Shown piece by piece: positions 1 to 64,000 of a DNA stretch of 64,000 nucleotides. The DNA is taken from positions 5,828,001 to 5,892,000 of the forward strand of contig NZ_CP018620.1 in the NCBI RefSeq assembly GCF_001908275.1. The letters run 5' to 3'. The notes beneath the pieces are model-generated. The model was not told the DNA's origin. It searched no databases and saw only the letters and a list, made by a program, of their open reading frames with translations. Every line of letters starts with the position of its first letter. Position 1 is the first letter of the stretch. The stretch is from Paenibacillus xylanexedens (lineage in GTDB: Bacteria; Bacillota; Bacilli; Paenibacillales; Paenibacillaceae). The translations under genes and the position numbers were made by a program.

Positions 1-1
1 A

Positions 2-265
2 GCCAAACTCCCGGAACGTTATCCTTGGGGAACAAGCACCTCCCCTTCTCCTCCCGAAGCAGTAACCGTTGCCTTCTGGTGTGCTTGCCATGGAGGTCAA
101 AGAGAAACAGCCGAATGCCTTCTTGACCAAGGCGCCGAACTGAACTGGATAGCCAGCTGGGATGGAATGACTCCACTGGATACAGCAAAACGTAATTTTT
201 CATCCGAACTGATCCCGTGGCTTGAAAGTCAAGGTGCCAAATCCGCTAGCGAGATTCACAGGTAG
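2..265 (+). CDS. Ankyrin-repeat protein, C-terminal part (5' end outside window)
   Basis: An open frame enters from the left edge and stops with TAG at 263-265, giving about 87 residues. The segment with ACHGGQRETAECLLDQGA followed by DGMTPLDTAKR has the spacing and consensus residues of an ankyrin repeat (G-x-TPL, LL-x-x-GA). Ankyrin repeats mediate protein-protein contacts, so the partner and role cannot be told from this fragment. It converges on the FAD oxidase gene, with a strong bidirectional terminator between them. The start codon lies outside the window. Confidence 0.7.
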   Translation, partial: AKLPERYPWGTSTSPSPPEAVTVAFWCACHGGQRETAECLLDQGAELNWIASWDGMTPLDTAKRNFSSELIPWLESQGAKSASEIHR

Positions 266-370
266 ATGAATAGCTAGCATGGAATTGCCAATCGCCAGCC
301 GCTGCGAATACAGTTATGAGGAGAATATGGTGGCCACTGGGGAAGTGTAGAAGACTCCAACAATTATACA

Positions 371-413
371 CAACGAAAAGGACATCGCCACTTGAGCGAT
401 GTCCTTTTCGTTG
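371..413. terminator. Bidirectional rho-independent terminator
   Basis: A perfect 18-bp stem (371-388 with 396-413) closes a 7-nt loop. It is bounded by A-rich and T-rich arms and sits between two converging genes, so it can end both the ankyrin transcript and the minus-strand oxidase transcript. Confidence 0.85.
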
Positions 414-423
414 TGGAGTGACC

Positions 424-1461
424 CTAGAAACGTGAGAGGCGACAAGGGTCTAATTCATTTCTTGATTTGCCATCAATAATTTCACTTGCAGCCAGATTCG
501 CAATCAGCGGCGCCAGCGTAATTGCAGAATGCATTAGCGTCAGATAAAGTCCATTCATGTGATCATGGAAGCCCACAATCGGATAACCGTCTTCAGGCAT
601 GGGTCTCCATCCAACCTTTATGCTCTCCAGTTCCAATTGATTACCGTGCTTGAGACTGCGACGCAATGTGTCGTAAGCTCGCTTACCGACCGCCTGTGGT
701 CCGTTTTCCTCCGACTCGTCGATATAATCTTCCGCAGCCAGCAGCGTATAATCTGTCAGTTGACGCGCTTCAAATTGCGCATTGGAGATTAATGTGTGTA
801 TCAGTTTATTAGCAGTTTTCATCCGAATCAGAATTGAAGGCGACGAAGTTATTGGCACGTGACAACCTAACGGGTTACAAAGTTCGGGTGTACCTGTTCC
901 TGCGGCTAATACCACAACATCCGACTCCACAAAACCCTTGGATGTATGAACACCAACCAGACGGGAACCCTCTTGCTTCAGCTGTATGACGTTGGTGTCG
1001 AACTGAATCTTTGCTCCGTACTCTTGCGCTTTGCTCAACAACAGCTCCGTTACCGCTACAGGGTCCACCGCACCTTCTTCGCTGACAAACATGGCTTCAT
1101 CCGGATATTCCTTCAGATTGGGCTCCAATGCCTCAAGCTGCTCCCGGTTTAATTTTTGAAAGTGTTGCTCCCTTAGAGGCGGAGTGTCCCAAGTTAGCGC
1201 GCCATGCCAATTAATTTTTAGTTCGGACAACTCTTGCTGAAGTGTGTGATATTCTTCCACAGCTGCATCGTACAAATGCCAGTATTCAGGAGCCACTCTA
1301 TGCGTCGTATGTATCCAGGCAAATGACTTTTCCGTGACTTCACGTGCCGCGGCTGAGTGCCGTTCAATAACAGTTACATCTTGATTTCGTTTGGCTAGAT
1401 GATAGGCCATACACGCCCCAACAATCCCTGCACCAATGATCACAATTTTTTGTTTATTCAA
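424..1461 (-). CDS. FAD-dependent oxidoreductase of the DAO (D-amino-acid/glycine oxidase) family
   Basis: The 345-aa protein begins with a Rossmann dinucleotide-binding motif (G10-x-G12-x-x-G15, followed by an acidic residue after the second strand, VIERH). Near the C-terminus it has the family feature GWRPMPEDGYPIVG, which packs against FAD. DAO-family enzymes oxidise amines or amino acids and reduce oxygen; the substrate here is unknown. The start is TTG at 1461, preceded by GGGAGAG seven bases upstream. No signal peptide is seen, so the protein should be cytosolic. It lies 24 bp downstream of the HxlR regulator on the same strand and may be co-transcribed with it, ending at the shared terminator. 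Confidence 0.85.
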   Translation of the reverse strand: MNKQKIVIIGAGIVGACMAYHLAKRNQDVTVIERHSAAAREVTEKSFAWIHTTHRVAPEYWHLYDAAVEEYHTLQQELSELKINWHGALTWDTPPLREQHFQKLNREQLEALEPNLKEYPDEAMFVSEEGAVDPVAVTELLLSKAQEYGAKIQFDTNVIQLKQEGSRLVGVHTSKGFVESDVVVLAAGTGTPELCNPLGCHVPITSSPSILIRMKTANKLIHTLISNAQFEARQLTDYTLLAAEDYIDESEENGPQAVGKRAYDTLRRSLKHGNQLELESIKVGWRPMPEDGYPIVGFHDHMNGLYLTLMHSAITLAPLIANLAASEIIDGKSRNELDPCRLSRF

Positions 1462-1485
1462 AAAAAACTCTCCCTTGTCACCCTA

Positions 1486-1869
1486 TCACCCCAAGGAATC
1501 GATTTTCCGAGGTTCGGATGGGTTTGCTCCTTTTTCGTCTTCTTCGCTGTACAGCTTCTCCATATGCTGCATATGGCCGGCTCCCCAGTCGCTCATTGTC
1601 TGGAGCACAGGTTTCATGAGCTGTCCGTACTCCGTAATCGAGTATTCGACCTTAGGCGGAATTTGGGCATATACTTCGCGATGCACAATATCGTGATACT
1701 CCAGTTCTTTTAACTGCTGGGTCAGCATTTTTTTTGAAATATCCGGAATGGCTTTTTGTAATTCGCTGAACCGCATTGTACCGTTGCTCAGCAGTCGTAG
1801 AAGAATCAAAGATTTCCATTTACCCGTGAGGATATCCAAGGCCGTTCCGAATTTGCAATATACCGTCAT
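1486..1869 (-). CDS. HxlR-family winged-helix transcriptional regulator
   Basis: The 127-aa protein matches the HxlR domain over almost its full length: ALDILTGKWKSLILLRLL at the start, the recognition region MRFSELQKAIPDISKKMLTQQLKEL, and the wing PPKVEYSITEYG. A Cys just before the domain (YCKFG) sits where thiol- or quinone-sensing members of this family (YodB, HypR types) have their redox Cys. That suggests, but does not prove, electrophile or redox sensing. The gene is divergent from a DoxX gene, the usual arrangement for an HxlR regulator and its target. The start ATG has GAGGAA upstream. Confidence 0.88.
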   Translation of the reverse strand: MTVYCKFGTALDILTGKWKSLILLRLLSNGTMRFSELQKAIPDISKKMLTQQLKELEYHDIVHREVYAQIPPKVEYSITEYGQLMKPVLQTMSDWGAGHMQHMEKLYSEEDEKGANPSEPRKIDSLG

Positions 1870-1891
1870 TCTTATTCCTCACTTTCTGATC

Positions 1892-1903
1892 ATACCCGGG
1901 TAT
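1892..1903. promoter_or_regulatory. Candidate operator palindrome in the HxlR/DoxX divergent region
   Basis: A perfect 12-bp palindrome (ATACCCGGGTAT) lies 22 bp upstream of the hxlR-like start, in the 140-bp divergent region. HxlR dimers bind short palindromes in such places. The assignment rests on position and symmetry only. Confidence 0.35.
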
Positions 1904-2009
1904 ACTTTTGGTTACCTTGTTAGGTTTAAGTGCCTACTTCCAGATTGGGCCTTCTCACTTTAGTATAGAGGCAGATATTAAAATCGAGCAAGTGAGGGGA
2001 TAAGAAAAG

Positions 2010-2363
2010 ATGAATGTAACGTTATGGATCGTGCAAATCATATTGGCCCTAGGTTTCATATATTCAGGATGGATGAAAACCATTCGTATCGAGTCGTCAA
2101 AAAAGACCTGGGCCTGGGTCAATGATGTGCCAAAAAGTCTAGTTATTTTGATCGGAATCGCGGAGCTACTCGGAGCGCTGGGCCTTGTTTTGCCTTGGGC
2201 GCTGAACATCACTCCGGTGCTTACACCTATCGCCGCAATCGCTTTGGCTGTTGTCACCCTGTTCGGGATGCTGTTTCATGTTTGGCGTAAAGAGTACCGG
2301 GAGCTCGGCGTAAATATCTTTTTTATAGTTCTGGCATTGATCGTAGCCTTTGGAAGACTGTAA
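2010..2363 (+). CDS. DoxX-family integral membrane protein
   Basis: The 117-aa protein has four hydrophobic segments: about residues 1-20, 48-66, 70-90 and 96-114. It carries the DoxX-like pattern of an N-terminal helix followed by a short hydrophilic stretch (YSGWMKTIR) and GIAELLGALGLVLP. DoxX proteins are small membrane proteins often linked to redox or thiol stress; the biochemical role is not settled. A GAGGGG ribosome site precedes the ATG. It is divergent from the HxlR regulator, which probably controls it. Confidence 0.85.
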   Translation: MNVTLWIVQIILALGFIYSGWMKTIRIESSKKTWAWVNDVPKSLVILIGIAELLGALGLVLPWALNITPVLTPIAAIALAVVTLFGMLFHVWRKEYRELGVNIFFIVLALIVAFGRL

Positions 2364-2371
2364 AGGAAACG

Positions 2372-2582
2372 GTGAAGTACAAATCCAAAAAAAACTCAAA
2401 AGTGGATGGACAGGTGATGAGAGTGGGGATTCTGTTTTTGAAGGTCCTATCTGGGATAACCCCCTGCTGTCCAGAACAATCACGTTTATCGTGAGGAAAG
2501 CCGTGGCTTCGTGTTTAGTGACCCAATTTCGTTGGAAGCCCAACTTAAATTTGTCGTAGACAGCCTAACCAAAACAGAGTGA
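2372..2582 (+). pseudogene. Probable gene remnant (frameshifted), unknown family
   Basis: No single frame is open, but two segments read like one protein after a frame change near 2460. The first contains SVFEGPIWDNPLL. The second runs NHVYREESRGFVFSDPISLE and on to a TGA at 2580-2582. A rho-independent terminator follows 23 bp later, as expected behind a real plus-strand gene. An alternative is chance coding-like sequence in a 400-bp spacer. The family was not recognised. Confidence 0.3.
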
Positions 2583-2604
2583 AGTTTAGTAGATCACGGT
2601 AGGT

Positions 2605-2637
2605 ACGAGGCGGGGAGCAATCCTCGTCTTTTTATGT
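2605..2637 (+). terminator. Rho-independent terminator (plus strand)
   Basis: A short stem ACGAGG/CCTCGT (2605-2610 with 2622-2627) is followed by CTTTTTATGTTTTT. It would end transcription coming from the DoxX gene or the remnant downstream of it. Confidence 0.6.
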
Positions 2638-2696
2638 TTTTGTATAGTCCTTATCTTTCATTTGAAGAGAGTTTGAAAACAAAAGCACACACATAA

Positions 2697-2732
2697 ACAG
2701 GGACCTCTCACCATGTTGGCGAGGGTCCCTGT
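2697..2732 (-). terminator. Terminator-like hairpin behind the collagen-like gene
   Basis: An inverted repeat (ACAGGGACC at 2697-2705 with GGTCCCTGT at 2724-2732) lies 30 bp past the stop codon of the minus-strand collagen-like gene. The T-run on the minus strand is only moderate. Confidence 0.55.
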
Positions 2733-2762
2733 CTTTAAACTTGTTATATAGCCCAGTTTCCG

Positions 2763-4376
<1,614 letters not shown>

Positions 4377-4410
4377 CGCTACATCTCCTCTTTTGGGGAT
4401 TTTTGATCTC

Positions 4411-4770
4411 CTAGATGTCATTAACTGTTTTTTCGTGCTCCACCACCCGGTGTGCATCTACCAATTGCCCAGAGGCTTGTTTGCCCCACACTGAAATCCC
4501 TACTTCCTCCACACCTTCCACGTCTGTTCCAAAAACAAACTCAAAAGCATCTAAATCTGCAAAATAAGTTTTGGTCACTGCTTCATTAGGAGCAATACTG
4601 ATCACTTCACTCACATACAGCGTTCTTGTTGTGCTTAGCACATAACCCTGAATGGACACTGTTACAGAATCCACCTCAGCCCGACTTGCCAATCTAATCG
4701 TTACCTGTTGGGTCGGTCTAACCCCGGAAACCGGATTGTTTTCAATCGGTCCAGTTGACAAAACAGCCAT
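4411..4770 (-). CDS. Stand-alone head-domain paralogue of the collagen-like protein
   Basis: The 119-aa protein opens with a segment ([17 protein letters not shown]) nearly identical to the head of the downstream collagen-like protein. Similarity continues through the order-conserved features LYVSE, APN, YFA-LDAFEF and SVWGK. It ends where the stalk would begin. It therefore looks like a tandem duplicate without stalk or BclB domain, possibly an assembly or anchoring partner on the spore surface. It lies 34 bp upstream of the long gene, probably in one transcript. GGTGGGATGG precedes the ATG. Confidence 0.8.
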
Positions 4771-5040
4771 TTTCCCATCCCACCTTTATGAACCTCTGAC
4801 TCTAGCAGTATTTGGCATAAGCTCACTCGATAGTAATATTCAAACACTCAACCAACGGTGTGGACAAAACACAGGGGGCACCCCACCATTATCAATACAC
4901 AACAACCTTCTGCGCTCTTTAGCTACACAAAAACAGGGATATGTACAGCAAAGAGAAGAAACTTGCAAAGCCAAAGTTGGTCAGCAAGTAATCGAGTATT
5001 TTGTTATATAACCCGGATCGATTCCAGAAAAAAAACGAAA

Positions 5041-5076
5041 TGACCATTCCCCCGGTAGATTCCAGGGAAACGGTCA
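5041..5076 (-). terminator. Terminator-like hairpin in the 4771-5578 spacer
   Basis: The imperfect stem TGACCATTCCC/GGGAAACGGTCA is followed on the minus strand by a run of eight Ts (A-run at 5030-5037). No convincing minus-strand gene lies in front of it: a 62-codon frame at 5099-5287 has no ribosome site. Apart from this hairpin and the promoter and cre features near 5236-5386, nothing else is seen in this 800-bp spacer. Confidence 0.4.
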
Positions 5077-5235
5077 CAGCTTAAGACTTCTCTATTTGCT
5101 ATCTATTTGATGGGGCGGATAAAGCTGTGCTTGAAAATGTAGTCTTATAGAATACGAGATCGTATTTTACCATCAAGCCCAATGTTAAACACATAGAATA
5201 ATGATCTTCTTCATCCTCTACTAAAAAAATAGAAA

Positions 5236-5266
5236 AAGATTGTATTATCTTAAAATTGTGATATGA
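5236..5266 (+). promoter_or_regulatory. Possible sigma-A promoter far upstream of the GH43 genes
   Basis: TTGTAT and TATGAT are separated by 16 bp. If used, the transcript would have a leader of about 400 nt before the GH43 start, with the cre site inside it, a roadblock position for CcpA. This is inferred from sequence match only. Confidence 0.3.
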
Positions 5267-5372
5267 TATCGTCAAGTTAATAAACATTTAAATGAAAATA
5301 TGAAAAATAATTACATTTAAATGAGACTAAACCTCTTTCTTCGCCAAATTTCAGTGTTCTAACCCATTTTAT

Positions 5373-5386
5373 TGAAAGCGATTACA
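5373..5386 (+). promoter_or_regulatory. CcpA-binding cre site upstream of the GH43 operon
   Basis: TGAAAGCGATTACA fits the cre consensus TGWAANCGNTNWCA at every fixed position. It lies about 290 bp before the first hemicellulase gene, so the operon should be repressed when preferred sugars are present. Confidence 0.75.
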
Positions 5387-5578
5387 AAAAGAAACCTGAC
5401 AGATTATAGCTTTTCTAATCGTACACACAGATGCAGTCTTACTTCGGGTTATAGCCACTCCCTTGTCGCCGTGACCAGTTACACGGTGCACAGGTGGCCG
5501 TCTGGCTTAAACCATATATAACAACATGAAGATTTAACCTAACAGCCAACCTAACCATTATTTCAAAAAGGGGGTGAC

Positions 5579-5683
5579 ATGAGGGACAACTCTTCATTTT
5601 TTCGGCATTTCTTCATCTCAGCTATTCTGACTTTCGGTTCACCACTAATCCAATTTCATGGAGGCGAAACGTATGATCCGTAA
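5579..5683 (+). CDS. Possible 34-codon leader peptide overlapping the GH43 start
   Basis: An ATG at 5579, with AAGGGGG five bases upstream, opens a 34-codon frame rich in Phe and hydrophobic residues. It stops at 5681-5683, just past the start codon of the xylanolytic gene (5673). The overlap would allow translational coupling, because a ribosome finishing the leader sits on the ribosome site of the next gene. It could instead be a chance frame. No homologue is recognised. Confidence 0.3.
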   Translation: MRDNSSFFRHFFISAILTFGSPLIQFHGGETYDP

Positions 5684-7595
5684 ACCGCTAGTTTTGTTGT
5701 TGTCGTGTCTGCTAATCTTTGTCACCCTGCCCGTTGAATCGAGCCATGCAGCCAATGCAGCCGTTGCCAAACTTCCTGGAAACTCTAATCCCCTCATCGA
5801 TCATAAACTGGGAGCCGATCCTTATGTGCTCGTCCATAACAATCGGGTCTATGTCTACATGACAGGTGATGCATATCTGTACAACAGTGACGGCTCTGTC
5901 CGAGAGAACCAGTACAGCACGATCGGGAAAATTAACGTCATCTCTTCAGCTGACATGGTGAACTGGACAGACCATGGTTCCATCCCGGTAGCGGGTGCGA
6001 ATAATGCCAATAATGGACAAGGAATTGCCAAATGGGCTACCCAGTCCTGGGCTCCTGCCATGGCGAAGAAAACCATTGCTGGCAAAGAAAAATTTTTCCT
6101 CTATTTTGCCAACTCAGGCGGAGGTATTGGGGTACTCACAGCAGATTCTCCCATCGGTCCTTGGTCCGACCCAATCGGACGTGCCCTCCTGACACACGGA
6201 ACACCAGGTATGTCCGGTGTAACCTGGCTCTTTGATCCGGCTGTACTTGTCGATGATGATGGCTCTGCCTATTTGTATGCTGGCGGCGGCATTCCGAACG
6301 ATACCAACGCTGCTTCCATTGCCAATCCCAAAACAGCTCGGGTCATTCGTCTCGGTGCCGACATGACCAGTGTGGTGGGCAGTGCTGTGACTATTGATTC
6401 TCCTTATATGTTCGAAGATTCTGGCATCCACAAGTATAACGGCAAATATTATTACTCCTACTGCATCAACTTCGCGGGAACACACCCCACTGCATATCCG
6501 AAAGGTGAGATCGGATACATGGTCAGCGACAGCCCGATGGGGCCTTTCACGTATAAAGGACACTTTCTGAAAAATCCTGGTACGTTCTTCGGTGTAGGCG
6601 GCAATAACCACCATGCCGTGTTCCAGTTCAACAACGCATGGTATGTGGCGTACCATGCACAAACGGTGAGTAAGGCATTCCTCGGTGATGGTAAAGGGTA
6701 CCGTTCCACACATATCAACAAGCTGACACATAATGCGGATGGAACAATCCAGGAAGTTCAGGGGAATATGACAGGTGTACCTCAGACCACTAACCTCAAC
6801 CCGTATGTCCGCGTGGAAGCCGAAACCATTGGCTGGCAAGCAGGAATTAACACTGAACCGAGTCAAGCGAGCGGTGGACCTGTAGCCAATCAGAATGTCA
6901 CTAATATTCATAACGGGGATTGGATCGCGGTCGGCAATGTTGATTTTGGCTCAGCTGGAGCCTCCAAATTCAAGGCTAATGTCGCTTCTACCGGAAATGG
7001 CAACATCGAGGTTCGACTGGACAGTCCGACAGGCCCACTAGTTGGAACACTTAACGTAAGTTCAACTGGCGGTTCGCAAACTTGGCGCGAGATGGAGACC
7101 AATGTAACCAACGCTACAGGGGTACATCGTTTGTATCTGGTGTTTACAGGCTCGGGCAATGGAAATCTGTTCAAACTGGACTACTGGCAGTTCACATCCG
7201 GTTCGGGCGGTAACCCCAATCCTAACCCGTCCGTTACTCGAATCGAAACGGAAAACATGACGCTTGGCGGTCAATACGCTGGCGTAGTCAGTTCCCCTTT
7301 TAATGGAGTCGCTCTTTACGGGAACAATGATTATGCAGCCTACAATCAATATTATGCTTTCCCGACCCATAATTTTTCTGTCCGCGGTGCTTCCAACAAC
7401 AATAATACTGCACGTGTCGATCTTGTCATCGGGGGTGTAACTGCAGGTTCATTCTACTTTACCGGAACACAACCGACCGTACAGACCCTCTCGAACATTA
7501 CACATGCTACAGGCGATCAGGAAGTTAAACTAGTCGTAACAACGGATAATGGCACATGGGATGCCTATATTGATTACCTTGAACATTCGCAATAA
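5673..7595 (+). CDS. xynD: Secreted GH43 arabinoxylan hydrolase with CBM6 and CBM36 (XynD-like)
   Basis: The 640-aa protein starts with a signal peptide cut near SSHAA. It has a five-bladed GH43 domain (~40-370) with the usual acidic residues visible: D49 in GADPY, D188 in LFDPAVL and E248 in MFEDSGIH. A CBM6-like module follows (~380-510, VEAETI to LDYWQF), then a Pro/Asn linker and a C-terminal CBM36 (~525-640, RIETENM to TWDAYIDYLE). The sequence closely follows B. subtilis XynD (arabinoxylan arabinofuranohydrolase), and the CBM36 follows P. polymyxa Xyn43A, where it binds xylan with calcium. The start at 5673 is chosen because GGAGG lies eight bases upstream; the ATG at 5658 belongs to that ribosome-site region. 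It is the first gene of a two-gene operon. Confidence 0.9.
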   Translation: MIRKPLVLLLSCLLIFVTLPVESSHAANAAVAKLPGNSNPLIDHKLGADPYVLVHNNRVYVYMTGDAYLYNSDGSVRENQYSTIGKINVISSADMVNWTDHGSIPVAGANNANNGQGIAKWATQSWAPAMAKKTIAGKEKFFLYFANSGGGIGVLTADSPIGPWSDPIGRALLTHGTPGMSGVTWLFDPAVLVDDDGSAYLYAGGGIPNDTNAASIANPKTARVIRLGADMTSVVGSAVTIDSPYMFEDSGIHKYNGKYYYSYCINFAGTHPTAYPKGEIGYMVSDSPMGPFTYKGHFLKNPGTFFGVGGNNHHAVFQFNNAWYVAYHAQTVSKAFLGDGKGYRSTHINKLTHNADGTIQEVQGNMTGVPQTTNLNPYVRVEAETIGWQAGINTEPSQASGGPVANQNVTNIHNGDWIAVGNVDFGSAGASKFKANVASTGNGNIEVRLDSPTGPLVGTLNVSSTGGSQTWREMETNVTNATGVHRLYLVFTGSGNGNLFKLDYWQFTSGSGGNPNPNPSVTRIETENMTLGGQYAGVVSSPFNGVALYGNNDYAAYNQYYAFPTHNFSVRGASNNNNTARVDLVIGGVTAGSFYFTGTQPTVQTLSNITHATGDQEVKLVVTTDNGTWDAYIDYLEHSQ

Positions 7596-7628
7596 TTCTA
7601 GAGACATGATCGTTCGGGAGGATAGAAT

Positions 7629-9692
7629 ATGTGGAAAAAAATGAGTACTCTTCTGCTCGCTCTTCCTTTGCTTATAGCATCACTCCCTCTGACAAGTCCA
7701 TCTGCTTCCGCAGCAACGTTCAGCAATCCGGTAATTTACGCGGATGTTCCTGACAGTGATGTCATTCGGGTGGGCAATGCATTTTATATGACAAGCACAA
7801 CGATGCATATGAATCCGGGAGTACCCGTCATGAAGTCTTATGATCTGGTCAACTGGAGCATCGTAAACTATGTATACGATACGCTTGGAAACGGGGATAT
7901 ACAGAATCTGAACAATGGACAAAACGAGTATGGGCGTGGTTCCTGGGCGAGCAGCTTGCGGTACAACAACGGTATATATTATGTGGCCTTTGGCTCGCTT
8001 TCTACGGGCAAGACGTATATTTACCAAACCAGCAATATTGAAACAGGGCCATGGACACCTTACACATTGAATAGTTATTACCATGACCCCTCCCTTTTGT
8101 TTGACGGGAATCGAACCTTTCTTGTTCATGGCAGTGATAACATCAGTATTGTTGAGCTAACACCTGATGCCAAGTCCGTCAAGTCTGGCGGTCTCAATCA
8201 GGTCCTGATTCCAAACGCAAGCAGTGTTGCCGGCTCCAACATGATTGTAAAGGCAGAAGGAGCACACATTCAGAAGATCAATGGTATGTACTATGTATTC
8301 CTGATTGCCTGGCCTTCGGGTGATGGTCGCATTCAGCTTGCCTATCGTGCAAACACATTGACAGGTCCATACACAGGTAAAGTTGTACTCAGAGACTCGG
8401 GAATCGCCCAAGGAGGCATCGTGGATACCGCATCCGGCGCTTGGTACGGCTTGCTGTTTCGTGATAGCGGGGCCATTGGACGCATCCCCTATCTCGTTCC
8501 TGTGACGTGGTCGGATAACTGGCCTGTGTTTGGGGTGAACGGCAAGGTTCCCCTTAACATGAATATGCCTGTTGAAGGTCAGCCTGCTGCCAAAATCTAC
8601 GGGTCTGATGAGTTCAACGCAACCACATCAGGCACACCCTCAGTAACGCAACTGTTAGTGAACGGCGGCTTTGAGGAAAGTAACATTCAGCCGTGGACCA
8701 GCAACAATACGGCAACCATCAACTTAACGAATGCCGAAGCGTTCAGCGGTACAAAAAGCCTGCTCGTCAGCGGCAGACAGCAGACAGCAGGCGGAGCCAA
8801 ACAGATGGTTACAGGCAAGCTGGTACCGGGAGGAACATACTCTTTTACGGCAAAGATCAAATACACTACTGGTCCTGCAACCAAATCGTTCAATCTTAGC
8901 ATCCAGAACGGTGCAAGTTATACCGGAATTACCATTATGGGCAGTGCGACGTTAACCCGCGGACAGTGGGGTACCATTCAAGGTACGTATACCGTTCCGT
9001 CGAATGCAGACCTGTCCCAAAGCTTTATTTTTGTGGAAACACCGTATAACTCGAATCCGGACCCGACCAATGATTTGATGGCGTTTTATGTGGATGACGT
9101 CTCCCTGACGAGCAATTCATCTTCCGGTACATCCAGTCTCGCTACTTTCTGGCAGTGGAATCATAACCCTGATGCTGCCAACTGGTCCCTGCTCCAGCGG
9201 CCCGGTTTCATGCGGTTAACCGCAGGCAAAATCAGCAAAAACCTGTTAGAAGCCCGCAACACGCTGACACAACGAACCTTTGGTCCAAAAAGCACAGGGA
9301 TGACCGCTTTGGATACAGCCGGCATGAAGGATGGTGATTATGCTGGACTCGCGGCTTTTCAGGCCAAATATGGTTTTGTCGGCGTTAAAATGACAGGCAG
9401 CAACAAATCCATTATTATGACTAATGCCAGTTCCGGCACCATGACCGAAGTAGCAACTGTGCCATTAAACCAGAACAGAATCTATCTCCGCGTCATCTGT
9501 GATTTTACGAACCAGACCGACAAAGCCTACTTTGCTTATAGCCTGAATGGCAGCAACTGGACAACCATTGGCAATACACTTCAAATGTCTTACACCCTGC
9601 CACACTTTATGGGATACCGGTTTGCACTATTCAATTATGCAACGAAGTCTACCGGAGGATATGCAGATTTCGATTATTTCCGCGTAGAATAA
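7629..9692 (+). CDS. Secreted GH43 beta-xylosidase/arabinosidase-like enzyme with an inserted CBM4_9 module
   Basis: The 687-aa protein has a signal peptide (cut near ASAA) and a GH43 propeller (~30-325). The likely catalytic residues are D42 (PDSDVIRVG), D153 (YYHDPSLL) and E210 (KAEGAHI). The C-terminal beta-sandwich typical of this group begins with YGSDEFN (~329), is interrupted by a CBM4_9-type domain (~343-495, LLVNGGFEE to FYVDDVSL), and resumes at FWQWNHNPD (~505). Substrate is inferred as xylo- or arabino-oligosaccharides. GGGAGG precedes the ATG, and the 33-bp gap to xynD indicates one operon. Being secreted, it should act with XynD outside the cell. Confidence 0.85.
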   Translation: MWKKMSTLLLALPLLIASLPLTSPSASAATFSNPVIYADVPDSDVIRVGNAFYMTSTTMHMNPGVPVMKSYDLVNWSIVNYVYDTLGNGDIQNLNNGQNEYGRGSWASSLRYNNGIYYVAFGSLSTGKTYIYQTSNIETGPWTPYTLNSYYHDPSLLFDGNRTFLVHGSDNISIVELTPDAKSVKSGGLNQVLIPNASSVAGSNMIVKAEGAHIQKINGMYYVFLIAWPSGDGRIQLAYRANTLTGPYTGKVVLRDSGIAQGGIVDTASGAWYGLLFRDSGAIGRIPYLVPVTWSDNWPVFGVNGKVPLNMNMPVEGQPAAKIYGSDEFNATTSGTPSVTQLLVNGGFEESNIQPWTSNNTATINLTNAEAFSGTKSLLVSGRQQTAGGAKQMVTGKLVPGGTYSFTAKIKYTTGPATKSFNLSIQNGASYTGITIMGSATLTRGQWGTIQGTYTVPSNADLSQSFIFVETPYNSNPDPTNDLMAFYVDDVSLTSNSSSGTSSLATFWQWNHNPDAANWSLLQRPGFMRLTAGKISKNLLEARNTLTQRTFGPKSTGMTALDTAGMKDGDYAGLAAFQAKYGFVGVKMTGSNKSIIMTNASSGTMTEVATVPLNQNRIYLRVICDFTNQTDKAYFAYSLNGSNWTTIGNTLQMSYTLPHFMGYRFALFNYATKSTGGYADFDYFRVE

Positions 9693-9734
9693 ATGTAGTT
9701 TTATTCGGTTATTAATTTTTCACTTATTGATCAG

Positions 9735-9771
9735 GACCTGGACTTCACCATGTGTGGAGCCAGGTCTTTTT
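9735..9771 (+). terminator. Terminator of the GH43 operon
   Basis: GACCTGG (9735-9741) pairs with CCAGGTC (9760-9766) and is followed by five Ts. It lies 42 bp after the stop codon. Confidence 0.75.
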
Positions 9772-9937
9772 CAGTACATTTTTTATGAAGAGAGTCACCT
9801 TTTATCCTCAAAAATCCCGAATCTTGATAAGGATGAAGCATACCTCATGTAAACTTCATGTTCCATATATCACCTCTATAGTAAGATATAGATTAATGTA
9901 AATATTATTAATTTCTAATCGATAAGGAGGGCTTTAT

Positions 9938-10657
9938 TTGAAAAATATAATTGTCTTTGGTGCAAGCAAGGGATTGGGCGATGCATTTGTCAGAGGTGTG
10001 CCACAATCCGGTGATAAGGTCTGGGTGGTCTCCCGCAGCAAGCCGGAAAGTCTGTCCGTGGAGGATGGCGTCGAGCGAATATGGATTCAGGCTGATCTTT
10101 CCGAGCTTCGGGCCGCAGAGCAAGTTGCCAGCCAACTTCAAGGCGAGACGTTGGATGTGCTTATTTATAACGTGGGGATCTGGGAAAAGGAAGGATTTGA
10201 AGAGCATTACACGTTTGATAAGGATGAACCCGCAGATATCAGTCAGCTGATCCATGTGAATGTGACTTCTACAATTGTATGTATACAGGCTTTACTGCCT
10301 CAGCTCCGCCAGTCTGAAGCAGGGAAGATTATCCTGATTGGTTCAACAGCCGGTTTGAGCAATGCAGGCAGCAGCCAGGTTTCTTTTGTCGCCTCCAAAT
10401 TTGCCATACGGGGTATTACGGAAGCTCTAAGAGAACATACGAGGAATGACCGCATCGCGGTGACATGCATCAACCCGGGAGAACTGGCGGCAGAAATTCC
10501 GTATGAAGACGGGATGGAACGTGCACTGGCCGAGTATGATGGGACCCGCATTCCCCTGCAGGATATGGTCTCCATCGTTCGATGTATTATCAGCTTGTCC
10601 AAAGCGGCCTGCGTGAAAGAGATCAACATGCCCGCCTTAACGGATACGAACACCTAG
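9938..10657 (+). CDS. SDR-family protein with Phe in place of the catalytic Tyr
   Basis: The 239-aa protein has the SDR cofactor motif (GASKGLG, residues 8-14), N78-V-G, and the catalytic-strand Ser (IGS136). The Y-x-x-x-K motif reads F150-V-A-S-K154: the lysine is kept but the tyrosine is Phe. Known SDRs need the Tyr hydroxyl for hydride transfer, so the protein may be inactive as an oxidoreductase or use another residue. The start is TTG with AAGGAGG eight bases upstream. It is preceded by the GH43 terminator and followed by a converging gene, so it is probably a single-gene unit. Confidence 0.85.
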   Translation: MKNIIVFGASKGLGDAFVRGVPQSGDKVWVVSRSKPESLSVEDGVERIWIQADLSELRAAEQVASQLQGETLDVLIYNVGIWEKEGFEEHYTFDKDEPADISQLIHVNVTSTIVCIQALLPQLRQSEAGKIILIGSTAGLSNAGSSQVSFVASKFAIRGITEALREHTRNDRIAVTCINPGELAAEIPYEDGMERALAEYDGTRIPLQDMVSIVRCIISLSKAACVKEINMPALTDTNT

Positions 10658-10736
10658 ATAGCAATGACATCTACACGCCTCAATCGGTCCGTTCACCGGA
10701 GTGCGCTCTGTATACACACGCTGGACAGAAGCTCGT

Positions 10737-11765
10737 TTACATTAATACATGCGACAAGTGTGTAATACCTATGGAATTCAGGCGTTCATGCTCAGGGATA
10801 TTTTCATATAACAAATGGGATTTTCCAGCCTTGGCCAGGTGATCACGCATAGCTGCAATTCGTCCTTTGTTAACATCAATAAAACGAAAATCGATTTGAC
10901 GCAAGTGCTCCATCCCGGTCAGTCCAGCAAACGAATCCGCCTTGAGCGCCGTATTCATCTCTTTCAGTTCAATAGACTCCAAAGCACGGGCTATCCATAG
11001 ATGTTTGGTATCCCGTAACGATTTCATATAGTCCAGTTCGAGCTGTCTGAGAGAGGTCATATGGGAAAAGTCGCATAACTGCTCCAGCTTGGGCAAGGAC
11101 AGATGCAGATATTCCAGCCCGCGCATCTGTTCGAGTCCCTGAATACTCGTCAGTTTGCGAACAGAGCTGAGCTTCAACATTGAGATGGTCGACTGTGTCA
11201 ATGCGTCCAGTCCCCCTTTTAACTCACAGTGATCCAGGGACAGATACTGAAGCATGGGCAGTTCAGCCAACACATCAACACTTTCGACCGTGCAGTTCAG
11301 AATGAGCGTATGCAGTTGAAGACATGCCGCAATGGAAGCAAATCCGTTGAATTTGCCACGCAGTTCAAGAAAGGTCAATCGTTTGTAGTGTTTAATAAAA
11401 TCGAGCCCGGTCGCCTTTGCAGGTGAATTCAATCTTAGAAACTGCAGTTGCTCCATCGCACCCAGAATCGTCAAATCCTGTGCCTGCGAAAGATCAAGCT
11501 GCAAGGCAGACACATGTTTCAACTGTGCCAGTCGCCCCAAAAATCCGGATGAATATACCCCTTTAGGGTCCTTATGTGATATGTGTAGGATCAGATCCGG
11601 CCGGGCAAAGAACACTTTGGCATCGAGCTCGGCAAGGTCCTCGTATGTATCCGCGTCAACGCGAAAATGAACCGTTGCTCTGCGGCGCAACAGATGCACC
11701 GCCTGGTGCATCTTTTCGGCATTCCATGGAACCCCCTGTATTGAAGCATGCCATAACTCACTCAC
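10737..11765 (-). CDS. Leucine-rich-repeat-like protein, function unknown
   Basis: The ~342-aa protein has irregular repeats of 20-24 residues with the pattern L-x-x-L-x-L, for example LQFLRLNS, LTFLELRG, LQYLSLDHC, LEYLHLSL and LRQLELDYM. These run through about residues 85-290. No signal peptide or membrane segment is seen. LRR proteins form curved binding surfaces, and no partner is suggested here. The GTG at 11765 is preferred because AAGGGGG lies seven bases upstream; an ATG at 11789 lacks a good site. It converges on the SDR gene. The 230-bp spacer to the next gene shows nothing further. Confidence 0.6.
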   Translation of the reverse strand: MSELWHASIQGVPWNAEKMHQAVHLLRRRATVHFRVDADTYEDLAELDAKVFFARPDLILHISHKDPKGVYSSGFLGRLAQLKHVSALQLDLSQAQDLTILGAMEQLQFLRLNSPAKATGLDFIKHYKRLTFLELRGKFNGFASIAACLQLHTLILNCTVESVDVLAELPMLQYLSLDHCELKGGLDALTQSTISMLKLSSVRKLTSIQGLEQMRGLEYLHLSLPKLEQLCDFSHMTSLRQLELDYMKSLRDTKHLWIARALESIELKEMNTALKADSFAGLTGMEHLRQIDFRFIDVNKGRIAAMRDHLAKAGKSHLLYENIPEHERLNSIGITHLSHVLM

Positions 11766-12021
11766 AGATAATCCCCCTTTTCCATCCATAGTTCCAATTC
11801 ATTCCATTATAAACAAGATCGTCTGGATGAACCACTACCGATCCCCGTTTTTCATTCCTTTCTTCTTTTTCATCCCTCCCCTTTCATCCTTCTCATACTC
11901 ATGTCTTTCCTTCCCGTTGCTTTCAGGATTATTCGACAGAAATCTACATAAAACTATAGATCATGCCGACAAATAACTTAGACGTTTTGAGCTTTTTATT
12001 AATCATCTGGGGAGATGGAAT

Positions 12022-14097
12022 ATGTCGAACATGTTGAACAAGTGGGGGAAAACGGGAGCACGGACATCCAGTATGGCAAATACGTTGTCCATTGTGCTGC
12101 TGGTCATTATCGTAGTTGTCTTTGCCGTGCTGGGAACATTTATGTTTGCAAGTACACGAAACATTCTGGTGAAACAGCAGGAATCCATGCTCCAGACCAA
12201 AACACAAGCCATTGTTAGTGAATTTGATGCACTATTCAAGGAAAAAGGTGCGCTGGTCAAGCAAATGTCCACTAATACATTATTTCAGCAATACATAGAA
12301 ACAACAGCATCTGCTGCGGATGCGGCAAGTTCTAGCTACGCTGCGCAAACACAGGCGACACTGGCCGCTATCGTTAAGGCAGAGCCTTCCTTCGCCGATG
12401 CCTGGGTCGCGGGCCTGGATGGAAAAGGCTTTTGGATTCAAAATGATGGTGTGGTATCTGCACCGGACTTTGATATCCAGTCGCGTCCATACTACAAGCC
12501 GGTCACCGACGCAGACGGACTTTATTTCTCCGATCCGTACATTGATATTGCAGCAGGCGATGTACTCATGGGTATCTTTTATCCGATCAAAGACGAAAAC
12601 AACAACACGATCGGCTTTGCCGCAGCGGATATTGCATTCAAGGATATTCCAGCGATTATGGAGAGTTATTCCCTTGGAAGCACGGGCTATTCCATGTTGC
12701 TGTCCAAGAGCGGGGAAATTCTGTACCATCCGGATCAAGAAAAGGTATTGAAGGAGAACATCCTGAACAGTACGGGGGACATGGGGGACATCGGCAAGAA
12801 AATGCTTGCCGGTGAAAACGGCGTACAGCTTATGAATGACAATGGGGAACGTCGATATATCGGCTACGCTACCAGCAAAGATACGGGATGGTCCGTTGGT
12901 CTGACCATATCCGAAGAAGAAGTTCTCGCGGAATTAAAAACATTCACGTGGATTACACTTGGCGGTTTTGCTGCAGCCACCCTTCTGCTTGTGATTATCT
13001 GTTACATTACCCTTCGCCGTCTGTTACGCTCCATACCACAGCTGCTGGCTAAAATTAAACAGATTGAACAAGGTGACCTGACGGTCAAACTGGATATCAA
13101 ATCTAATAATGAAATTGGACAGATCGCCACAGGTTTGAATTCCATGGTGCAGAAAATTCAGGGCATGCTGCAAATGGTCGGCAGCTCAGCGCAAATCCTG
13201 AACCAGTCGTCGAATGATCTGCAAGCCATCTCCTCACGAACGGCTGTGACCATGAATGACACATCAACAGCCATCAACGAGATTGCCAATGCAACGAATT
13301 ATCAGTCCATCGAAACGGAAAATATTTTACGCAAAACAGGCTCGTTATCCAGCCAAATTGATGAAATTGCTACCGATGCGCAGGCTATGGGAACGGTCGT
13401 GCAGACATCTGCTGATCAGAGCAGCCAAGGACTTGCGGTCGTGGAACAATTATCGAAATGGTCCGAGGAAAACCACCAGTCTACCCAAGCAATGTCCTCT
13501 ATTATCCAGGAGATTGACCTGAGTCGGAATGAAATATCCAGTTTTGTGGATACAGTCAAACAGATTGCCTCTCAAACGAACCTACTCGCCCTGAATGCCT
13601 CTATTGAGGCTGCACGAGCTGGCGAACATGGAAGAGGATTTGCCGTCGTTGCCGAAGAGGTCCGCAAACTTGCAGAACAGACGGCTCAGGCAACAGAGGA
13701 AATCAACAAAAAGGTGAATGTTATTGAAGAGAAAACAACCCTGTCTGTTGAACATACCATACGCGGTATGAAGATTGCGGAGGAGAATGCCAAATCCGTA
13801 GAAGATACCAAACATGTTTTCTTCAGTATTAACAAAGACCTGAAAGATCTACAGCAACGTATGATGCAGATTACCACTAATACCGCCAATGTACACAAAC
13901 ACAAAGATGAGATATTCCAGGCACTGGAGATTATCTCATCCACCACAGAGGAGAACTCGGCATCGACGGAAGAAGTAAGCGCCAGCACGCAGGATCAGCT
14001 GGATAGTATCGAACAGGTAGCGGATCTGTCGAAACAGTTGAACCAGCTATCTGGCAAACTGCAAGACGAACTAAGCCAGTTTAAAGTAGTGTCATGA
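12022..14097 (+). CDS. Methyl-accepting chemotaxis protein with dCache-type sensor
   Basis: The 691-aa transducer has a first membrane helix at ~20-46 and an extracellular double-Cache region (~50-305, with the typical [10 protein letters not shown] and YFSDPYID signatures). A second helix (~312-333) is followed by a HAMP domain (~335-390) and a long coiled-coil signalling domain. The invariant hairpin [20 protein letters not shown] is present. dCache domains bind small molecules such as amino acids or organic acids; the ligand is not predictable here. GGGGAG precedes the ATG. An aminotransferase gene follows in the same direction after 94 bp. Confidence 0.92.
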
Positions 14098-14191
14098 TCC
14101 ACAAGCTTTCCCCTGCTCTTCTCTTTTAGTCGCTGTCCATTTATTATTAATGAATATGCGTACGAAGAGGATTGGAGGCTGAATCATCATC

Positions 14192-15364
14192 ATGAACTTT
14201 GCCAAACGAATGGATCATTTCAACGAAGGAATTTTCACCCGGTTGCTGGAGATCAAACGCCGCAGACTGGAGAACGGGCAGCCCGTTATTGATCTCAGTG
14301 TGGGTACGCCGAATATCCCACCTGCGCAGCATATTATAACTGCACTATGCGAGGCCGCTGCTGATCCGGCTAATTATATATATGCTGTGAATGATCAGAG
14401 TGAGTTGTTGCAAGCTACAAGCGATTGGTACAAGCAGCGCTATCAGGTCGAGTTAGACCCGGCAACACAGATCTGTTCCTTGCTCGGTTCACAGGAAGGA
14501 CTGGCACATATATCCCTCTCCATTGTCGATGAAGGTGATCTGGTGCTGGTCCCTGACCCCTGCTATCCCGTCTTCGCGGATGGACCGTTATTGGCAGGTG
14601 CAGAACTGTATTATATGCCACAAAAAGAAGAAAACGGGTATGTTATTCAGCTTCGGGATATACCGGAAGATATCGCTCATCGAGCAAAATTCATGCTGGT
14701 CTCCTATCCCAACAATCCGACAACTGCGATGGCACCGGATCAGTTCTATCTTGACCTGATTGCCTTTGCGAAGAAGTATGATATTATCGTGCTCCACGAT
14801 AACGCGTACAGCGAGCTCGTATTTGACGGAAAGTCATGTGGAAGCTTCCTCGCATTCCCTGGCGCCATGGACGTCGGTGTGGAATTCAATTCCCTGTCAA
14901 AAACGTACGGACTGGCAGGAGCTCGAATCGGCTTCTGTGTGGGCAATACAACCATGGTCTCCATGCTGAAAAAGCTAAAATCCAATATGGATTACGGGAT
15001 GTTCCTTCCGATCCAAAAAGCAGCAATTGCCGCCATTACCGGTGATCAATCCGAGGTTGAACGGGTCAGAGCAATCTATGAACAGCGCAGAGACATCCTC
15101 TGTGAAGGCTTCAGCAGTCTGGGTTGGCCGATTGACAAACCTGAAGCAACGATGTTCGTCTGGAGCCGGATTCCAGCGCACTACGACAGCTCGGAGCAAT
15201 TTGCCATGGATCTGGTTACACATGCAGGAGTCATCGCAACCCCAGGCAGTGCCTTTGGTCCTTCAGGCGAAGGTTACGTTCGATTCGCGCTTGTTCAGGA
15301 TAATGAAATATTGCAACAAGCGGTACAATCAGTTGATGACAGCGGGATTCTGAAATCCAGCTAA
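14192..15364 (+). CDS. PLP-dependent class I/II aminotransferase
   Basis: The 390-aa protein has the fold-type I pattern: YPNNPT (N174/N175), LHDNAYSEL (D203 for the pyridine nitrogen, Y206) and the Schiff-base lysine K237 in NSLSKTYGLAGARIGF. A C-terminal Arg in GYVRFAL would hold the substrate carboxylate. It resembles LL-diaminopimelate or aromatic/aspartate-type aminotransferases, but the amino acid used cannot be fixed from sequence. GGAGG lies 13 bases before the ATG, slightly long. No operon partners of a biosynthetic pathway are nearby, so a general catabolic or salvage role is possible. Confidence 0.85.
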   Translation: MNFAKRMDHFNEGIFTRLLEIKRRRLENGQPVIDLSVGTPNIPPAQHIITALCEAAADPANYIYAVNDQSELLQATSDWYKQRYQVELDPATQICSLLGSQEGLAHISLSIVDEGDLVLVPDPCYPVFADGPLLAGAELYYMPQKEENGYVIQLRDIPEDIAHRAKFMLVSYPNNPTTAMAPDQFYLDLIAFAKKYDIIVLHDNAYSELVFDGKSCGSFLAFPGAMDVGVEFNSLSKTYGLAGARIGFCVGNTTMVSMLKKLKSNMDYGMFLPIQKAAIAAITGDQSEVERVRAIYEQRRDILCEGFSSLGWPIDKPEATMFVWSRIPAHYDSSEQFAMDLVTHAGVIATPGSAFGPSGEGYVRFALVQDNEILQQAVQSVDDSGILKSS

Positions 15365-15393
15365 CGGGAGTACGATTCGAATGTGCTCAAGCA

Positions 15394-15476
15394 AAAATCC
15401 CCTCAAGGTCCATAGAGAGTAAGAGTTTCACGTTTGATAATGTGGTCTCTACTTCTTGTAGACGTGAGGGGATTTT
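15394..15476 (+). other. Long-range inverted repeat, possible terminator or small structured RNA
   Basis: A 12-bp perfect stem (AAAATCCCCTCA at 15394-15405 with its complement at 15465-15476) encloses 59 nt. The right arm ends in TTTT. It may simply terminate the aminotransferase mRNA, though the large loop is unusual. Confidence 0.4.
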
Positions 15477-15546
15477 GTCATTTGGTGCGGGAGTAGACAT
15501 TCATTGGGTGATTTAAGATTGCGGCTGAATGGTGCCAAGTTACAGC

Positions 15547-15575
15547 AAAAAGCCTGCTCGGAGAGCAGGCTTTTT
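15547..15575. terminator. Bidirectional terminator before the siderophore permease gene
   Basis: A 13-bp stem (15547-15559 with 15563-15575) of AAAAAGCCTGCTC type closes a 3-nt loop. It has A-run and T-run flanks and sits 11 bp beyond the stop of the minus-strand permease gene. Confidence 0.9.
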
Positions 15576-15586
15576 GTTTGAACTTT

Positions 15587-17635
15587 TTATACAGACTTGC
15601 GCCAGTTAGAACGATACATCAGATACAGGAAGTACGGTGTTCCGATGATCGCAATGAGTATGCCTGATGGAATCTCTGTCGGTGCCATGACGGTTCTGCC
15701 GATTGTATCGGCGAGCACCAGCATGACTGCACCCGCTAATGCGGATAAAAACATCGAACGTCTTAACTTATTCCCCGTCAGTAGCCGTACCATATGTGGT
15801 GCAATCAGGCCGATAAAACCAACGGTTCCTACACAAGCAACCGCACCTGCTGCAAGTAATACACCCACTGTCATGGCCAATAATCGTGTACGACGTACTC
15901 CTAGACCAAGCCCGGATGCACTGTTGTCGTCAAATACCAGCAGTTCGAATCTGCGTGCCAGCCACCAAGCCACCGGTACCAAAATAACTAAAAATAATCC
16001 GATAACCCTCACCTGTTCCCAGGTACGAGCATAGGTGCTTCCTGTCAGCCAGATATATCCGCTACTACCGTATACCGCACCACGGACAATCAGAATCTGA
16101 ATACCTGCTCCAGCAATGGCAGACATTGCAATCCCCAGCAACACAACCGCCGAAGGGTTCAGTCCTTTCTTCCAGGCGAGGGAGAACACCACCACTGCAG
16201 CAATGGCTGCACCGATGATTGCCGCAATTGGCAGCAAGTATATCGGAAGACCCGGCCATAAGATGATGACCATCATCGCTCCAAGCCCTGCACCTGAGGA
16301 AACACCAACAATTGAAGCATCTGCCAGCGGGTTACGTACCGCCATCTGAATGAGCACACCACTGATTGCCAGTGCGGCTCCTGCACCTGCGGCAACAAGT
16401 GTACGCGGAATCCGAAGCTGAATCAGCGCGGAGAACAGTCCATCCGATTGGAACAGACTTGGTAACCAATCGGCCAGCGGAATTCGCATACCGCCAAACA
16501 TCGTACTGAGCAAGATAAGCACGACCGTTATGACTGAGAATAATACAGCCATCGGGCCAAATGCAAAGCGACGCGCAGCTCCTCCTGTGCTCATTGAAGT
16601 TGACATGCCTGATCCGTTTGCAGCCTTCATGCGTGTAAGAACAAGCCAGATGAGCCACGGTGCACCAATGATCGCCATAACGGCACCCGTTGGCAGTTCC
16701 ATGCTGGAGTTATGCACCATCTTGGCGAGGACATCTGCTCCAACCAGGAGCGCTGCGCCCCATATGAACACACCGGGTAAAAGTAATCGATTAGAACGTA
16801 CACCACTCAATCGAACCAGATGAGGTGCAACCAGTCCCACGAAGCCAATCGGTCCGATTACACTGACAATCACAGCGGCCAGCAATACAGCAAGAATTAA
16901 CCCTACTGCACGAGCCAATGTAACCTTTTGTCCCAAGGAAGAAGCCGTTGATTCATCCAACTCCAGCATATCCCACTGTCTGGACAGGATTAACGCGAGA
17001 AGGGTAATACCAACCACCCAAGGCAAAGCATAAAACACTCCACTCCAGTCATTCTGGACAAGTGTTCCGGAACCCCAAAGGAACAACCCTTGTGTCTCCA
17101 TGGAGAAAAAAATATGTAATGCACTCGTAAATGAACCAAGCACCATCGATACAATCATACCGGACAACGCAAGTCGAACCGGGCTTGATGTTCGTCCGCC
17201 GCCCATGAAATAAGCCGCAAATGCTGCCAGCAAACCACCTAGTGCTGCGAAAATAAAAGGCGACTGACTTAATAGACCTGGAAAAGCGATAGCTCCCAGC
17301 ACCACCACAAAGTACGCTCCTGCATTAATTCCCAGCGTATCTGAAGCAGCCAATGGATTACGAGTAATCGTTTGCAGCAAAGCGCCCGCAACAGCCAGTG
17401 CGCCACCCGCAAGAATACCGATCACTGTACGCGGCATGCGCAAGTCCCAAACCATATTGTGCTCTAATGAATCCTGTCTGCCTGTAAGAGCGTCCCAAAC
17501 GACATGCAAAGGAATGGAAGCTTCTCCATAACACAGACTTACAAAAAAAAGCACGATGAGAGCGGTTAGACCGCCCCCATATATGCTTATTGTGCGCCAA
17601 TTCATAGCTGGCTTAGATCCTTGAACCGAACTCAT
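15587..17635 (-). CDS. Double-length FecCD-family iron-siderophore ABC permease (FhuB-like fusion)
   Basis: The 682-aa protein consists of two FecCD permease halves in tandem, about 10-340 and 355-682. Each half carries the same landmarks: RMPRT/RIPRT, G-LLQ or GVLIQ followed by RNPLA, the coupling-helix motif GFVGLVAPHLVRL or GFIGLIAPHMVRL, and G-P-T/E-IPSG near the end. About 18-20 membrane helices are expected, so one chain can form the whole channel. Most Firmicute systems use two separate genes; the fused form resembles enterobacterial FhuB. Its start overlaps the stop of the upstream binding-protein gene by four bases (ATGA), indicating coupled translation. No ATPase gene is adjacent. 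Confidence 0.92.
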   Translation of the reverse strand: MSSVQGSKPAMNWRTISIYGGGLTALIVLFFVSLCYGEASIPLHVVWDALTGRQDSLEHNMVWDLRMPRTVIGILAGGALAVAGALLQTITRNPLAASDTLGINAGAYFVVVLGAIAFPGLLSQSPFIFAALGGLLAAFAAYFMGGGRTSSPVRLALSGMIVSMVLGSFTSALHIFFSMETQGLFLWGSGTLVQNDWSGVFYALPWVVGITLLALILSRQWDMLELDESTASSLGQKVTLARAVGLILAVLLAAVIVSVIGPIGFVGLVAPHLVRLSGVRSNRLLLPGVFIWGAALLVGADVLAKMVHNSSMELPTGAVMAIIGAPWLIWLVLTRMKAANGSGMSTSMSTGGAARRFAFGPMAVLFSVITVVLILLSTMFGGMRIPLADWLPSLFQSDGLFSALIQLRIPRTLVAAGAGAALAISGVLIQMAVRNPLADASIVGVSSGAGLGAMMVIILWPGLPIYLLPIAAIIGAAIAAVVVFSLAWKKGLNPSAVVLLGIAMSAIAGAGIQILIVRGAVYGSSGYIWLTGSTYARTWEQVRVIGLFLVILVPVAWWLARRFELLVFDDNSASGLGLGVRRTRLLAMTVGVLLAAGAVACVGTVGFIGLIAPHMVRLLTGNKLRRSMFLSALAGAVMLVLADTIGRTVMAPTEIPSGILIAIIGTPYFLYLMYRSNWRKSV

Positions 17636-18633
17636 TTGGTAATCGCCTCGACTACCCCATCAACCAATACTTTGGAGGAGATCGGTCCACCAAATGTCCA
17701 TGTTGTGCTATCGAGTTGATATGTGCGTTTTTCCTTCACAAAGTTCAGTCCGTTCCATACCGAGTTATCTTTCATGGCTGTGCCAAAGACGTCATCGTCT
17801 GGTTGTGTAATGTAAATGAAGTTACTGTCCTTCACATCGGTTAAGGACTCAATGCCTACTGTAGAGAAGCCATAGTTTTCAACTTTGTCCGGCTGCCAAT
17901 CGTTAACCAGTCCGATTTTGTCCAATGTTCCAATCACAACGGAGTTATCGGTAAACATACGCAGGCTAACTGCATTTTGATATGTGAACGCTTGTGTCAG
18001 TGCAAAGTTGAAGTTTTCTTTCCCCGCAGCAGCCAGTTTTTCTTTGGCTTCTACATAGTGCTGATCGAGATTACTCAGAACTTCTTTTGCTTTGTCTTCT
18101 TTACCGAGAGCAGTTGCAATGTTATTAAAGATCTCTGTCATCTTGTCATAATCATAGCCGTCACCATCATACGGATCATATTCAATCGTTGGCGCAATCG
18201 CGTTAAGCTGATCGTAGACCGCCGTGTTATTATCTGCATTAGCAATGATGAGATCTGGCTTCAATGCAGCAATAGCTTCCAGATTTGGTTCACTGCGTGT
18301 TCCGATATCCGTTACACTGTCATCCAGTGCTGCTTCGGATGTTACCCACACTTTATAGTTAGCGTTATCTGCGTTACCTACTGGTTGAACACCCAGGGCA
18401 ACGACATCTTCCGTATATGTCCATTCAAGCGTAACGACACGTTCTGCTGGCTTGTCCAGCTTAAGCTCTCCACGTTTATGCTTCACGGTAACAGGACCTG
18501 CTGTCTCTTCAGCCGGAGCACTACCCGAGTCACTACCTTGACTTGTATCTGTTGTAGTCGTGCTTTTACCACAACCCGCCAAAACCAGCACAAAGGCCAG
18601 CATAATCAACAGTCCATTCAACCCTTTTTTCAT
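17632..18633 (-). CDS. Iron-siderophore-binding lipoprotein
   Basis: The ~333-aa protein begins with a lipoprotein signal peptide (lipobox LVLAGC) and a Ser/Thr-rich linker. It then has a class III periplasmic-binding-protein fold of the TroA/FecB type: PAERVVTLEWTYTEDVVALG, the hinge-helix segment LEAIAALKPDLIIAN, and a C-terminal FGGPISSKVLVDGVV. It should deliver a ferric siderophore to the permease that overlaps its stop codon. The start at 18633 has AGGGGAG upstream; an ATG at 18675 falls in the Fur region and lacks a site. A Fur box lies 34 bp before the start, so expression should rise in low iron. Confidence 0.9.
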   Translation of the reverse strand: MKKGLNGLLIMLAFVLVLAGCGKSTTTTDTSQGSDSGSAPAEETAGPVTVKHKRGELKLDKPAERVVTLEWTYTEDVVALGVQPVGNADNANYKVWVTSEAALDDSVTDIGTRSEPNLEAIAALKPDLIIANADNNTAVYDQLNAIAPTIEYDPYDGDGYDYDKMTEIFNNIATALGKEDKAKEVLSNLDQHYVEAKEKLAAAGKENFNFALTQAFTYQNAVSLRMFTDNSVVIGTLDKIGLVNDWQPDKVENYGFSTVGIESLTDVKDSNFIYITQPDDDVFGTAMKDNSVWNGLNFVKEKRTYQLDSTTWTFGGPISSKVLVDGVVEAITK

Positions 18634-18666
18634 ATCTCTTTTCTCCCCTGTTAATATGTATTTATA

Positions 18667-18681
18667 TGATAACAATTATCA
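18667..18681 (-). promoter_or_regulatory. Fur box controlling the binding-protein/permease operon
   Basis: TGATAACAATTATCA is a 7-1-7 inverted repeat with one position off perfect symmetry, followed by a further TTATCA half. It lies immediately upstream of the ribosome site of the binding protein. Confidence 0.85.
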
Positions 18682-18754
18682 TTATCACTATTGGATTATG
18701 CCGTAGGAATGGATTTTTGTCAATGGAAAGTACCTTATTCCCATTCTTTTATCA

Positions 18755-18796
18755 AATAAAAAAAGGGAAAGATAGCTCAAAAGCCATCCTTCCCTT
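18755..18796 (-). terminator. Terminator of the cueP-like gene
   Basis: A 15-bp stem (18763-18777 with 18782-18796, two G-U pairs) with a 4-nt loop is followed on the minus strand by seven or more Ts. It lies 14 bp past the stop codon. Confidence 0.85.
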
Positions 18797-18809
18797 CTAT
18801 TGATTGCTG

Positions 18810-19352
18810 TTAACTCAACTGCATCGTAGTGATGCATGTATTATCATTTTCATATGTAGACAATTGCGTTTCTGCAACCTTTCCATCTCCAACAATACGA
18901 ATCAGATAGGTTCTGTCTCTAGGCACCCAAAAATCCATAAATCCGTTCGCACCAGACTTAATTACTTCATCTTTCATAAAAGTGTTGCCTTGAGAATCGT
19001 GAATGGTAACACTGAATTCCTTATTGCTCATTTCCCCCTGACAACCGGTCAAGCTATGAATTGCACAGGGATGGGTCTGGTCCACATAGGGTGCAATGGA
19101 AAGGAAAAATTCATTTTCAGGCAAATCATATGTAATGGTTTTTTCATCTTGATCGGTGACGATTAACTGTTTGGCATTAATGGAGGCAGATTCCGGTGTC
19201 TCTTTTCCTGTGCTGATATCTTCCACCAATTTTCGGATGTTGGGCGCATTGGCTGTACCCGTCTCTTCCTTGCCCGTATTGCTTGCAAACAGATAGGTTC
19301 CGATTACAATTACAACTGCAACACTTGCAATGATCCACATTTGTTTTTTCAT
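18810..19352 (-). CDS. cueP: CueP-family copper-binding protein
   Basis: The 180-aa protein has an N-terminal membrane anchor or signal segment (~5-23) and then the CueP domain. Landmarks are HPCAIHSLTGCQGEM, NGFMDFWVPRDRTY and the C-terminal NDNTCITTMQL. The conserved Cys and His residues bind Cu(I) in Salmonella CueP, where the protein buffers copper outside the cytoplasm. It has its own terminator and no Fur box, so it is probably separate from the iron genes on both sides. It could be under a copper regulator, but no operator was recognised. Confidence 0.85.
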   Translation of the reverse strand: MKKQMWIIASVAVVIVIGTYLFASNTGKEETGTANAPNIRKLVEDISTGKETPESASINAKQLIVTDQDEKTITYDLPENEFFLSIAPYVDQTHPCAIHSLTGCQGEMSNKEFSVTIHDSQGNTFMKDEVIKSGANGFMDFWVPRDRTYLIRIVGDGKVAETQLSTYENDNTCITTMQLS

Positions 19353-19522
19353 CTGAAGTCCATCTCCTCGTCCGTTTTCATCAAGTATAATAGAGAATAA
19401 ACTATGATGGACTTAAACATCGAGAAATTCACCAGATATTCACATATATGGTTCGCTAATTTCGGGATATGCATATATGATATCTGGTCGATAAGTCTTA
19501 CAGTTCATTGCGTGAGCGATAA

Positions 19523-21373
19523 TTAATATGCCATAATCCGGTCTACCATTTCCTCGGCTTGCAGCACCGCAGACAACGGGTCGGAGAGGAAATATCTATT
19601 CCAGTCAAGGCTAATAACACGGCAGTGATCTGTCTCGATGGACTTCTGCCATGGTTTGCCTGAAGCTTGATCAAATCCGTGTCTTGGACCATTATCCAAC
19701 ACCAACAGGTAGTCCTCCAGGTACCCACCTACCGCACTCCGCGCAATATCCAGGTATTCCAGGCCCGGCTCCAATAGTTCCTGGCGAACCTTGCCTGCTG
19801 GCTTCAAGTTCAGTAACCCGTAGGCTGCCTTACCTCCACGAGTTCCCGTATTTCCCACAAGGATAATATGTTCTCCCCAGTTCGGATCAATGACGGTAAA
19901 TGTCTTCTCTGCGGAGACCTTGCCCGGGATCGTTTGCTGCAAAGTATGTACTCTCCGCCCGTATTCCTTAATCCATGTTTCGGCTTCCGTCTGGCGATTC
20001 AGAATACGTCCCATCTCTCGAATTTCCTCCGCGACAGAGCCGTAACCAGTCCCTCCATAGACCACCGTTGGTGCAATTCTGGCATAGGAAGCGTAAGCAG
20101 CACGATTCCAGGTGATAATCAGATCTGGCTCCAGTTCAAGCACTTTTTCGAGTGAGATAAAATTATGATTGCCGATATCCTGTACTTGATCATTGATATA
20201 AGGCTCCAGCATTTGGTTACTTTCAATGAGTGAATGCGGCGCTCCGAGAGGCGTCACTCCCAATGCCAGCACTTCTCCCAAATTCCAGTCCACGACAACA
20301 CGGCTAGGCTTGATCGGTATCGTAATCTCGCCCATGCTTGTGGCAAGTTTTCGAGTTCTGGCTCTTGGTACCGCGGGCGCTGGGGGTTTCCTCACTTGGA
20401 CTCCTTGTAGATCTATAATCTTCTGTTTTGGCTGGTTTTTGTCGGCTTCAACTATAGGTACCGTTCGTTCGCTCCATCCCGAATAATGACTTTCCAGAGC
20501 GGCATGTGGTTGGGAAGTTTGCAGGGCTACATCTGGAGCACTGCACTCTCGACGCTTTCTGTAAAACTCAGGAGATACACCATAATGTTTCTTGAAATAA
20601 CGACTTAGCGTGTAGCCGTTCTCATAGCCTACTCTCTCCGCGATTTCTTGTAAGGTCCCATTCGTGCTCACCAGTAGTTTTAATGCCTGTTCCATCCGAA
20701 TCTGTGACAGCACACGGCTGGGACTCGTATTTAATTGAAGCTGAAACAATTGGTTCAGATACCTTGGACTACAATTCAGCATTTCAGCTACCTGTTCTAT
20801 CTTGAGTGGTTCCACGTAGTGACGTTTCATATAATGCACCGCCTGATCTACCCGATCCAGCTTAGCATCGTTAAACCTCTGCTCCTGCATTTGTTTCAGC
20901 ATCTCGGCGAGCCATTGGTAGAACAACGCCTTGGTTTGAATCCGGCCTGCTGACTGTAGTTCATTCCATTGTCTGTATATCAACTGCATAATCTCAATTA
21001 ATGGCAATGGACACGCTGGTTCAAAACCAAAACTGAATTGCAGAGACTCCACCCCAGTATATGTTTGGGATCTTTCAGCATTTGGCTTCTCTGACTCTGG
21101 TGACGAATAAGACAACATATGTATTTCCATCGGCTTCTTAGCCAGACAATCCAGGCGCGTTCCTTTGGAGGCGTGCAGAATATATGTCCCTTTAATGTGA
21201 TGCATCGCCTGACCAAGCCAGATCTGCCCCTTGCCATCCGTTATTAATAAAAAAGCATTCGAGGGAAGCGTCCACGTATTAGGATCTTCACTGATGTTAA
21301 CAGTAATGATTCGAATATCCAGTAATCGGATTGTTATATGCTCCCATAATGCCCCGTATTCTTCTATGTTCAT
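19523..21373 (-). CDS. AraC-family regulator fused to a siderophore-binding-protein-like sensor domain (Btr type)
   Basis: The ~616-aa protein has an N-terminal cupin-like region, a double AraC helix-turn-helix (~170-270; VAEMLNCSPRYLNQLFQLQL and RVGYENGYTLSRYFKKHYGVSP), a Pro/Gln linker, and a TroA-type binding domain (~340-615) without signal peptide. This is the layout of B. subtilis Btr, which senses bacillibactin in the cytoplasm and activates uptake genes. Its sensor domain closely resembles the divergently transcribed binding protein (both contain RVVVDWN followed by LA-GVTP-G-P-SL). The start is uncertain: ATG 21373 (AAAGG upstream), ATG 21379, or TTG 21415 with GAGG. A Fur box lies in the divergent region. 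Confidence 0.88.
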   Translation of the reverse strand: MNIEEYGALWEHITIRLLDIRIITVNISEDPNTWTLPSNAFLLITDGKGQIWLGQAMHHIKGTYILHASKGTRLDCLAKKPMEIHMLSYSSPESEKPNAERSQTYTGVESLQFSFGFEPACPLPLIEIMQLIYRQWNELQSAGRIQTKALFYQWLAEMLKQMQEQRFNDAKLDRVDQAVHYMKRHYVEPLKIEQVAEMLNCSPRYLNQLFQLQLNTSPSRVLSQIRMEQALKLLVSTNGTLQEIAERVGYENGYTLSRYFKKHYGVSPEFYRKRRECSAPDVALQTSQPHAALESHYSGWSERTVPIVEADKNQPKQKIIDLQGVQVRKPPAPAVPRARTRKLATSMGEITIPIKPSRVVVDWNLGEVLALGVTPLGAPHSLIESNQMLEPYINDQVQDIGNHNFISLEKVLELEPDLIITWNRAAYASYARIAPTVVYGGTGYGSVAEEIREMGRILNRQTEAETWIKEYGRRVHTLQQTIPGKVSAEKTFTVIDPNWGEHIILVGNTGTRGGKAAYGLLNLKPAGKVRQELLEPGLEYLDIARSAVGGYLEDYLLVLDNGPRHGFDQASGKPWQKSIETDHCRVISLDWNRYFLSDPLSAVLQAEEMVDRIMAY

Positions 21374-21434
21374 CGTCATGGACCTTTCTTTGTGTTTCCT
21401 CGTTACTACATCCAAAGCTTCGCCTCATCATATA

Positions 21435-21449
21435 TGATAACTATTCTCA
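21435..21449 (-). promoter_or_regulatory. Fur box upstream of the Btr-like regulator
   Basis: TGATAACTATTCTCA fits the 7-1-7 Fur pattern with two deviations. It lies just upstream of the possible TTG start of the regulator. Confidence 0.65.
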
Positions 21450-21542
21450 ATTCAACCTGTCGATCTGTTCTGAAATGGTTATGCTTCCGCTTCCGAATTG
21501 GTTATTGTGCAATCGTTAGATTGTCTCTAGAGTTATATTGAA

Positions 21543-21557
21543 TGAAAATCATTATCA
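21543..21557 (+). promoter_or_regulatory. Fur box upstream of the divergent binding protein
   Basis: TGAAAATCATTATCA fits the 7-1-7 Fur pattern with a perfect right half. It is 20 bp before the ATG at 21577. The two Fur boxes of this divergent region are about 100 bp apart. Confidence 0.75.
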
Positions 21558-21576
21558 ATTAGAAAGAGGGTTCGTC

Positions 21577-22551
21577 ATGTTGTTTAAGAAAGCTTGGTAT
21601 CGTATCACCCTGCCTGTTTTGCTGATCATGGCCGTATTCATTAGTGGTTGTACCCAGAAAGAGACCGTGAAACCTAGGGCGACAGAAACAGGAAACACCG
21701 CACCGCAAACAAGAACACTCTCCACGATGATGGGAGACGTTACAGTCCCCCTCAACCCGGAGCGGGTTGTCGTTGATTGGAATATAGGACATGTTCTGGC
21801 TGTCGGCGTAACACCAGTTGGTGTGCCGAGTAGCCTGCTGGATTATGGAGTATTCCTGCGTGACAAACTTGTGGATAGCGCGGATTTGGGTAACCACAGT
21901 GAGGTTTCACTTGAGAAAATGGTAGAGTTGGAACCGGACCTGATTATCACATGGGGCCAGGAGAAATTTCAGACCTATTCCAAAATCGCTCCGACTGTCG
22001 TATTCGTACCCGATCAGTATGATTCCATGGAAGCAGAAGTGACAGCCATGGGCGAGATTCTGAACCGCAAAGCAGAAGCCATAACTTGGAACGAATCGTT
22101 TAAACAACGGATCGCAGCAGCTCAGGCCAAAATCAAAGATGTGATTCCGGACGGTGCCACATTCACCGTTGCCGATTTTAACTTTTTGAAGAACCCAGCC
22201 ATTATCGGCAACAGCGCCAATCGTGGTGGAAGAGCAGCCTATGAATTGCTTGGACTAAATCCGGCACCCAAGGTAAAATCAGATCTTCTGGACCAAGGCA
22301 AAGAAAATCTGGAAGCTAGCACGGAAGTCTTTGGAGAGTATGTAGGTGATTACCTGCTGATGATGGTTACAGAAGGCTCGAAAGATCACTCTCTGTTGCC
22401 TAACGTCTGGGACAATCTGCCTGCGGTGCAGAACGACCATATCTACAAACTGGATATTCATAAATATTTCACATCTGATCCCTACACCTCCATTCTACAA
22501 GCCGAAGAGATCGCAGATCGACTCGCAAGTGGACAGACTGAGCTGAATTAG
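21577..22551 (+). CDS. Iron-siderophore-binding lipoprotein, cognate of the Btr-like regulator
   Basis: The 324-aa protein starts with a lipoprotein signal (lipobox FISGC) and then a TroA-type domain: PERVVVDWNIGHVLAVGVTP, LEKMVELEPDLIITWG, and a C-terminal HKYFTSDPYTSILQAEEIADRL. Residue by residue it resembles the sensor half of the divergent AraC fusion, including the shared motif NRGGRAAYELLGLNPA (RGGKAAYGLLNLKPA there). The start at 21577 has GAGGG six bases upstream. No permease or ATPase follows, so it presumably docks to a permease encoded elsewhere, possibly the FhuB-like one 4 kb away. Confidence 0.9.
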   Translation: MLFKKAWYRITLPVLLIMAVFISGCTQKETVKPRATETGNTAPQTRTLSTMMGDVTVPLNPERVVVDWNIGHVLAVGVTPVGVPSSLLDYGVFLRDKLVDSADLGNHSEVSLEKMVELEPDLIITWGQEKFQTYSKIAPTVVFVPDQYDSMEAEVTAMGEILNRKAEAITWNESFKQRIAAAQAKIKDVIPDGATFTVADFNFLKNPAIIGNSANRGGRAAYELLGLNPAPKVKSDLLDQGKENLEASTEVFGEYVGDYLLMMVTEGSKDHSLLPNVWDNLPAVQNDHIYKLDIHKYFTSDPYTSILQAEEIADRLASGQTELN

Positions 22552-22667
22552 AACAAGTCTTAAATCTAGTGAGACCCGAAACCGAACCTGAACGTGTCCG
22601 GAACAGGCAAGCGCACTGAATCCTGAATGTGTGAGAACGTGCCCTTCAAGTGCGAGCAAGCACTAAC

Positions 22668-22862
22668 GAATCTGAGGCGTCTTATTCAAGGGTTTGAAGC
22701 GCATACAGAAATCTAAGGAACCTGAGACACTCTATATCAGATTAAAAGGCAGTTTTCAGTATTTTTACTAGGGAGTTTTCATTGATAACGTGTCTGGTGT
22801 TCCTTAGAATTTGAAAAGAGGTTCCGAAGGCCCATTAAGATGTCCTGAGTTCCTTAGAAAAT
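22668..22862. repeat. Cluster of degenerate ~30-bp intergenic repeats in both orientations
   Basis: Copies of a motif like TCTAAGGAACCTGAGACA are found at 22709-22739 (forward), 22783-22812 and 22841-22862 (reverse complement), with a weaker forward copy at 22668-22688. Forward and reverse copies can pair, giving a large cruciform-like structure. The rest of the 22552-23090 spacer holds only a doubtful minus-strand frame (22804-23076). Confidence 0.5.
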
Positions 22863-23090
22863 CATCTATCCATTCGCCAAGATCGGCAGTCTGGGATTTA
22901 AGGCTCTTTATCCAGCTCGGTGTATCCTTATTGATAATAGTGACATATTCAAACCAAATAAAACAACGCCACCTGAATCGCTCTGGTGGGCGCTGTTTGT
23001 GTAAACTTTTTTTGAAGCCCGACGCAATTTCGAGTAAATCTCGACGTTGTTCGGGCTTCTTCAGATTGCCTTCCATCCGTGCAAACCTAT

Positions 23091-24122
23091 CTACGTATTG
23101 GAGAGAGCTTTGTTTTTCTCATAGAACCGGGCATTGTGAGAAGATACACCCGCCATATCGGAAGCAGCAGGTTCCAGATACGTCTTGGCACTGTTGACTG
23201 CGAGCACCGCATCGTTAAAAGCACCTGCAATCAGCCTGACTTTGCTTCCATAGGTGATAAAATCACCCGCTCCGAAGATGCCTGGAATGTTGGTTCGCAT
23301 GCGCTGATCAACGGACACACCGTAATCTTCACGCGCCAGTCCCCATTGCACGAGGTTACCGAAATCACGATCATACCCATGGCTTACTACAACTTCATCC
23401 ACTTCAACATGTGTGATCTCACCGGTTTCTACATGGGCTAGCTCGACACGATCTATTTTGTCACTGGTACCGTATAAACGTGAGATGCTAAATGGCGTCA
23501 TGACGCTCGCTTGAGCTTTCATCTGAGCAACTGGCGACTCGTGTCCGGTAAATCCATGACGTCTGTGTGCTACCGTGACTTCACTTGCTATTTTGCCCAT
23601 TTCATTCGCCCAGTCGACTGCGGAATCGCCGCCACCCGAGATCAGAACACGCTTCCCGGCAAATCGGGACAGATCGGTTATCGTATAGTGCAGATTGGTC
23701 AGCTCATACCGATTGGCACCTTCGATATCCAGCTTTTGCACCTGAGTCATGCCTCTGCCCGCACATAACAGGATGGTACGTGTGTAATGACGCTCCCCTG
23801 TTTTGGAAATGAGTATAAATACACCATCCTCACGTCGTTCAAGCTCAGCAATTTCCTGCCCAAACACAATCGTTGGATCGAACGTTCTCGCCTGTCTCTC
23901 CAGCGATTCAATCAGCTTCTCACAGCGAATCGGATCAATCCCGCCCACATCCCAGATCAGCTTCTCCGGGTACGTACGCATGAATCCACCCAGTTCCTGC
24001 TTTGCTTCGATGATCTTGGTACGCATGGCTCTCATGCCACTATAAAAGGAGGCGTACATGCCAGCAGGTCCACCACCAACGATGGTAATATCGTAGATAT
24101 CCAATTGTGTCTCCGTTGTCAT
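23091..24122 (-). CDS. Ferredoxin-NADP(+) reductase type 2 / TrxB-like flavoprotein
   Basis: The 343-aa protein has an N-terminal FAD motif (IVGGGPAGMYA), GGFMRTYPEKLIWDVGG, and an NADP-binding stretch (VLISGGGDSAVDWANE followed by VTVAHRR). A second FAD contact (GIFGAGD) lies near the C-terminus. The TrxB redox CxxC is absent, which places it with the YumC-type reductases. Its ATG directly abuts the stop of the upstream siderophore-binding gene (no spacer), so the two are one operon behind a Fur box. This suggests supplying electrons to release iron from the imported ferric siderophore, as proposed for related reductases. That role is inferred. Confidence 0.85.
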   Translation of the reverse strand: MTTETQLDIYDITIVGGGPAGMYASFYSGMRAMRTKIIEAKQELGGFMRTYPEKLIWDVGGIDPIRCEKLIESLERQARTFDPTIVFGQEIAELERREDGVFILISKTGERHYTRTILLCAGRGMTQVQKLDIEGANRYELTNLHYTITDLSRFAGKRVLISGGGDSAVDWANEMGKIASEVTVAHRRHGFTGHESPVAQMKAQASVMTPFSISRLYGTSDKIDRVELAHVETGEITHVEVDEVVVSHGYDRDFGNLVQWGLAREDYGVSVDQRMRTNIPGIFGAGDFITYGSKVRLIAGAFNDAVLAVNSAKTYLEPAASDMAGVSSHNARFYEKNKALSNT

Positions 24123-25139
24123 TTAAGGCACCAACTTTTCAACAACATAGTCCATCAATTTTACAGATCCAATCGGACCCACACCCGATACGAATTGGCT
24201 TGTCTTCAACGGGAAGACATGATCATTTTTCACAGCCTCCAGATTCGACCACACCTGGCTTGCTTTCAGATCTTCCATGGATTTCTTCGTGTCATAACCT
24301 ACGAGGGTTCTGTCTTCCAGGAAAATATAATCCGGATTCATCTCAGGCAAGAATTCCAGGGAGAACTGGCTAAACCAATCTGTAGACTCTTTGATAGCTT
24401 CAGGACTATTCAGACCCAGGATATCATAGAAGAAAACACTGCTGCTTCCTCCTTTGGGACCCATGAAACGGTAACGATTGTGCTCTACCCGGAGAACCAA
24501 TACGGTCTTGTCTCCCAGGGCTGCCGCAATTTTCTCTTTCGCTTGTGAGGCTTTCTCATCAAATTCAGCCAGTACTTTGGCAGATTCTTCGGTCTTATCG
24601 AATATGGCAGCCAGCTTTGGCATAGCACGTTTCATTTCACTGTTAGCATCCAGTGCCACCGTAGGAGCGATTTTGGACAATTCATCATATACACCCTGTT
24701 CCATACCTTCGCCAGCTGCAAGGATCATATCCGGTGACAACGCAAGCAACTGCTCATAATTATATTGATATTGCTCGACTTCAATGATCTGGACTCCATG
24801 TTCTTTCAAATAATCAGGGCGGTATTCCGCTTCAACCTCCGGAGTTAACAAAACGATTTGGGGTGTAACACCCATTTCAATCAGATACTCGGCATAGATC
24901 GAATCAAACACAACCAGGTTTTGAGGATGAGTTGGAATCGTTACTTCTCCAAACTGATCCTTCACCACCTTAGTCCCACTTTCAGTCGCTGTTTCTTTTG
25001 CAGTACTCGCTGCTCCTTCAGTTGGAGCACCTGCTGTTCCAGCTGTAGCATTCTCTTCCTTGGTTCCACCGGAACATGCCGCCAGCATTACACTAATCAC
25101 CAACAGCATGATGCCCAACCCTTTAAATCTTCGTGACAT
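24123..25139 (-). CDS. Iron-siderophore-binding lipoprotein
   Basis: The 338-aa protein has a lipoprotein signal (lipobox MLAAC), an acidic Ser/Thr/Glu linker and a TroA-type domain. Landmarks are VTIPTHPQNLVVFDSIYAEYL, LLALSPDMILAAGE, VLVLRVEHNRYRFMG and the C-terminal VGPIGSVKLMDYVVEKL. Its closest relative in the window is the sensor domain of the AraC regulator immediately upstream; both share HGV followed by EV-QY, and LLRVE or VLRVE followed by YRF/YRY. It is the first gene of an operon with the reductase and is preceded by a very strong Fur box. Confidence 0.9.
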   Translation of the reverse strand: MSRRFKGLGIMLLVISVMLAACSGGTKEENATAGTAGAPTEGAASTAKETATESGTKVVKDQFGEVTIPTHPQNLVVFDSIYAEYLIEMGVTPQIVLLTPEVEAEYRPDYLKEHGVQIIEVEQYQYNYEQLLALSPDMILAAGEGMEQGVYDELSKIAPTVALDANSEMKRAMPKLAAIFDKTEESAKVLAEFDEKASQAKEKIAAALGDKTVLVLRVEHNRYRFMGPKGGSSSVFFYDILGLNSPEAIKESTDWFSQFSLEFLPEMNPDYIFLEDRTLVGYDTKKSMEDLKASQVWSNLEAVKNDHVFPLKTSQFVSGVGPIGSVKLMDYVVEKLVP

Positions 25140-25164
25140 GATATACTTCGCCCCTTATGTATAT

Positions 25165-25185
25165 TGATAATGATAATTATTATCA
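25165..25185 (-). promoter_or_regulatory. Overlapping Fur boxes (binding protein/reductase operon)
   Basis: TGATAATGATAATTATTATCA contains a perfect 7-1-7 palindrome (25171-25185, TGATAATTATTATCA) plus an overlapping upstream TGATAAT half. It lies 26 bp before the start codon. Confidence 0.9.
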
Positions 25186-25241
25186 AATAGTATCAAATAA
25201 GAAGTATTGCTTCCATAGCATATCGTGCGTATTCAGTTGGA

Positions 25242-26867
25242 CTATTGTGCTCTCTCATGAAAAGGTTCCGTAAGATTGCGAACGATCTGATTGAGAATCA
25301 GAGTGTGTCCCGTAATTCCGTGACCGTCTACCCACAGGTGAGTATCTACGTAAAATACCCGATTATTTTTCACAGCCTTGAGGTCATTCCATTGCGGACT
25401 CTCCCATAGTTTCCTCATATTCTCTTCAGCGCTGAAGTGCTGCATAATCCGCTTCTCAACAAAGAGGTAATCGGGATTGGCTTGCGTCAGCAGGTCAAGC
25501 GAACAAGGATTAAACCAGGCTGTACCTGAATCGAGTGCTTGCGGCAGTGTTAATCCAAGCTGTTCATATAACAAGTGTGATACCCCGTGTGAATGCCCAC
25601 CCAGATATCGATAACCAAACGCTTCTACCCTCAGCAGCATGACTGTGGACGCGGATTGGATGATGGGTTGCAACTGTCGCTTAGCTACGCTGACTTCATG
25701 TTTCATCTGCTGATGCAGTCTATAAGCCTCATCTTCTTTAAGAAACCAGGCTGCTAATTGATCGAGCATTGGTTCTACATCTTGATGAAGTCCGGTAAGA
25801 ATCGGTGCAATTGTGCGCAGCTCCCTTTTGACCTCTTCCGTCAATACGTTTCCTATCAACATCTCCGGTTGAACTTGTCGAACAAGTTCTATCTCCACCT
25901 CATACTGTGTCACCTCCAGCATCTTCACTCCATGAGCTGTAAATTGTTCACGGTGATGTGGAGACAACAGGATCGGAGTTACCACTACGGCATGGGGAAT
26001 GACACCCAGATGAATCATAATTTCTGCACAGATTGGAGAAAGTGATACGATCTTGCGCTGCGTCATCGTCTGCCTATATATCTTTGGGGATACGCCAGTC
26101 AACTGTTTGAATCGTCGGCTAAAATAATGAGCATCTTCAAATCCAGTCTTTTTGGCAATATCCTGAGAGGTTGCAGCGGTTAATAACAGTTCTTCCTGTG
26201 CGCGATAGATCCGGTAGTGGGCCAGATAATCCAGAGGTGGCTTACCATATCGCTCGCTAAATTTGCGGGAATAATGCCATGGACTAATACCAGCGATCTG
26301 AGCTAGCTGTGTGCGTGTAATGACCTGATCATAATGCTGCTGCATATAGTCAATAGAGCGAAGTATAGCGTGTTCTGGCTTCAACTCGTTATCCGGCTGT
26401 TTCCGATATAGATTACTTAACAACTCATATAACAAATGCTGATTGCCAACCCTTTCTGCACTCTGATCCTGTGTATGCACTTCACTCCAATGCTGAATGA
26501 TACTTGCCAGACCTCCACCGGACAGTTGCACTTTCTGATACGCCTCTCCTGATGGTAAATGCCATTCGAACTTCTCAGCTTCCCGTCGATCATGCAGCAC
26601 CGAATATGTATCGAACTGAACATGCCAGCCTGCCAGATCCAGGTTGCCACCTTCAATGACCTCCATTACGGAATTCTCTTCAAGCGCAATTAATTCTCCA
26701 TAGGAGACGTGAACTCGGTATCCATTTATATTCCAGATCGCTTTTCCATCAATGATAAATATCAAGGTGTGACTGAAAAAGTGATGCAGCTCGCCTTTTG
26801 TTATCCAAGCGTTGCTTAGTGTATTCGTTGACTTCCATTGAGCAATCCATTCCATGTTGTCAGACAT
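25242..26867 (-). CDS. AraC-family regulator fused to a siderophore-binding-protein-like sensor domain
   Basis: The 541-aa protein has an N-terminal cupin-like region (~1-150), a double AraC helix-turn-helix (~170-265; LAQIAGISPWHYSRKFSERYG and KTGFEDAHYFSRRFKQLTGVSP) and a cytoplasmic TroA-type domain (~270-535). The layout is that of Btr, but the sensor follows the HTH almost without linker. The sensor matches the downstream lipoprotein (24123-25139) better than the other binding proteins in the window, so both probably see the same ferric siderophore. AAGGA precedes the ATG. It lies 102 bp upstream of that lipoprotein on the same strand, separated by the Fur box. No Fur box was seen before its own start. 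Confidence 0.88.
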   Translation of the reverse strand: MSDNMEWIAQWKSTNTLSNAWITKGELHHFFSHTLIFIIDGKAIWNINGYRVHVSYGELIALEENSVMEVIEGGNLDLAGWHVQFDTYSVLHDRREAEKFEWHLPSGEAYQKVQLSGGGLASIIQHWSEVHTQDQSAERVGNQHLLYELLSNLYRKQPDNELKPEHAILRSIDYMQQHYDQVITRTQLAQIAGISPWHYSRKFSERYGKPPLDYLAHYRIYRAQEELLLTAATSQDIAKKTGFEDAHYFSRRFKQLTGVSPKIYRQTMTQRKIVSLSPICAEIMIHLGVIPHAVVVTPILLSPHHREQFTAHGVKMLEVTQYEVEIELVRQVQPEMLIGNVLTEEVKRELRTIAPILTGLHQDVEPMLDQLAAWFLKEDEAYRLHQQMKHEVSVAKRQLQPIIQSASTVMLLRVEAFGYRYLGGHSHGVSHLLYEQLGLTLPQALDSGTAWFNPCSLDLLTQANPDYLFVEKRIMQHFSAEENMRKLWESPQWNDLKAVKNNRVFYVDTHLWVDGHGITGHTLILNQIVRNLTEPFHERAQ

Positions 26868-27020
26868 AGGTTATCCTTTCAAAGGGATTAGTAATCCAGA
26901 TTTATAGGTTTCACTATATCAAAATACATGACAACTCCATAACCAACAAGCTATGGCTTGAATAAAATGGAGGACAGCTACTGAGCATTTCATACTTGTA
27001 TTATTCAGAAAAACACAACA

Positions 27021-27052
27021 AAAGAGCCCGCACCATTAGGTACAAGCTCTTT
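27021..27052 (-). terminator. Terminator of the broken PTS gene
   Basis: A 14-bp stem (27021-27034 with 27039-27052, three G-U pairs) with a 4-nt loop is followed on the minus strand by a T-rich tail. It lies about 40 bp past the PTS stop codon. Confidence 0.8.
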
Positions 27053-27094
27053 CTTTCTTCTTTAATGTTATTTCTTCAATACTACGTTTACGTA

Positions 27095-28503
27095 TTACTC
27101 AATGCTAGCTTTCGGTGACCCCTGTCCCCGTCTCTGTCCTTTTCCTGCCATCCAATACGTCAGTCCACCAGAGACGCCGAAAGCAATAACCACACCAATG
27201 CATGTGTGTAACAGATTCAGGCTACCCTCTTCGATGAAGAGCGGGAGGCTGATCAAGTTCGGATTCCCCACCATAGCAAATGCCTTGACAGATAACAATC
27301 CAAAATACAGCCCACCCGCTGCTCCACCCAGCAATGCCGCATAGAAAGAGGATCTTTTTCTCATGTTGACCGCATACAATGCAGGCTCTACCACTCCAAG
27401 GAGTGCTGTTCCCGTTGCCCAGAAAGCAATTCTTCTGGAAGCTGAATCTTTCGAACGCAAAGCGTTTGCGAGCGCGGCCCCCGCTTGTCCTACAATCGCC
27501 ACTAACATCGCAGGAATCACGATGGAAGAACCATTCATAACCATATCATTAATGATGATGGCAATCATCCAGTAGTGTAATCCCGTAATTAACATCAGCG
27601 AGAAGACTGCTCCCAGTAACATGACCGATACCACTGGAGCATTAGCTACTAGTGAATCCAATGCCTCCGGCAGATGTTCATCAACCCAGGTGCCAACTGG
27701 CCCAAGTATCATCAATACTAGCGGAACAAGAATCAGTAACGTCAGGAATGGAGCAACCATCCCTTTGGATAATTTTGGACTCCATCGTTCAATAGCTCTT
27801 TCCAGGTAGGCCGCTGCACAGATCGTTAGAATGACCCAGATGGCCGTAGAGTAAAAAGCAGGCTGGGACACCAGTGGCAAACCCAGGAAGTGCACCTCTT
27901 TTTCCCCCGACATCAGCATAGTCATCTCTCGATAAAACATGAGTCCGCCAATCGATGCAGCAACATAGATGTTGCTCTTCAACCGATACGCAGTGCTGAT
28001 TGCTACAATACGGGCAGTACATAAAATACACTGTCTCCAATGATCCTGAAGATCGTAAAGGTCTGGCTGTCCATCAACGCAGAAGAGTCCGCAGAACTGT
28101 ACGTATCCATTAACGCAATAATGGCGACTATAATTTTAATAACAGCGGCTCCGAGAATTGCAGGCATCAAGGGCCTGAACACATCGGATACAAAATGTAA
28201 GATCGAGAATCTGTTCTTCTTCGTGTGTCCTTCTTCCTGCAACGCTGTCCCTGTAGATTCCCAAGCGTCCATGCCCAGTAACGTATTGTAGATCAGGGAA
28301 GATTCATCTCTTATTACCAGATGGCACTGCTCACCTGTTACCCGAATATCTGCTACAACATCTGCGGAGGCAAGAACCAACATGTTCAATTGGGTACTGT
28401 CCTTCAGTACCAACGTCGTTGTACCCTTATCGTGTTCTACGAGCTTGATGTTCTCCTTGCCACCTGCGAGTTTCAACCAATCTTCAACCTGTGTGTCATG
28501 CAT
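27095..28503 (-). pseudogene. PTS EIIBC component, frameshifted and lacking the EIIB phospho-cysteine
   Basis: The first part (28003-28503) encodes an EIIB-like domain (LAGGKENI) and the first EIIC helices, ending in DSVFYVLPVL then TAG. One base later the frame resumes as VAISTAYRLKSNIYVAAS and the rest of EIIC runs to 27095. A single missing base near 28005 explains the break. In addition, the EIIB active Cys (normally in HCATRLR) is Asp25 here (EHDKGTT), so the protein could not take part in the normal phosphorelay even if the frame were intact. No EIIA domain is present. The likely start is ATG 28503 with GAGGAG upstream. The closest group is the glucose/beta-glucoside family; the sugar is unknown. 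Confidence 0.8.
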
Positions 28504-28681
28504 TATGTACAATCTCCTCATGTTACGGTAAACCCGTGTTTTGTGATGTGTTATGATCTAATATGCCTCTATCTATATACACATTTCCATGAAAAAACTT
28601 CAATAGGATAAAAAAACTAATTTCCCTGACATTGCATGTTCATTTATACAAGGTATATGGACCTATGACATTCTTTACGTA

Positions 28682-28708
28682 GCAAAAAAGCCTACTCTTA
28701 TGTAGGCT
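28682..28708 (-). terminator. Terminator behind the hcp gene
   Basis: AGCCTAC (28689-28695) pairs with GTAGGCT (28702-28708). On the minus strand the hairpin is followed by six Ts. It lies about 90 bp past the hcp stop codon. Confidence 0.7.
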
Positions 28709-28796
28709 CTTATCCATCTTTACTTATGAGTCATACTCTTCATACTCACAACCGACATTCACAGTCATCAGATTGCGTTGCACGTAAATATACATC

Positions 28797-30089
28797 CTAT
28801 GACAGTGCCAACATCGCGTTCATATCTTCTTCTGCTGTTGTAATTAACTTCAGACCAAACATATCCACGAGTAAATCCAAGACACCTTCCGATATGAACT
28901 CAGGCGGTTTTGGTCCAATTCGAATGTCCTGAATGCCAAGGCTGAACAGGCCAAGCAGGATCGCAACTGCTTTTTGCTCAAACCAGGACAGCACAATGCT
29001 GACAGGTAACTCGTTCACGGTACAGCTAAAAGCATCCGCCAAAGCCATGGCAATTTTCACCGTAGAACCGGAATTGTTGCATTGACCCAGGTCGATATAA
29101 CGCGGTATGCCCGTATCTCCAACCGTACCATAATCCACATCGTTGAAGCGGAACTTGCCACAGGAGGTTGTCAGAATTACAGTATCATTAGGCAAGGATG
29201 TCGCGAGTTCACGATAATAGTTACCGCCTTTGCCTGGTGCATCACAGCCTGCGATAACGAAGAAACGACGGATATGGCCGTCTTTCACCGCTTGAATAAT
29301 CTCGGGCGCAAGCCCAATCACGGTCTCATGATGGTATCCTGTCGTTAAGACTTGCTCCGATTGTACATTAGCCGCAGGTAGTGACAATGCACGTTCAATC
29401 AGAGGTGAGAAGTCATCCTCTGTAATCTTGGCAACCCCCTCCAGACCCGCCACTTCGTACGAGAAAAAACGGTCTGCATACGTGCCTTTGATCGGCATGA
29501 CACAGTTGGTCGTTGCAAGAATAGCACCCGGGAATTGTTCGAAGAGTCTTCTTTGATCATACCAGGCTTTGCCAATATTGCCCTTGAGATGGGCATATTT
29601 CTTCAGCGCCGGATACCCGTGCGCAGGCAACATTTCCGAGTGGGTATAGATGTTGATTCCTTTCCCTTCAGTTTGACGAAGCAACTCCTCCAATGCATAC
29701 AGATTATGTCCCGTCACCACGATGCACTGTCCTTCGATCTGATTCTGGCTAACCGTAATTGGTTGTGGTACACCAAAACGGTCCGTGTGCGCACGATCCA
29801 GCACATCCATAATGCGGATTGCTGCATTACCTACCTTCATCGCCATCTCCAGATGTTCCTGTACATTAAAATTCGAGTTCGTTAATGTCATATATAATGC
29901 CTCATGTGTAATCCGATCCACCTCAGGATCATGATATCCCAACTGGCGTGCATGTGTCGCATAAGCAGCGATGCCTTTTAACGCAAAAATCATCGTATCC
30001 TGCAAACTTGCGATTGTTTCGTTTTTACCGCATACCCCTACCACGGTGCACCCGCCACTCGGCGTCTGTTCGCACTGATAACAAAACAT
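28797..30089 (-). CDS. hcp: Hybrid cluster protein (hydroxylamine reductase), short class
   Basis: The 430-aa protein has the N-terminal cluster motif C3-x2-C6-x7-C14-x5-C20 and the later Cys and His-containing segments that hold the hybrid Fe-S-O cluster (VTGHNLYALEELL, ATTNCVMP, FVIAGCDAPGKGGNYY, TTSCGKFRFND, LGQCNNSGS). At 430 residues it is about 110 shorter than E. coli Hcp, matching the short class found in many anaerobes. Hcp reduces hydroxylamine in vitro and acts on NO in vivo. GGAGGGG precedes the ATG. It is a single gene divergent from the calcium ATPase. Confidence 0.93.
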   Translation of the reverse strand: MFCYQCEQTPSGGCTVVGVCGKNETIASLQDTMIFALKGIAAYATHARQLGYHDPEVDRITHEALYMTLTNSNFNVQEHLEMAMKVGNAAIRIMDVLDRAHTDRFGVPQPITVSQNQIEGQCIVVTGHNLYALEELLRQTEGKGINIYTHSEMLPAHGYPALKKYAHLKGNIGKAWYDQRRLFEQFPGAILATTNCVMPIKGTYADRFFSYEVAGLEGVAKITEDDFSPLIERALSLPAANVQSEQVLTTGYHHETVIGLAPEIIQAVKDGHIRRFFVIAGCDAPGKGGNYYRELATSLPNDTVILTTSCGKFRFNDVDYGTVGDTGIPRYIDLGQCNNSGSTVKIAMALADAFSCTVNELPVSIVLSWFEQKAVAILLGLFSLGIQDIRIGPKPPEFISEGVLDLLVDMFGLKLITTAEEDMNAMLALS

Positions 30090-30162
30090 ATGGGTTCCCC
30101 TCCAAACTTAGATTAAACGCGGTTCGTTATGTAATAGCGTAACAGACCCTGATATGAGCTAG

Positions 30163-30178
30163 TGTGATGGTGCACACA
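30163..30178 (-). promoter_or_regulatory. Fnr/Crp-like palindrome upstream of hcp
   Basis: TGTGATGGTGCACACA resembles the Bacillus Fnr site TGTGA-N6-TCACA with one mismatch, 74 bp before the hcp start. Hcp is commonly under oxygen or NO control, so the site is plausible but weak. Nothing else was recognised in the 313-bp divergent spacer. Confidence 0.35.
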
Positions 30179-30402
30179 GTTTCTGATCCAATATCTATAT
30201 ATGGTTCTCCAGACTATCATCCAAACTGACTGGAAATAATAACATTCGAAAAAAGGCATATCTCGGATCATTATGAAAAATACTGTGTACAGCTAAAAAC
30301 GTATAAATCCATAATCTTAAAAAAATACGGAAATGAAACGATTCTAGATTTTGCCCGTAAGGGTAATACACAGAGAAATCTAATATTCAAGGAGCTGGTC
30401 AA

Positions 30403-33054
30403 TTGCAACATTACAGACACAGTGCGGAGGAAACCCTTCAGGATGTACAGAGTTCCTCCAAGGGACTCACGACATCCGAAGCTGCCAAGAGACTTGAAAC
30501 GGAAGGATATAACGAGTTAAAAGGGAAAGATGCAACACCAGTCTGGAAACTGTTCCTCGAAAATTTTAAAGATCCGATGGTCATCGTGCTGCTGATTGCA
30601 GCCGCGGTACAGGTTGTCCTTGGACACCTGATTGAATCGTTGATCATATTCCTGGTTATTTTGCTCAACGCAGTGATCAGTGTAGTTCAGACCAAAAAAG
30701 CCGAGAGTTCGCTTGACGCGCTGAAACAAATGTCTGCACCTGAAGCCAAAGTCATTCGTGACGGGCAGAAAAAAACCATTCCAGCGAGGGAACTCGTTCC
30801 CGGTGATATTGTTATGCTGGATGCAGGTGATTATGTCCCGGCCGACGGACGTATCTTGGAATCAGGAAGTCTGAAAATCAACGAAGGCATGTTGACCGGC
30901 GAATCCGAAGCTGCGGAGAAACACGCCGATACCATCCCGGATGAAGCTCCTATTGGAGATCGTCGCAATATGGCCTTCAGTGGCTCATTGGTCGTATATG
31001 GAAGGGGCATGCTTGTCATTACAGGTACGGCCCTCAAAACCGAAATCGGCAAAATTGCCGAACTGATTGAAAATGCCGAAGCCAAGAACACCCCATTACA
31101 GCGCAAGTTGGAATCATTCAGCAAAAAACTGGGCTTTTTCATCCTGGGCTTGTCGATTCTCATCTTTGGCATTGAAGCCGGTCGTGTATGGTTGACCGAA
31201 GGTACGGAGAATATCGGGCCTTCCATCGTAAATGCACTGATGTTTGCCGTAGCTGTTGCGGTTGCTGCCATTCCTGAGGCGTTATCCTCCATTGTGACTA
31301 TCGTATTGTCACTCGGAACAAATAAGATGGCCAAACAACATGCGATCATTCGCAGACTGCCTGCCGTGGAAGCTCTCGGTTCTGCCAGTATCATCTGTAC
31401 CGATAAAACAGGAACACTAACTCAGAACAAGATGACTGTCGTGGATTATTACATTCCCCATGGCACCAAGGACGAATTCCCCGATGATCCCGATCAGTGG
31501 TCGGAAGAGGAACGACGTCTGTTACATATTGCAGTGCTCTGCAATGATTCGAATATTAACCAGGAAGGCAAGGAATTGGGTGATCCAACCGAAGTGGCCC
31601 TCATTGCCTTCAGCAACCGGGTGAACAAGGATTACAATGAAATCCGTGACCAGTTCCCGCGTGAAGCTGAGCTTCCTTTTGACTCGGATCGAAAGCTCAT
31701 GAGTACGGTGCATACCTTCGAGGGACAGACGGCTTTGCTGACCAAAGGTGGACCAGATGTGCTGTTCAGCCGCTGTAGTCATGTATTTATCAACGGTGAG
31801 GTTCAGCCCCTTACACCCGAGATTCGCACACAGTTTGAAGAAAAAAATGAGGCCTTCTCCAAACGTGCCTTCCGTGTGCTGGCCTATGCGTACAAAAAAT
31901 TCGATGATAAAAACCAGGTCACCATTGATGACGAGCATGATCTGACACTTGTTGGTCTGACAGCGATGATTGACCCACCGCGTGAAGCGGTATACGGTTC
32001 TATTGAAGAGTCCAAAAAAGCGGGCATTCGCACCATCATGATCACTGGAGATCACAAAACGACGGCTCAGGCCATCGGTGTGGATATCGGCCTTGCCGAA
32101 CCGGATGATCTCGCCATTACCGGTGCTGAACTGGACAAAATGTCCGATGAGGAGCTGGATCAACAACTCGAACATATCTCGGTTTACGCAAGGGTATCTC
32201 CTGAAAACAAAATCCGGATTGTTCGTGCTTGGCAGCGTAAAGGCAAAGTGGCTGCCATGACCGGAGATGGAGTTAATGACGCACCTGCGCTGAAACAAGC
32301 CGACATCGGTGTAGCGATGGGTAGCGGAACAGATGTCGCCAAGGATGCGGCTGCCATGATTCTGACGGATGATAACTTTGTCTCCATTGTGAATGCGGTC
32401 AGTGTTGGACGGATGGTATTTGATAACATCAAAAAAGCCATCGCATACCTGTTCGCCGGTAACCTCGGCGCCATTATCGCCATTTTGTTTGCCTTGATCG
32501 TCGGCTGGGTTAATCCATTTACGGCCCTTCAGCTGCTGTTCATCAATCTGGTGAACGACTCCCTGCCTGCCATTGCTTTGGGTACAGAGAAACCCGAGCC
32601 AGATGTCATGCGGCGTAAACCGCGCGATATCAACGAAGGCATCTTCGCAGGCGGAACCCTGCAAGCTGTGATTACACGCGGTGTCCTGATTGGTGCAGCT
32701 GTTATCGTATCCCAATATATTGGACTTGGTATTTCGGAGGAAATCAGTGTGGCTATGGCCTTCACAACCTTGATTCTGGCACGCAGTCTGCAAACTTTTG
32801 CAGCACGTTCCAATACACAAACCATCTTCCAGGTGGGCTTTATGACCAATAAATTCGTGCTTGGCTCCATTCTGGTATGTCTCTGTCTCTATGCAATTAC
32901 ACTGATTCCAGGTGTTCGCGGCGTCTTCGCCATCCCGGATACTTTCGGCTGGAATGAGTTCCTGATTGCAGGCGGACTTGCTCTTGCTGCCGTCATTCTG
33001 ATGGATGTCATCAAGTGGATTCGCAATCGCGGCAAACAAGTTACTGCGGCGTAA
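30403..33054 (+). CDS. Calcium-transporting P-type ATPase (Listeria Lmo0841/SERCA-like)
   Basis: The 883-aa protein has all P-type ATPase landmarks: TGES (165-168) in the actuator domain, the phosphorylated D334 in CTDKTGTLTQNKM, MTGDGVNDAPALKQADIGVA, and a helix-4 motif PEALSS where SERCA has PEGLP. The sequence PEALSSIVTIVLSLGTNKMA is typical of the Listeria calcium pump LMCA1 group, which exports calcium against protons. About ten membrane helices are expected. The start is TTG with AAGGAG eight bases upstream. It is a monocistronic unit with its own terminator. Confidence 0.92.
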   Translation: MQHYRHSAEETLQDVQSSSKGLTTSEAAKRLETEGYNELKGKDATPVWKLFLENFKDPMVIVLLIAAAVQVVLGHLIESLIIFLVILLNAVISVVQTKKAESSLDALKQMSAPEAKVIRDGQKKTIPARELVPGDIVMLDAGDYVPADGRILESGSLKINEGMLTGESEAAEKHADTIPDEAPIGDRRNMAFSGSLVVYGRGMLVITGTALKTEIGKIAELIENAEAKNTPLQRKLESFSKKLGFFILGLSILIFGIEAGRVWLTEGTENIGPSIVNALMFAVAVAVAAIPEALSSIVTIVLSLGTNKMAKQHAIIRRLPAVEALGSASIICTDKTGTLTQNKMTVVDYYIPHGTKDEFPDDPDQWSEEERRLLHIAVLCNDSNINQEGKELGDPTEVALIAFSNRVNKDYNEIRDQFPREAELPFDSDRKLMSTVHTFEGQTALLTKGGPDVLFSRCSHVFINGEVQPLTPEIRTQFEEKNEAFSKRAFRVLAYAYKKFDDKNQVTIDDEHDLTLVGLTAMIDPPREAVYGSIEESKKAGIRTIMITGDHKTTAQAIGVDIGLAEPDDLAITGAELDKMSDEELDQQLEHISVYARVSPENKIRIVRAWQRKGKVAAMTGDGVNDAPALKQADIGVAMGSGTDVAKDAAAMILTDDNFVSIVNAVSVGRMVFDNIKKAIAYLFAGNLGAIIAILFALIVGWVNPFTALQLLFINLVNDSLPAIALGTEKPEPDVMRRKPRDINEGIFAGGTLQAVITRGVLIGAAVIVSQYIGLGISEEISVAMAFTTLILARSLQTFAARSNTQTIFQVGFMTNKFVLGSILVCLCLYAITLIPGVRGVFAIPDTFGWNEFLIAGGLALAAVILMDVIKWIRNRGKQVTAA

Positions 33055-33074
33055 GATCTGCAGTCATAACATGC

Positions 33075-33120
33075 ACAAACAGGCGCCCGTTATCGGAGCG
33101 CCTGTTTGTTTACATTTTTT
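33075..33120 (+). terminator. Terminator of the calcium ATPase gene
   Basis: A 12-bp perfect stem (33075-33086 with 33098-33109) is followed by TTACATTTTTT. Confidence 0.88.
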
Positions 33121-33184
33121 CACACATACAAAGAGTACACTTCTCATGCATACTGATGTTTTCTAAGGCATCCTCGCAAAATGG

Positions 33185-33385
33185 TTAAGCATTAAGTTGG
33201 TGTCTATATACCAACCAACAGATGGACAAGATAAGGATACATAATCCCCAGGATACCGAGGGAATGGTCGCCGACCAGTTGAACTTTTCTTTTCCTTTTG
33301 AACCATTTGTTAATCCAGATGCTATCAGAGCCACTCCAATAATTAAGCCGATCTGGGCAAACAATAACAAAATTCCTTCTACCAT
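33185..33385 (-). CDS. Small two-helix membrane protein, unknown
   Basis: The 66-aa protein has two hydrophobic helices (~3-23 and ~41-60) separated by a Lys/Ser-rich loop (GSKGKEKFNW). GGGAG lies eight bases before the ATG, supporting a real gene. No family was recognised. It stands between the ATPase terminator and a broken VOC gene. Confidence 0.6.
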   Translation of the reverse strand: MVEGILLLFAQIGLIIGVALIASGLTNGSKGKEKFNWSATIPSVSWGLCILILSICWLVYRHQLNA

Positions 33386-33465
33386 GTAGATAACTCCCTC
33401 ACATAATACGCTATTAATTTGAACATCATTAGCAATTAATAAGTCCGCTTTCTAACTGTATCTAA

Positions 33466-33848
33466 TTATCCCTGTTTAATGCCAAAAGCGATCCATCGTC
33501 CATCAACATCCTCGATCACAAACTCCTTGTTATTATAGTCTGTGTGATTAAGGACACGTACGATTTTCACATCAGCGTTGATCAATTCCTGTTGAAGCTC
33601 TTCCTGGTTCTTGGTAATAAAGTATGCATCATATCCATAGCCATATAATTCTCTGTTGGGTAAACTTTCTGCCCATTGCTTTGGGTTAAAATAATCTCGG
33701 TAAGATCACGATACAGGCAGATATGAGGTTCCGCGGCATCGAGATATTCGACCACCCGAAAGCCCATCTTTTCTTCATAAAACTGCGCCGTTCGCTTCAT
33801 ATCCAGAGTCGGAAATACGCTGTGGGACATTAATAATAAATAATTCAT
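33466..33848 (-). pseudogene. VOC (glyoxalase/bleomycin-resistance) family protein, single-base frameshift
   Basis: The 5' part reads SVFPTLDMKRTAQFYEEKMGF and continues to QSNGQKVYP. The frame then shifts by one, and the 3' part reads NRELYGYGYDAYFITKNQEE and ends FVIEDVDGRWIAFGIKQG followed by TAA at 33466-33468. Joined, the two parts form a complete ~125-residue VOC protein, so one base is missing near 33660. No clear function can be given; family members bind metals and act on small molecules or sequester drugs. Either a recent inactivation or a sequencing indel is possible. Confidence 0.75.
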
Positions 33849-34109
33849 ACTGTAAACTCCTTAAAATATAATCAAATCCAGTTATGTATTCAAACTGATG
33901 TATTCCAACCATCATTTTACCCAATTTCAGGGAACTAGTCTATAAATTCCGATTCTACGTCTCTTAAATTTCACTTATACTGCGCAATATACAGTATGAC
34001 ATTATTGCCATATGATAAATTTGAGTGTAAAATGATATATTGCTTTTCATCATATTTTCATCAAAGCTCAATCCGAATTCATATTCATACCAAAGACAGG
34101 AATGGTACC

Positions 34110-35450
34110 GTGAAAGATAAAATTGTCATGCCACTCTGGACGTGCTGTTTGTTCATCGTTGTGATGAATACCACCATGTTCAATGTTTCTTTGCCAGTCA
34201 TTATTCATGATCTGCAGATTACCTCGGACCTGGGGTCTTGGGTCATCTCAAGTTATTCGATTGGTTACGCTCTGTCGACGGTGATTTACAGTCGATTGTC
34301 AGACCGTATCCCGGTACGCAAACTGCTAACGGTCGGGCTCCTGATCCTGGGGTTATCTTCATTGCTGGGGTTGTTCGCGCATAACTTCGCGATCTTGTTG
34401 CTGACACGCATTCTGCAATCTGCGGGTGCAGGGGTGATGGCCGGTCTGGGCCTCGTCATTGCGAGTCGTTACATCCCGCTGGAACGACGCGGAGCTGCCA
34501 TCGCTCTCATCTCATCAGGTAGCGCCATGGCTTTTGGACTTGGCCCCATTGTCGGCGGACTCATTAGCGAGTACTGGGGCTGGAACGGACTTTTTGCCAT
34601 AACCGTGCTTGTCCTGCTCGCCCTGCCTGTATTACTCTATTTTCTCCCACGTGAATCCGTCAAAACAGATCAGCCGTTCGATGTTATTGGTGCCATATTA
34701 ACCGTCATTAATGCCACTACACTTCTGGTAGCGATCACCCAGCAATCCTGGTTATGGTTCGCCATAGGCGTTATCTCGCTTATTGCACACCTCTTGTATA
34801 TCCGTAAAGCGAATCTGCCGTTTGTGAATCCACAAGTATTCCGAACGCCAGGATACACCCGGTTAATCCTTATCGGATTCTGCGTGCTGGTGGTGAATCT
34901 GGGCAATCTGTTTTTGATGCCACTGGTGCTTGCTGATCTATATGGGCGCTCTTCGCTCGCCATTGGTTTGCTGATTGCTCCCGGAGCCATTGTTGCAGCA
35001 TTCTGCACCCGTTTCGTTGGACGGTGGATCGACCGTTATGGCAATATGCGATTTATGATCATCGGACACATTCTGCTCGCCGCTGTACTTGCCCTATTCA
35101 TGCTTGGACTTGATCAGTCCGCCTTGATCATTACCAGTGGTTATCTCTTTTTCTCACCGGCACTCTCAGCATCTATGGCTTCCTTGAATAATGAAGCGTC
35201 ACGTGTGCTTCCCAAAGCCCAGATTGGTTCAGGCATGGGGATGTTACAATTGATCCAATTCTTCGGTGGTTCGGTGTCTGTAGCCGTGTGTGGGCTGCTG
35301 CTGCACAGCATTCCGGGAGTCTCGGTCGAGGAAGCTTATCATGTAGTGTATGCTTGTCTGTTGATCATCTGTGTTGTTTCACTCGGGCTGACCATCTGGC
35401 ATAGCAGAGCTTCACGCTCAAGCATTAAACCTGTTACATTGGACAATTGA
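34110..35450 (+). CDS. MFS drug-efflux-type transporter (DHA2-like)
   Basis: The ~446-aa protein has 12-14 hydrophobic helices. It contains the motif-A-like loop YSRLSDRIPVRKLL after helix 2 and a motif-C-like segment with repeated Gly (GSAMAFGLGPIVGGLISEYWGW) in helix 5, typical of proton-driven exporters. Helix 1 (NTTMFNVSLPVII) resembles motif D of the DHA2/Tet groups. The GTG at 34110 is preferred (AGG nine bases upstream, directly before the first helix); an ATG at 33996 would add a 38-residue tail without a site. The substrate is unknown. Confidence 0.8.
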   Translation: MKDKIVMPLWTCCLFIVVMNTTMFNVSLPVIIHDLQITSDLGSWVISSYSIGYALSTVIYSRLSDRIPVRKLLTVGLLILGLSSLLGLFAHNFAILLLTRILQSAGAGVMAGLGLVIASRYIPLERRGAAIALISSGSAMAFGLGPIVGGLISEYWGWNGLFAITVLVLLALPVLLYFLPRESVKTDQPFDVIGAILTVINATTLLVAITQQSWLWFAIGVISLIAHLLYIRKANLPFVNPQVFRTPGYTRLILIGFCVLVVNLGNLFLMPLVLADLYGRSSLAIGLLIAPGAIVAAFCTRFVGRWIDRYGNMRFMIIGHILLAAVLALFMLGLDQSALIITSGYLFFSPALSASMASLNNEASRVLPKAQIGSGMGMLQLIQFFGGSVSVAVCGLLLHSIPGVSVEEAYHVVYACLLIICVVSLGLTIWHSRASRSSIKPVTLDN

Positions 35451-35475
35451 TAATTGATGTTTAAAGTTCAGAACC

Positions 35476-35507
35476 AAAAAGGCCCGCGCCAAGCGCGAGC
35501 CTTTTTT
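35476..35507 (+). terminator. Terminator of the MFS gene
   Basis: A GC-rich stem (AAAAAGGCCCGCGC with GCGCGAGCCTTTTTT, one mismatch) and a T-run lie 26 bp past the stop codon. Confidence 0.85.
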
Positions 35508-35606
35508 AGTTTGGAACAGAAATGCCGTTTTTTTTAAAAGTGGATCACTCAATGAACTTGAATTTACCGGTTAATTTCCTGATTTCGTCCTACAGCAGCA
35601 TGCCAA

Positions 35607-36263
35607 CTATTTACCGTCCAGTGCAAACTTCCAGGCCTCCATTATGCTAATTGGGGCTTTACTACTGCTCTCGCCGTCACCTTCCTGCGTCCAAAGTGGT
35701 GGGTAATACGCAAATACTTGACCTGTCTGTAGCTGAGACATATCCTCTTGCCAGCCTTTCCAGCGAAAGGTCTGATAGAACTGCTCCAGATCGCCATTCG
35801 CCAGCCAGTTGATGAAACCTGAATATGCAAGTTCTGTCGATTCCCATTCGAGTGTATCCGGTGCAAAATAATAAATGTTACCCGTGCGGCCATACTTGCC
35901 TGTATCCAGTCCGAAGAAACCGCCTGCCGCATCGTATGCAACGACCATCATGCCTTCCAGTACATCTACCCAAGGTTGCTCACTCACACCATTCCAACTG
36001 GTGAGACTCCCCGATGTACTGTCACCACCAGCACCAAGCAGCGTGATCCAGCCATGGTCCAGTACAATACCTTCTGTCTCATAAGCAACAGCCCCCAAAT
36101 AGGATTTGGTGCTTATTTGCAGACGATAGAGGGTATCCTCTCCAGCCTCTTGTTTTGCTGGAACATACACATATGTATTTTGCCCGCTATCCAGGAGTTC
36201 CTTGAGTTCTTCCCATGCGTGATTCTCCCGATCTACTAATTCAGCTATCGTTAATGTATTCAT
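35607..36263 (-). CDS. DUF2625 family protein
   Basis: The 218-aa protein matches the DUF2625 pattern: LGAVAYETEGIVLDHGWITLLGAG near the middle, AAGGFFGLD, IYYFAPDTLEWE and the late Trp/Tyr-rich block YQTFRWKGW with YPPLWT. The biochemical role of the family is unknown; it is a cytosolic globular protein with distant resemblance to the SUKH superfamily. GAGGAG precedes the ATG. It is divergent from the beta-helix lipoprotein gene. Confidence 0.8.
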   Translation of the reverse strand: MNTLTIAELVDRENHAWEELKELLDSGQNTYVYVPAKQEAGEDTLYRLQISTKSYLGAVAYETEGIVLDHGWITLLGAGGDSTSGSLTSWNGVSEQPWVDVLEGMMVVAYDAAGGFFGLDTGKYGRTGNIYYFAPDTLEWESTELAYSGFINWLANGDLEQFYQTFRWKGWQEDMSQLQTGQVFAYYPPLWTQEGDGESSSKAPISIMEAWKFALDGK

Positions 36264-36365
36264 GAGCAGTCTCCTCGCTGATTTTATAAGAGCATATCAT
36301 GGCTTATTAACCCGTTCAAATCTGCTATAATCTATCTTCAAAGCTAAATTCAAGGGGGAAACGAT

Positions 36366-37853
36366 TTGATTCGCGTAGTTATACTTATAATTCCGATTCT
36401 GATGGTGCTCGTATCCGGTTGTCAGAATCATACATCTGCCATGAAGGAACCCGTTTCTGTTCAAAAGTCTGATCCCCAGGTCATCCATTACATATCACCC
36501 CAAGGAAACGACTCGAATAAAGGAACCATTCAATCTCCGTGGAAAACGTTGCAGCACGCAGCCGACCATGCTTCGCCAGGAAGCACGATTTATTTGCGTG
36601 AAGGTGTTTATCATCAGAAAGTCAAAATCACCCGGAGCGGTAATTCTTCCGCTAATCCAACCCTATTTTCAAGTTATCCTCAGGAGCAGGTTATCATTGA
36701 TGGTAAAGGTTTATCTGTCCGGGGCATTGAAGGGTTAATTGAAATTGAAAATGCCAGTTATATCACGATTCAAAATCTTGAAATTCGTAATTTCACAACT
36801 ACACTTGGGGGCCAAGTTCCAACCGGGATCTATGTCCATGGAGCAGGTGAGCATATTCAGCTGTTGAGCAACACCATACACGCGATCGCTAGTTACGCAA
36901 CTCCTGAAGGTCCCGATTTGCGGGGCAGGGATGCCCATGGTATTGCCATTTATGGCACAGAGCACCCTCGAGCATTACGCGATATCATCATCAAGGATAA
37001 TGAATTGTATGATCTTACACTTGGTTCAAGCGAGTCACTCGCAGTCAACGGTAATGTTGATACCTTTGCCATCCAGGACAATATCATCCATGATTCCGAT
37101 AATATTGGTATTGATCTGATCGGGTACGAGGGTACGTCCGAGGATGATACATACGATCAAGCTCGGAACGGCATTGTACGAGGCAACGAAGTATACGATA
37201 TTACGTCCAATAATAATCCCTCCTACGGTACAGACCTGCCCAATGATACCAACTCGGCGGGCGGCATCTATGTAGATGGCGGGAAGGATCATATCATCGA
37301 CCAGAACCGGGTATATCGGAGCGATATCGGAATTGAGATTGCCTCAGAGCATGCCGGACGTTCAACCAGCAACATTACCGTGCGTGATAACCTGATTTAT
37401 TCCAACAGATTGACGGGTATTGCCATGGGAGGTTACGACGAGGAACGAGGAGCTACCGAGGATAGCAAGATTATGTACAATACACTTGTGGGGAATGATA
37501 CCCTGAATGCAGGCAATGGACAGTTATTCATGCAGTCACGGACAAAGAACAATACGTTCATGCGTAACATTCTCGTATCGGGCAGCTCGGAAGTACTGAT
37601 ATACAACGAATATACTAGCAATACCGGCAATGTGTTTGACCATAATGTCTATTACACACCAGGTGAGCAGGAAGATGCCCTGTGGGTTTGGAAAAGTAAA
37701 GCCTACTCCGGCGTCGCTGCCTACATCAAGGGATCTGGCAATGATGCACACTCCATATATGTGAACCCGGCATTTATGGATGAACCGAGCGAAGATTTTC
37801 GTCCTCAGGCGAATTCTCCGGCTAAGGCGTATGGTTACCTTGCTCCGCGATAA
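36366..37853 (+). CDS. Right-handed parallel beta-helix lipoprotein
   Basis: The 495-aa protein has a lipoprotein signal (lipobox LVSGC). A DUF1565-like start follows (HYISPQGNDSNKGTIQSPWKTLQHAAD), and then repeated beta-helix coils (ITIQNLEIRNF, IIIKDNELYDL, FAIQDNIIHDSDN, GIVRGNEVYDI, HIIDQNRVYRSD, ITVRDNLIYSN). Such folds are found in pectate lyases of family PL9, alginate lyases and other polysaccharide-acting proteins. No catalytic set could be assigned with confidence, so the enzyme activity is open. The start is TTG with AAGGGGG upstream. It would sit on the outer face of the membrane. Confidence 0.8.
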   Translation: MIRVVILIIPILMVLVSGCQNHTSAMKEPVSVQKSDPQVIHYISPQGNDSNKGTIQSPWKTLQHAADHASPGSTIYLREGVYHQKVKITRSGNSSANPTLFSSYPQEQVIIDGKGLSVRGIEGLIEIENASYITIQNLEIRNFTTTLGGQVPTGIYVHGAGEHIQLLSNTIHAIASYATPEGPDLRGRDAHGIAIYGTEHPRALRDIIIKDNELYDLTLGSSESLAVNGNVDTFAIQDNIIHDSDNIGIDLIGYEGTSEDDTYDQARNGIVRGNEVYDITSNNNPSYGTDLPNDTNSAGGIYVDGGKDHIIDQNRVYRSDIGIEIASEHAGRSTSNITVRDNLIYSNRLTGIAMGGYDEERGATEDSKIMYNTLVGNDTLNAGNGQLFMQSRTKNNTFMRNILVSGSSEVLIYNEYTSNTGNVFDHNVYYTPGEQEDALWVWKSKAYSGVAAYIKGSGNDAHSIYVNPAFMDEPSEDFRPQANSPAKAYGYLAPR

Positions 37854-37904
37854 ATTAACCCTGAGTCTGCCCATCTCAACTTAGTCAATCTGTGTCACGC
37901 AAAT

Positions 37905-37958
37905 AAAAGGAGCCTGTGCATGTGGGATCATCTCCCTCATCATGCACAGGCTCCTTTT
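37905..37958. terminator. Strong bidirectional terminator
   Basis: A perfect 18-bp stem (37905-37922 with 37941-37958) has A and T runs on both sides. It separates the beta-helix gene and the converging PAS-GGDEF gene. Confidence 0.92.
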
Positions 37959-37984
37959 TGCTTTCTTTTGATGCAAACCAATTC

Positions 37985-38968
37985 TTAACTCTTTACCATC
38001 TGAGCTGCATGTGTCACCCGGTTTCGTCCTCCGGTTTTGGAGGCATACAGGGCGTTGTCCGCTCTTTGGAACAAGGACTTTTCCGTATCTTCCTCTACTA
38101 CAGTGGCCGCACCGATACTCACAGTAATGTTATATTCACCCCAGTCGGCTGAAGCAACCTGTGAACGATATCGTTCTGCAATACCGATCGCCTGCTCCTC
38201 TTCACAATCTGGAAGAATGACAACAAATTCCTCTCCACCGTAACGTGCAACCACATCCGTACTTCTCGATACCGTTTGCAGCAGCCCTGCCAGATTGCCG
38301 AGCACCAGATCTCCGATCGGATGTCCGTACGTATCATTAATGCTTTTGAAATGATCAATGTCTACAACGAGAAGGGAGAAATAACGTTGTTTCTCCTGGA
38401 ACATCATTAAACTTTCAAGCATTTTTTCCTGGAAAAACCTGCGGTTCTTCAATCCTGTCAACAAGTCGGTGGAGGCCAGTGTCTCCAACTGATCATTCAC
38501 TTTGATTAACGCCTGCTCTTTAATTTTATATTCCTCATGCAGTCGTTCAAGCTCCTTGTTCGCTTCTTGCGTCGCTTGATACAGCTCCTGTAGTTTGGTT
38601 TTGGTATGCAAAATATCCTTCTCATGTTCGATTCGCTTACGCATGACTACAACGACACAATCTACCACACTTTCCCCGTTACGGGTCTGACGAACACCGT
38701 TAAGCAGCACGGGAACAGCCTGCTGATCACGAGTACGAAACGTGAAGAACATCTCGTCCACATGTCCATATAACTGGATGTAGGGATAGAAATACGTATG
38801 GAAAAACACCTTGTTGCTCACCGACATGGTGGACTCAATATGTTGCCCCACAAGCTCATCGCGTTCATATCCAAGCATCGTAAGCAAGGTTTGATTAATC
38901 GATTGTACGATGCCTGAATCTGAGATAGAGAAGTATCCACAGGGAGCCAGATCTAATTGTATATCCAT
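37985..38968 (-). CDS. PAS-GGDEF diguanylate cyclase with an RsbP-like PAS domain
   Basis: The 327-aa cytosolic protein has an N-terminal PAS domain (~1-112), a coiled-coil linker (~113-165) and a GGDEF domain (~166-322). The active-site motif is GGEEF (244-248) and an inhibitory site R235-x-x-D238 lies five residues before it, so it should be an active, product-inhibited c-di-GMP synthase. The PAS domain (start MDIQLDLAPCGYF, end VVDCVVVVMRKRIEHE) resembles the PAS domain of B. subtilis RsbP, which is otherwise joined to a PP2C phosphatase. The gene follows the rsbQ-like gene by 24 bp and AAAGGCG precedes the ATG. The pair is probably one operon. Confidence 0.9.
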   Translation of the reverse strand: MDIQLDLAPCGYFSISDSGIVQSINQTLLTMLGYERDELVGQHIESTMSVSNKVFFHTYFYPYIQLYGHVDEMFFTFRTRDQQAVPVLLNGVRQTRNGESVVDCVVVVMRKRIEHEKDILHTKTKLQELYQATQEANKELERLHEEYKIKEQALIKVNDQLETLASTDLLTGLKNRRFFQEKMLESLMMFQEKQRYFSLLVVDIDHFKSINDTYGHPIGDLVLGNLAGLLQTVSRSTDVVARYGGEEFVVILPDCEEEQAIGIAERYRSQVASADWGEYNITVSIGAATVVEEDTEKSLFQRADNALYASKTGGRNRVTHAAQMVKS

Positions 38969-38992
38969 GGAATAACGCCTTTCTACCGAGTT

Positions 38993-39799
38993 TTATGCAC
39001 TCGTTAAATAATCCTTAATCATGCGGATCGTTTCTTCCGGTTGACTTAGATGCGGATAATGTCCCTTGGCCGTCATCTGTTGCAACCTGCTGTTCTTCAG
39101 ATGAGCGTGCAAGTAATCCCCTACTTCAACCGGAGCAATGCTGTCATCCGAGCACTGAAGAATCAATGTTGGCACAGTTGCCTGCTCCAGATCAATACGA
39201 CAGTCAGATAAAAACGTCACTTCAGCAAATTGTCTCGCAATATGCGGATCTCTGGAGCAGAAGCTTTTCTCCAACTCTTCCGTCAGCTCTTTCCGTTCCG
39301 GATTGTTCATCACAATGGGTGCCAGATAACTCGCCCACCCAATAAAATTCATCTGCATCATCTCAAGTAATTCATCGATATCATTCCGATCAAAACCTCC
39401 ATAATAATTCGGCAGATCATTCACGTAACGTGGGGAGGGCCCTAACATTATAATTTTTTTGAAATATTTGGGGTTCTGAATCGATGCCAGCATACCAATC
39501 ATACTGCTGACGGAATGCCCGACAAATATGGTGTCCTTTAGCTCAAGCGCTTCCATAACTTCCAGCACATCCTGGGCGTATCCTTGAAGATTGCTATATT
39601 TGATAGCATCATAATAGTTAATTTGAGATTCGCCAGATCCAACATAATCAAACAACACCACACGGTAGTTCTCCATAAAACCTGGAACAATGTAACGCCA
39701 CATATCCTGATCACATCCAAAACCATGAGCAAATACAATCGTTTGGCTACCCGAGCCAAGTACCTTAACATTATTTCTTACAAGTACATCAACCGTCAT
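38993..39799 (-). CDS. rsbQ: RsbQ-like alpha/beta hydrolase
   Basis: The 268-aa protein aligns along its length with B. subtilis RsbQ. It has the same catalytic numbering: S96 in VGHSVSS, D219 in QCSDDSIAP and H247 in AKGHYPH. It also keeps the oxyanion region HGFGCDQDMW and the FDYVGSGES motif. In B. subtilis, RsbQ supplies an unknown small-molecule signal to the PAS domain of RsbP and thereby activates the energy branch of the general stress response. Here the next gene encodes a similar PAS domain joined to GGDEF. GAGGTGAT precedes the ATG. The substrate is unknown. Confidence 0.9.
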   Translation of the reverse strand: MTVDVLVRNNVKVLGSGSQTIVFAHGFGCDQDMWRYIVPGFMENYRVVLFDYVGSGESQINYYDAIKYSNLQGYAQDVLEVMEALELKDTIFVGHSVSSMIGMLASIQNPKYFKKIIMLGPSPRYVNDLPNYYGGFDRNDIDELLEMMQMNFIGWASYLAPIVMNNPERKELTEELEKSFCSRDPHIARQFAEVTFLSDCRIDLEQATVPTLILQCSDDSIAPVEVGDYLHAHLKNSRLQQMTAKGHYPHLSQPEETIRMIKDYLTSA

Positions 39800-40018
39800 T
39801 GCATATCACCTCTCCGAGGTAGTATTCACTTGAATCATTTTATCTGATTATTATACCGGAAAATGTTGGGATATGAATTAAAAATTATTAATAACTTCTC
39901 TCATCCACCAAAAAATCATGAACCCCTGCTCTGAATATGCGCTTTACAATCTGACCATCGTCAGGTAAAATCAGTCCAACATGTCGCGCGACAGAGATTA
40001 ACATTACGGAGGAAAACC

Positions 40019-41233
40019 ATGAGTACTTCAACACATAGCTCTACACCTCAGCAACTCTGGGGAAGATCATTCCTATTTATCATGTTAGCCAACGCATTAT
40101 TGTTTATGGCCTTTGAAATGTTGCTTCCCACCTTGCCTTTGTTTGTCTCAAGTCTTGGTGGCGAAGCCTCCCAAATTGGGCTTGTTACCGGCGTATTTAT
40201 GTTTTCCGCCATCTTGATTCGACCCTTCACATCTGTTTTAGCAGCTCGAATAGATAAGAAGTATCTGTTAATTATCGGCATCACTATCTGTGCATTAATG
40301 ACAGGCGCATACTACCTATCGTCAGGTATTTGGATGATTCTTGTATTTCGAGTGATCCACGGATTCGGATTTGGTTTGGCAACGACATATTTTGCAACGA
40401 TTGCCACTGAAAACATACCAAGAGATCGCCGGGGAGAAGGTATGGGGTATTTCGGCGTAGGGGAGACGGTCGCTATATCCATCGGTCCTTTGATTGGAAC
40501 AAGCCTGTTGTTTAGGTACGACTACCAGAGCCTGTTTATGGGAGGTATGTGCATTTTGCTGTTAGCTCTCCTGATGACAGTGTTTGTATCCAGAAAGCCG
40601 AAAACAGAAGGTAGTAGCGAGTCTATGCAAACTCATGTCCCTTCGGTGAAACTGATTGAAAAGAAGGTACTCTTCCCTTCCCTTCTCATTATGCTCGTTG
40701 GTATTGCAGCGGGTTCAATCATGTCCTTTGTGGCTTTATTCGCCGCCGAAAGAGGGTTCGAGAATATAGCCTGGTTTTTCTTCATAGTCGCCATCGCAAG
40801 CTTCGCCGTTCGACTGTTCTCGGGGAAAATGTTTGATCGATGGGGACCAGGTTCCGTGTTGTTACCTTCTGCCGTGTTTGCAATCGCGGGGCTACTGGTT
40901 CTGATTATCGCCCAGAGTGATGTGCAATTCCTGATCGCCGGTGCTTTATACGGCTTTGGTTTTGGTGCCATATTCCCGGCGATTCAGACCTGGTGTGTGA
41001 ATCTTGTAGAAGAACATGAGCACGAAAGTGCGATGGCTTCCTTCTTTAATTTTTTTGACCTCGGGATTGGTGGTGGCTCGTTGATTCTAGGCGTGGTGGC
41101 TTCTGCACTTTCCTATACGGTGGTGTATGCTATCTCTATAGGCATTTTTGTGGTATATATCTTGTTATATTTGGTATACTCCCAAAAACAGCAGAGGTAT
41201 ACAGCTCGCCAACTGGAGGTAGACATTGAGTAA
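40019..41233 (+). CDS. MFS transporter (12 helices)
   Basis: The 404-aa protein has twelve hydrophobic helices and a central hydrophilic loop (~195-215). Landmarks are the MFS A-like loop RPFTSVLAARIDKKYL and helix-4 and helix-5 segments VFRVIHGFGFGLATTYFATIA and GMGYFGVGETVAISIGPLIG. The type is common among Firmicute drug or metabolite exporters. It overlaps the following TetR gene by eight bases, so that regulator most likely controls it. GGAGG precedes the ATG. Confidence 0.85.
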   Translation: MSTSTHSSTPQQLWGRSFLFIMLANALLFMAFEMLLPTLPLFVSSLGGEASQIGLVTGVFMFSAILIRPFTSVLAARIDKKYLLIIGITICALMTGAYYLSSGIWMILVFRVIHGFGFGLATTYFATIATENIPRDRRGEGMGYFGVGETVAISIGPLIGTSLLFRYDYQSLFMGGMCILLLALLMTVFVSRKPKTEGSSESMQTHVPSVKLIEKKVLFPSLLIMLVGIAAGSIMSFVALFAAERGFENIAWFFFIVAIASFAVRLFSGKMFDRWGPGSVLLPSAVFAIAGLLVLIIAQSDVQFLIAGALYGFGFGAIFPAIQTWCVNLVEEHEHESAMASFFNFFDLGIGGGSLILGVVASALSYTVVYAISIGIFVVYILLYLVYSQKQQRYTARQLEVDIE

Positions 41234-41789
41234 AAAAAGAATCAAAGAAATTGCCATTCAACATTTTAATCGTCTGGGTTACGAGGGGACCAAGATGGCG
41301 CAGATTGCCGAAGAGGCAGGCATTCGCAAACAATCCCTGGCTTATCACTATTCATCCAAAAAAGCGTTATTGCTGGAGTTATATGAGGAAGTTGTGCAGG
41401 AGGAACAGCAGTTTGTACGCCAATTTTTCAGTGAGTCTGTTACCCAAACTCTGGATCAGCAGTTATATGCCTTTTTGCATGAACACAAAAATCGCTTTCT
41501 GACTCACCCAAACGTTGCTTTTATGTATATATTGTCCTTTATCACACCGCTGGAGGTGCATGATTTTGTGCTGGCCCAGTATCGAACGTACCTCGGGACA
41601 CTGAAGGAAGAGCTGGCAGCCGTATTTACCAGACATTCCGATATACGCCTGAGTCCGGAAGAAGCCACCGTAGCTTTTGTCACCGTGATGGATGGATTGG
41701 ATGTACAGCTCGTGTATGAGACACGGCAATCCTATGAACAAGCTTTGGCGATCACCTGGAATGTCTTCTGGTCAGGCATCCAGCGTTAA
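41226..41789 (+). CDS. TetR/AcrR-family regulator
   Basis: The 187-aa protein has an N-terminal TetR helix-turn-helix (~3-50; AIQHFNRLGYEGTKMAQIAEEAGI followed by LAYHYSSKKALLLELYEEV) and an alpha-helical ligand domain. The start is TTG inside the last codons of the MFS gene, with GGAGG six bases upstream, which indicates translational coupling. It probably represses the MFS operon in answer to the transported compound; no operator was identified. Confidence 0.88.
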   Translation: MSKKRIKEIAIQHFNRLGYEGTKMAQIAEEAGIRKQSLAYHYSSKKALLLELYEEVVQEEQQFVRQFFSESVTQTLDQQLYAFLHEHKNRFLTHPNVAFMYILSFITPLEVHDFVLAQYRTYLGTLKEELAAVFTRHSDIRLSPEEATVAFVTVMDGLDVQLVYETRQSYEQALAITWNVFWSGIQR

Positions 41790-41820
41790 CGGATCAATTA
41801 CGATCAGACTACACAAATAA

Positions 41821-41867
41821 GAGGGGCGTCCCGCCAGCCATGTTGATGACTTTTGGGACAACCCCTC
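41821..41867. terminator. Bidirectional terminator between tetR and the Sde182-like gene
   Basis: GAGGGG (41821-41826) pairs with CCCCTC (41862-41867), with an inner GTCCC/GGGAC stem. It lies between converging stop codons at 41789 and 41875. Confidence 0.7.
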
Positions 41868-41874
41868 TATTCCT

Positions 41875-43509
41875 CTATTTCACAGTTAGGATCACACGTT
41901 GATAATGCTTCAACTGATGCTCTCCATCATCCTGTACTTCGGCAACGATATGAAGAGTATCACCCGATTTGGCATCGTCAGGAACGGTAAATGTCACCGC
42001 TTCAGTGTCACTGCCCTGCAATTTTATCGTATCCACCTGCTCATCCTTGGCAAGTTCACGATGTAATCCAAGCTGCAGGTCACCCGCCATTTCAGGCTGA
42101 ACTTTGTTCGGTGTTACTTTGGAATCCTCATAAGTGTCCGCTTCGAAATATCTCCACCACGTATAGGTCAGTTGATCTCCATCCGGGTCTTTACCCTCCG
42201 CGTGAAGAGTAACTTCCTCCCCAGGACTTACACTCAGATCCAGCCCTTCCTTAATCGTTAAAGACGGATTATGGTTGGCACCTTCGTAAGTGTCTGCAAC
42301 TGCCCAGTCTGAACGTGCTGCAAAATCATCCTGCACATCGTCAAACCATCTCATCAGAGAGTATTCGGCTTCATAGCGTTTGGTGTACGGATCGTAATCA
42401 AGCACATTGTTTCTAAACAGCTTGTCGTTCACAACTCCAAAGCGTCCACCCCAACCGCCGTAGGAAGGGTCTTCCATACTGCGCAGCCCATTATCAATCA
42501 GATAAAAGAAGGATGGAGAATCACCCTCGGATATAAAATCGTATTTGTCATATTGCGGATTGTTCTTGAGATATTCAGCACTTCCCCGCTGTTCTTCAGC
42601 CAGTTCGCCTTCGATCATTTTACCGTCACCCATCGATGCATACATATCCATCAGCTTGCCATGTCCGTTCAGAATATTCTTGACCATCCAGTCGCCATGA
42701 AGCTTGCTGTTCACTTCTTCGGCATGCATCTTCCATGCATAGGCAAAATGCCAGAAGTTCGATTGGTCGTTAAGAATGCGGATATCCGGCCAATTCTTCG
42801 CAATGTATTCGTTGTAACTGTCATCCTGATCCAGAATGATATACAGGACCAGTTTGTCGCTGACTTTTTTGCGGATCGTCTCCCACTCAGCTGTGTCTTT
42901 GTACTGTTCCTCAATAGATTTTAGCGCTCTGGCCGTGGTATTGGTGCCACCCCATGTCTGAACAATCAGGTCTCGGGAATCATCGTCGAGGAAAAGAGTT
43001 TCGAGGAATTCGGAACCTTCGGTTTCCTTCTCCATCTCCCCTTTATCGGATATATTACCGATCTTCGTCATCGCTCGAAGCTGTTCCGGCTCCGGATAAC
43101 CTTCCGCATGTTTGGACAAGTTCGGGTAGATCTCGCCATAGGCATCGATCATATCGTACACCCACTGTGTGCCTGTCCAGCGGAACGGCTTGATCCCTGC
43201 TTCCTCGTCTCCAGCATAATGATACACCGAGCTGGTTAGTACAATTCCGGCAAGGTCCATCTCATTCGAATATAAGAGGAAACGAATGACGGAGTTCATA
43301 TCATCCACTTCACCGTCGGTTGTAATCACTGTTCTGCCTTTGGCAGTTTGGTTGTTTGCAGGTTCCTGGGTTTCATTCTCTGTCTGCTCTGTCGCCTGAT
43401 TCGGTGTGTCACTCGCGGTTTGTGGCGCTTTGGATGCACACCCACTAATCACCAGGATTATACTGAGACAACCTGCGGCAAAACCGTTTAACCATTTTCT
43501 CTTGTTCAT
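41875..43509 (-). CDS. Sde182/DUF1593-type nucleoside-hydrolase-like lipoprotein
   Basis: The 544-aa protein has a lipoprotein signal (lipobox VISGC), a Gln/Thr/Asn linker and a DUF1593 domain (~55-350). That domain begins with the nucleoside-hydrolase-like metal motif TTDGEVDDMNS and contains VQTWGGTNTTARAL. A C-terminal beta-rich domain follows (~395-544; HAEGKDPDGDQLTYTWW). The family was named after a cellulose-binding protein of Saccharophagus; its reaction is not established. Gene control is notable: the leader carries a promoter overlapped by a cre site and a BglG/LicT-type RAT overlapping a terminator. AAAGGGGAG lies before the ATG. This points to induction by a PTS sugar, most likely a beta-glucoside or similar. 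Confidence 0.85.
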   Translation of the reverse strand: MNKRKWLNGFAAGCLSIILVISGCASKAPQTASDTPNQATEQTENETQEPANNQTAKGRTVITTDGEVDDMNSVIRFLLYSNEMDLAGIVLTSSVYHYAGDEEAGIKPFRWTGTQWVYDMIDAYGEIYPNLSKHAEGYPEPEQLRAMTKIGNISDKGEMEKETEGSEFLETLFLDDDSRDLIVQTWGGTNTTARALKSIEEQYKDTAEWETIRKKVSDKLVLYIILDQDDSYNEYIAKNWPDIRILNDQSNFWHFAYAWKMHAEEVNSKLHGDWMVKNILNGHGKLMDMYASMGDGKMIEGELAEEQRGSAEYLKNNPQYDKYDFISEGDSPSFFYLIDNGLRSMEDPSYGGWGGRFGVVNDKLFRNNVLDYDPYTKRYEAEYSLMRWFDDVQDDFAARSDWAVADTYEGANHNPSLTIKEGLDLSVSPGEEVTLHAEGKDPDGDQLTYTWWRYFEADTYEDSKVTPNKVQPEMAGDLQLGLHRELAKDEQVDTIKLQGSDTEAVTFTVPDDAKSGDTLHIVAEVQDDGEHQLKHYQRVILTVK

Positions 43510-43602
43510 AATGCTCCCCTTTCTTCTGTAGCATGATGTTATTGTTGGGTTGGAATAAGTACGTCCTCTGTTTTTCTATCCTTAATATGGACCGTAGAAT
43601 GC

Positions 43603-43687
43603 AAAAAAACCCGAACAACATTATGAATGGAACAAAGTCCACGCATAGTGATGTTCAGGTTTTGCCTGCCCGAAGCAGTAACAATCC
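43603..43687 (-). promoter_or_regulatory. RAT-terminator (BglG/LicT-family antitermination site)
   Basis: On the minus strand, 43687 to 43658 reads GGATTGTTACTG, a 6-nt loop region, then GCAGGCAAAACC. This is the classical ribonucleic antiterminator hairpin of bgl, lic and sac operons. Its 3' end (AACCTGAAC) also pairs with GTTCGGGTT (43616-43608), forming a terminator followed by seven Ts. The two hairpins exclude each other, as in known RAT systems. It lies directly after the likely transcription start. Confidence 0.92.
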
Positions 43688-43700
43688 TTATTTGAGTGAA

Positions 43701-43737
43701 AGTATATCATGTCCACTCATGAATGTAAACGTATTCA
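43701..43737 (-). promoter_or_regulatory. Sigma-A promoter overlapped by a cre site
   Basis: On the minus strand TTTACA (43729-43724) and TATACT (43706-43701) are exactly 17 bp apart. The segment 43723-43737 (ATGTAAACGTATTCA) fits the cre consensus WTGNAANCGNWNNCW and covers the -35 region, so CcpA would block the promoter. Transcription should start about seven bases before the RAT. Confidence 0.8.
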
Positions 43738-43841
43738 AATATTTTTTTGAATTTATCTTTGATATAGTATAATGCTTATAGCCAAGAATCAAACGAATCG
43801 GCCTGTTATTATATCAATGTTATTAGGAGGACTCTGACATC

Positions 43842-44492
43842 ATGCAACAACTGGATGCGGCCTTGAGCCGTTTGGTGGAACAGCAGGATTTATATAATGA
43901 AGCTTATGGACTTTTCAAAAATCATGATCTGCGTCCCCGCGAACAACATCACCAGCCGGAAGTGGATACACGAATACCTCTTTCTCCAGAACTTCAGTAT
44001 CTGTACAGTCATTATGAAATGATGGATGCGGATGCGGAAGGTACACTCAAAATGAAAAATGCCGCCATCGAAATCGGTGATGCCGCACTGATTTCCTTTG
44101 TCGCACCTGAACATCTGCTTCGTCAGCAACTGGGGTTCCGCTGGATTGGCATGAATGAACCTTATGAGGAGTCCTCCACTTGGCCAAAAAATCACGTCGT
44201 CATCGCAAACTTTAACGATGATCCGTTAATTGTAGATGTGGAAGCACCAAACTCTCCCGTATATGCCGCTTTTACAGGTGGAGAACCAAACCGTGTTGCT
44301 GATTCGCTGTCAGACTTTTTCAGTGCACTAGCCATCCTGATTGAGGCGGCGCGCACCTATGCCGGAGAAGTAAAAGATGAAGAAACCTATGAAACCAAGC
44401 CCGAGTATCTGGAGCATATGGAACCTTTATTGCAAGATCTGTTGGGAGAAGAGTATACCTCTCATCTTTTCGAGTATCTGTCCTTTTGTTAA
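43842..44492 (+). CDS. SUKH (SMI1/KNR4)-like protein
   Basis: The 216-aa cytosolic protein has the SUKH-type core: PLSPELQYLYSHYEM near residue 45, followed by WPKNHVVIANFNDDPLIVDVE and ending VADSLSDFFSALAI. SUKH proteins are often immunity proteins against polymorphic toxins, but many are lone housekeeping copies, and no toxin gene is adjacent. AGGAGG precedes the ATG. It leads a plus-strand cluster with a DUF1697 gene (34 bp later) and an unknown gene. Confidence 0.7.
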   Translation: MQQLDAALSRLVEQQDLYNEAYGLFKNHDLRPREQHHQPEVDTRIPLSPELQYLYSHYEMMDADAEGTLKMKNAAIEIGDAALISFVAPEHLLRQQLGFRWIGMNEPYEESSTWPKNHVVIANFNDDPLIVDVEAPNSPVYAAFTGGEPNRVADSLSDFFSALAILIEAARTYAGEVKDEETYETKPEYLEHMEPLLQDLLGEEYTSHLFEYLSFC

Positions 44493-44526
44493 AACAGTGA
44501 ATTGAAGGAATTGGAGGGGCGCCCAT

Positions 44527-45084
44527 ATGATCTATGTGGCTTTGCTACGAGGCATTAATGTAGGCGGAAATAATAAAATCAATATGAAGCAGCTGAAAGA
44601 AACATTTGAACAAGCAGGCATGCTGGATGTCGTTACCTATATCAACTCTGGCAATATTATTTTTGCCGATCATCAGGAACGTGCCAATGCGAATGTGGAG
44701 ATATCCCATATGTTAGAACAGGCCATCGCCGCCGATTTTGGCTTACAGATCAGGGTAATGGTGCGGAATATGGATGAAATTCAATCCGTTATTCAGGCGC
44801 TGCCAGAAGAATGGGTTAATGATGACACAGCCAAAAGTGATGTGATGTTCCTATGGGATGAGATCAATGATCCCTCCGTGCTGGACCAACTGCCCATCAA
44901 ACCGGAAATCGGTACACTGATCTATGTTCCCGGAGCGATTTTATACTCAGTCAGCAGAGAAGATGCATCCAAAAGTGGCATGAACAAGCTTGTGGGATCC
45001 AAAGTCTATGCTTATATGACGGTTAGAAATGTGAATACCACACGTAAGATCTATGCCCTGATGCAAGCAGCAGCAGACAAATAA
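44527..45084 (+). CDS. DUF1697 family protein
   Basis: The 185-aa protein shows the DUF1697 signature from the first residues: YVALLRGINVGGNNKINMKQL, then VVTYINSGNIIFA. Later it has ILYSVSREDASKSGMNKLVG and a C-terminal VRNVNTTRKIYALM. The family is widespread and its function unknown. GGAGGGG lies before the ATG. It lies between the SUKH-like gene and an unknown gene, all in one direction. Confidence 0.9.
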   Translation: MIYVALLRGINVGGNNKINMKQLKETFEQAGMLDVVTYINSGNIIFADHQERANANVEISHMLEQAIAADFGLQIRVMVRNMDEIQSVIQALPEEWVNDDTAKSDVMFLWDEINDPSVLDQLPIKPEIGTLIYVPGAILYSVSREDASKSGMNKLVGSKVYAYMTVRNVNTTRKIYALMQAAADK

Positions 45085-45137
45085 TACAGACAGGTGGAGA
45101 TGATGTCACGCAGCTTGTCGCAATTGGAGGTAGTCTA

Positions 45138-45785
45138 ATGAACAGAGCATGGACATTAAACGTCAGCGTCCGATCCGTAGAACGGGAACCTTTCTGGTAT
45201 GCACCCCAGACTCCCTGGCAGATACTGGGACAAGGTTTTCGAGTGAAATTCCATACCAATAGGGCAATCGACTTGCTTGCTCAAGATCGACTGCTTGTTA
45301 CCGTTGGTGAGGAAGGTACCGCGAACTGGGCTGCTTTTATCGGAACAGTCGTGGAATGCGAACCAGACTCTCTCCTGCTCTATACAAGTCCTCAGTACGA
45401 GGCACAGTTAATGGATATTCGGAGGTTGGAACGTGAATTTTCTCCCTTGGCTTCCATTCTCGGAGCGCAACATGTAATCGAAACTCTGGGCTATTTCCCT
45501 CCTTTCCATTATGACGAAATTACGGATGTGCAGCTGGAAACAGTCCAAAATATACAATCCCTCTCTCTTGTGCTATCGCATAATACTGATCAGGAATGGG
45601 AACAGCAGGTGCACTTTTATTTTGAACATATTCAGCAAGAGATGTTCTCCCCTGTGGAGGCATCTAACGTTTGTTTACAGCTAAGTTTCACTTATGCAGC
45701 CGATCAGATTCGTGTTAACTTGGATGCCGTATCCGGCTTCTCCGCTACATTCCTATGCAGCACAATTCATATTCAATTCCATTAA
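45138..45785 (+). CDS. Protein of unknown function
   Basis: The 215-aa protein matched no family that could be recognised. It has no signal peptide or membrane helix. The middle (~75-115) is rich in acidic and hydrophobic residues (VVECEPDSLLLYTSP), and the C-terminal third looks like beta-strands with alternating hydrophobics. GGAGG lies seven bases before the ATG, so it is very likely a real gene. It probably belongs to the transcript of the two genes before it. Confidence 0.6.
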   Translation: MNRAWTLNVSVRSVEREPFWYAPQTPWQILGQGFRVKFHTNRAIDLLAQDRLLVTVGEEGTANWAAFIGTVVECEPDSLLLYTSPQYEAQLMDIRRLEREFSPLASILGAQHVIETLGYFPPFHYDEITDVQLETVQNIQSLSLVLSHNTDQEWEQQVHFYFEHIQQEMFSPVEASNVCLQLSFTYAADQIRVNLDAVSGFSATFLCSTIHIQFH

Positions 45786-45798
45786 CCCGGTTATGTAA

Positions 45799-45871
45799 AA
45801 AATCCCTTCATGGGACAACATGGAGGAACATCTTTACAGATGTTCTTCCATGCTTATTACCACAAAGGGAT
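45799..45871 (-). terminator. Nested hairpin ending the hsp20 transcript
   Basis: An outer stem (AATCCCTT at 45801-45808 with AAGGGAT at 45865-45871) encloses a 15-bp inner stem (45819-45833 with 45838-45852). On the minus strand the outer arm is followed by six Ts. Confidence 0.7.
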
Positions 45872-45907
45872 AGCTCAACTTCTTCAGCTACATATTTTGC
45901 ATCTGGT

Positions 45908-46351
45908 TTAGTCAATTTGAATGCGTCTGCGAGATTGATCATCACCAGGTCGTTTCGGAATCTCGAGCTTCAGCACACCTTCTTCCAATTTGGCCTTAAT
46001 GTGCTCCTCATCAATATGATCAACATAGAATCGCCGGATAAATTCGCCGGAACGGCGCTCCTGCCGTATGATTCGATTGGAGTCATCCTTCTGCTCCACC
46101 ACATCATTGCGTTTGGCACGAATAATCAATTCATTACCTTGAACCTGTATGTCGATGTCCTCTTTGGCAATGCCCGGAAGCTCGGCTTCTACCGAATATT
46201 TGTCTTCTTCCTCACGAATGTCGGTCCGGAAAGGCTGGGAGCCAGTTCCAAAAGGGGAGAGGAATGAGTTCTCAACCATGTCATTGAAGGATTTCAACAT
46301 GTGTCCGAACGGGTCTTCATTTCGTTTACGAAACGGAATCAGATCAAACAT
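45908..46351 (-). CDS. Small heat shock protein Hsp20 (alpha-crystallin family)
   Basis: The 147-aa protein has an N-terminal arm (MFDLIPFRKRNEDPFG) and an alpha-crystallin domain (~40-130). The typical motifs EAELPGIAKEDIDIQVQGNELIIRA and LEEGVLKLEIPK are present. It should act as an ATP-independent holdase chaperone forming oligomers. The start at 46351 has AAGGAG nine bases upstream; a longer frame to 46432 lacks such a site. No CIRCE or HrcA element was seen. Confidence 0.92.
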   Translation of the reverse strand: MFDLIPFRKRNEDPFGHMLKSFNDMVENSFLSPFGTGSQPFRTDIREEEDKYSVEAELPGIAKEDIDIQVQGNELIIRAKRNDVVEQKDDSNRIIRQERRSGEFIRRFYVDHIDEEHIKAKLEEGVLKLEIPKRPGDDQSRRRIQID

Positions 46352-46542
46352 GAAAATCAGCTCCTTTTGTGTGGTTGGTTTATTGGTGTTGCTTACATTG
46401 ATTATTATAATACCCTTGCAAATAAGGCTCAAAGTCCGTAAAAGACGAAAAAAACCGATTTTCTTTCATCATGGTTCACTATTTTAAAATAGATCCTTTT
46501 TTCTTTTATTTTGACCTTATTTGATCTTCTGACTTTGTCTGA

Positions 46543-47745
46543 CTATAACGAATGAATGGGGTCCGTTACAGTATTGGATTCATTTTTCCTCATTCCCAGC
46601 ATCATGATTGCCAGCAAGACAACCAGAACAGCTACGAGCATAAATGGAACATGTTTGTCCACCTGATAAAGTGTCGTTGTAAGTAAAGGCGTAATGACGG
46701 CGGATATCCCCTGAATCGCTGCTACCAATCCCGCTGCACCTCCCTGCTGTTCTTTGCTAACTGCCAGCGAAGCACCTGCCATGAACCCCGGCATCATCAG
46801 ACCCGAACCCATGCCAAACAGGAAAAACGAGAAATAATACATGGATAACACATTGAAGACTAAAAACAGGATCATGCTTGCGATCAGGAAAAGGGACCCG
46901 AGCAAAATCATCGGGCGGGGCTGCCATTTCAACCACTTCATCTGAATGACCTGCATGATCAACATCGCTGCTCCAGAGAACATGAGTCCAAACGAAACCA
47001 TTCGGGCCGTCGCCGCTGAGGATAGAGCCAGTTGATCCTGAAAATAAAATCCCCCGACAACCTGCAATGTCATGATACCCATCATCGTGACCAAGCCGGC
47101 AGCAAGGTACATTCGTAAACCACGTTGGAACGGGTTTACTTTAGGCGGTTTTGCCTGAATGACCGGTTTGGCTGACGGGATTAACAGCAAGGCAATAATA
47201 AACGCAGCTATCGCTATAAAAATGCCGAAATAAAGCGGCCAGAGCAGACCGATGAGGGTAAATGCTCCTGCAATCGCAGGTCCAAATACAAGGCCAAGTC
47301 CATTCGCAGCGCTGATAATCGCCATCCCACTTCCCCGCTCCTCCCCTTCTGTCACATCACCCATATAGGCCTGGGCAGAAGAAAGTACGGCAGGAATAAA
47401 CATGCCAATCAGACTGCGCGTCACAATCAGAAGGGTTAACAGGAGCCCTCCTCCGATCCATGCATTTAATCCCCCGTACAATGCCAGAGCAAATAATGCA
47501 CAGCTCACAGACATGCCTATGAACCCAATCAATATGATGGGTTTTCTACCCTTCAGATCACTCCATCTGCCCCATACCGGAGCCATGACAGCCATCATAA
47601 TGGACCCAAGCGAGATAATAAGACCGGAATGACTTTCTTTCATGCCCAACTCGCGAATAAGTGGTGGCATAATGGGTGCAATTAGCATCAGACCCAACAT
47701 GGCTGCAAATACGCTAAAAAAAATACTTCCTCTGATTCTATTCAT
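46543..47745 (-). CDS. MFS exporter, candidate siderophore exporter
   Basis: The 400-aa protein has 12 predicted helices, the DHA1 loop motif GRWSDLKGRKPIILIG after helix 2, and motif C in helix 5 (ISAANGLGLVFGPAIAGAF). These mark it as a proton-coupled exporter of the TCR/Tet type. It lies 111 bp downstream of an AraC regulator of the siderophore-related PchR type that has a Fur box. A role in siderophore or xenosiderophore export is inferred from this context only. GAGGAG precedes the ATG. Confidence 0.85.
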   Translation of the reverse strand: MNRIRGSIFFSVFAAMLGLMLIAPIMPPLIRELGMKESHSGLIISLGSIMMAVMAPVWGRWSDLKGRKPIILIGFIGMSVSCALFALALYGGLNAWIGGGLLLTLLIVTRSLIGMFIPAVLSSAQAYMGDVTEGEERGSGMAIISAANGLGLVFGPAIAGAFTLIGLLWPLYFGIFIAIAAFIIALLLIPSAKPVIQAKPPKVNPFQRGLRMYLAAGLVTMMGIMTLQVVGGFYFQDQLALSSAATARMVSFGLMFSGAAMLIMQVIQMKWLKWQPRPMILLGSLFLIASMILFLVFNVLSMYYFSFFLFGMGSGLMMPGFMAGASLAVSKEQQGGAAGLVAAIQGISAVITPLLTTTLYQVDKHVPFMLVAVLVVLLAIMMLGMRKNESNTVTDPIHSL

Positions 47746-47856
47746 ATTTGTACACTCCTCTATATTTCAGTACAGTACCCACTGTACCTGGAGTATACAA
47801 GGCTGAGAGAATTCCCACTGCCTCTATACGGAACAATTCACGGCAAGACGGATTTA

Positions 47857-48816
47857 TTAATAAATCTTTTTCATCTCGGAAGGCTTCACGCCGAATTTGC
47901 GATAAAATTGCTGCGAAAAGGCACTGACATTGCTGTAACCGACCGCAATGGCGGCCTCGGTGACGTTGTTATTCTGATTGCGCAGCAACTTCATGGCGTT
48001 GTCGAGACGAACCTGACGCAAATATTCGAACACCGTGCTTCCGAAAAGTGCCTTGAATCCTTTTTTTAATTTAAAATCGTTAAGACCTACTTGTCTGGAC
48101 AATGCTAGCAAAGATGGAGGATCTACCATACAGGCCTCCATAATCTCCCGTGCCGTATGTAACTTCCGGATGTCCTCTCTGGAGAATCCCGCGGGAATTG
48201 GCGCCAGATCAAACAATTGGATCATAAATCGATTCAAGATTTCCAAGGCTGTCGCTTCCATCATTAAGGATGATCGATAACTATTGTTTAATTCCACAAT
48301 CAAACTGTCGATCATTGTTCGTATCCGGTTATCCAATTGAAATACAATTGGCTTGAACACTTTTCGTCCTAACACCTGATTAAACGCAATTGGCTTAAAA
48401 CTGCCCAGTTGCGCCGCGGCATAATTGAATAGAGAAACCGGAATCCCCAGCGAAAAGGACGTATACAGCTCCCTTGCCGGAGGATGAAACCACGCTTCGA
48501 AATCATGCATAAAAATAAGGGCCCCTTGCCCTATCGATAATGAATAATCCTGACCTGATATATCCACATGTCGCTCTCCTGATAAGGCAAATTGCAATTC
48601 CACAATGGGTGTCTCTGACGCAAAATACGTAGGATAAGGCTGATGATATTCAACCTGGGAATATAAAATCTCAATGCCACTGTATGTTGTCACTCTTTTG
48701 ACCTTACCGCTACCCGCCTTGGGAGAGAGCAGATACGTGTGTTCATCTTGCTGACTGTAAGGTTCTTGGGTCAGGTAATGCTGATATACTACGCCTAATG
48801 CATCATCCGTGCGCAT
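47857..48816 (-). CDS. PchR-like AraC-family regulator
   Basis: The 319-aa protein has a ~210-residue N-terminal sensing region and a C-terminal AraC domain (~225-318). The segment VGLNDFKLKKGFKALFGSTVFEYL is characteristic of PchR-type activators that respond to ferric siderophores; the second HTH contains AAIAVGYSNVSAFSQQFYRKFGV. No binding-protein domain is attached, unlike the other iron-related AraC proteins here. A Fur box lies 60 bp upstream of the start. Its likely target is the MFS gene downstream. GAGGTGA precedes the ATG. Confidence 0.85.
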   Translation of the reverse strand: MRTDDALGVVYQHYLTQEPYSQQDEHTYLLSPKAGSGKVKRVTTYSGIEILYSQVEYHQPYPTYFASETPIVELQFALSGERHVDISGQDYSLSIGQGALIFMHDFEAWFHPPARELYTSFSLGIPVSLFNYAAAQLGSFKPIAFNQVLGRKVFKPIVFQLDNRIRTMIDSLIVELNNSYRSSLMMEATALEILNRFMIQLFDLAPIPAGFSREDIRKLHTAREIMEACMVDPPSLLALSRQVGLNDFKLKKGFKALFGSTVFEYLRQVRLDNAMKLLRNQNNNVTEAAIAVGYSNVSAFSQQFYRKFGVKPSEMKKIY

Positions 48817-48875
48817 GGGTATTCACCTCGCCTATATCTTGATCAGACTTGTCAGTAAAGAAAGTCCGAATTAAT

Positions 48876-48890
48876 TGATAATGATTCTCA
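48876..48890 (-). promoter_or_regulatory. Fur box upstream of the PchR-like regulator
   Basis: TGATAATGATTCTCA fits the 7-1-7 Fur pattern with one deviation (14 of 15 by symmetry). Confidence 0.75.
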
Positions 48891-49031
48891 ATTATGATTC
48901 TAGCGTATTTTCTCCCGTTCGACCAGTCCTATATATATGAAGGTTCAGGTCTGCTTTTTTCTTCATGTGGCAACATCATTTTATACGCTAACTTACATAT
49001 CCAATTTGGAGAAATATCTCTTATCTAACCT

Positions 49032-49085
49032 TTTACACAAATCGCAGACTTCTCTTACCTCACCTTAACATAAGCTCCCTATACT
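49032..49085 (+). promoter_or_regulatory. Four-repeat Pho box and -10 element
   Basis: Hexamers TTTACA, CGCAGA, CTTACC and TTAACA start at 49032, 49043, 49054 and 49065, exactly 11 bp apart, as in Bacillus PhoP-activated promoters (consensus TTAACA). A -10 element TATACT follows at 49080-49085. The first and last repeats are strong and the middle ones weak. Confidence 0.65.
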
Positions 49086-49137
49086 AAAACAATTGTACAA
49101 CTCATTACACACGAAACGATAAAGGGGATCTGGAACA

Positions 49138-50724
49138 TTGAAAAAGAGAAATCAATGGCTCGCCGTTCTGTCGATGACTGCCATTCTTACCGCAGGAGCA
49201 ACCAGCTACACATCAATGATTCATGCCGCTGACGCAACTAAACCCGCCAACGATCATGTCGTACTGCGTACAGCCATCCAAAATATGCAGGGTACGGTCA
49301 CATGGAACGGAAGCAGTCGCAGTGTTGATATCCAGATCGCAGATACTAAAGTACAACTTCCTATAGGAACGTCATCAGCCACCATCAACGGTGTGAAAAC
49401 TCCTTTGGACAGTAAAAGCTACATCACCAAAGGTACAACGTATGTATCTCCACAAACGCTAAAATTAATTACGGATCAACTGATCCTGAAACAAAATAAA
49501 ACCGGTTTTGAACAGACCGCATCGTTTCAGATGCTTGGAGGAAAAGCAGAAATATCAGCATCTACGCCAGATGGGCAGCGCCTGCTCGTAACCGAAGCAG
49601 ACAATGGCAGCATTTCCGTGCTGGACATTGCTGACTTGAAAAACATCAACGTATTAAAGACGGTAAGCTTCCATGACCTCTCCGCCAAAGCTGAAGTTAC
49701 AAGCGTAACCGTGTCCAAAGATGGTAAATACGGTCTTGCTGTTATTCGTACAGGGGATACAGACAGCGAAGCAAACAAAGGGTTACTTGCCATTGTGGAT
49801 CTGACAACCTACAAAACCGTCAAAACGTATGAACTGGGCATTGGTCCTGATTCGATTGCACTGTCACCTGACGGTCTGCATGCAGTGATCGCGATAGAGG
49901 ATGAAGAGCTGAATAAAGCTGCGGATGAAATTGACTATGCCAACACCAAACGTCCGGGTAGCATTATGGTTGTATCTTTTGCTGATGGGAATGTATTAGA
50001 GGGCGAAATCACCAACTTACCGGTATCTCTCGAAAATGTAGAAGGTGCCATCTATCCGCATGATCCACAACCAGAGTATGTTGCCATTAGTCCAGATAGT
50101 AAAACAGCAGCCATCACGCTACAGGAAAACAATGTCGTTGCCATCGTAGATCTGGAGACAAAAAAAATCAGCTCAATCTTCGCTCTGGGTACCACTTCAC
50201 ATCAAGCGGATCTGAAAGATGATGGTATCGTTCAGTTTAAAGAGACGTTGACCGCTCGTTATGAACCGGATGGGATTGCTTTCTCGGCAGATGGCAAATA
50301 CCTGCTGACAGCCAATGAAGGGGATTTGGGCAAGAATGAATTTGAGGATGGTGTAAAAGCAGGCGGACGTAATATCGCTGTCTGGAATCTGCAAGGACAG
50401 CGGATGTACGATAGCCAGAACCTCATTGACGAGGCAACCGCTATGGTCGGCTTGTATCCGGATGATCGCAGTCCCAACAAGGGAAGTGAAGTGGAGAACC
50501 TGACCGTTGCTACTGTAGACGGCACTACGTATGCAGCCGTAGCTTCCGAAAGGGCAGATGCCATTTTGTTCTTTGATCTTGCTGATCCGGTCAATCCGGA
50601 CTACCTGGGTCTGATTCCTACAGCCGGAGAATCACCAGAGGGAATTCATCGTGTTAACGGACGTAGCCTGTTTGTGAGTGCAGATGAAAGCACCGGAACG
50701 CTTAGTTTTTTTGCCAAGAAATAG
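49138..50724 (+). CDS. Secreted beta-propeller (choice-of-anchor I type) protein with a CuAO-like N-terminal domain
   Basis: The 528-aa protein has a signal peptide (cut near IHAA) and a copper-amine-oxidase-N-like stalk domain (~45-115; MQGTVTWNGSSRSVDIQI to YVSPQTLKLI). A beta-propeller follows (~130-527) with repeats such as VTVSKDGKYGLAV, IALSPDGLHAVIA, VAISPDSKTAAIT and IAFSADGKYLLTANEGD. Related proteins are annotated as alkaline-phosphatase-like or esterase-like. The Pho-box promoter supports a role in phosphate scavenging, but no catalytic residues can be assigned. The start is TTG with AAAGGGGA upstream. Confidence 0.75.
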   Translation: MKKRNQWLAVLSMTAILTAGATSYTSMIHAADATKPANDHVVLRTAIQNMQGTVTWNGSSRSVDIQIADTKVQLPIGTSSATINGVKTPLDSKSYITKGTTYVSPQTLKLITDQLILKQNKTGFEQTASFQMLGGKAEISASTPDGQRLLVTEADNGSISVLDIADLKNINVLKTVSFHDLSAKAEVTSVTVSKDGKYGLAVIRTGDTDSEANKGLLAIVDLTTYKTVKTYELGIGPDSIALSPDGLHAVIAIEDEELNKAADEIDYANTKRPGSIMVVSFADGNVLEGEITNLPVSLENVEGAIYPHDPQPEYVAISPDSKTAAITLQENNVVAIVDLETKKISSIFALGTTSHQADLKDDGIVQFKETLTARYEPDGIAFSADGKYLLTANEGDLGKNEFEDGVKAGGRNIAVWNLQGQRMYDSQNLIDEATAMVGLYPDDRSPNKGSEVENLTVATVDGTTYAAVASERADAILFFDLADPVNPDYLGLIPTAGESPEGIHRVNGRSLFVSADESTGTLSFFAKK

Positions 50725-50784
50725 ATCCGAGTATTATTGGTATGTAAAGGCTGAAATGAGCGGTTTCACGTTGTATTGAGTAGG

Positions 50785-50803
50785 TAGGGGCGAAAAGCCC
50801 CTA
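50785..50803 (+). terminator. Hairpin behind the beta-propeller gene
   Basis: TAGGGGC pairs with GCCCCTA around a GAAAA loop 60 bp after the stop codon. The following T-run is weak. Confidence 0.45.
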
Positions 50804-50859
50804 TCCTCTCATACTATTGTACGCGCTATTCCACGTACCCACATGTAATGCTGCAAAGG

Positions 50860-51066
50860 TTATCGACGCTTCATATTTTCCAATTCCCGCCTGTTCCGCT
50901 CGACTTCCTCTTGCAACACTCGTACTTCCATCCTTAATGCGGATACTTCCTCTTTGACGCCAGACCTCTTCATCCCAAGATAGAAAACCAGATATAATAC
51001 AAGACCAATCATAATAAAGAAAATTAATAGCGTTATAATACCTGCAATACCTATAGAGCTAATCAT
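50860..51066 (-). CDS. Small membrane protein with C-terminal coiled coil
   Basis: The 68-aa protein has one hydrophobic helix (~5-32). A charged coiled-coil tail follows (~36-68; EEVSALRMEVRVLQEEVERN) with heptad-spaced Leu and Val. No family was recognised. GGGG lies about 11 bases before the ATG. It is a plausible small structural or phage-shock-like membrane protein, but nothing in its context assigns a role. Confidence 0.5.
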   Translation of the reverse strand: MISSIGIAGIITLLIFFIMIGLVLYLVFYLGMKRSGVKEEVSALRMEVRVLQEEVERNRRELENMKRR

Positions 51067-51210
51067 AACTTTACGTTTCCCCTTCCGACATTCTATTAAT
51101 TTATATTTACAACAATACCATAATTAAGCATAACGAACAGTATAAAAAGCCAAGAGAGCATGCTCCCTTGGCTTCAATTTATCTATATATACCTTCCTAT
51201 CCGGTGATCC

Positions 51211-53454
51211 TTATTCCCAGAAGAAACGACCTGCGAACACTTTTTCCGTCAACAGTTTATACGTTTCTTCAGGCAATTCTTTTTTCATCTTTGCCATAAC
51301 GGCGTCTTTGCCTTGATTATATTGTGTGGACATGCCAATCTCTGCCGTTGTATTGCTAGCATCCAGACGCATGATTGGGGCTTGAGCATCTTTCGTCCAA
51401 GATGTCCATGCCGCTAGATCAGGTGATCCACCCGTGCCTGGATTGCCTGTGTACAGGAACTGCTTCAGATATGCTGCCATCGCGGCAGACAACTGATCAC
51501 GTCCTGGTTTGTTTGTATCGCTAAAGTACCCATCAGGGAAATAGGCAGCAATTCCGTCTGCGTGTCCTGTATAGAAGTCCATATCCGCACCATGTGGTGC
51601 GCCCAGTAACGTGAGCAAACGCTCAGAGATGACCCCAGGTTGTGTGCCCCATGCAAAACGATACGCATATACCGGTGGCTGACCTGCTTCACTGGTCAAT
51701 TGCTCCGCTACACGCTCTGCATTAAAGCCTGCATAAGCTTCGCTACCGTATTTCAACGCAGCAGCATATTGTTCCGCCTTGGTTTTATCAGTAAACAGAG
51801 TCTCATCCGTGATGGATGGAGAGAAGTTTGGATCACCGAAGGCAAAACCAGAGAACTCCGTTTCCAGGCTGCCGAGCAATACAGGGACTTTCGTGTAATT
51901 GCCATTATTGATGGCGTCAAATCCTTCTTTTGGAATCACTGTGCCATCACGGAACAGATGCGGGAATGGGTCCATCCGGATTGCCGTTGCACCAAACGCT
52001 GTGACCAACTTGTCCGCAGGCAGTGCACGCAAGTAACTCTCCAGCTGTGCCTGAGATTGCTTGCCAATCCATGCTTTTGCTTCTTCTGCATTAGCCGCTT
52101 TCCCCTCTTGCACGAGTAGCTTCACAAGTACATCCTCGGATTTTTGCTCGCCTTCTTCCGGTGATGCTGTCGTCAATCCTCCGCTGAAAGCAACTGCTTT
52201 TTGATACAATCCTTTGCTAAGTGGCGAGATCAGAGTTGCCAGAACATCACGTGCACCAGCAGATTGTCCGGCTAATGTAACATTGCCTGTATCTCCGCCA
52301 AATCCTTCGATATTATCCTGTACCCACTCTAGTGCACGGAATGCATCGAGCAGACCATAGTTACCTGAGTCATCCAGGGCATTGCCTGTTTTCAGTGCTG
52401 CATTCTCGAAGAATCCAAGGGCTCCCAAACGGTAATTCACTGAGATGATAATGCTGTTGGTGCTCCGTGCAAGCTGTTCACCTTGAAAATCTTTACCTGA
52501 TCCGGTCATATTCCCGCCGCCGTGCAGGAACACCATAACCGGAAGTTTCGAACTGGTTGTGTCGGGACGCCAGATATTGAGATACAGCGAATCCTCGCTT
52601 CCTGCTGTAGTCTTGCCGGAGATCTGCAAGCTGTTCGCTGCAAATTCCTTAGCCGATCTGGTTCCTGTCCATGCTTCTGGTTCTTGCGGGGCTTTCCAGC
52701 GCAGTTCCCCTACCGGAGGTGCCGCGTAAGGAACACCAAGCCAGCCGAGCGTGCCATATTGCTCATAGGTTTTGCCATCAATCGCGCCATACTTGGTCTG
52801 TTGCACCGTTTGAGGTTGGAACGCTCCAGCTTCTTTATGTTTTAACCAACTCTGCTCCAAGGTTCCACTGCCATTCTTGAGCTGTATCTGCAAAGCCTGT
52901 GCGGTTGCCTCTGCCATCAGGCGATTGGTAAGTTGACTCGCGCCCTTCCCTTGAAGTGCCTTGATTCCTTTCCCAGCCGCGTAGGTGGAAGCCGCTCCCT
53001 GCTCATAATCCGAACCCGCTTCATATCCAAGCACCTTCAGCAGCATTTCGGCATAACCTTCCGCTGTAAGTGGTGCATTAGGTTCAAACTCATCCGTTCC
53101 TGTTACGATCTCAGACACATACGGATGCTGCTTCAAGTAACCAACGACCGGTTGCAATACTTTGCCTGCCTGAGCCGCATCGTCATACGTTTCCGATCCC
53201 TGATAAGCGAGTGCTTCTTTCTCCAATCCGGACAAACGCAAGTAAAGTACTGCGGCCTGAATGCGTGTAGCCTTTTTGTTCAGATAAGCTGCATTAACTC
53301 CTTGACCGCTACCGCGAATAAGCTCGGATTGGATCAGCTTGTCCATCGCTGCTGAAGAAGAAGGTCCTGTATTGCCTGCTGCATAAGCTGGTAGAGCGGA
53401 TACACATAACCCCAGAATTGTTGCTACAGCAATCGAACGTTTAATGGTTTTCAT
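51211..53454 (-). CDS. S-layer-anchored carboxylesterase (type B)
   Basis: The ~747-aa protein has a signal peptide (cut near AYAA) and a region of SLH-like repeats (~30-210). A type-B carboxylesterase domain follows (~220-740), with signatures EDSLYLNIWRP and GNVTLAGQSAGA holding the catalytic S398 and the oxyanion stretch VFLHGGGNMTGSG. The SLH part should tie it to the cell wall, so it acts on extracellular esters, perhaps acetyl or feruloyl groups on plant polymers. The start at 53454 has GAGGAG nine bases upstream. Upstream lies a RAT-terminator and a cre site, as for the Sde182-like gene 10 kb away. Confidence 0.85.
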   Translation of the reverse strand: MKTIKRSIAVATILGLCVSALPAYAAGNTGPSSSAAMDKLIQSELIRGSGQGVNAAYLNKKATRIQAAVLYLRLSGLEKEALAYQGSETYDDAAQAGKVLQPVVGYLKQHPYVSEIVTGTDEFEPNAPLTAEGYAEMLLKVLGYEAGSDYEQGAASTYAAGKGIKALQGKGASQLTNRLMAEATAQALQIQLKNGSGTLEQSWLKHKEAGAFQPQTVQQTKYGAIDGKTYEQYGTLGWLGVPYAAPPVGELRWKAPQEPEAWTGTRSAKEFAANSLQISGKTTAGSEDSLYLNIWRPDTTSSKLPVMVFLHGGGNMTGSGKDFQGEQLARSTNSIIISVNYRLGALGFFENAALKTGNALDDSGNYGLLDAFRALEWVQDNIEGFGGDTGNVTLAGQSAGARDVLATLISPLSKGLYQKAVAFSGGLTTASPEEGEQKSEDVLVKLLVQEGKAANAEEAKAWIGKQSQAQLESYLRALPADKLVTAFGATAIRMDPFPHLFRDGTVIPKEGFDAINNGNYTKVPVLLGSLETEFSGFAFGDPNFSPSITDETLFTDKTKAEQYAAALKYGSEAYAGFNAERVAEQLTSEAGQPPVYAYRFAWGTQPGVISERLLTLLGAPHGADMDFYTGHADGIAAYFPDGYFSDTNKPGRDQLSAAMAAYLKQFLYTGNPGTGGSPDLAAWTSWTKDAQAPIMRLDASNTTAEIGMSTQYNQGKDAVMAKMKKELPEETYKLLTEKVFAGRFFWE

Positions 53455-53660
53455 GTCATAAATCTCCTCGCTGTCGAATAGTGTGTGATGGGATAAGTTC
53501 ATTGGAATGTCCATTTGAATTGCGTATCTAAGAATCAGTATTCCAATGTCTGGATGAGTCTATATCTCTATTTATGAAAAAATTAAATCTGCTGCGCTCC
53601 TTTCTGCTCGAAATATCTGCTACGGCGCTTGCGGTCATGCCATCAGGCATTTTTTTATAT

Positions 53661-53749
53661 AAAAAAACCTGAACCGAAGGCAAACAGACATCGCTTTAGC
53701 GTGGTCTACTGCCCTCAATTCAGGTTTTGCCTGCAATCAGTAACAACCC
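53661..53749 (-). promoter_or_regulatory. Second RAT-terminator (BglG/LicT-family antitermination site)
   Basis: On the minus strand, 53749 to 53723 reads GGGTTGTTACTG, a 3-nt loop, then GCAGGCAAAACC, a near-perfect RAT. Its 3' part AACCTGAA pairs with TTCAGGTT (53674-53667), giving a terminator with seven Ts. It lies in the leader of the S-layer esterase gene. The remaining 53750-54076 spacer holds a cre site and a terminator. Confidence 0.9.
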
Positions 53750-53777
53750 TGAGGAATGAGGTTCATTCCATATGAAA

Positions 53778-53792
53778 ATGTAAACGCAATCA
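53778..53792 (-). promoter_or_regulatory. cre site upstream of the S-layer esterase RAT
   Basis: ATGTAAACGCAATCA fits WTGNAANCGNWNNCW. It contains the TTTACA of a possible -35 element in the same relation to the RAT as at 43723-43737. The matching -10 is not clear. Confidence 0.65.
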
Positions 53793-54002
53793 ATCGTTTG
53801 ATGAACAAAGAACCAACGAATGAACTGACACAGGTATTGCCCTAAACACGGTTACAATCCTGTTGTTATGGTGATGTTAGCACATAATGTAAGCGTTCGC
53901 AATATATTTTTTACACAATTCAATATATAACATCATATCGCTCCGAATGTTCCGTCGGTTATAAGCTTTAATTATACAGAACCGACGATGTAACAAAACA
54001 GA

Positions 54003-54024
54003 CCATAGGTAATTTAACCTATGG
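54003..54024 (-). terminator. Terminator of the AraC/binding-protein gene
   Basis: CCATAGGT (54003-54010) pairs with ACCTATGG (54017-54024). The minus-strand tail is TCTGTTTTGTT. It lies 53 bp past the stop codon. Confidence 0.65.
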
Positions 54025-54076
54025 CCTGCTCTGGTATGACGTGATTTGCGTCAATTTTGTAGAATGAAATGTTTTT

Positions 54077-55990
54077 TTATTCCTGCAGCTTGCTCACTTG
54101 TTCAATCAGACTATCCAGCCCCTTGTCGACCAGATACGGTCCATAATTCCAATAGTTGCGAGACACATTAATGATCCGATGGTTTTTGATCGCAGGAATA
54201 CTCTGATACACCGGCTCATTGAATAGTTCCATCATCTGCTCCATCTCTTCATCGTCCATCTGGGTGAAGAAGTAGTCTGCAGGTTTATCCGCCAGCTTCT
54301 CCAATGAGAGCACGGTTCCACCATCTGCATAAGCTTTGTACTGTTCAGGCATATCAAATCCGAAATCCTGGTATATCAACTTGCCCAATGTGCCGCCTTC
54401 TCCCCCAAGTAATACCTCCTTATTGTAGATAACGAAGGACATGGCCGTGGTTCCCGGTTCAATATTGATGTTCAGTTCATCCCGGATCCCATTCAATTTA
54501 CTTTCAAAAGTAGCAATCCATCGCTCTGCTTCCTCTTTTCGATCCATAATCTCACCCATCGTTCTCAGGGTGTTGATGACATCTGGGTCACCACCCCAGG
54601 CTACCGTAATCGTAGGCGCAATTTTCTCATAGGTGCCAATCACTTCCGTGCTTGTATAATCAGGTACGATGATCAGATCTGGCTCTAGATCCGAGACCAC
54701 TTCTACGTTCCCCGTTCCTGATCCGATATCAGGTACATTAGCCATCTCTTCCGGGTACAGATCCAGTGTTTCCTTGTTGGCACCCGCCGGCTTCATTCCG
54801 AGTGGCAGCAAATACCCCCCATATGTGATCACAACCGGTTTGGCAGATTGGGCTGGAATCTCAACCGTTCTCCCCGATGCGTCGGTATACATTTTGGTTG
54901 CAGGCAGTGAAGCATCTTCATTTGCTGTTGACTGTGGATCAGCTCCTCCCCCGCAAGCTGCTAATAGCAGGGATAAACTAAATAATAAACTGACCGCCAA
55001 AGTAGGCTTAAAACGAACATTCAAGTCATTCACGCTCCAAGTGTTGTATTGATAATGATTATCGTTATTATCAATATAGCGTTGTGTGAGTTCTCCAGCA
55101 ATGAACGATTCCGACTTCTTATTGGTACGATTTGAACCTTTAAACAGATGACTGTGCATTTTATATTGAGCGGGAGTTTCTCCCACCATTCGTTTGAAGA
55201 TTCGGCTAAAGTAGTACAAATCTTTATATCCAACGCTCTCAGCCACATCACGAATCTGAGCCTCTGTCTCTGTTAGCAATACTTTGGCTTGGTTCATCCG
55301 GGTTTGGATGACGTATTCCATCGGACTGCAACCGAATTTGCGCTTGAATACCCGTGCCAGATAATGACTGCTGTAATGAAATTGGGCCGCCATATCCTCC
55401 ATGGACACGGGATGTGCGTAGTGCTCCTGAATGTATGCTGCAATCTGCTCGGCTAATTCTGGAGGATCAGCTACCTGATCACTCGCCTGCTTCCATTGAC
55501 GAAACTGTTTGTATACAAACTGATACAACAGTCCTGTAACCTGCAACCTGTCCAATTCTTCGCCGCTTACCCAGCATTCATGCATTCTCTCCATTATAGG
55601 AATTAGCGACAGCGGATATGTTGCTGTAAAATAATACTGCTGCGGGGAAAATTCATACTCCTGTTGTACGTTTTCTACTCTCGACGGGTCGGTACCAGTG
55701 GAGCTTGGCTGGGGTTTATATAAAATAAGATAATATTCCAAGGGGAGATCCAGACAATGGATATGTATAGTTGTGCCTTTGCCACCATGCAGAACCTGCG
55801 TCTGGTTGGACCTGAGCTTTTCTTTGCCCAAATGAACAATGGCTTCTCCTCTGACCATCACCAAAAAAGCATGGGCTGGCAAAACATACGGCTTAATTGC
55901 CTGTCCCGGCTTCAAGACCAGATGACGAATGTCCATGAGCTTCACCTGATTTTTATTCCACCACTGAATGGCTTCTGACCATTCTTTCAT
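54077..55990 (-). CDS. AraC-family regulator reading in frame into a siderophore-binding lipoprotein
   Basis: One frame of 637 codons holds an AraC regulator (~1-285; HTH segments MAAQFHYSSHYLARVFKRKF and SVGYKDLYYFSRIFKRMVGETP) and then a siderophore-binding protein. Unlike the Btr-like proteins nearby, the second half keeps an intact lipoprotein signal (hydrophobic run, lipobox LLLAAC). Between them the DNA carries a double Fur box, GGAG and an in-frame TTG at 55024, from which a normal 315-aa lipoprotein could be made. So the locus may give both a long cytoplasmic or membrane-tethered fusion and a separate lipoprotein. The alternative is two genes whose intervening stop codon was lost. ATG 55990 has AGGTGG upstream. 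Confidence 0.85.
   Translation of the reverse strand: MKEWSEAIQWWNKNQVKLMDIRHLVLKPGQAIKPYVLPAHAFLVMVRGEAIVHLGKEKLRSNQTQVLHGGKGTTIHIHCLDLPLEYYLILYKPQPSSTGTDPSRVENVQQEYEFSPQQYYFTATYPLSLIPIMERMHECWVSGEELDRLQVTGLLYQFVYKQFRQWKQASDQVADPPELAEQIAAYIQEHYAHPVSMEDMAAQFHYSSHYLARVFKRKFGCSPMEYVIQTRMNQAKVLLTETEAQIRDVAESVGYKDLYYFSRIFKRMVGETPAQYKMHSHLFKGSNRTNKKSESFIAGELTQRYIDNNDNHYQYNTWSVNDLNVRFKPTLAVSLLFSLSLLLAACGGGADPQSTANEDASLPATKMYTDASGRTVEIPAQSAKPVVITYGGYLLPLGMKPAGANKETLDLYPEEMANVPDIGSGTGNVEVVSDLEPDLIIVPDYTSTEVIGTYEKIAPTITVAWGGDPDVINTLRTMGEIMDRKEEAERWIATFESKLNGIRDELNINIEPGTTAMSFVIYNKEVLLGGEGGTLGKLIYQDFGFDMPEQYKAYADGGTVLSLEKLADKPADYFFTQMDDEEMEQMMELFNEPVYQSIPAIKNHRIINVSRNYWNYGPYLVDKGLDSLIEQVSKLQE
55050..55073 (-). 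promoter_or_regulatory. Double Fur box inside the AraC/binding-protein reading frame
   Basis: The 24-bp segment consists of TGATAATGATTATCG overlapped by a second TTATTATCA half, giving two interlocked 7-1-7 sites. It is translated as part of the long frame (YIDNNDNHYQY) and lies 26 bp before the internal TTG start at 55024. Confidence 0.85.
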
Positions 55991-56119
55991 TACAAACCAC
56001 CTCAAAGCCGATCACTAGACGAGGGTCATTCCCTGGTCCAATTTTCTCCTTAACATACAAGAGTGGTACTCATTTTGTCCAGTTCACCTGAATTCCAACA
56101 TCCTTCACTAATCGTAAAT

Positions 56120-56171
56120 TTTACATATAGTTAACCCATTTCATACGTTAGTTTAGCAATTGTTGTATACA
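56120..56171 (+). promoter_or_regulatory. Four-repeat Pho box and -10 element of the alkaline phosphatase gene
   Basis: TTTACA, TTAACC, CATACG and TTAGCA start at 56120, 56131, 56142 and 56153, exactly 11 bp apart. A -10 element TATACA lies at 56166-56171. Together with the phosphatase product this strongly suggests PhoP activation. Confidence 0.75.
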
Positions 56172-56218
56172 CTTGGTCTGGGATACCAACTATACATATA
56201 TTCTAGGAGGATGCATTC

Positions 56219-57871
56219 ATGTTAAACCGGTTTAATGTCCGTGCAGCCAAAATGATGCTCGCGGTGACAACAATTGTTACGGCTACACTCGGAGGAAGCA
56301 GTGCAGCGTGGGCTGTGGAGAACACCACCTCAACGACATCTGCATCACCGATTAAAAATGTGATTATTCTGATTCCTGACGGTATGGCTAATGATGCTAC
56401 CGCTCTGGCTCGTTGGTATAAGGGCTCGTCCCTGACACTGGACTCCATGGCAAGCGGCATGGTTCGGACACACTCCGCCGATGCGCCGATTGCCGACTCG
56501 GCCCCTGCCGGAACCGCTTTTGCAACAGGTTATAAATCTCATACCGGATTTGTCGGTGTACTGCCGGACAAGGCTACCATGCCTGGGCAAAAGGCTATTG
56601 CGCCTGGAGACGAAAGAAAACCTGTTGCTTCCGTGCTGGAAGCATCCAAACTGGCGGGTAAAGCAACTGGCATTGTCGCTACATCCGAGATTATGCACGC
56701 CACACCAGCGGATTTCTCCTCTCACTATCCGGACCGTAAAAACTATGATGCACTCAGCAAACAACAAGTCTACAACGGCATGGATGTTGTGTTGGGTGGA
56801 GGTAGCAAATACCTTGAGCCAGCCGGACGTAAAGACGGCGAAAATCTGGTTTCGTCCATCAAGGCACTGAGTTACGATTACGTCACTACACCAGCTGCAA
56901 TGAAAGCTTCCGATTCGAACAAGCTGTGGGGTATGTTTGCACCCGCAGGCATGGCTTATAATATGGACCGTGATCCTGCGAAACAGCCAAGCCTTGCCGA
57001 GATGACATCCAAAGCCATTGAAGTACTGTCCAAAGACAAAGACGGCTTTTTCCTGATGGTCGAAGGCAGTAAAGTGGACTGGGCAGCTCACGCCAATGAT
57101 CCGATTGGTATTATCAGTGACGTGCTGGCTTTTGATGATGCCGTAAAAGTAGCCATGGATTTTGCCAAAGCAGATGGAGAAACTGCCGTTGTGGCTGTAA
57201 CTGACCATCAGAACGGTGGACTCACGATCGGTAATGCCTCCACAACTGGCACTTATGACAAAGAGCCGTTGTCCACATTTATCGGACCTTTGAAAAAGGC
57301 CAAGCTGACTGGTGAGGGCGTTGAAGCGAAGTTGAATGCCAAGCGCACAAACATCAAAGCAGTGATGAAACAATATTATGGTATTACCGATCTGACTTCC
57401 GAGGAGGTTGCCACCATTAAAGCGGCTGAGCCGGGCAGTCTTAACTATGCAATCGGTCCAATGATCAGCAAACGTGCAGGGATCGGCTGGACAACCGGTG
57501 GTCATACAGGTGGAGATGTCGTGCTGTACACGTATGCTCCGAACAATGATCGTCCATTCGGTGTGATTGACAACACGGATATCGCTAAATATATGGCACG
57601 TGTACTGGATCTGGATCTCGACAGCGTGAACAAACAATTGTTTGTACCTGCCAAACAGGCATTTACAGCCAAAGGCGCGACGTACAAACTGGACCTGACG
57701 GACACCAAAAATCCGAAGATCCTCGTAACAAAAGGTAACACCAAAATGGAACTGCAAATCTACAAAAATATTGCACTGGTGAACGGCAAAAAGACAACTT
57801 TGGAGGGTGTCATTGTGTATAACGGTGTAGAGGCATTTGTACCACAGACGGCCGTTGATCTGATTCAATGA
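56219..57871 (+). CDS. phoA: Secreted alkaline phosphatase (PhoA family) with a CuAO-like C-terminal domain
   Basis: The 550-aa protein has a signal peptide (cut near AWAV) and the alkaline phosphatase core (~40-470). The nucleophile S94 sits in IADSAPAGTAFATG, with metal-binding segments LIPDGMAND, EGSKVDWAAH, VTDHQNGG and GGHTGGDV. It hydrolyses phosphate monoesters outside the cell using two zinc and one magnesium. The last ~70 residues (LVTKGNTKMELQIYKNIALV to FVPQTAVDLI) resemble a copper-amine-oxidase N-type stalk domain. AGGAGG lies eight bases before the ATG, and a Pho box precedes it. Confidence 0.92.
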   Translation: MLNRFNVRAAKMMLAVTTIVTATLGGSSAAWAVENTTSTTSASPIKNVIILIPDGMANDATALARWYKGSSLTLDSMASGMVRTHSADAPIADSAPAGTAFATGYKSHTGFVGVLPDKATMPGQKAIAPGDERKPVASVLEASKLAGKATGIVATSEIMHATPADFSSHYPDRKNYDALSKQQVYNGMDVVLGGGSKYLEPAGRKDGENLVSSIKALSYDYVTTPAAMKASDSNKLWGMFAPAGMAYNMDRDPAKQPSLAEMTSKAIEVLSKDKDGFFLMVEGSKVDWAAHANDPIGIISDVLAFDDAVKVAMDFAKADGETAVVAVTDHQNGGLTIGNASTTGTYDKEPLSTFIGPLKKAKLTGEGVEAKLNAKRTNIKAVMKQYYGITDLTSEEVATIKAAEPGSLNYAIGPMISKRAGIGWTTGGHTGGDVVLYTYAPNNDRPFGVIDNTDIAKYMARVLDLDLDSVNKQLFVPAKQAFTAKGATYKLDLTDTKNPKILVTKGNTKMELQIYKNIALVNGKKTTLEGVIVYNGVEAFVPQTAVDLIQ

Positions 57872-57912
57872 TTCGTTAGAGCTACGGAACCACAAGGAGA
57901 TTACACCATCTG

Positions 57913-57945
57913 GCTGCCGAATATTTCGGCAGCTATTTTACTGTT
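57913..57945 (+). terminator. Terminator of the alkaline phosphatase gene
   Basis: GCTGCCGAA (57913-57921) pairs with TTCGGCAGC (57925-57933), followed by TATTTTACTGTTT. Confidence 0.8.
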
Positions 57946-58035
57946 TATTGTTAAGGAGTAGGTTCCTGCTAACACCTATCGTATAATGAACGTAACAAAA
58001 ATACATATCATGCAAGAAAAAGGAGAGATTCACCC

Positions 58036-58401
58036 ATGTTGATCAAATTAAACTGGATCACGCTGAGGGTCAGTAATTTGGAAGCTTCGCTCGGGTTCTA
58101 CCACGACATGCTTGGACTTCCCATTCAGCGCAGATTCGAAAGCCGTGGACGGCAGATTGCCATGCTGGGCAAGGAGAATGAAGCTAAGCTGGAACTAATT
58201 GAGGGCAGTGAGTCCATTCTTAAACCAGAGGCCGGCGTGTCGATCGGTTATGAGGTGAACTCGCTAGATGAGGCCATGGAACGACTGACAGAACTGAATA
58301 TTCCGATTGTGCGCGGCCCCATCCAGCCCAATCCGCATCTGCGGTTTATTTACATTACAGATCCAGACGGCTTCGAGGTACAACTCGCAGAGCATGTCTA
58401 A
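58036..58401 (+). CDS. VOC-family protein
   Basis: The 121-aa protein shows the glyoxalase/bleomycin-resistance pattern: ITLRVSNLEASLGFYHDMLGL at the start, GYEVNSLDEAMERL in the middle, and FIYITDPDGFEVQLAEH at the end. The C-terminal Glu could be a metal ligand. Substrate unknown. AAAGGAGAG precedes the ATG. It appears to be a single gene between the phosphatase terminator and a converging gene. Confidence 0.85.
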   Translation: MLIKLNWITLRVSNLEASLGFYHDMLGLPIQRRFESRGRQIAMLGKENEAKLELIEGSESILKPEAGVSIGYEVNSLDEAMERLTELNIPIVRGPIQPNPHLRFIYITDPDGFEVQLAEHV

Positions 58402-58519
58402 TTAGGCGAGAGCACATAATTGTGCGTATCACGATGATCAGTTGTGTGTGCAAGTGTGCAGTCAAATCAGATGTAAGCTCACACCTACATCGGGCAGCGC
58501 AAGCACGTTTTTTGTCTGT

Positions 58520-59743
58520 TTACAGCTTCATGCGGCGCATCAGCGGCACACCTACGCGATTCAACAACCGATCAAGCAGCAGCCAGCACCAGCGTCTGCC
58601 CCATGGAAGGTGGCGCTCATACACAGCCGAATATTCAAAATCCGCCACAGCACCGCGATTGCGCTTGAACTGCGCAGCCCCGGCGCTCTCATGTAACAGA
58701 TGACCGTTCTCGCGAGCCTGTCCGATCAGACAAGCTGATAACATGCGGTATAGTCCGACGGATTGGGGCACCGCTGTATCGTAACCGAACAGCGGCGTTG
58801 TCATAACTCCATTGCGGCAGAAATAACCCATGACCGCGTCCAGGCGCCCTTCCTTCCGCAATCCATAGAGCCTGAGTGTCCCTGATGCCATCGCAGCAGC
58901 AATGAACTGCTCGGTGAATTGCGGATTGTGATAGGAGTATTTTTCAAGATATAACAGCTTGTACAGCTCAACGATTCGCGGAATATCTGCATCTGTCATA
59001 TCTGCTTCGGATACGAGTTCGTAATCGTGCTTGGCCAATAATTCGAAATCCCGCTTCAGCAACCAGCGCGACTTGGAGTTGCCAAAATTCGGATCATGCG
59101 CTTGGTACAGGTAGATTTGTCGGCTCGGAATCAATCGACACCCCGCTTCTGGTAGCCTCGCCGTCAGATCGGGATGAAGTCCCGGACACAAGGAGCGAAA
59201 CACAATGACATGCTCAGGGTACCGCTCTTGTACCACTGCAAGCAAACAAGCTGCCTGATCACCAGACATGGCTGGATACAGATTGGTGGACAACAACCAG
59301 TTGTTCACATGCACAACTTTGTTGATCTTCGATTGCTTCATTCCCCAACCTATTAGACTGAGCAGCACAGAAAGACCTTTTTCCAACACTGGCTTCTGCA
59401 ACATGTTCAGTTCCTGCTTGGCGTAACTCACATAATGCGTATATGGCGAACAAACGTAAGCATTATCATACTCTGTATCATTCACCGTCAGCGGAATAAC
59501 GAGATTATCAATCCGGGCGAGCAACAATGTCGTTTCCACATTGGACATAAAGCTTTGGGTTCCGTCCAGCATCATAGGTTCCAGATAGACTCTGGCATAT
59601 CTGCCATCCTCTGTATCGGGCCAGTCCATCTCTTTGAACGAATGCTGATCATAAAGACGCACGCGTGCAACGCTATTATCATTCCTATGCTCATATGTAA
59701 GGTCATCGTAGGCCGAGCTGTCTTTCATTAATTTATTCTTCAA
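58520..59743 (-). CDS. GNAT-like (FemAB/CelD type) acyltransferase-family protein
   Basis: The 407-aa protein has no signal peptide. The C-terminal half (~270-380) has the layout of a GNAT_6/FemAB-like domain (LYGLRKEGRLDAVMGYF, LYRMLSACLIGQARENG, SAGAAQFKRNRGAVADFEY), while the N-terminal half is unlike any family recognised. Such proteins transfer acyl groups to amino acids, sugars or peptides; the substrate is open. The start is TTG at 59743 with GGGGGAG seven bases upstream. No partner genes suggest a pathway. Confidence 0.6.
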   Translation of the reverse strand: MKNKLMKDSSAYDDLTYEHRNDNSVARVRLYDQHSFKEMDWPDTEDGRYARVYLEPMMLDGTQSFMSNVETTLLLARIDNLVIPLTVNDTEYDNAYVCSPYTHYVSYAKQELNMLQKPVLEKGLSVLLSLIGWGMKQSKINKVVHVNNWLLSTNLYPAMSGDQAACLLAVVQERYPEHVIVFRSLCPGLHPDLTARLPEAGCRLIPSRQIYLYQAHDPNFGNSKSRWLLKRDFELLAKHDYELVSEADMTDADIPRIVELYKLLYLEKYSYHNPQFTEQFIAAAMASGTLRLYGLRKEGRLDAVMGYFCRNGVMTTPLFGYDTAVPQSVGLYRMLSACLIGQARENGHLLHESAGAAQFKRNRGAVADFEYSAVYERHLPWGRRWCWLLLDRLLNRVGVPLMRRMKL

Positions 59744-59877
59744 ACTTTTACTCCCCCATGAGGTAACGTCTTCTTTTGACTACTATTTACATTTTTAGTT
59801 CTACTCTCTTCATACTCTACACAACACACTGTATAGGAAAAAAATGTCGGCATCAAGCTGTTTTACAGATGAAAAAA

Positions 59878-59924
59878 AGCCCGTCCAGTACGCTAAATTC
59901 GCACCGACAGGCCCTCAACTATTA
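59878..59924 (-). terminator. Terminator of the membrane chemoreceptor gene
   Basis: On the minus strand an imperfect stem beginning GCCTGTC and ending GGACGGGC is followed by seven Ts, directly after the stop codon. Confidence 0.7.
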
Positions 59925-59927
59925 ATA

Positions 59928-61406
59928 TTAAAGTTTATTCTCAACGGAAGAAGCCTGATGATCCGAGACTAACTCATTCAGGTTCACAATCAGTTGCTCC
60001 AGTTCTCCAAAACTCTCTACCATCTTCTGTGTCAGGTTACGTTGTTCTTCCATGCTCGCCAGAATCTCTTCTGTCGCTGCACTGGATTGCTCCGTCACAC
60101 TCGAAATCTCGGAAACTTCATTCACAACTCTGGTGGAAGATGCCTTCATGGTCGCCGAACTAGTCTCTATATCTGTCGCTTGATTCAACACATGCTGAGA
60201 GTTGCTGTTGATCGTACGGAATACTTCCTCTGCCGTATGGACGCTATCTCTTCCTTGTTGTAACGATTGACGAATGCGTTCGAATCGATCCGTCAGTGCC
60301 TGCGTCTGCCCTTTTAATCGAGACAGGATGGTTCCGATATCACTTGCGGACTGACCCGAGTTCTCCGCCAACTTGCGAACTTCCTCCGATACAACGGCAA
60401 ACCCGCGCCCATGCTCACCCGCACGAGCAGCTTCAATGGCTGCATTAAGTGCGAGCAGGTTGGTCTGACTCGCAATATCCGCTATGCTGTTCAGCATAAG
60501 CGTCATGGATTCACTTTCCTCGTTGAACTTTCGCATGTCATTTGCAGTTGTATTGATCGTTTCATATAGATCTTGCATCTGGATGTTTAGCTGGTCCATC
60601 TGTGTGCTTCCAGTTTGCGTGCTCGTTGCCATACTTGCGGACAACTCTTTCATCTGCTGGGAATACGAAGCAACGTCCTTGATATGCTGATCCGATACAG
60701 ATAAGGATTCTGAAATTTCGGCTACACTGGTCGCCTGGAACTCAACACCTTTTGCAACCTCACTGAACCCAAGCGTCACCTCATTGGTGATGGAGCCAGT
60801 CGCATTCACTTTTTGCTTCAATTGATCCGTATAACGTGATAAACCTTCGACCGATTCCTTCACACGTTCCAGCATGGTTTCCACTCTTTGCTTAGAATGC
60901 TCCACCTCATTTTGGCGTACTTCACTTTCATGGAAAAGCCTTTGATTCAGCTGGGAGACCAGCATCAGAATGGCCCCCGTGAGAGCGAATAGTCCCACAT
61001 TAACGATATTACCTATTAGCTCAACGGAGTCAACGGTATTCATAACAAATAACTGCAGAACACTGTTGACTAGTAATACCGAAAATCCAACCACAAAAAA
61101 TTTCTTGTTAGGAAATAACAGTAGAACTGCGGTTATAACCAAACTTAACGCAAAATTGACCGTTCCCCAACCGACATAGACGCCACATATTGTCAGTAAT
61201 ACGGTAATCAGCCATGGAATGAGATGAATATGTTTCTTTTTCGCATTAGCGTATGTAATCCAAACTACAAAGACTAGAGCTACTCCATTGGACACAAGTA
61301 ACTTCGGCATCGTAAAGGCAAGCCCCATACCAATGGCAATAATAATCCACAAAATGATACCAATTAATTTGTTCCTTTTCCAAATAATTTCGTCCATACG
61401 ATCCAT
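59928..61406 (-). CDS. Methyl-accepting chemotaxis protein with a six-helix membrane sensor
   Basis: The 492-aa transducer has about six hydrophobic helices in residues 12-160 and no large extracellular domain. A short coiled coil and a full signalling domain follow, with the invariant hairpin [21 protein letters not shown] standard HAMP domain is not obvious. Receptors of this kind probably sense membrane-related or intracellular cues. The gene is monocistronic. Confidence 0.9.
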
Positions 61407-61637
61407 GCATACCCCGTCCTTTTATGTAGGTTAAATGTAAGTTGTAGGGCCTTTCTGTACTACATCTAGTAGTCTTTGGTCCTGCTTATGTGCAAATCGC
61501 AAATACGCAGCGCCTTAACATAGTACATATTAACTTCACAAGTATGAAATCAGCGCTACTTTATGTATATCGGTATTCAACATTTAAAATGAATATGAAA
61601 TATAAAATGATATGTAAGCATATCATTTTATAAACAA

Positions 61638-61681
61638 AAAAGGTCTGTCTTATACGTTATGACGTACAAGACAGGCCTTTT
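61638..61681 (-). terminator. Terminator of the pectate lyase gene
   Basis: A 20-bp stem (61638-61657 with 61662-61681, two mismatched or G-U positions) with a 4-nt loop has A and T runs on both sides. It lies 27 bp past the stop codon. The spacer 61407-61637 holds nothing else recognised. Confidence 0.88.
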
Positions 61682-61708
61682 GGGTCGTGAAAGGATGTGC
61701 AGCAGCTC

Positions 61709-62752
61709 TTATTTTCCGAATACAAGTGTCGTATTGGAGGAGCCTGCATACTTGGTGACGAACTCACGCGCGTAGCTGGCACTCTCTACCTGATAACTGT
61801 AATTGGAGCTTGGTCTCCAGTTCGTTTTAGGAGAAGTTGGACTATTAAGCGCTGGTGTACTGCCCGTATCCGTAAACTCACCTTTTCCTTTGTCATCCAG
61901 GATGCCACCCTTTTCAGCGCCAGCACCAAAGTAGTTGTTTTCAGAATAAATCCGTGCTTTTTCACCAATTGTGATGGCCTGATTAAAGTTGTTTGCATAG
62001 TTGTTTTTGAGATGGAAGTAACCATATCTTAAAAGTCCAGGACCACGTACATATAAATTTTCGAAGTAATTATTGGACATCGTCACATGAGGCACTCCAT
62101 TGTAACTGCTGTTACCATCATTCGGATGACCAAGGATGACGCCATACTTATGGTTCGCAAATTTGGAATTGCTAATCGTAATATAGTCGGCGCGATCACC
62201 AATATACAGAAGTTTGTCCAGATCACTACCGCCAGTGCTGTAGCTGTGACCAGCAAACGTCACATGATCAATCCAGTAATTGGAGCCTGAAGTGATATAC
62301 ATCTGGATATCATCATTGGCATTAATATTGGAAGCGTGTTCAAAAGTCAGATTCTGAAAAATCACATTGCTTGAACTGCTTGTGGATCTGAAATGAATAT
62401 TCGTTAATGTATGTTTGCCAAAGGAACCTACAAGTGTCTTGTTCGCTCCGAATTCAACCTTTTGCAGCGTGGAGGAAGAAATATTCTGTTCAATGACGAC
62501 AATTTTGGCTGTAGAGCCCGCCATATGTGTTCTCAGGTCATTGAGATTACTAACGTAAACTACCTGACCGTTCTTGCCACCTGTCGTGGCTGCCTTCGAT
62601 ACACCACTTTCATTCTTGGCACTGCCTGCAAAACCAGTCAACCCATTCGTACCTGTGTTCGGATAACTAGCCGCACCATATGTAGACGGGGCTGTAGAGA
62701 CAGTTAACAACAATAGAGTTACAGCGAGTAAAAGCATCGAAAATTTCTTCAA
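61709..62752 (-). CDS. Secreted pectate lyase (polysaccharide lyase family 1)
   Basis: The 347-aa protein starts with a signal peptide (cut near TYGA). A PL1 beta-helix follows: [12 protein letters not shown], the calcium-site region [20 protein letters not shown] with [38 protein letters not shown] holding the catalytic Arg region, and a C-terminal YSYQVESA. It should cleave polygalacturonate by beta-elimination outside the cell, with calcium. The TTG at 62752 is chosen because AAAGGATGG lies just upstream and the signal peptide begins there; a longer frame to 62848 lacks both. A converging or regulatory role for the AraC gene upstream is possible. Confidence 0.85.
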
Positions 62753-62917
62753 AATTTCACCATCCTTTATAATATTATCCTCAAAGACAACTCGATTATA
62801 TCGTGTAACTTTGGTTGTGACAATACAATAATTGCAAAAAGACAACAATATTATCTTTTTCGCAACAGCAGATCAGATATAGTGAAAAAACGTAAACCCA
62901 GCCATTCGTTCACACAA

Positions 62918-62945
62918 AATAGAGACGCTAATTAGCGTCTCTATT
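62918..62945. repeat. Perfect 28-bp palindrome between araC and the pectate lyase gene
   Basis: The sequence reads the same on both strands over 28 bp (centre AGCGTCTCT and its complement), with no loop. It may be the distal terminator of the AraC gene or an operator for the pectate lyase gene, about 165 bp from its start. Confidence 0.5.
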
Positions 62946-62970
62946 AAGGAGTACTATGTGATCCAACTTG

Positions 62971-62996
62971 GAACTGATCTGCCCTCGGATCAGTTC
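62971..62996 (-). terminator. Hairpin behind the AraC gene
   Basis: GAACTGATC (62971-62979) pairs with GATCAGTTC (62988-62996) around an 8-nt loop, 44 bp past the AraC stop. There is no strong T-run. Confidence 0.45.
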
Positions 62997-63039
62997 TTAA
63001 AGCCTCTAACGAAAACCAGTGCTTGCGGATAATAATATG

Positions 63040-63882
63040 TTACGACTTCTGATAGCTGCGGCGGAAATCACCGGGTGTAAGTCGTTCCAGCTTCTTGAAG
63101 ATGGCTCCATAGTAGCTGGTCGATTCGAAGCCGACTTGACGAGCAATATCCTCCATCCCGCGCTGCACATTGTCGAGCAGCAGTTCCTTGCTCTTGTTGA
63201 CTCTTACCTGATTAACATAGCTGATGGGACGAAGACCTGTCGTCTTCTTGAACAAATGACAGAAATATTCTGGTGTGACACAGATCAATCCAGCCAGCGT
63301 TGGCAAAGTAATCTCTTCAGCATAATGCTGTTCAATATAGTCCAGAACCGGCTTTAATCGCTCATACTGCTGCCCGACGGTATCGCTGCCCTGCACAGAT
63401 ACGCGTTGAATAATCTCTGTCAATAAGGTATAGAGAATGGCGGAGCAGGCGTAATTGCTTAATGTCTGCTCTTGTGGTGTTAAGGCAGCTTGCAGCAACT
63501 CCCGCATCCGGGATAGAAGGTATTCAGGCTGTACAAGCGTGTATACGCATGTGTCGACAATGCCCACGGTTTCAAACAAGTTTGCTGACCCGTTGCCATC
63601 GAAAATGATCCAGTCGACTTCCCAACTGTCGGATAGCGCATAGTATTCATGCTTCTGTCCAGGGAATAACAGCATGCCCATACCTGGCTTGACGATATGT
63701 TCCGTTTCACTTAGCTTGAGCTTACCCACACCGCTGCGGCATTGTATCCACTGATAATCCTCAATGCCTTGGTCTCGGCGGATATGCTCCTGTTCATGAT
63801 GCAGGCCAATGCCAAGTAAATAAAAAGGGAGCAGCTTGTCTCGGGCAGATAATACCGGAAAATTACGATTGGGATGCGGCAT
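63040..63882 (-). CDS. AraC-family regulator (carbohydrate type)
   Basis: The 280-aa protein has an N-terminal cupin-like AraC ligand domain (~20-150; KPGMGMLLFPGQKHEYYAL) and a C-terminal double HTH (~185-278; LAGLICVTPEYFCHLFKKTTGL and ARQVGFESTSYYGAIFKKLERLTP). This layout is typical of regulators that sense sugars and control a divergent catabolic gene. The next gene begins 114 bp away on the other strand and leaves the window. AGGAGAG precedes the ATG. Confidence 0.88.
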   Translation of the reverse strand: MPHPNRNFPVLSARDKLLPFYLLGIGLHHEQEHIRRDQGIEDYQWIQCRSGVGKLKLSETEHIVKPGMGMLLFPGQKHEYYALSDSWEVDWIIFDGNGSANLFETVGIVDTCVYTLVQPEYLLSRMRELLQAALTPQEQTLSNYACSAILYTLLTEIIQRVSVQGSDTVGQQYERLKPVLDYIEQHYAEEITLPTLAGLICVTPEYFCHLFKKTTGLRPISYVNQVRVNKSKELLLDNVQRGMEDIARQVGFESTSYYGAIFKKLERLTPGDFRRSYQKS

Positions 63883-63996
63883 AAGACTAACTCTCCTGAT
63901 CTTAATATTGTTATATCATATTAATTATTTAAGATATTCACTCGAATTAATATAGCATATAATCGCAATATATTGATAAATAAAGGAGATCACAGG

Positions 63997-64000
63997 ATGA
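63997..64000 (+). CDS. Start of a gene that leaves the window
   Basis: An ATG at 63997 follows AAAGGAG (63982-63988) with eight bases between. It is divergent from the AraC gene and is its most likely target. Only the first codon is visible, so the product is unknown. Confidence 0.5.

Follow-up and report, generated by a model that had tools for sequence, protein, structure and literature searches.

The window analysed here, a stretch of 64,000 nucleotides from the 5.83-5.89 Mb part of the 7.1-Mb genome of Paenibacillus xylanexedens, contains two consecutive minus-strand open reading frames, the first encoding an alpha/beta hydrolase and the second a PAS protein that ends in a diguanylate cyclase domain. 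The 24-bp spacer between them, already given in a first-pass annotation of the sequence, was confirmed and corresponds to bases 38969-38992. The features of this unit are the following:

39850..39877, minus strand: vegetative-type promoter-like site TTCATA-16-TATAAT, 5' of the hydrolase gene (consensus match only)
38993..39799, minus strand: RsbQ-type alpha/beta hydrolase, 268 aa, triad S96/D219/H247 (open reading frame, structure-database match, alignment)
37985..38968, minus strand: PAS - helical linker - GGEEF diguanylate cyclase, 327 aa (open reading frame, Pfam, motifs)
38633..38968, minus strand: RsbP-type PAS domain, residues 1-112 (alignment, tree and profile)
38474..38632, minus strand: linker, residues 113-165 (heptad test)
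38018..38476, minus strand: GGDEF domain, residues 165-317 (Pfam)
38255..38266, minus strand: RSTD, RxxD product-inhibition site, residues 235-238 (alignment)
38225..38239, minus strand: GGEEF active-site motif, residues 244-248 (alignment)
37905..37958, no strand assigned: terminator-type hairpin closing the two-gene unit (RNA fold)

The hydrolase-cyclase unit looks self-contained, with the promoter-like site at its 5' end, a strong hairpin at its 3' end and an MFS-like gene running divergently on the other side. A promoter scan of the region found 9 sites against 4.8 expected, and at the hydrolase-cyclase unit only a SigA-like site was detected. Its TATAAT is present in 7 of 8 aligned relatives, several rows of this upstream alignment being non-homologous beyond the promoter. 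The hairpin reaches -38.8 kcal/mol in a 76-nt fold (z -6.8) and does not appear among the matches of a simple terminator scan. A c-di-GMP riboswitch or another Rfam RNA was also considered and rejected, as the whole window gave no match at gathering scores.

The closest solved structure for the hydrolase, and the best of 209 matches, is B. subtilis RsbQ (1wom, E 4.7e-106), to which it is 59% identical. The first-pass annotation had assigned the catalytic triad by RsbQ numbering, and the alignment agrees, with S96 (in VGHSVSS), D219 and H247 at the B. subtilis positions; each of the 107 aligned RsbQ rows has the complete triad. The hydrolase of Paenibacillus amylolyticus Heshi-A3 is 95% identical, and none of the best 25 of 30 NCBIfam rows passes its cut-off for the window protein. 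The nearest solved relatives after 1wom are 3qvm from Oleispira and then the plant proteins KAI2 (E about 1e-66) and D14 (E about 1e-55), RsbQ being a bacterial relative of the karrikin and strigolactone receptors. KAI2 and D14 differ in being plant receptors with MAX2/SMXL partners, and neither of them is known to have a PAS partner.

The PAS domain of the partner, placed by Pfam at residues 5-110 of 327, shares C10, F55, Y59, P62, E72 and P86 with RsbP and is 41% identical to the PAS of an RsbP-like PAS-PPM protein of B. inaquosorum. Nadezhdin et al. (PMC3183031) named nine residues as characteristic of PAS domains that pair with RsbQ (C10, L13, L48, Q53, F55, C56, Y59, E72 and P86 in B. subtilis). 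Their counterparts in the window are C, F, M, K, F, F, Y, E and P, and five of them (C10, F55, Y59, E72, P86) are identical to B. subtilis. By comparison with the 75% consensus classes of that paper (h, b, a, n), the replacements F13, K53 and F56 seem conservative; M48 departs from the class L48. Among the residues that are essential in B. subtilis, F55, Y59 and E72 are kept and L48 is replaced by M. As M takes the place of L48 in 22 of 31 aligned PAS-cyclase sequences and 13 of the 31 have I, L, V or Y instead of F55, the contact between RsbQ and PAS may differ from that in B. subtilis. A DIT motif (D[IVL]T) was not found in residues 91-130 of the partner, which corresponds to its absence in the RsbQ-PAS (Q-PAS) class discussed below.

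A chance resemblance to the RsbP domain was rejected on the basis of a PAS tree and of profile scores. The tree (112 columns) separates 107 RsbQ-paired PAS domains, comprising cyclase, phosphatase, kinase and lone forms, from 20 further PAS domains encoded in this genome by a branch with SH-aLRT 99; these are 20 of the genome's 23 other PAS matches, three short ones having been dropped. An RsbP-PAS profile built from 14 rows, the window and the B. inaquosorum protein among them, gives 172 bits for the window, 176 for the B. inaquosorum protein and 22 for the best of the 20 other PAS domains. In a whole-genome scan with this profile, in which 15 of 39 candidates were scored, the window copy was the sole match at E<=1e-10. 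The similarity to the PAS of RsbP claimed at the outset is therefore borne out, and the finding named beforehand as refuting, a phylogeny placing the domain away from RsbP, is the opposite of what the tree returned.

The cyclase domain is recognised by Pfam (GGDEF, E 1.3e-44), and no PP2C/PPM family is among the Pfam matches of the partner at E<=0.001, so that the description of a GGEEF output with an RxxD site in place of the PP2C phosphatase holds. All 31 aligned sequences, the window included, retain GGEEF, and so do all of the 69 family loci inspected in addition. In the window RSTD sits five residues before GGEEF, which we take to be the canonical spacing of the I-site. An active, product-inhibited diguanylate cyclase is expected to carry GG[DE]EF with RxxD five residues upstream, and by its motifs the window protein would be such an enzyme. 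RxxD is found in 27 of the 31 aligned sequences and in 46 of the 69 further loci; as it is missing in the other 23, product inhibition does not seem to be general. Between PAS and cyclase, residues 113-162 of the linker show a heptad pattern and contain neither P nor G. By an a/d heptad score compared with shuffled sequences (the 2011 paper cited below used PCOIL), this pattern is reached by 2 of 500 shuffles in the window and by at most 25 of 500 in 28 of 31 rows, the heptads of the other three rows being weak. For the class, a possible coiled coil of 21 residues or more is required to connect PAS and output, and the heptad test detects one here. Furthermore, the linker measures 53 residues in all 31 aligned sequences, a constancy in keeping with a coiled coil that transmits a signal. 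In three of three pairs chosen by us dN of the cyclase gene is lower than dS, one of these pairs being saturated.

The survey of genomes for RsbQ beside PAS-GGDEF, proposed as a check in the first-pass annotation, turned out in favour of the pairing. The 295 Paenibacillaceae genomes contain 126 RsbQ loci, spread over 118 genomes (E<=1e-60), and 129 RsbP-type PAS loci, spread over 121 (E<=1e-10). A PAS lies directly downstream of RsbQ at 126 of 126 loci, adjacency being defined as the same strand with -50 to 400 bp separating the two matches; 7 of these RsbQ matches are interrupted by an internal stop codon. Conversely, RsbQ stands beside 126 of the 129 PAS loci. The partners of the 126 hydrolases are 94 PAS-GGDEF proteins (one of them, in G196, interrupted within the PAS), 27 lone PAS proteins, four broken or deleted cyclases and one kinase. 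Inspection covered 95 long-frame partners (69 + 26, among them G311 with RsbQ remnants only), and GGDEF and PAS share one frame in 69 of the 69, that of G196 being the interrupted one. Within the genus 50 of 75 genomes match the hydrolase at E<=1e-20. There, 40 of 44 RsbQ loci of the window type were inspected and consist of 39 PAS-GGDEF partners and a broken one (L033), G019 having been inspected additionally; RsbQ loci of a second type have a lone PAS in 7 of 7 cases, and 5 further match rows (G005, G055, G029) are RsbQ fragments.

In a broader set, an RsbP-type PAS lies directly downstream of RsbQ in 79 of 80 named loci, the best 80 of at least 583 relatives, which come from several phyla and range from Bacteroidota to Cyanobacteria with many MAGs; the 80th, L090, ends at a contig edge. 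Together with the 126 of 126 family loci this means that the adjacency is not due to chance. The outputs at these best 80 of at least 583 loci are 31 GGDEF, 9 PPM, 31 kinase, 3 lone PAS and 6 broken or cut off. They were classified by their resemblance to the window, L115 and L135, and Pfam confirms PPM in L115 and the kinase in L135; 11 of the 31 kinases are low-scoring and were first called by eye, and in 10 of them, L118 being the exception, Pfam recognises the ATPase domain of a kinase. The hydrolase tree tracks the output type of the partner: it shows 7 changes, compared with 55.6 on average after shuffling, a contrast that is inflated by relatedness. This tree of 107 rows, from which broken or cut-off loci, the duplicate L191 and unnamed window-type genus loci were left out, is a quick search with SH-aLRT support only.

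These data bear on the question of which protein is the sensor. It could be that the PAS senses a ligand of its own (redox, gas or metabolite), that the hydrolase makes or clears its cofactor or regulates a different target, and that the cyclase is largely independent of it. The PAS as primary sensor corresponds to Model 1 of Nadezhdin et al. (PMC3183031), and the genome encodes another PAS-GGDEF frame of 337 aa (L217/L002) whose PAS is not RsbP-like (4 bits). Nevertheless, we regard this explanation as improbable in view of the adjacency at 126 of 126 family loci and of a hydrolase tree that follows the output type, the latter with the reservation on relatedness given above. Moreover, two of the three family PAS loci that are devoid of an intact RsbQ keep RsbQ remnants, the third having none, and the pairing is therefore broken only rarely. 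Even less credible, to a degree that we consider it very unlikely, is an inherited operon in which the genes are neighbours by descent only and the hydrolase now serves an unrelated metabolism. An experiment linking both proteins in Paenibacillus was not found in the open-licence literature, which would suit this idea, but the pair outlasts its flanks: of 15 loci the 5 near ones keep 2-4 of the 4 window neighbours and 10 keep 0-1 (L022, L024 and L030 with only 1.5 kb of flank; L046 and L066 from the same genome). The retention of the class-specific residues of the F-alpha helix and the occurrence of the same pairing from Bacteroidota to Cyanobacteria also speak against common descent as the sole reason.

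The combination of RsbQ with a PAS-diguanylate cyclase, as well as a model for it, was already published in 2011, when Nadezhdin, Brody and Price described 45 RsbQ-PAS pairs with three outputs, the diguanylate cyclases occurring in Gram-positive and Gram-negative bacteria (PMC3183031). The window pair is a member of this previously described class. It shares with the cyclase branch the gene order, the N-terminal RsbP-type PAS, the class residues, the lack of DIT, the helical linker and the GGDEF output. Paenibacillus is named 0 times in the main text of that paper, and nothing else of substance differs from what is described there. The class was restated in eLife in 2025 together with an AlphaFold model of 2RsbP/2RsbQ (PMC12143880). 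Compared with RsbQ/RsbP of B. subtilis, the hydrolases are similar and the window has the GGEEF output instead of the PPM phosphatase. A further precedent for an input module of the SigB pathway driving a cyclase is MtG of Moorella thermoacetica, a GGDEF protein controlled by an N-terminal domain of the RsbT/RsbU type (as cited in PMC12143880). There, too, the input module is wired to the cyclase via a coiled coil; MtG differs in its partner RsbT and in its N-terminal domain.

We therefore consider it very probable that the window encodes a Q-PAS module of the Nadezhdin type, in which docking of RsbQ on the PAS would control the diguanylate cyclase output. The gene pair, its domains and active-site motifs, the kinship with the RsbP PAS, the co-occurrence and the linker length can be read directly from the sequences. 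Docking and a requirement for the triad would be carried over from B. subtilis, where the triad is needed for signalling and F55A as well as two-hybrid data support a contact between RsbQ and PAS; purified RsbQ was not pulled down by purified RsbP, extract being needed (PMC3183031). According to the model in the same paper, RsbQ makes contact with the PAS and exerts its effect via the coiled coil. For the window pair we envisage that RsbQ would bind the PAS of a cyclase dimer via the F-alpha helix (F55, Y59) and would either deliver the product of its Ser-Asp-His triad or report that its own pocket is occupied, like its relatives KAI2 and D14. The change would then travel along the coiled coil of 53 residues and make or break the productive arrangement of the two GGEEF domains, so that c-di-GMP would go up or down, with the RxxD site limiting the product. 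What the signal is, in which direction it acts and which physiological target it serves we can only infer; energy or metabolite stress as the input and motility or biofilm as the output, suggested in the first-pass annotation, would be candidates only. The signal of RsbP was called unknown in 2011 (PMC3183031), and no assay of an RsbQ-paired cyclase was found among the open-licence papers retrieved. Since c-di-GMP can be read by standard biosensors, the RsbQ-cyclase would be a convenient handle for finding the RsbQ signal.

The genomic context is in line with a c-di-GMP output. The element by which RsbQP reaches SigB, a PPM phosphatase on the PAS protein that acts on RsbV, is absent from the PAS protein described here, and an RsbP-type phosphatase was not found in the genome by a PPM search or by the RsbP-PAS profile scan. 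The genome has three PPM matches, namely a long frame that we took for SpoIIE, a receiver-PPM protein and a weak third one beside a protein kinase. A SigB-like system is present, as judged by domain content, and is devoid of an RsbP-type PAS: one locus (L170, G000:C1:6664000-6679000) encodes a STAS protein, an RsbW-type ATPase, a sigma-70 factor of 257 aa, a receiver-PPM phosphatase, a GAF hybrid kinase of 1241 aa and CheR (Pfam), and presumably resembles RsbV-RsbW-SigB and RsbK/RsbY/RsbM. With 201 bits, its sigma factor stays below the SigB cut-off of 315, which is passed by sigma factors in 0 of 75 genus genomes and in 1 of 14 control genomes. A route from RsbQ to SigB through an RsbP in this genome was accordingly rejected; with no RsbP found, the partner left to RsbQ here is the cyclase. 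With 15 GGDEF, 3 EAL and 3 PilZ matches, a predicted c-di-GMP network is available to receive the signal. The earlier proposal that the RsbQ/PAS input sets c-di-GMP levels thus fared well in each step that sequences can address, i.e., a true RsbQ, an RsbP-type PAS, intact cyclase motifs and no RsbP-type phosphatase found. In 2023 RsbQP was assigned to Paenibacillus by orthogroups (PMC9847131); such calls may refer to cyclase or lone-PAS modules, and caution is advisable when RsbQ-bearing Paenibacillus genomes are named as RsbQP/SigB systems by orthology.

The second unit in Paenibacillaceae, RsbQ with a PAS protein that has no output domain, appears to be new. Its frames comprise 111-224 aa, some with a short coil, and the 27 family loci are what remains of 31 frames below 250 aa after subtraction of the four broken or deleted cyclases (G073, G244, G264, G289); the idea that all lone PAS proteins are broken cyclases was rejected, as the other 27 are not. 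The loci of this form are L039-L045, L086, L087, L134, L172-L175, L178, L179, L181-L186, L188-L196, L198 and L199. The triad is kept in 32 of 32 lone-PAS hydrolases, dN is well below dS in nine of nine chosen pairs (e.g., 0.13 vs 0.93), and in 34 rows, two of them lacking an intact RsbQ, the class residues L48 (34), Y59 (28), P86 (27), F55 (24) and E72 (24) are frequent. By these sequence features the units do not look decayed. Of the 32 hydrolases 25 fall in one clade (support 98), five in a second one, and two are single rows. One gene family neighbours the unit in 4 of 32 loci, at varied places, and no other is so frequent. A class-level survey of 398 genomes, counted irrespective of an RsbQ neighbour, found frames below 250 aa only in Paenibacillaceae (5 loci), plus one partial match in G611. 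All 10 genomes with two intact modules have one cyclase and one lone PAS (G020, G068, G148, G186, G187, G198, G221 and G233 in the family survey, G026 and G037 in the genus survey). A description of RsbQ with a lone PAS as a class was not found in the open-licence papers searched; the 2011 paper mentions two cases without an output domain and explains them by a contig end and by a possible sequencing frameshift (PMC3183031). We propose, with somewhat less than even confidence, that the RsbQ-PAS sensor of Paenibacillaceae has two lasting forms, a cyclase-coupled one and a free-standing RsbQ/lone PAS that would signal in trans, perhaps by joining the coiled coils of other sensors including the window-type cyclase. 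The question of which of the two proteins senses, hydrolase or PAS, could be addressed most simply in the lone-PAS form.

Several minor observations were made in the course of these surveys. In two Paenibacillaceae loci (L105 and L200) RsbQ-PAS is coupled to a PAS-HisKA-HATPase kinase; in the 2011 survey kinase outputs are reported only for Gram-negative bacteria (PMC3183031). Broken or partly deleted module genes occur in L033, L176, L187/L068, L088, L197, L202/L250 and L203 as well as in G005 and G055. In L056 (G029:C4) an RsbQ end of 69 residues is 100% identical to the window and a PAS gene was not found beside it, which looks like a recent deletion. Finally, the perfect palindrome TGTCGCGCGACA is located at 39982-39993 of the window, ahead of the divergent MFS-like gene (40019), behind which a TetR-like gene follows (41226). 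It is identical in L057 and L058 and present as a palindromic variant in L061; with at most one mismatch it is matched in 8 of 100 shuffles of the window. It is possible that this palindrome represents a TetR operator.
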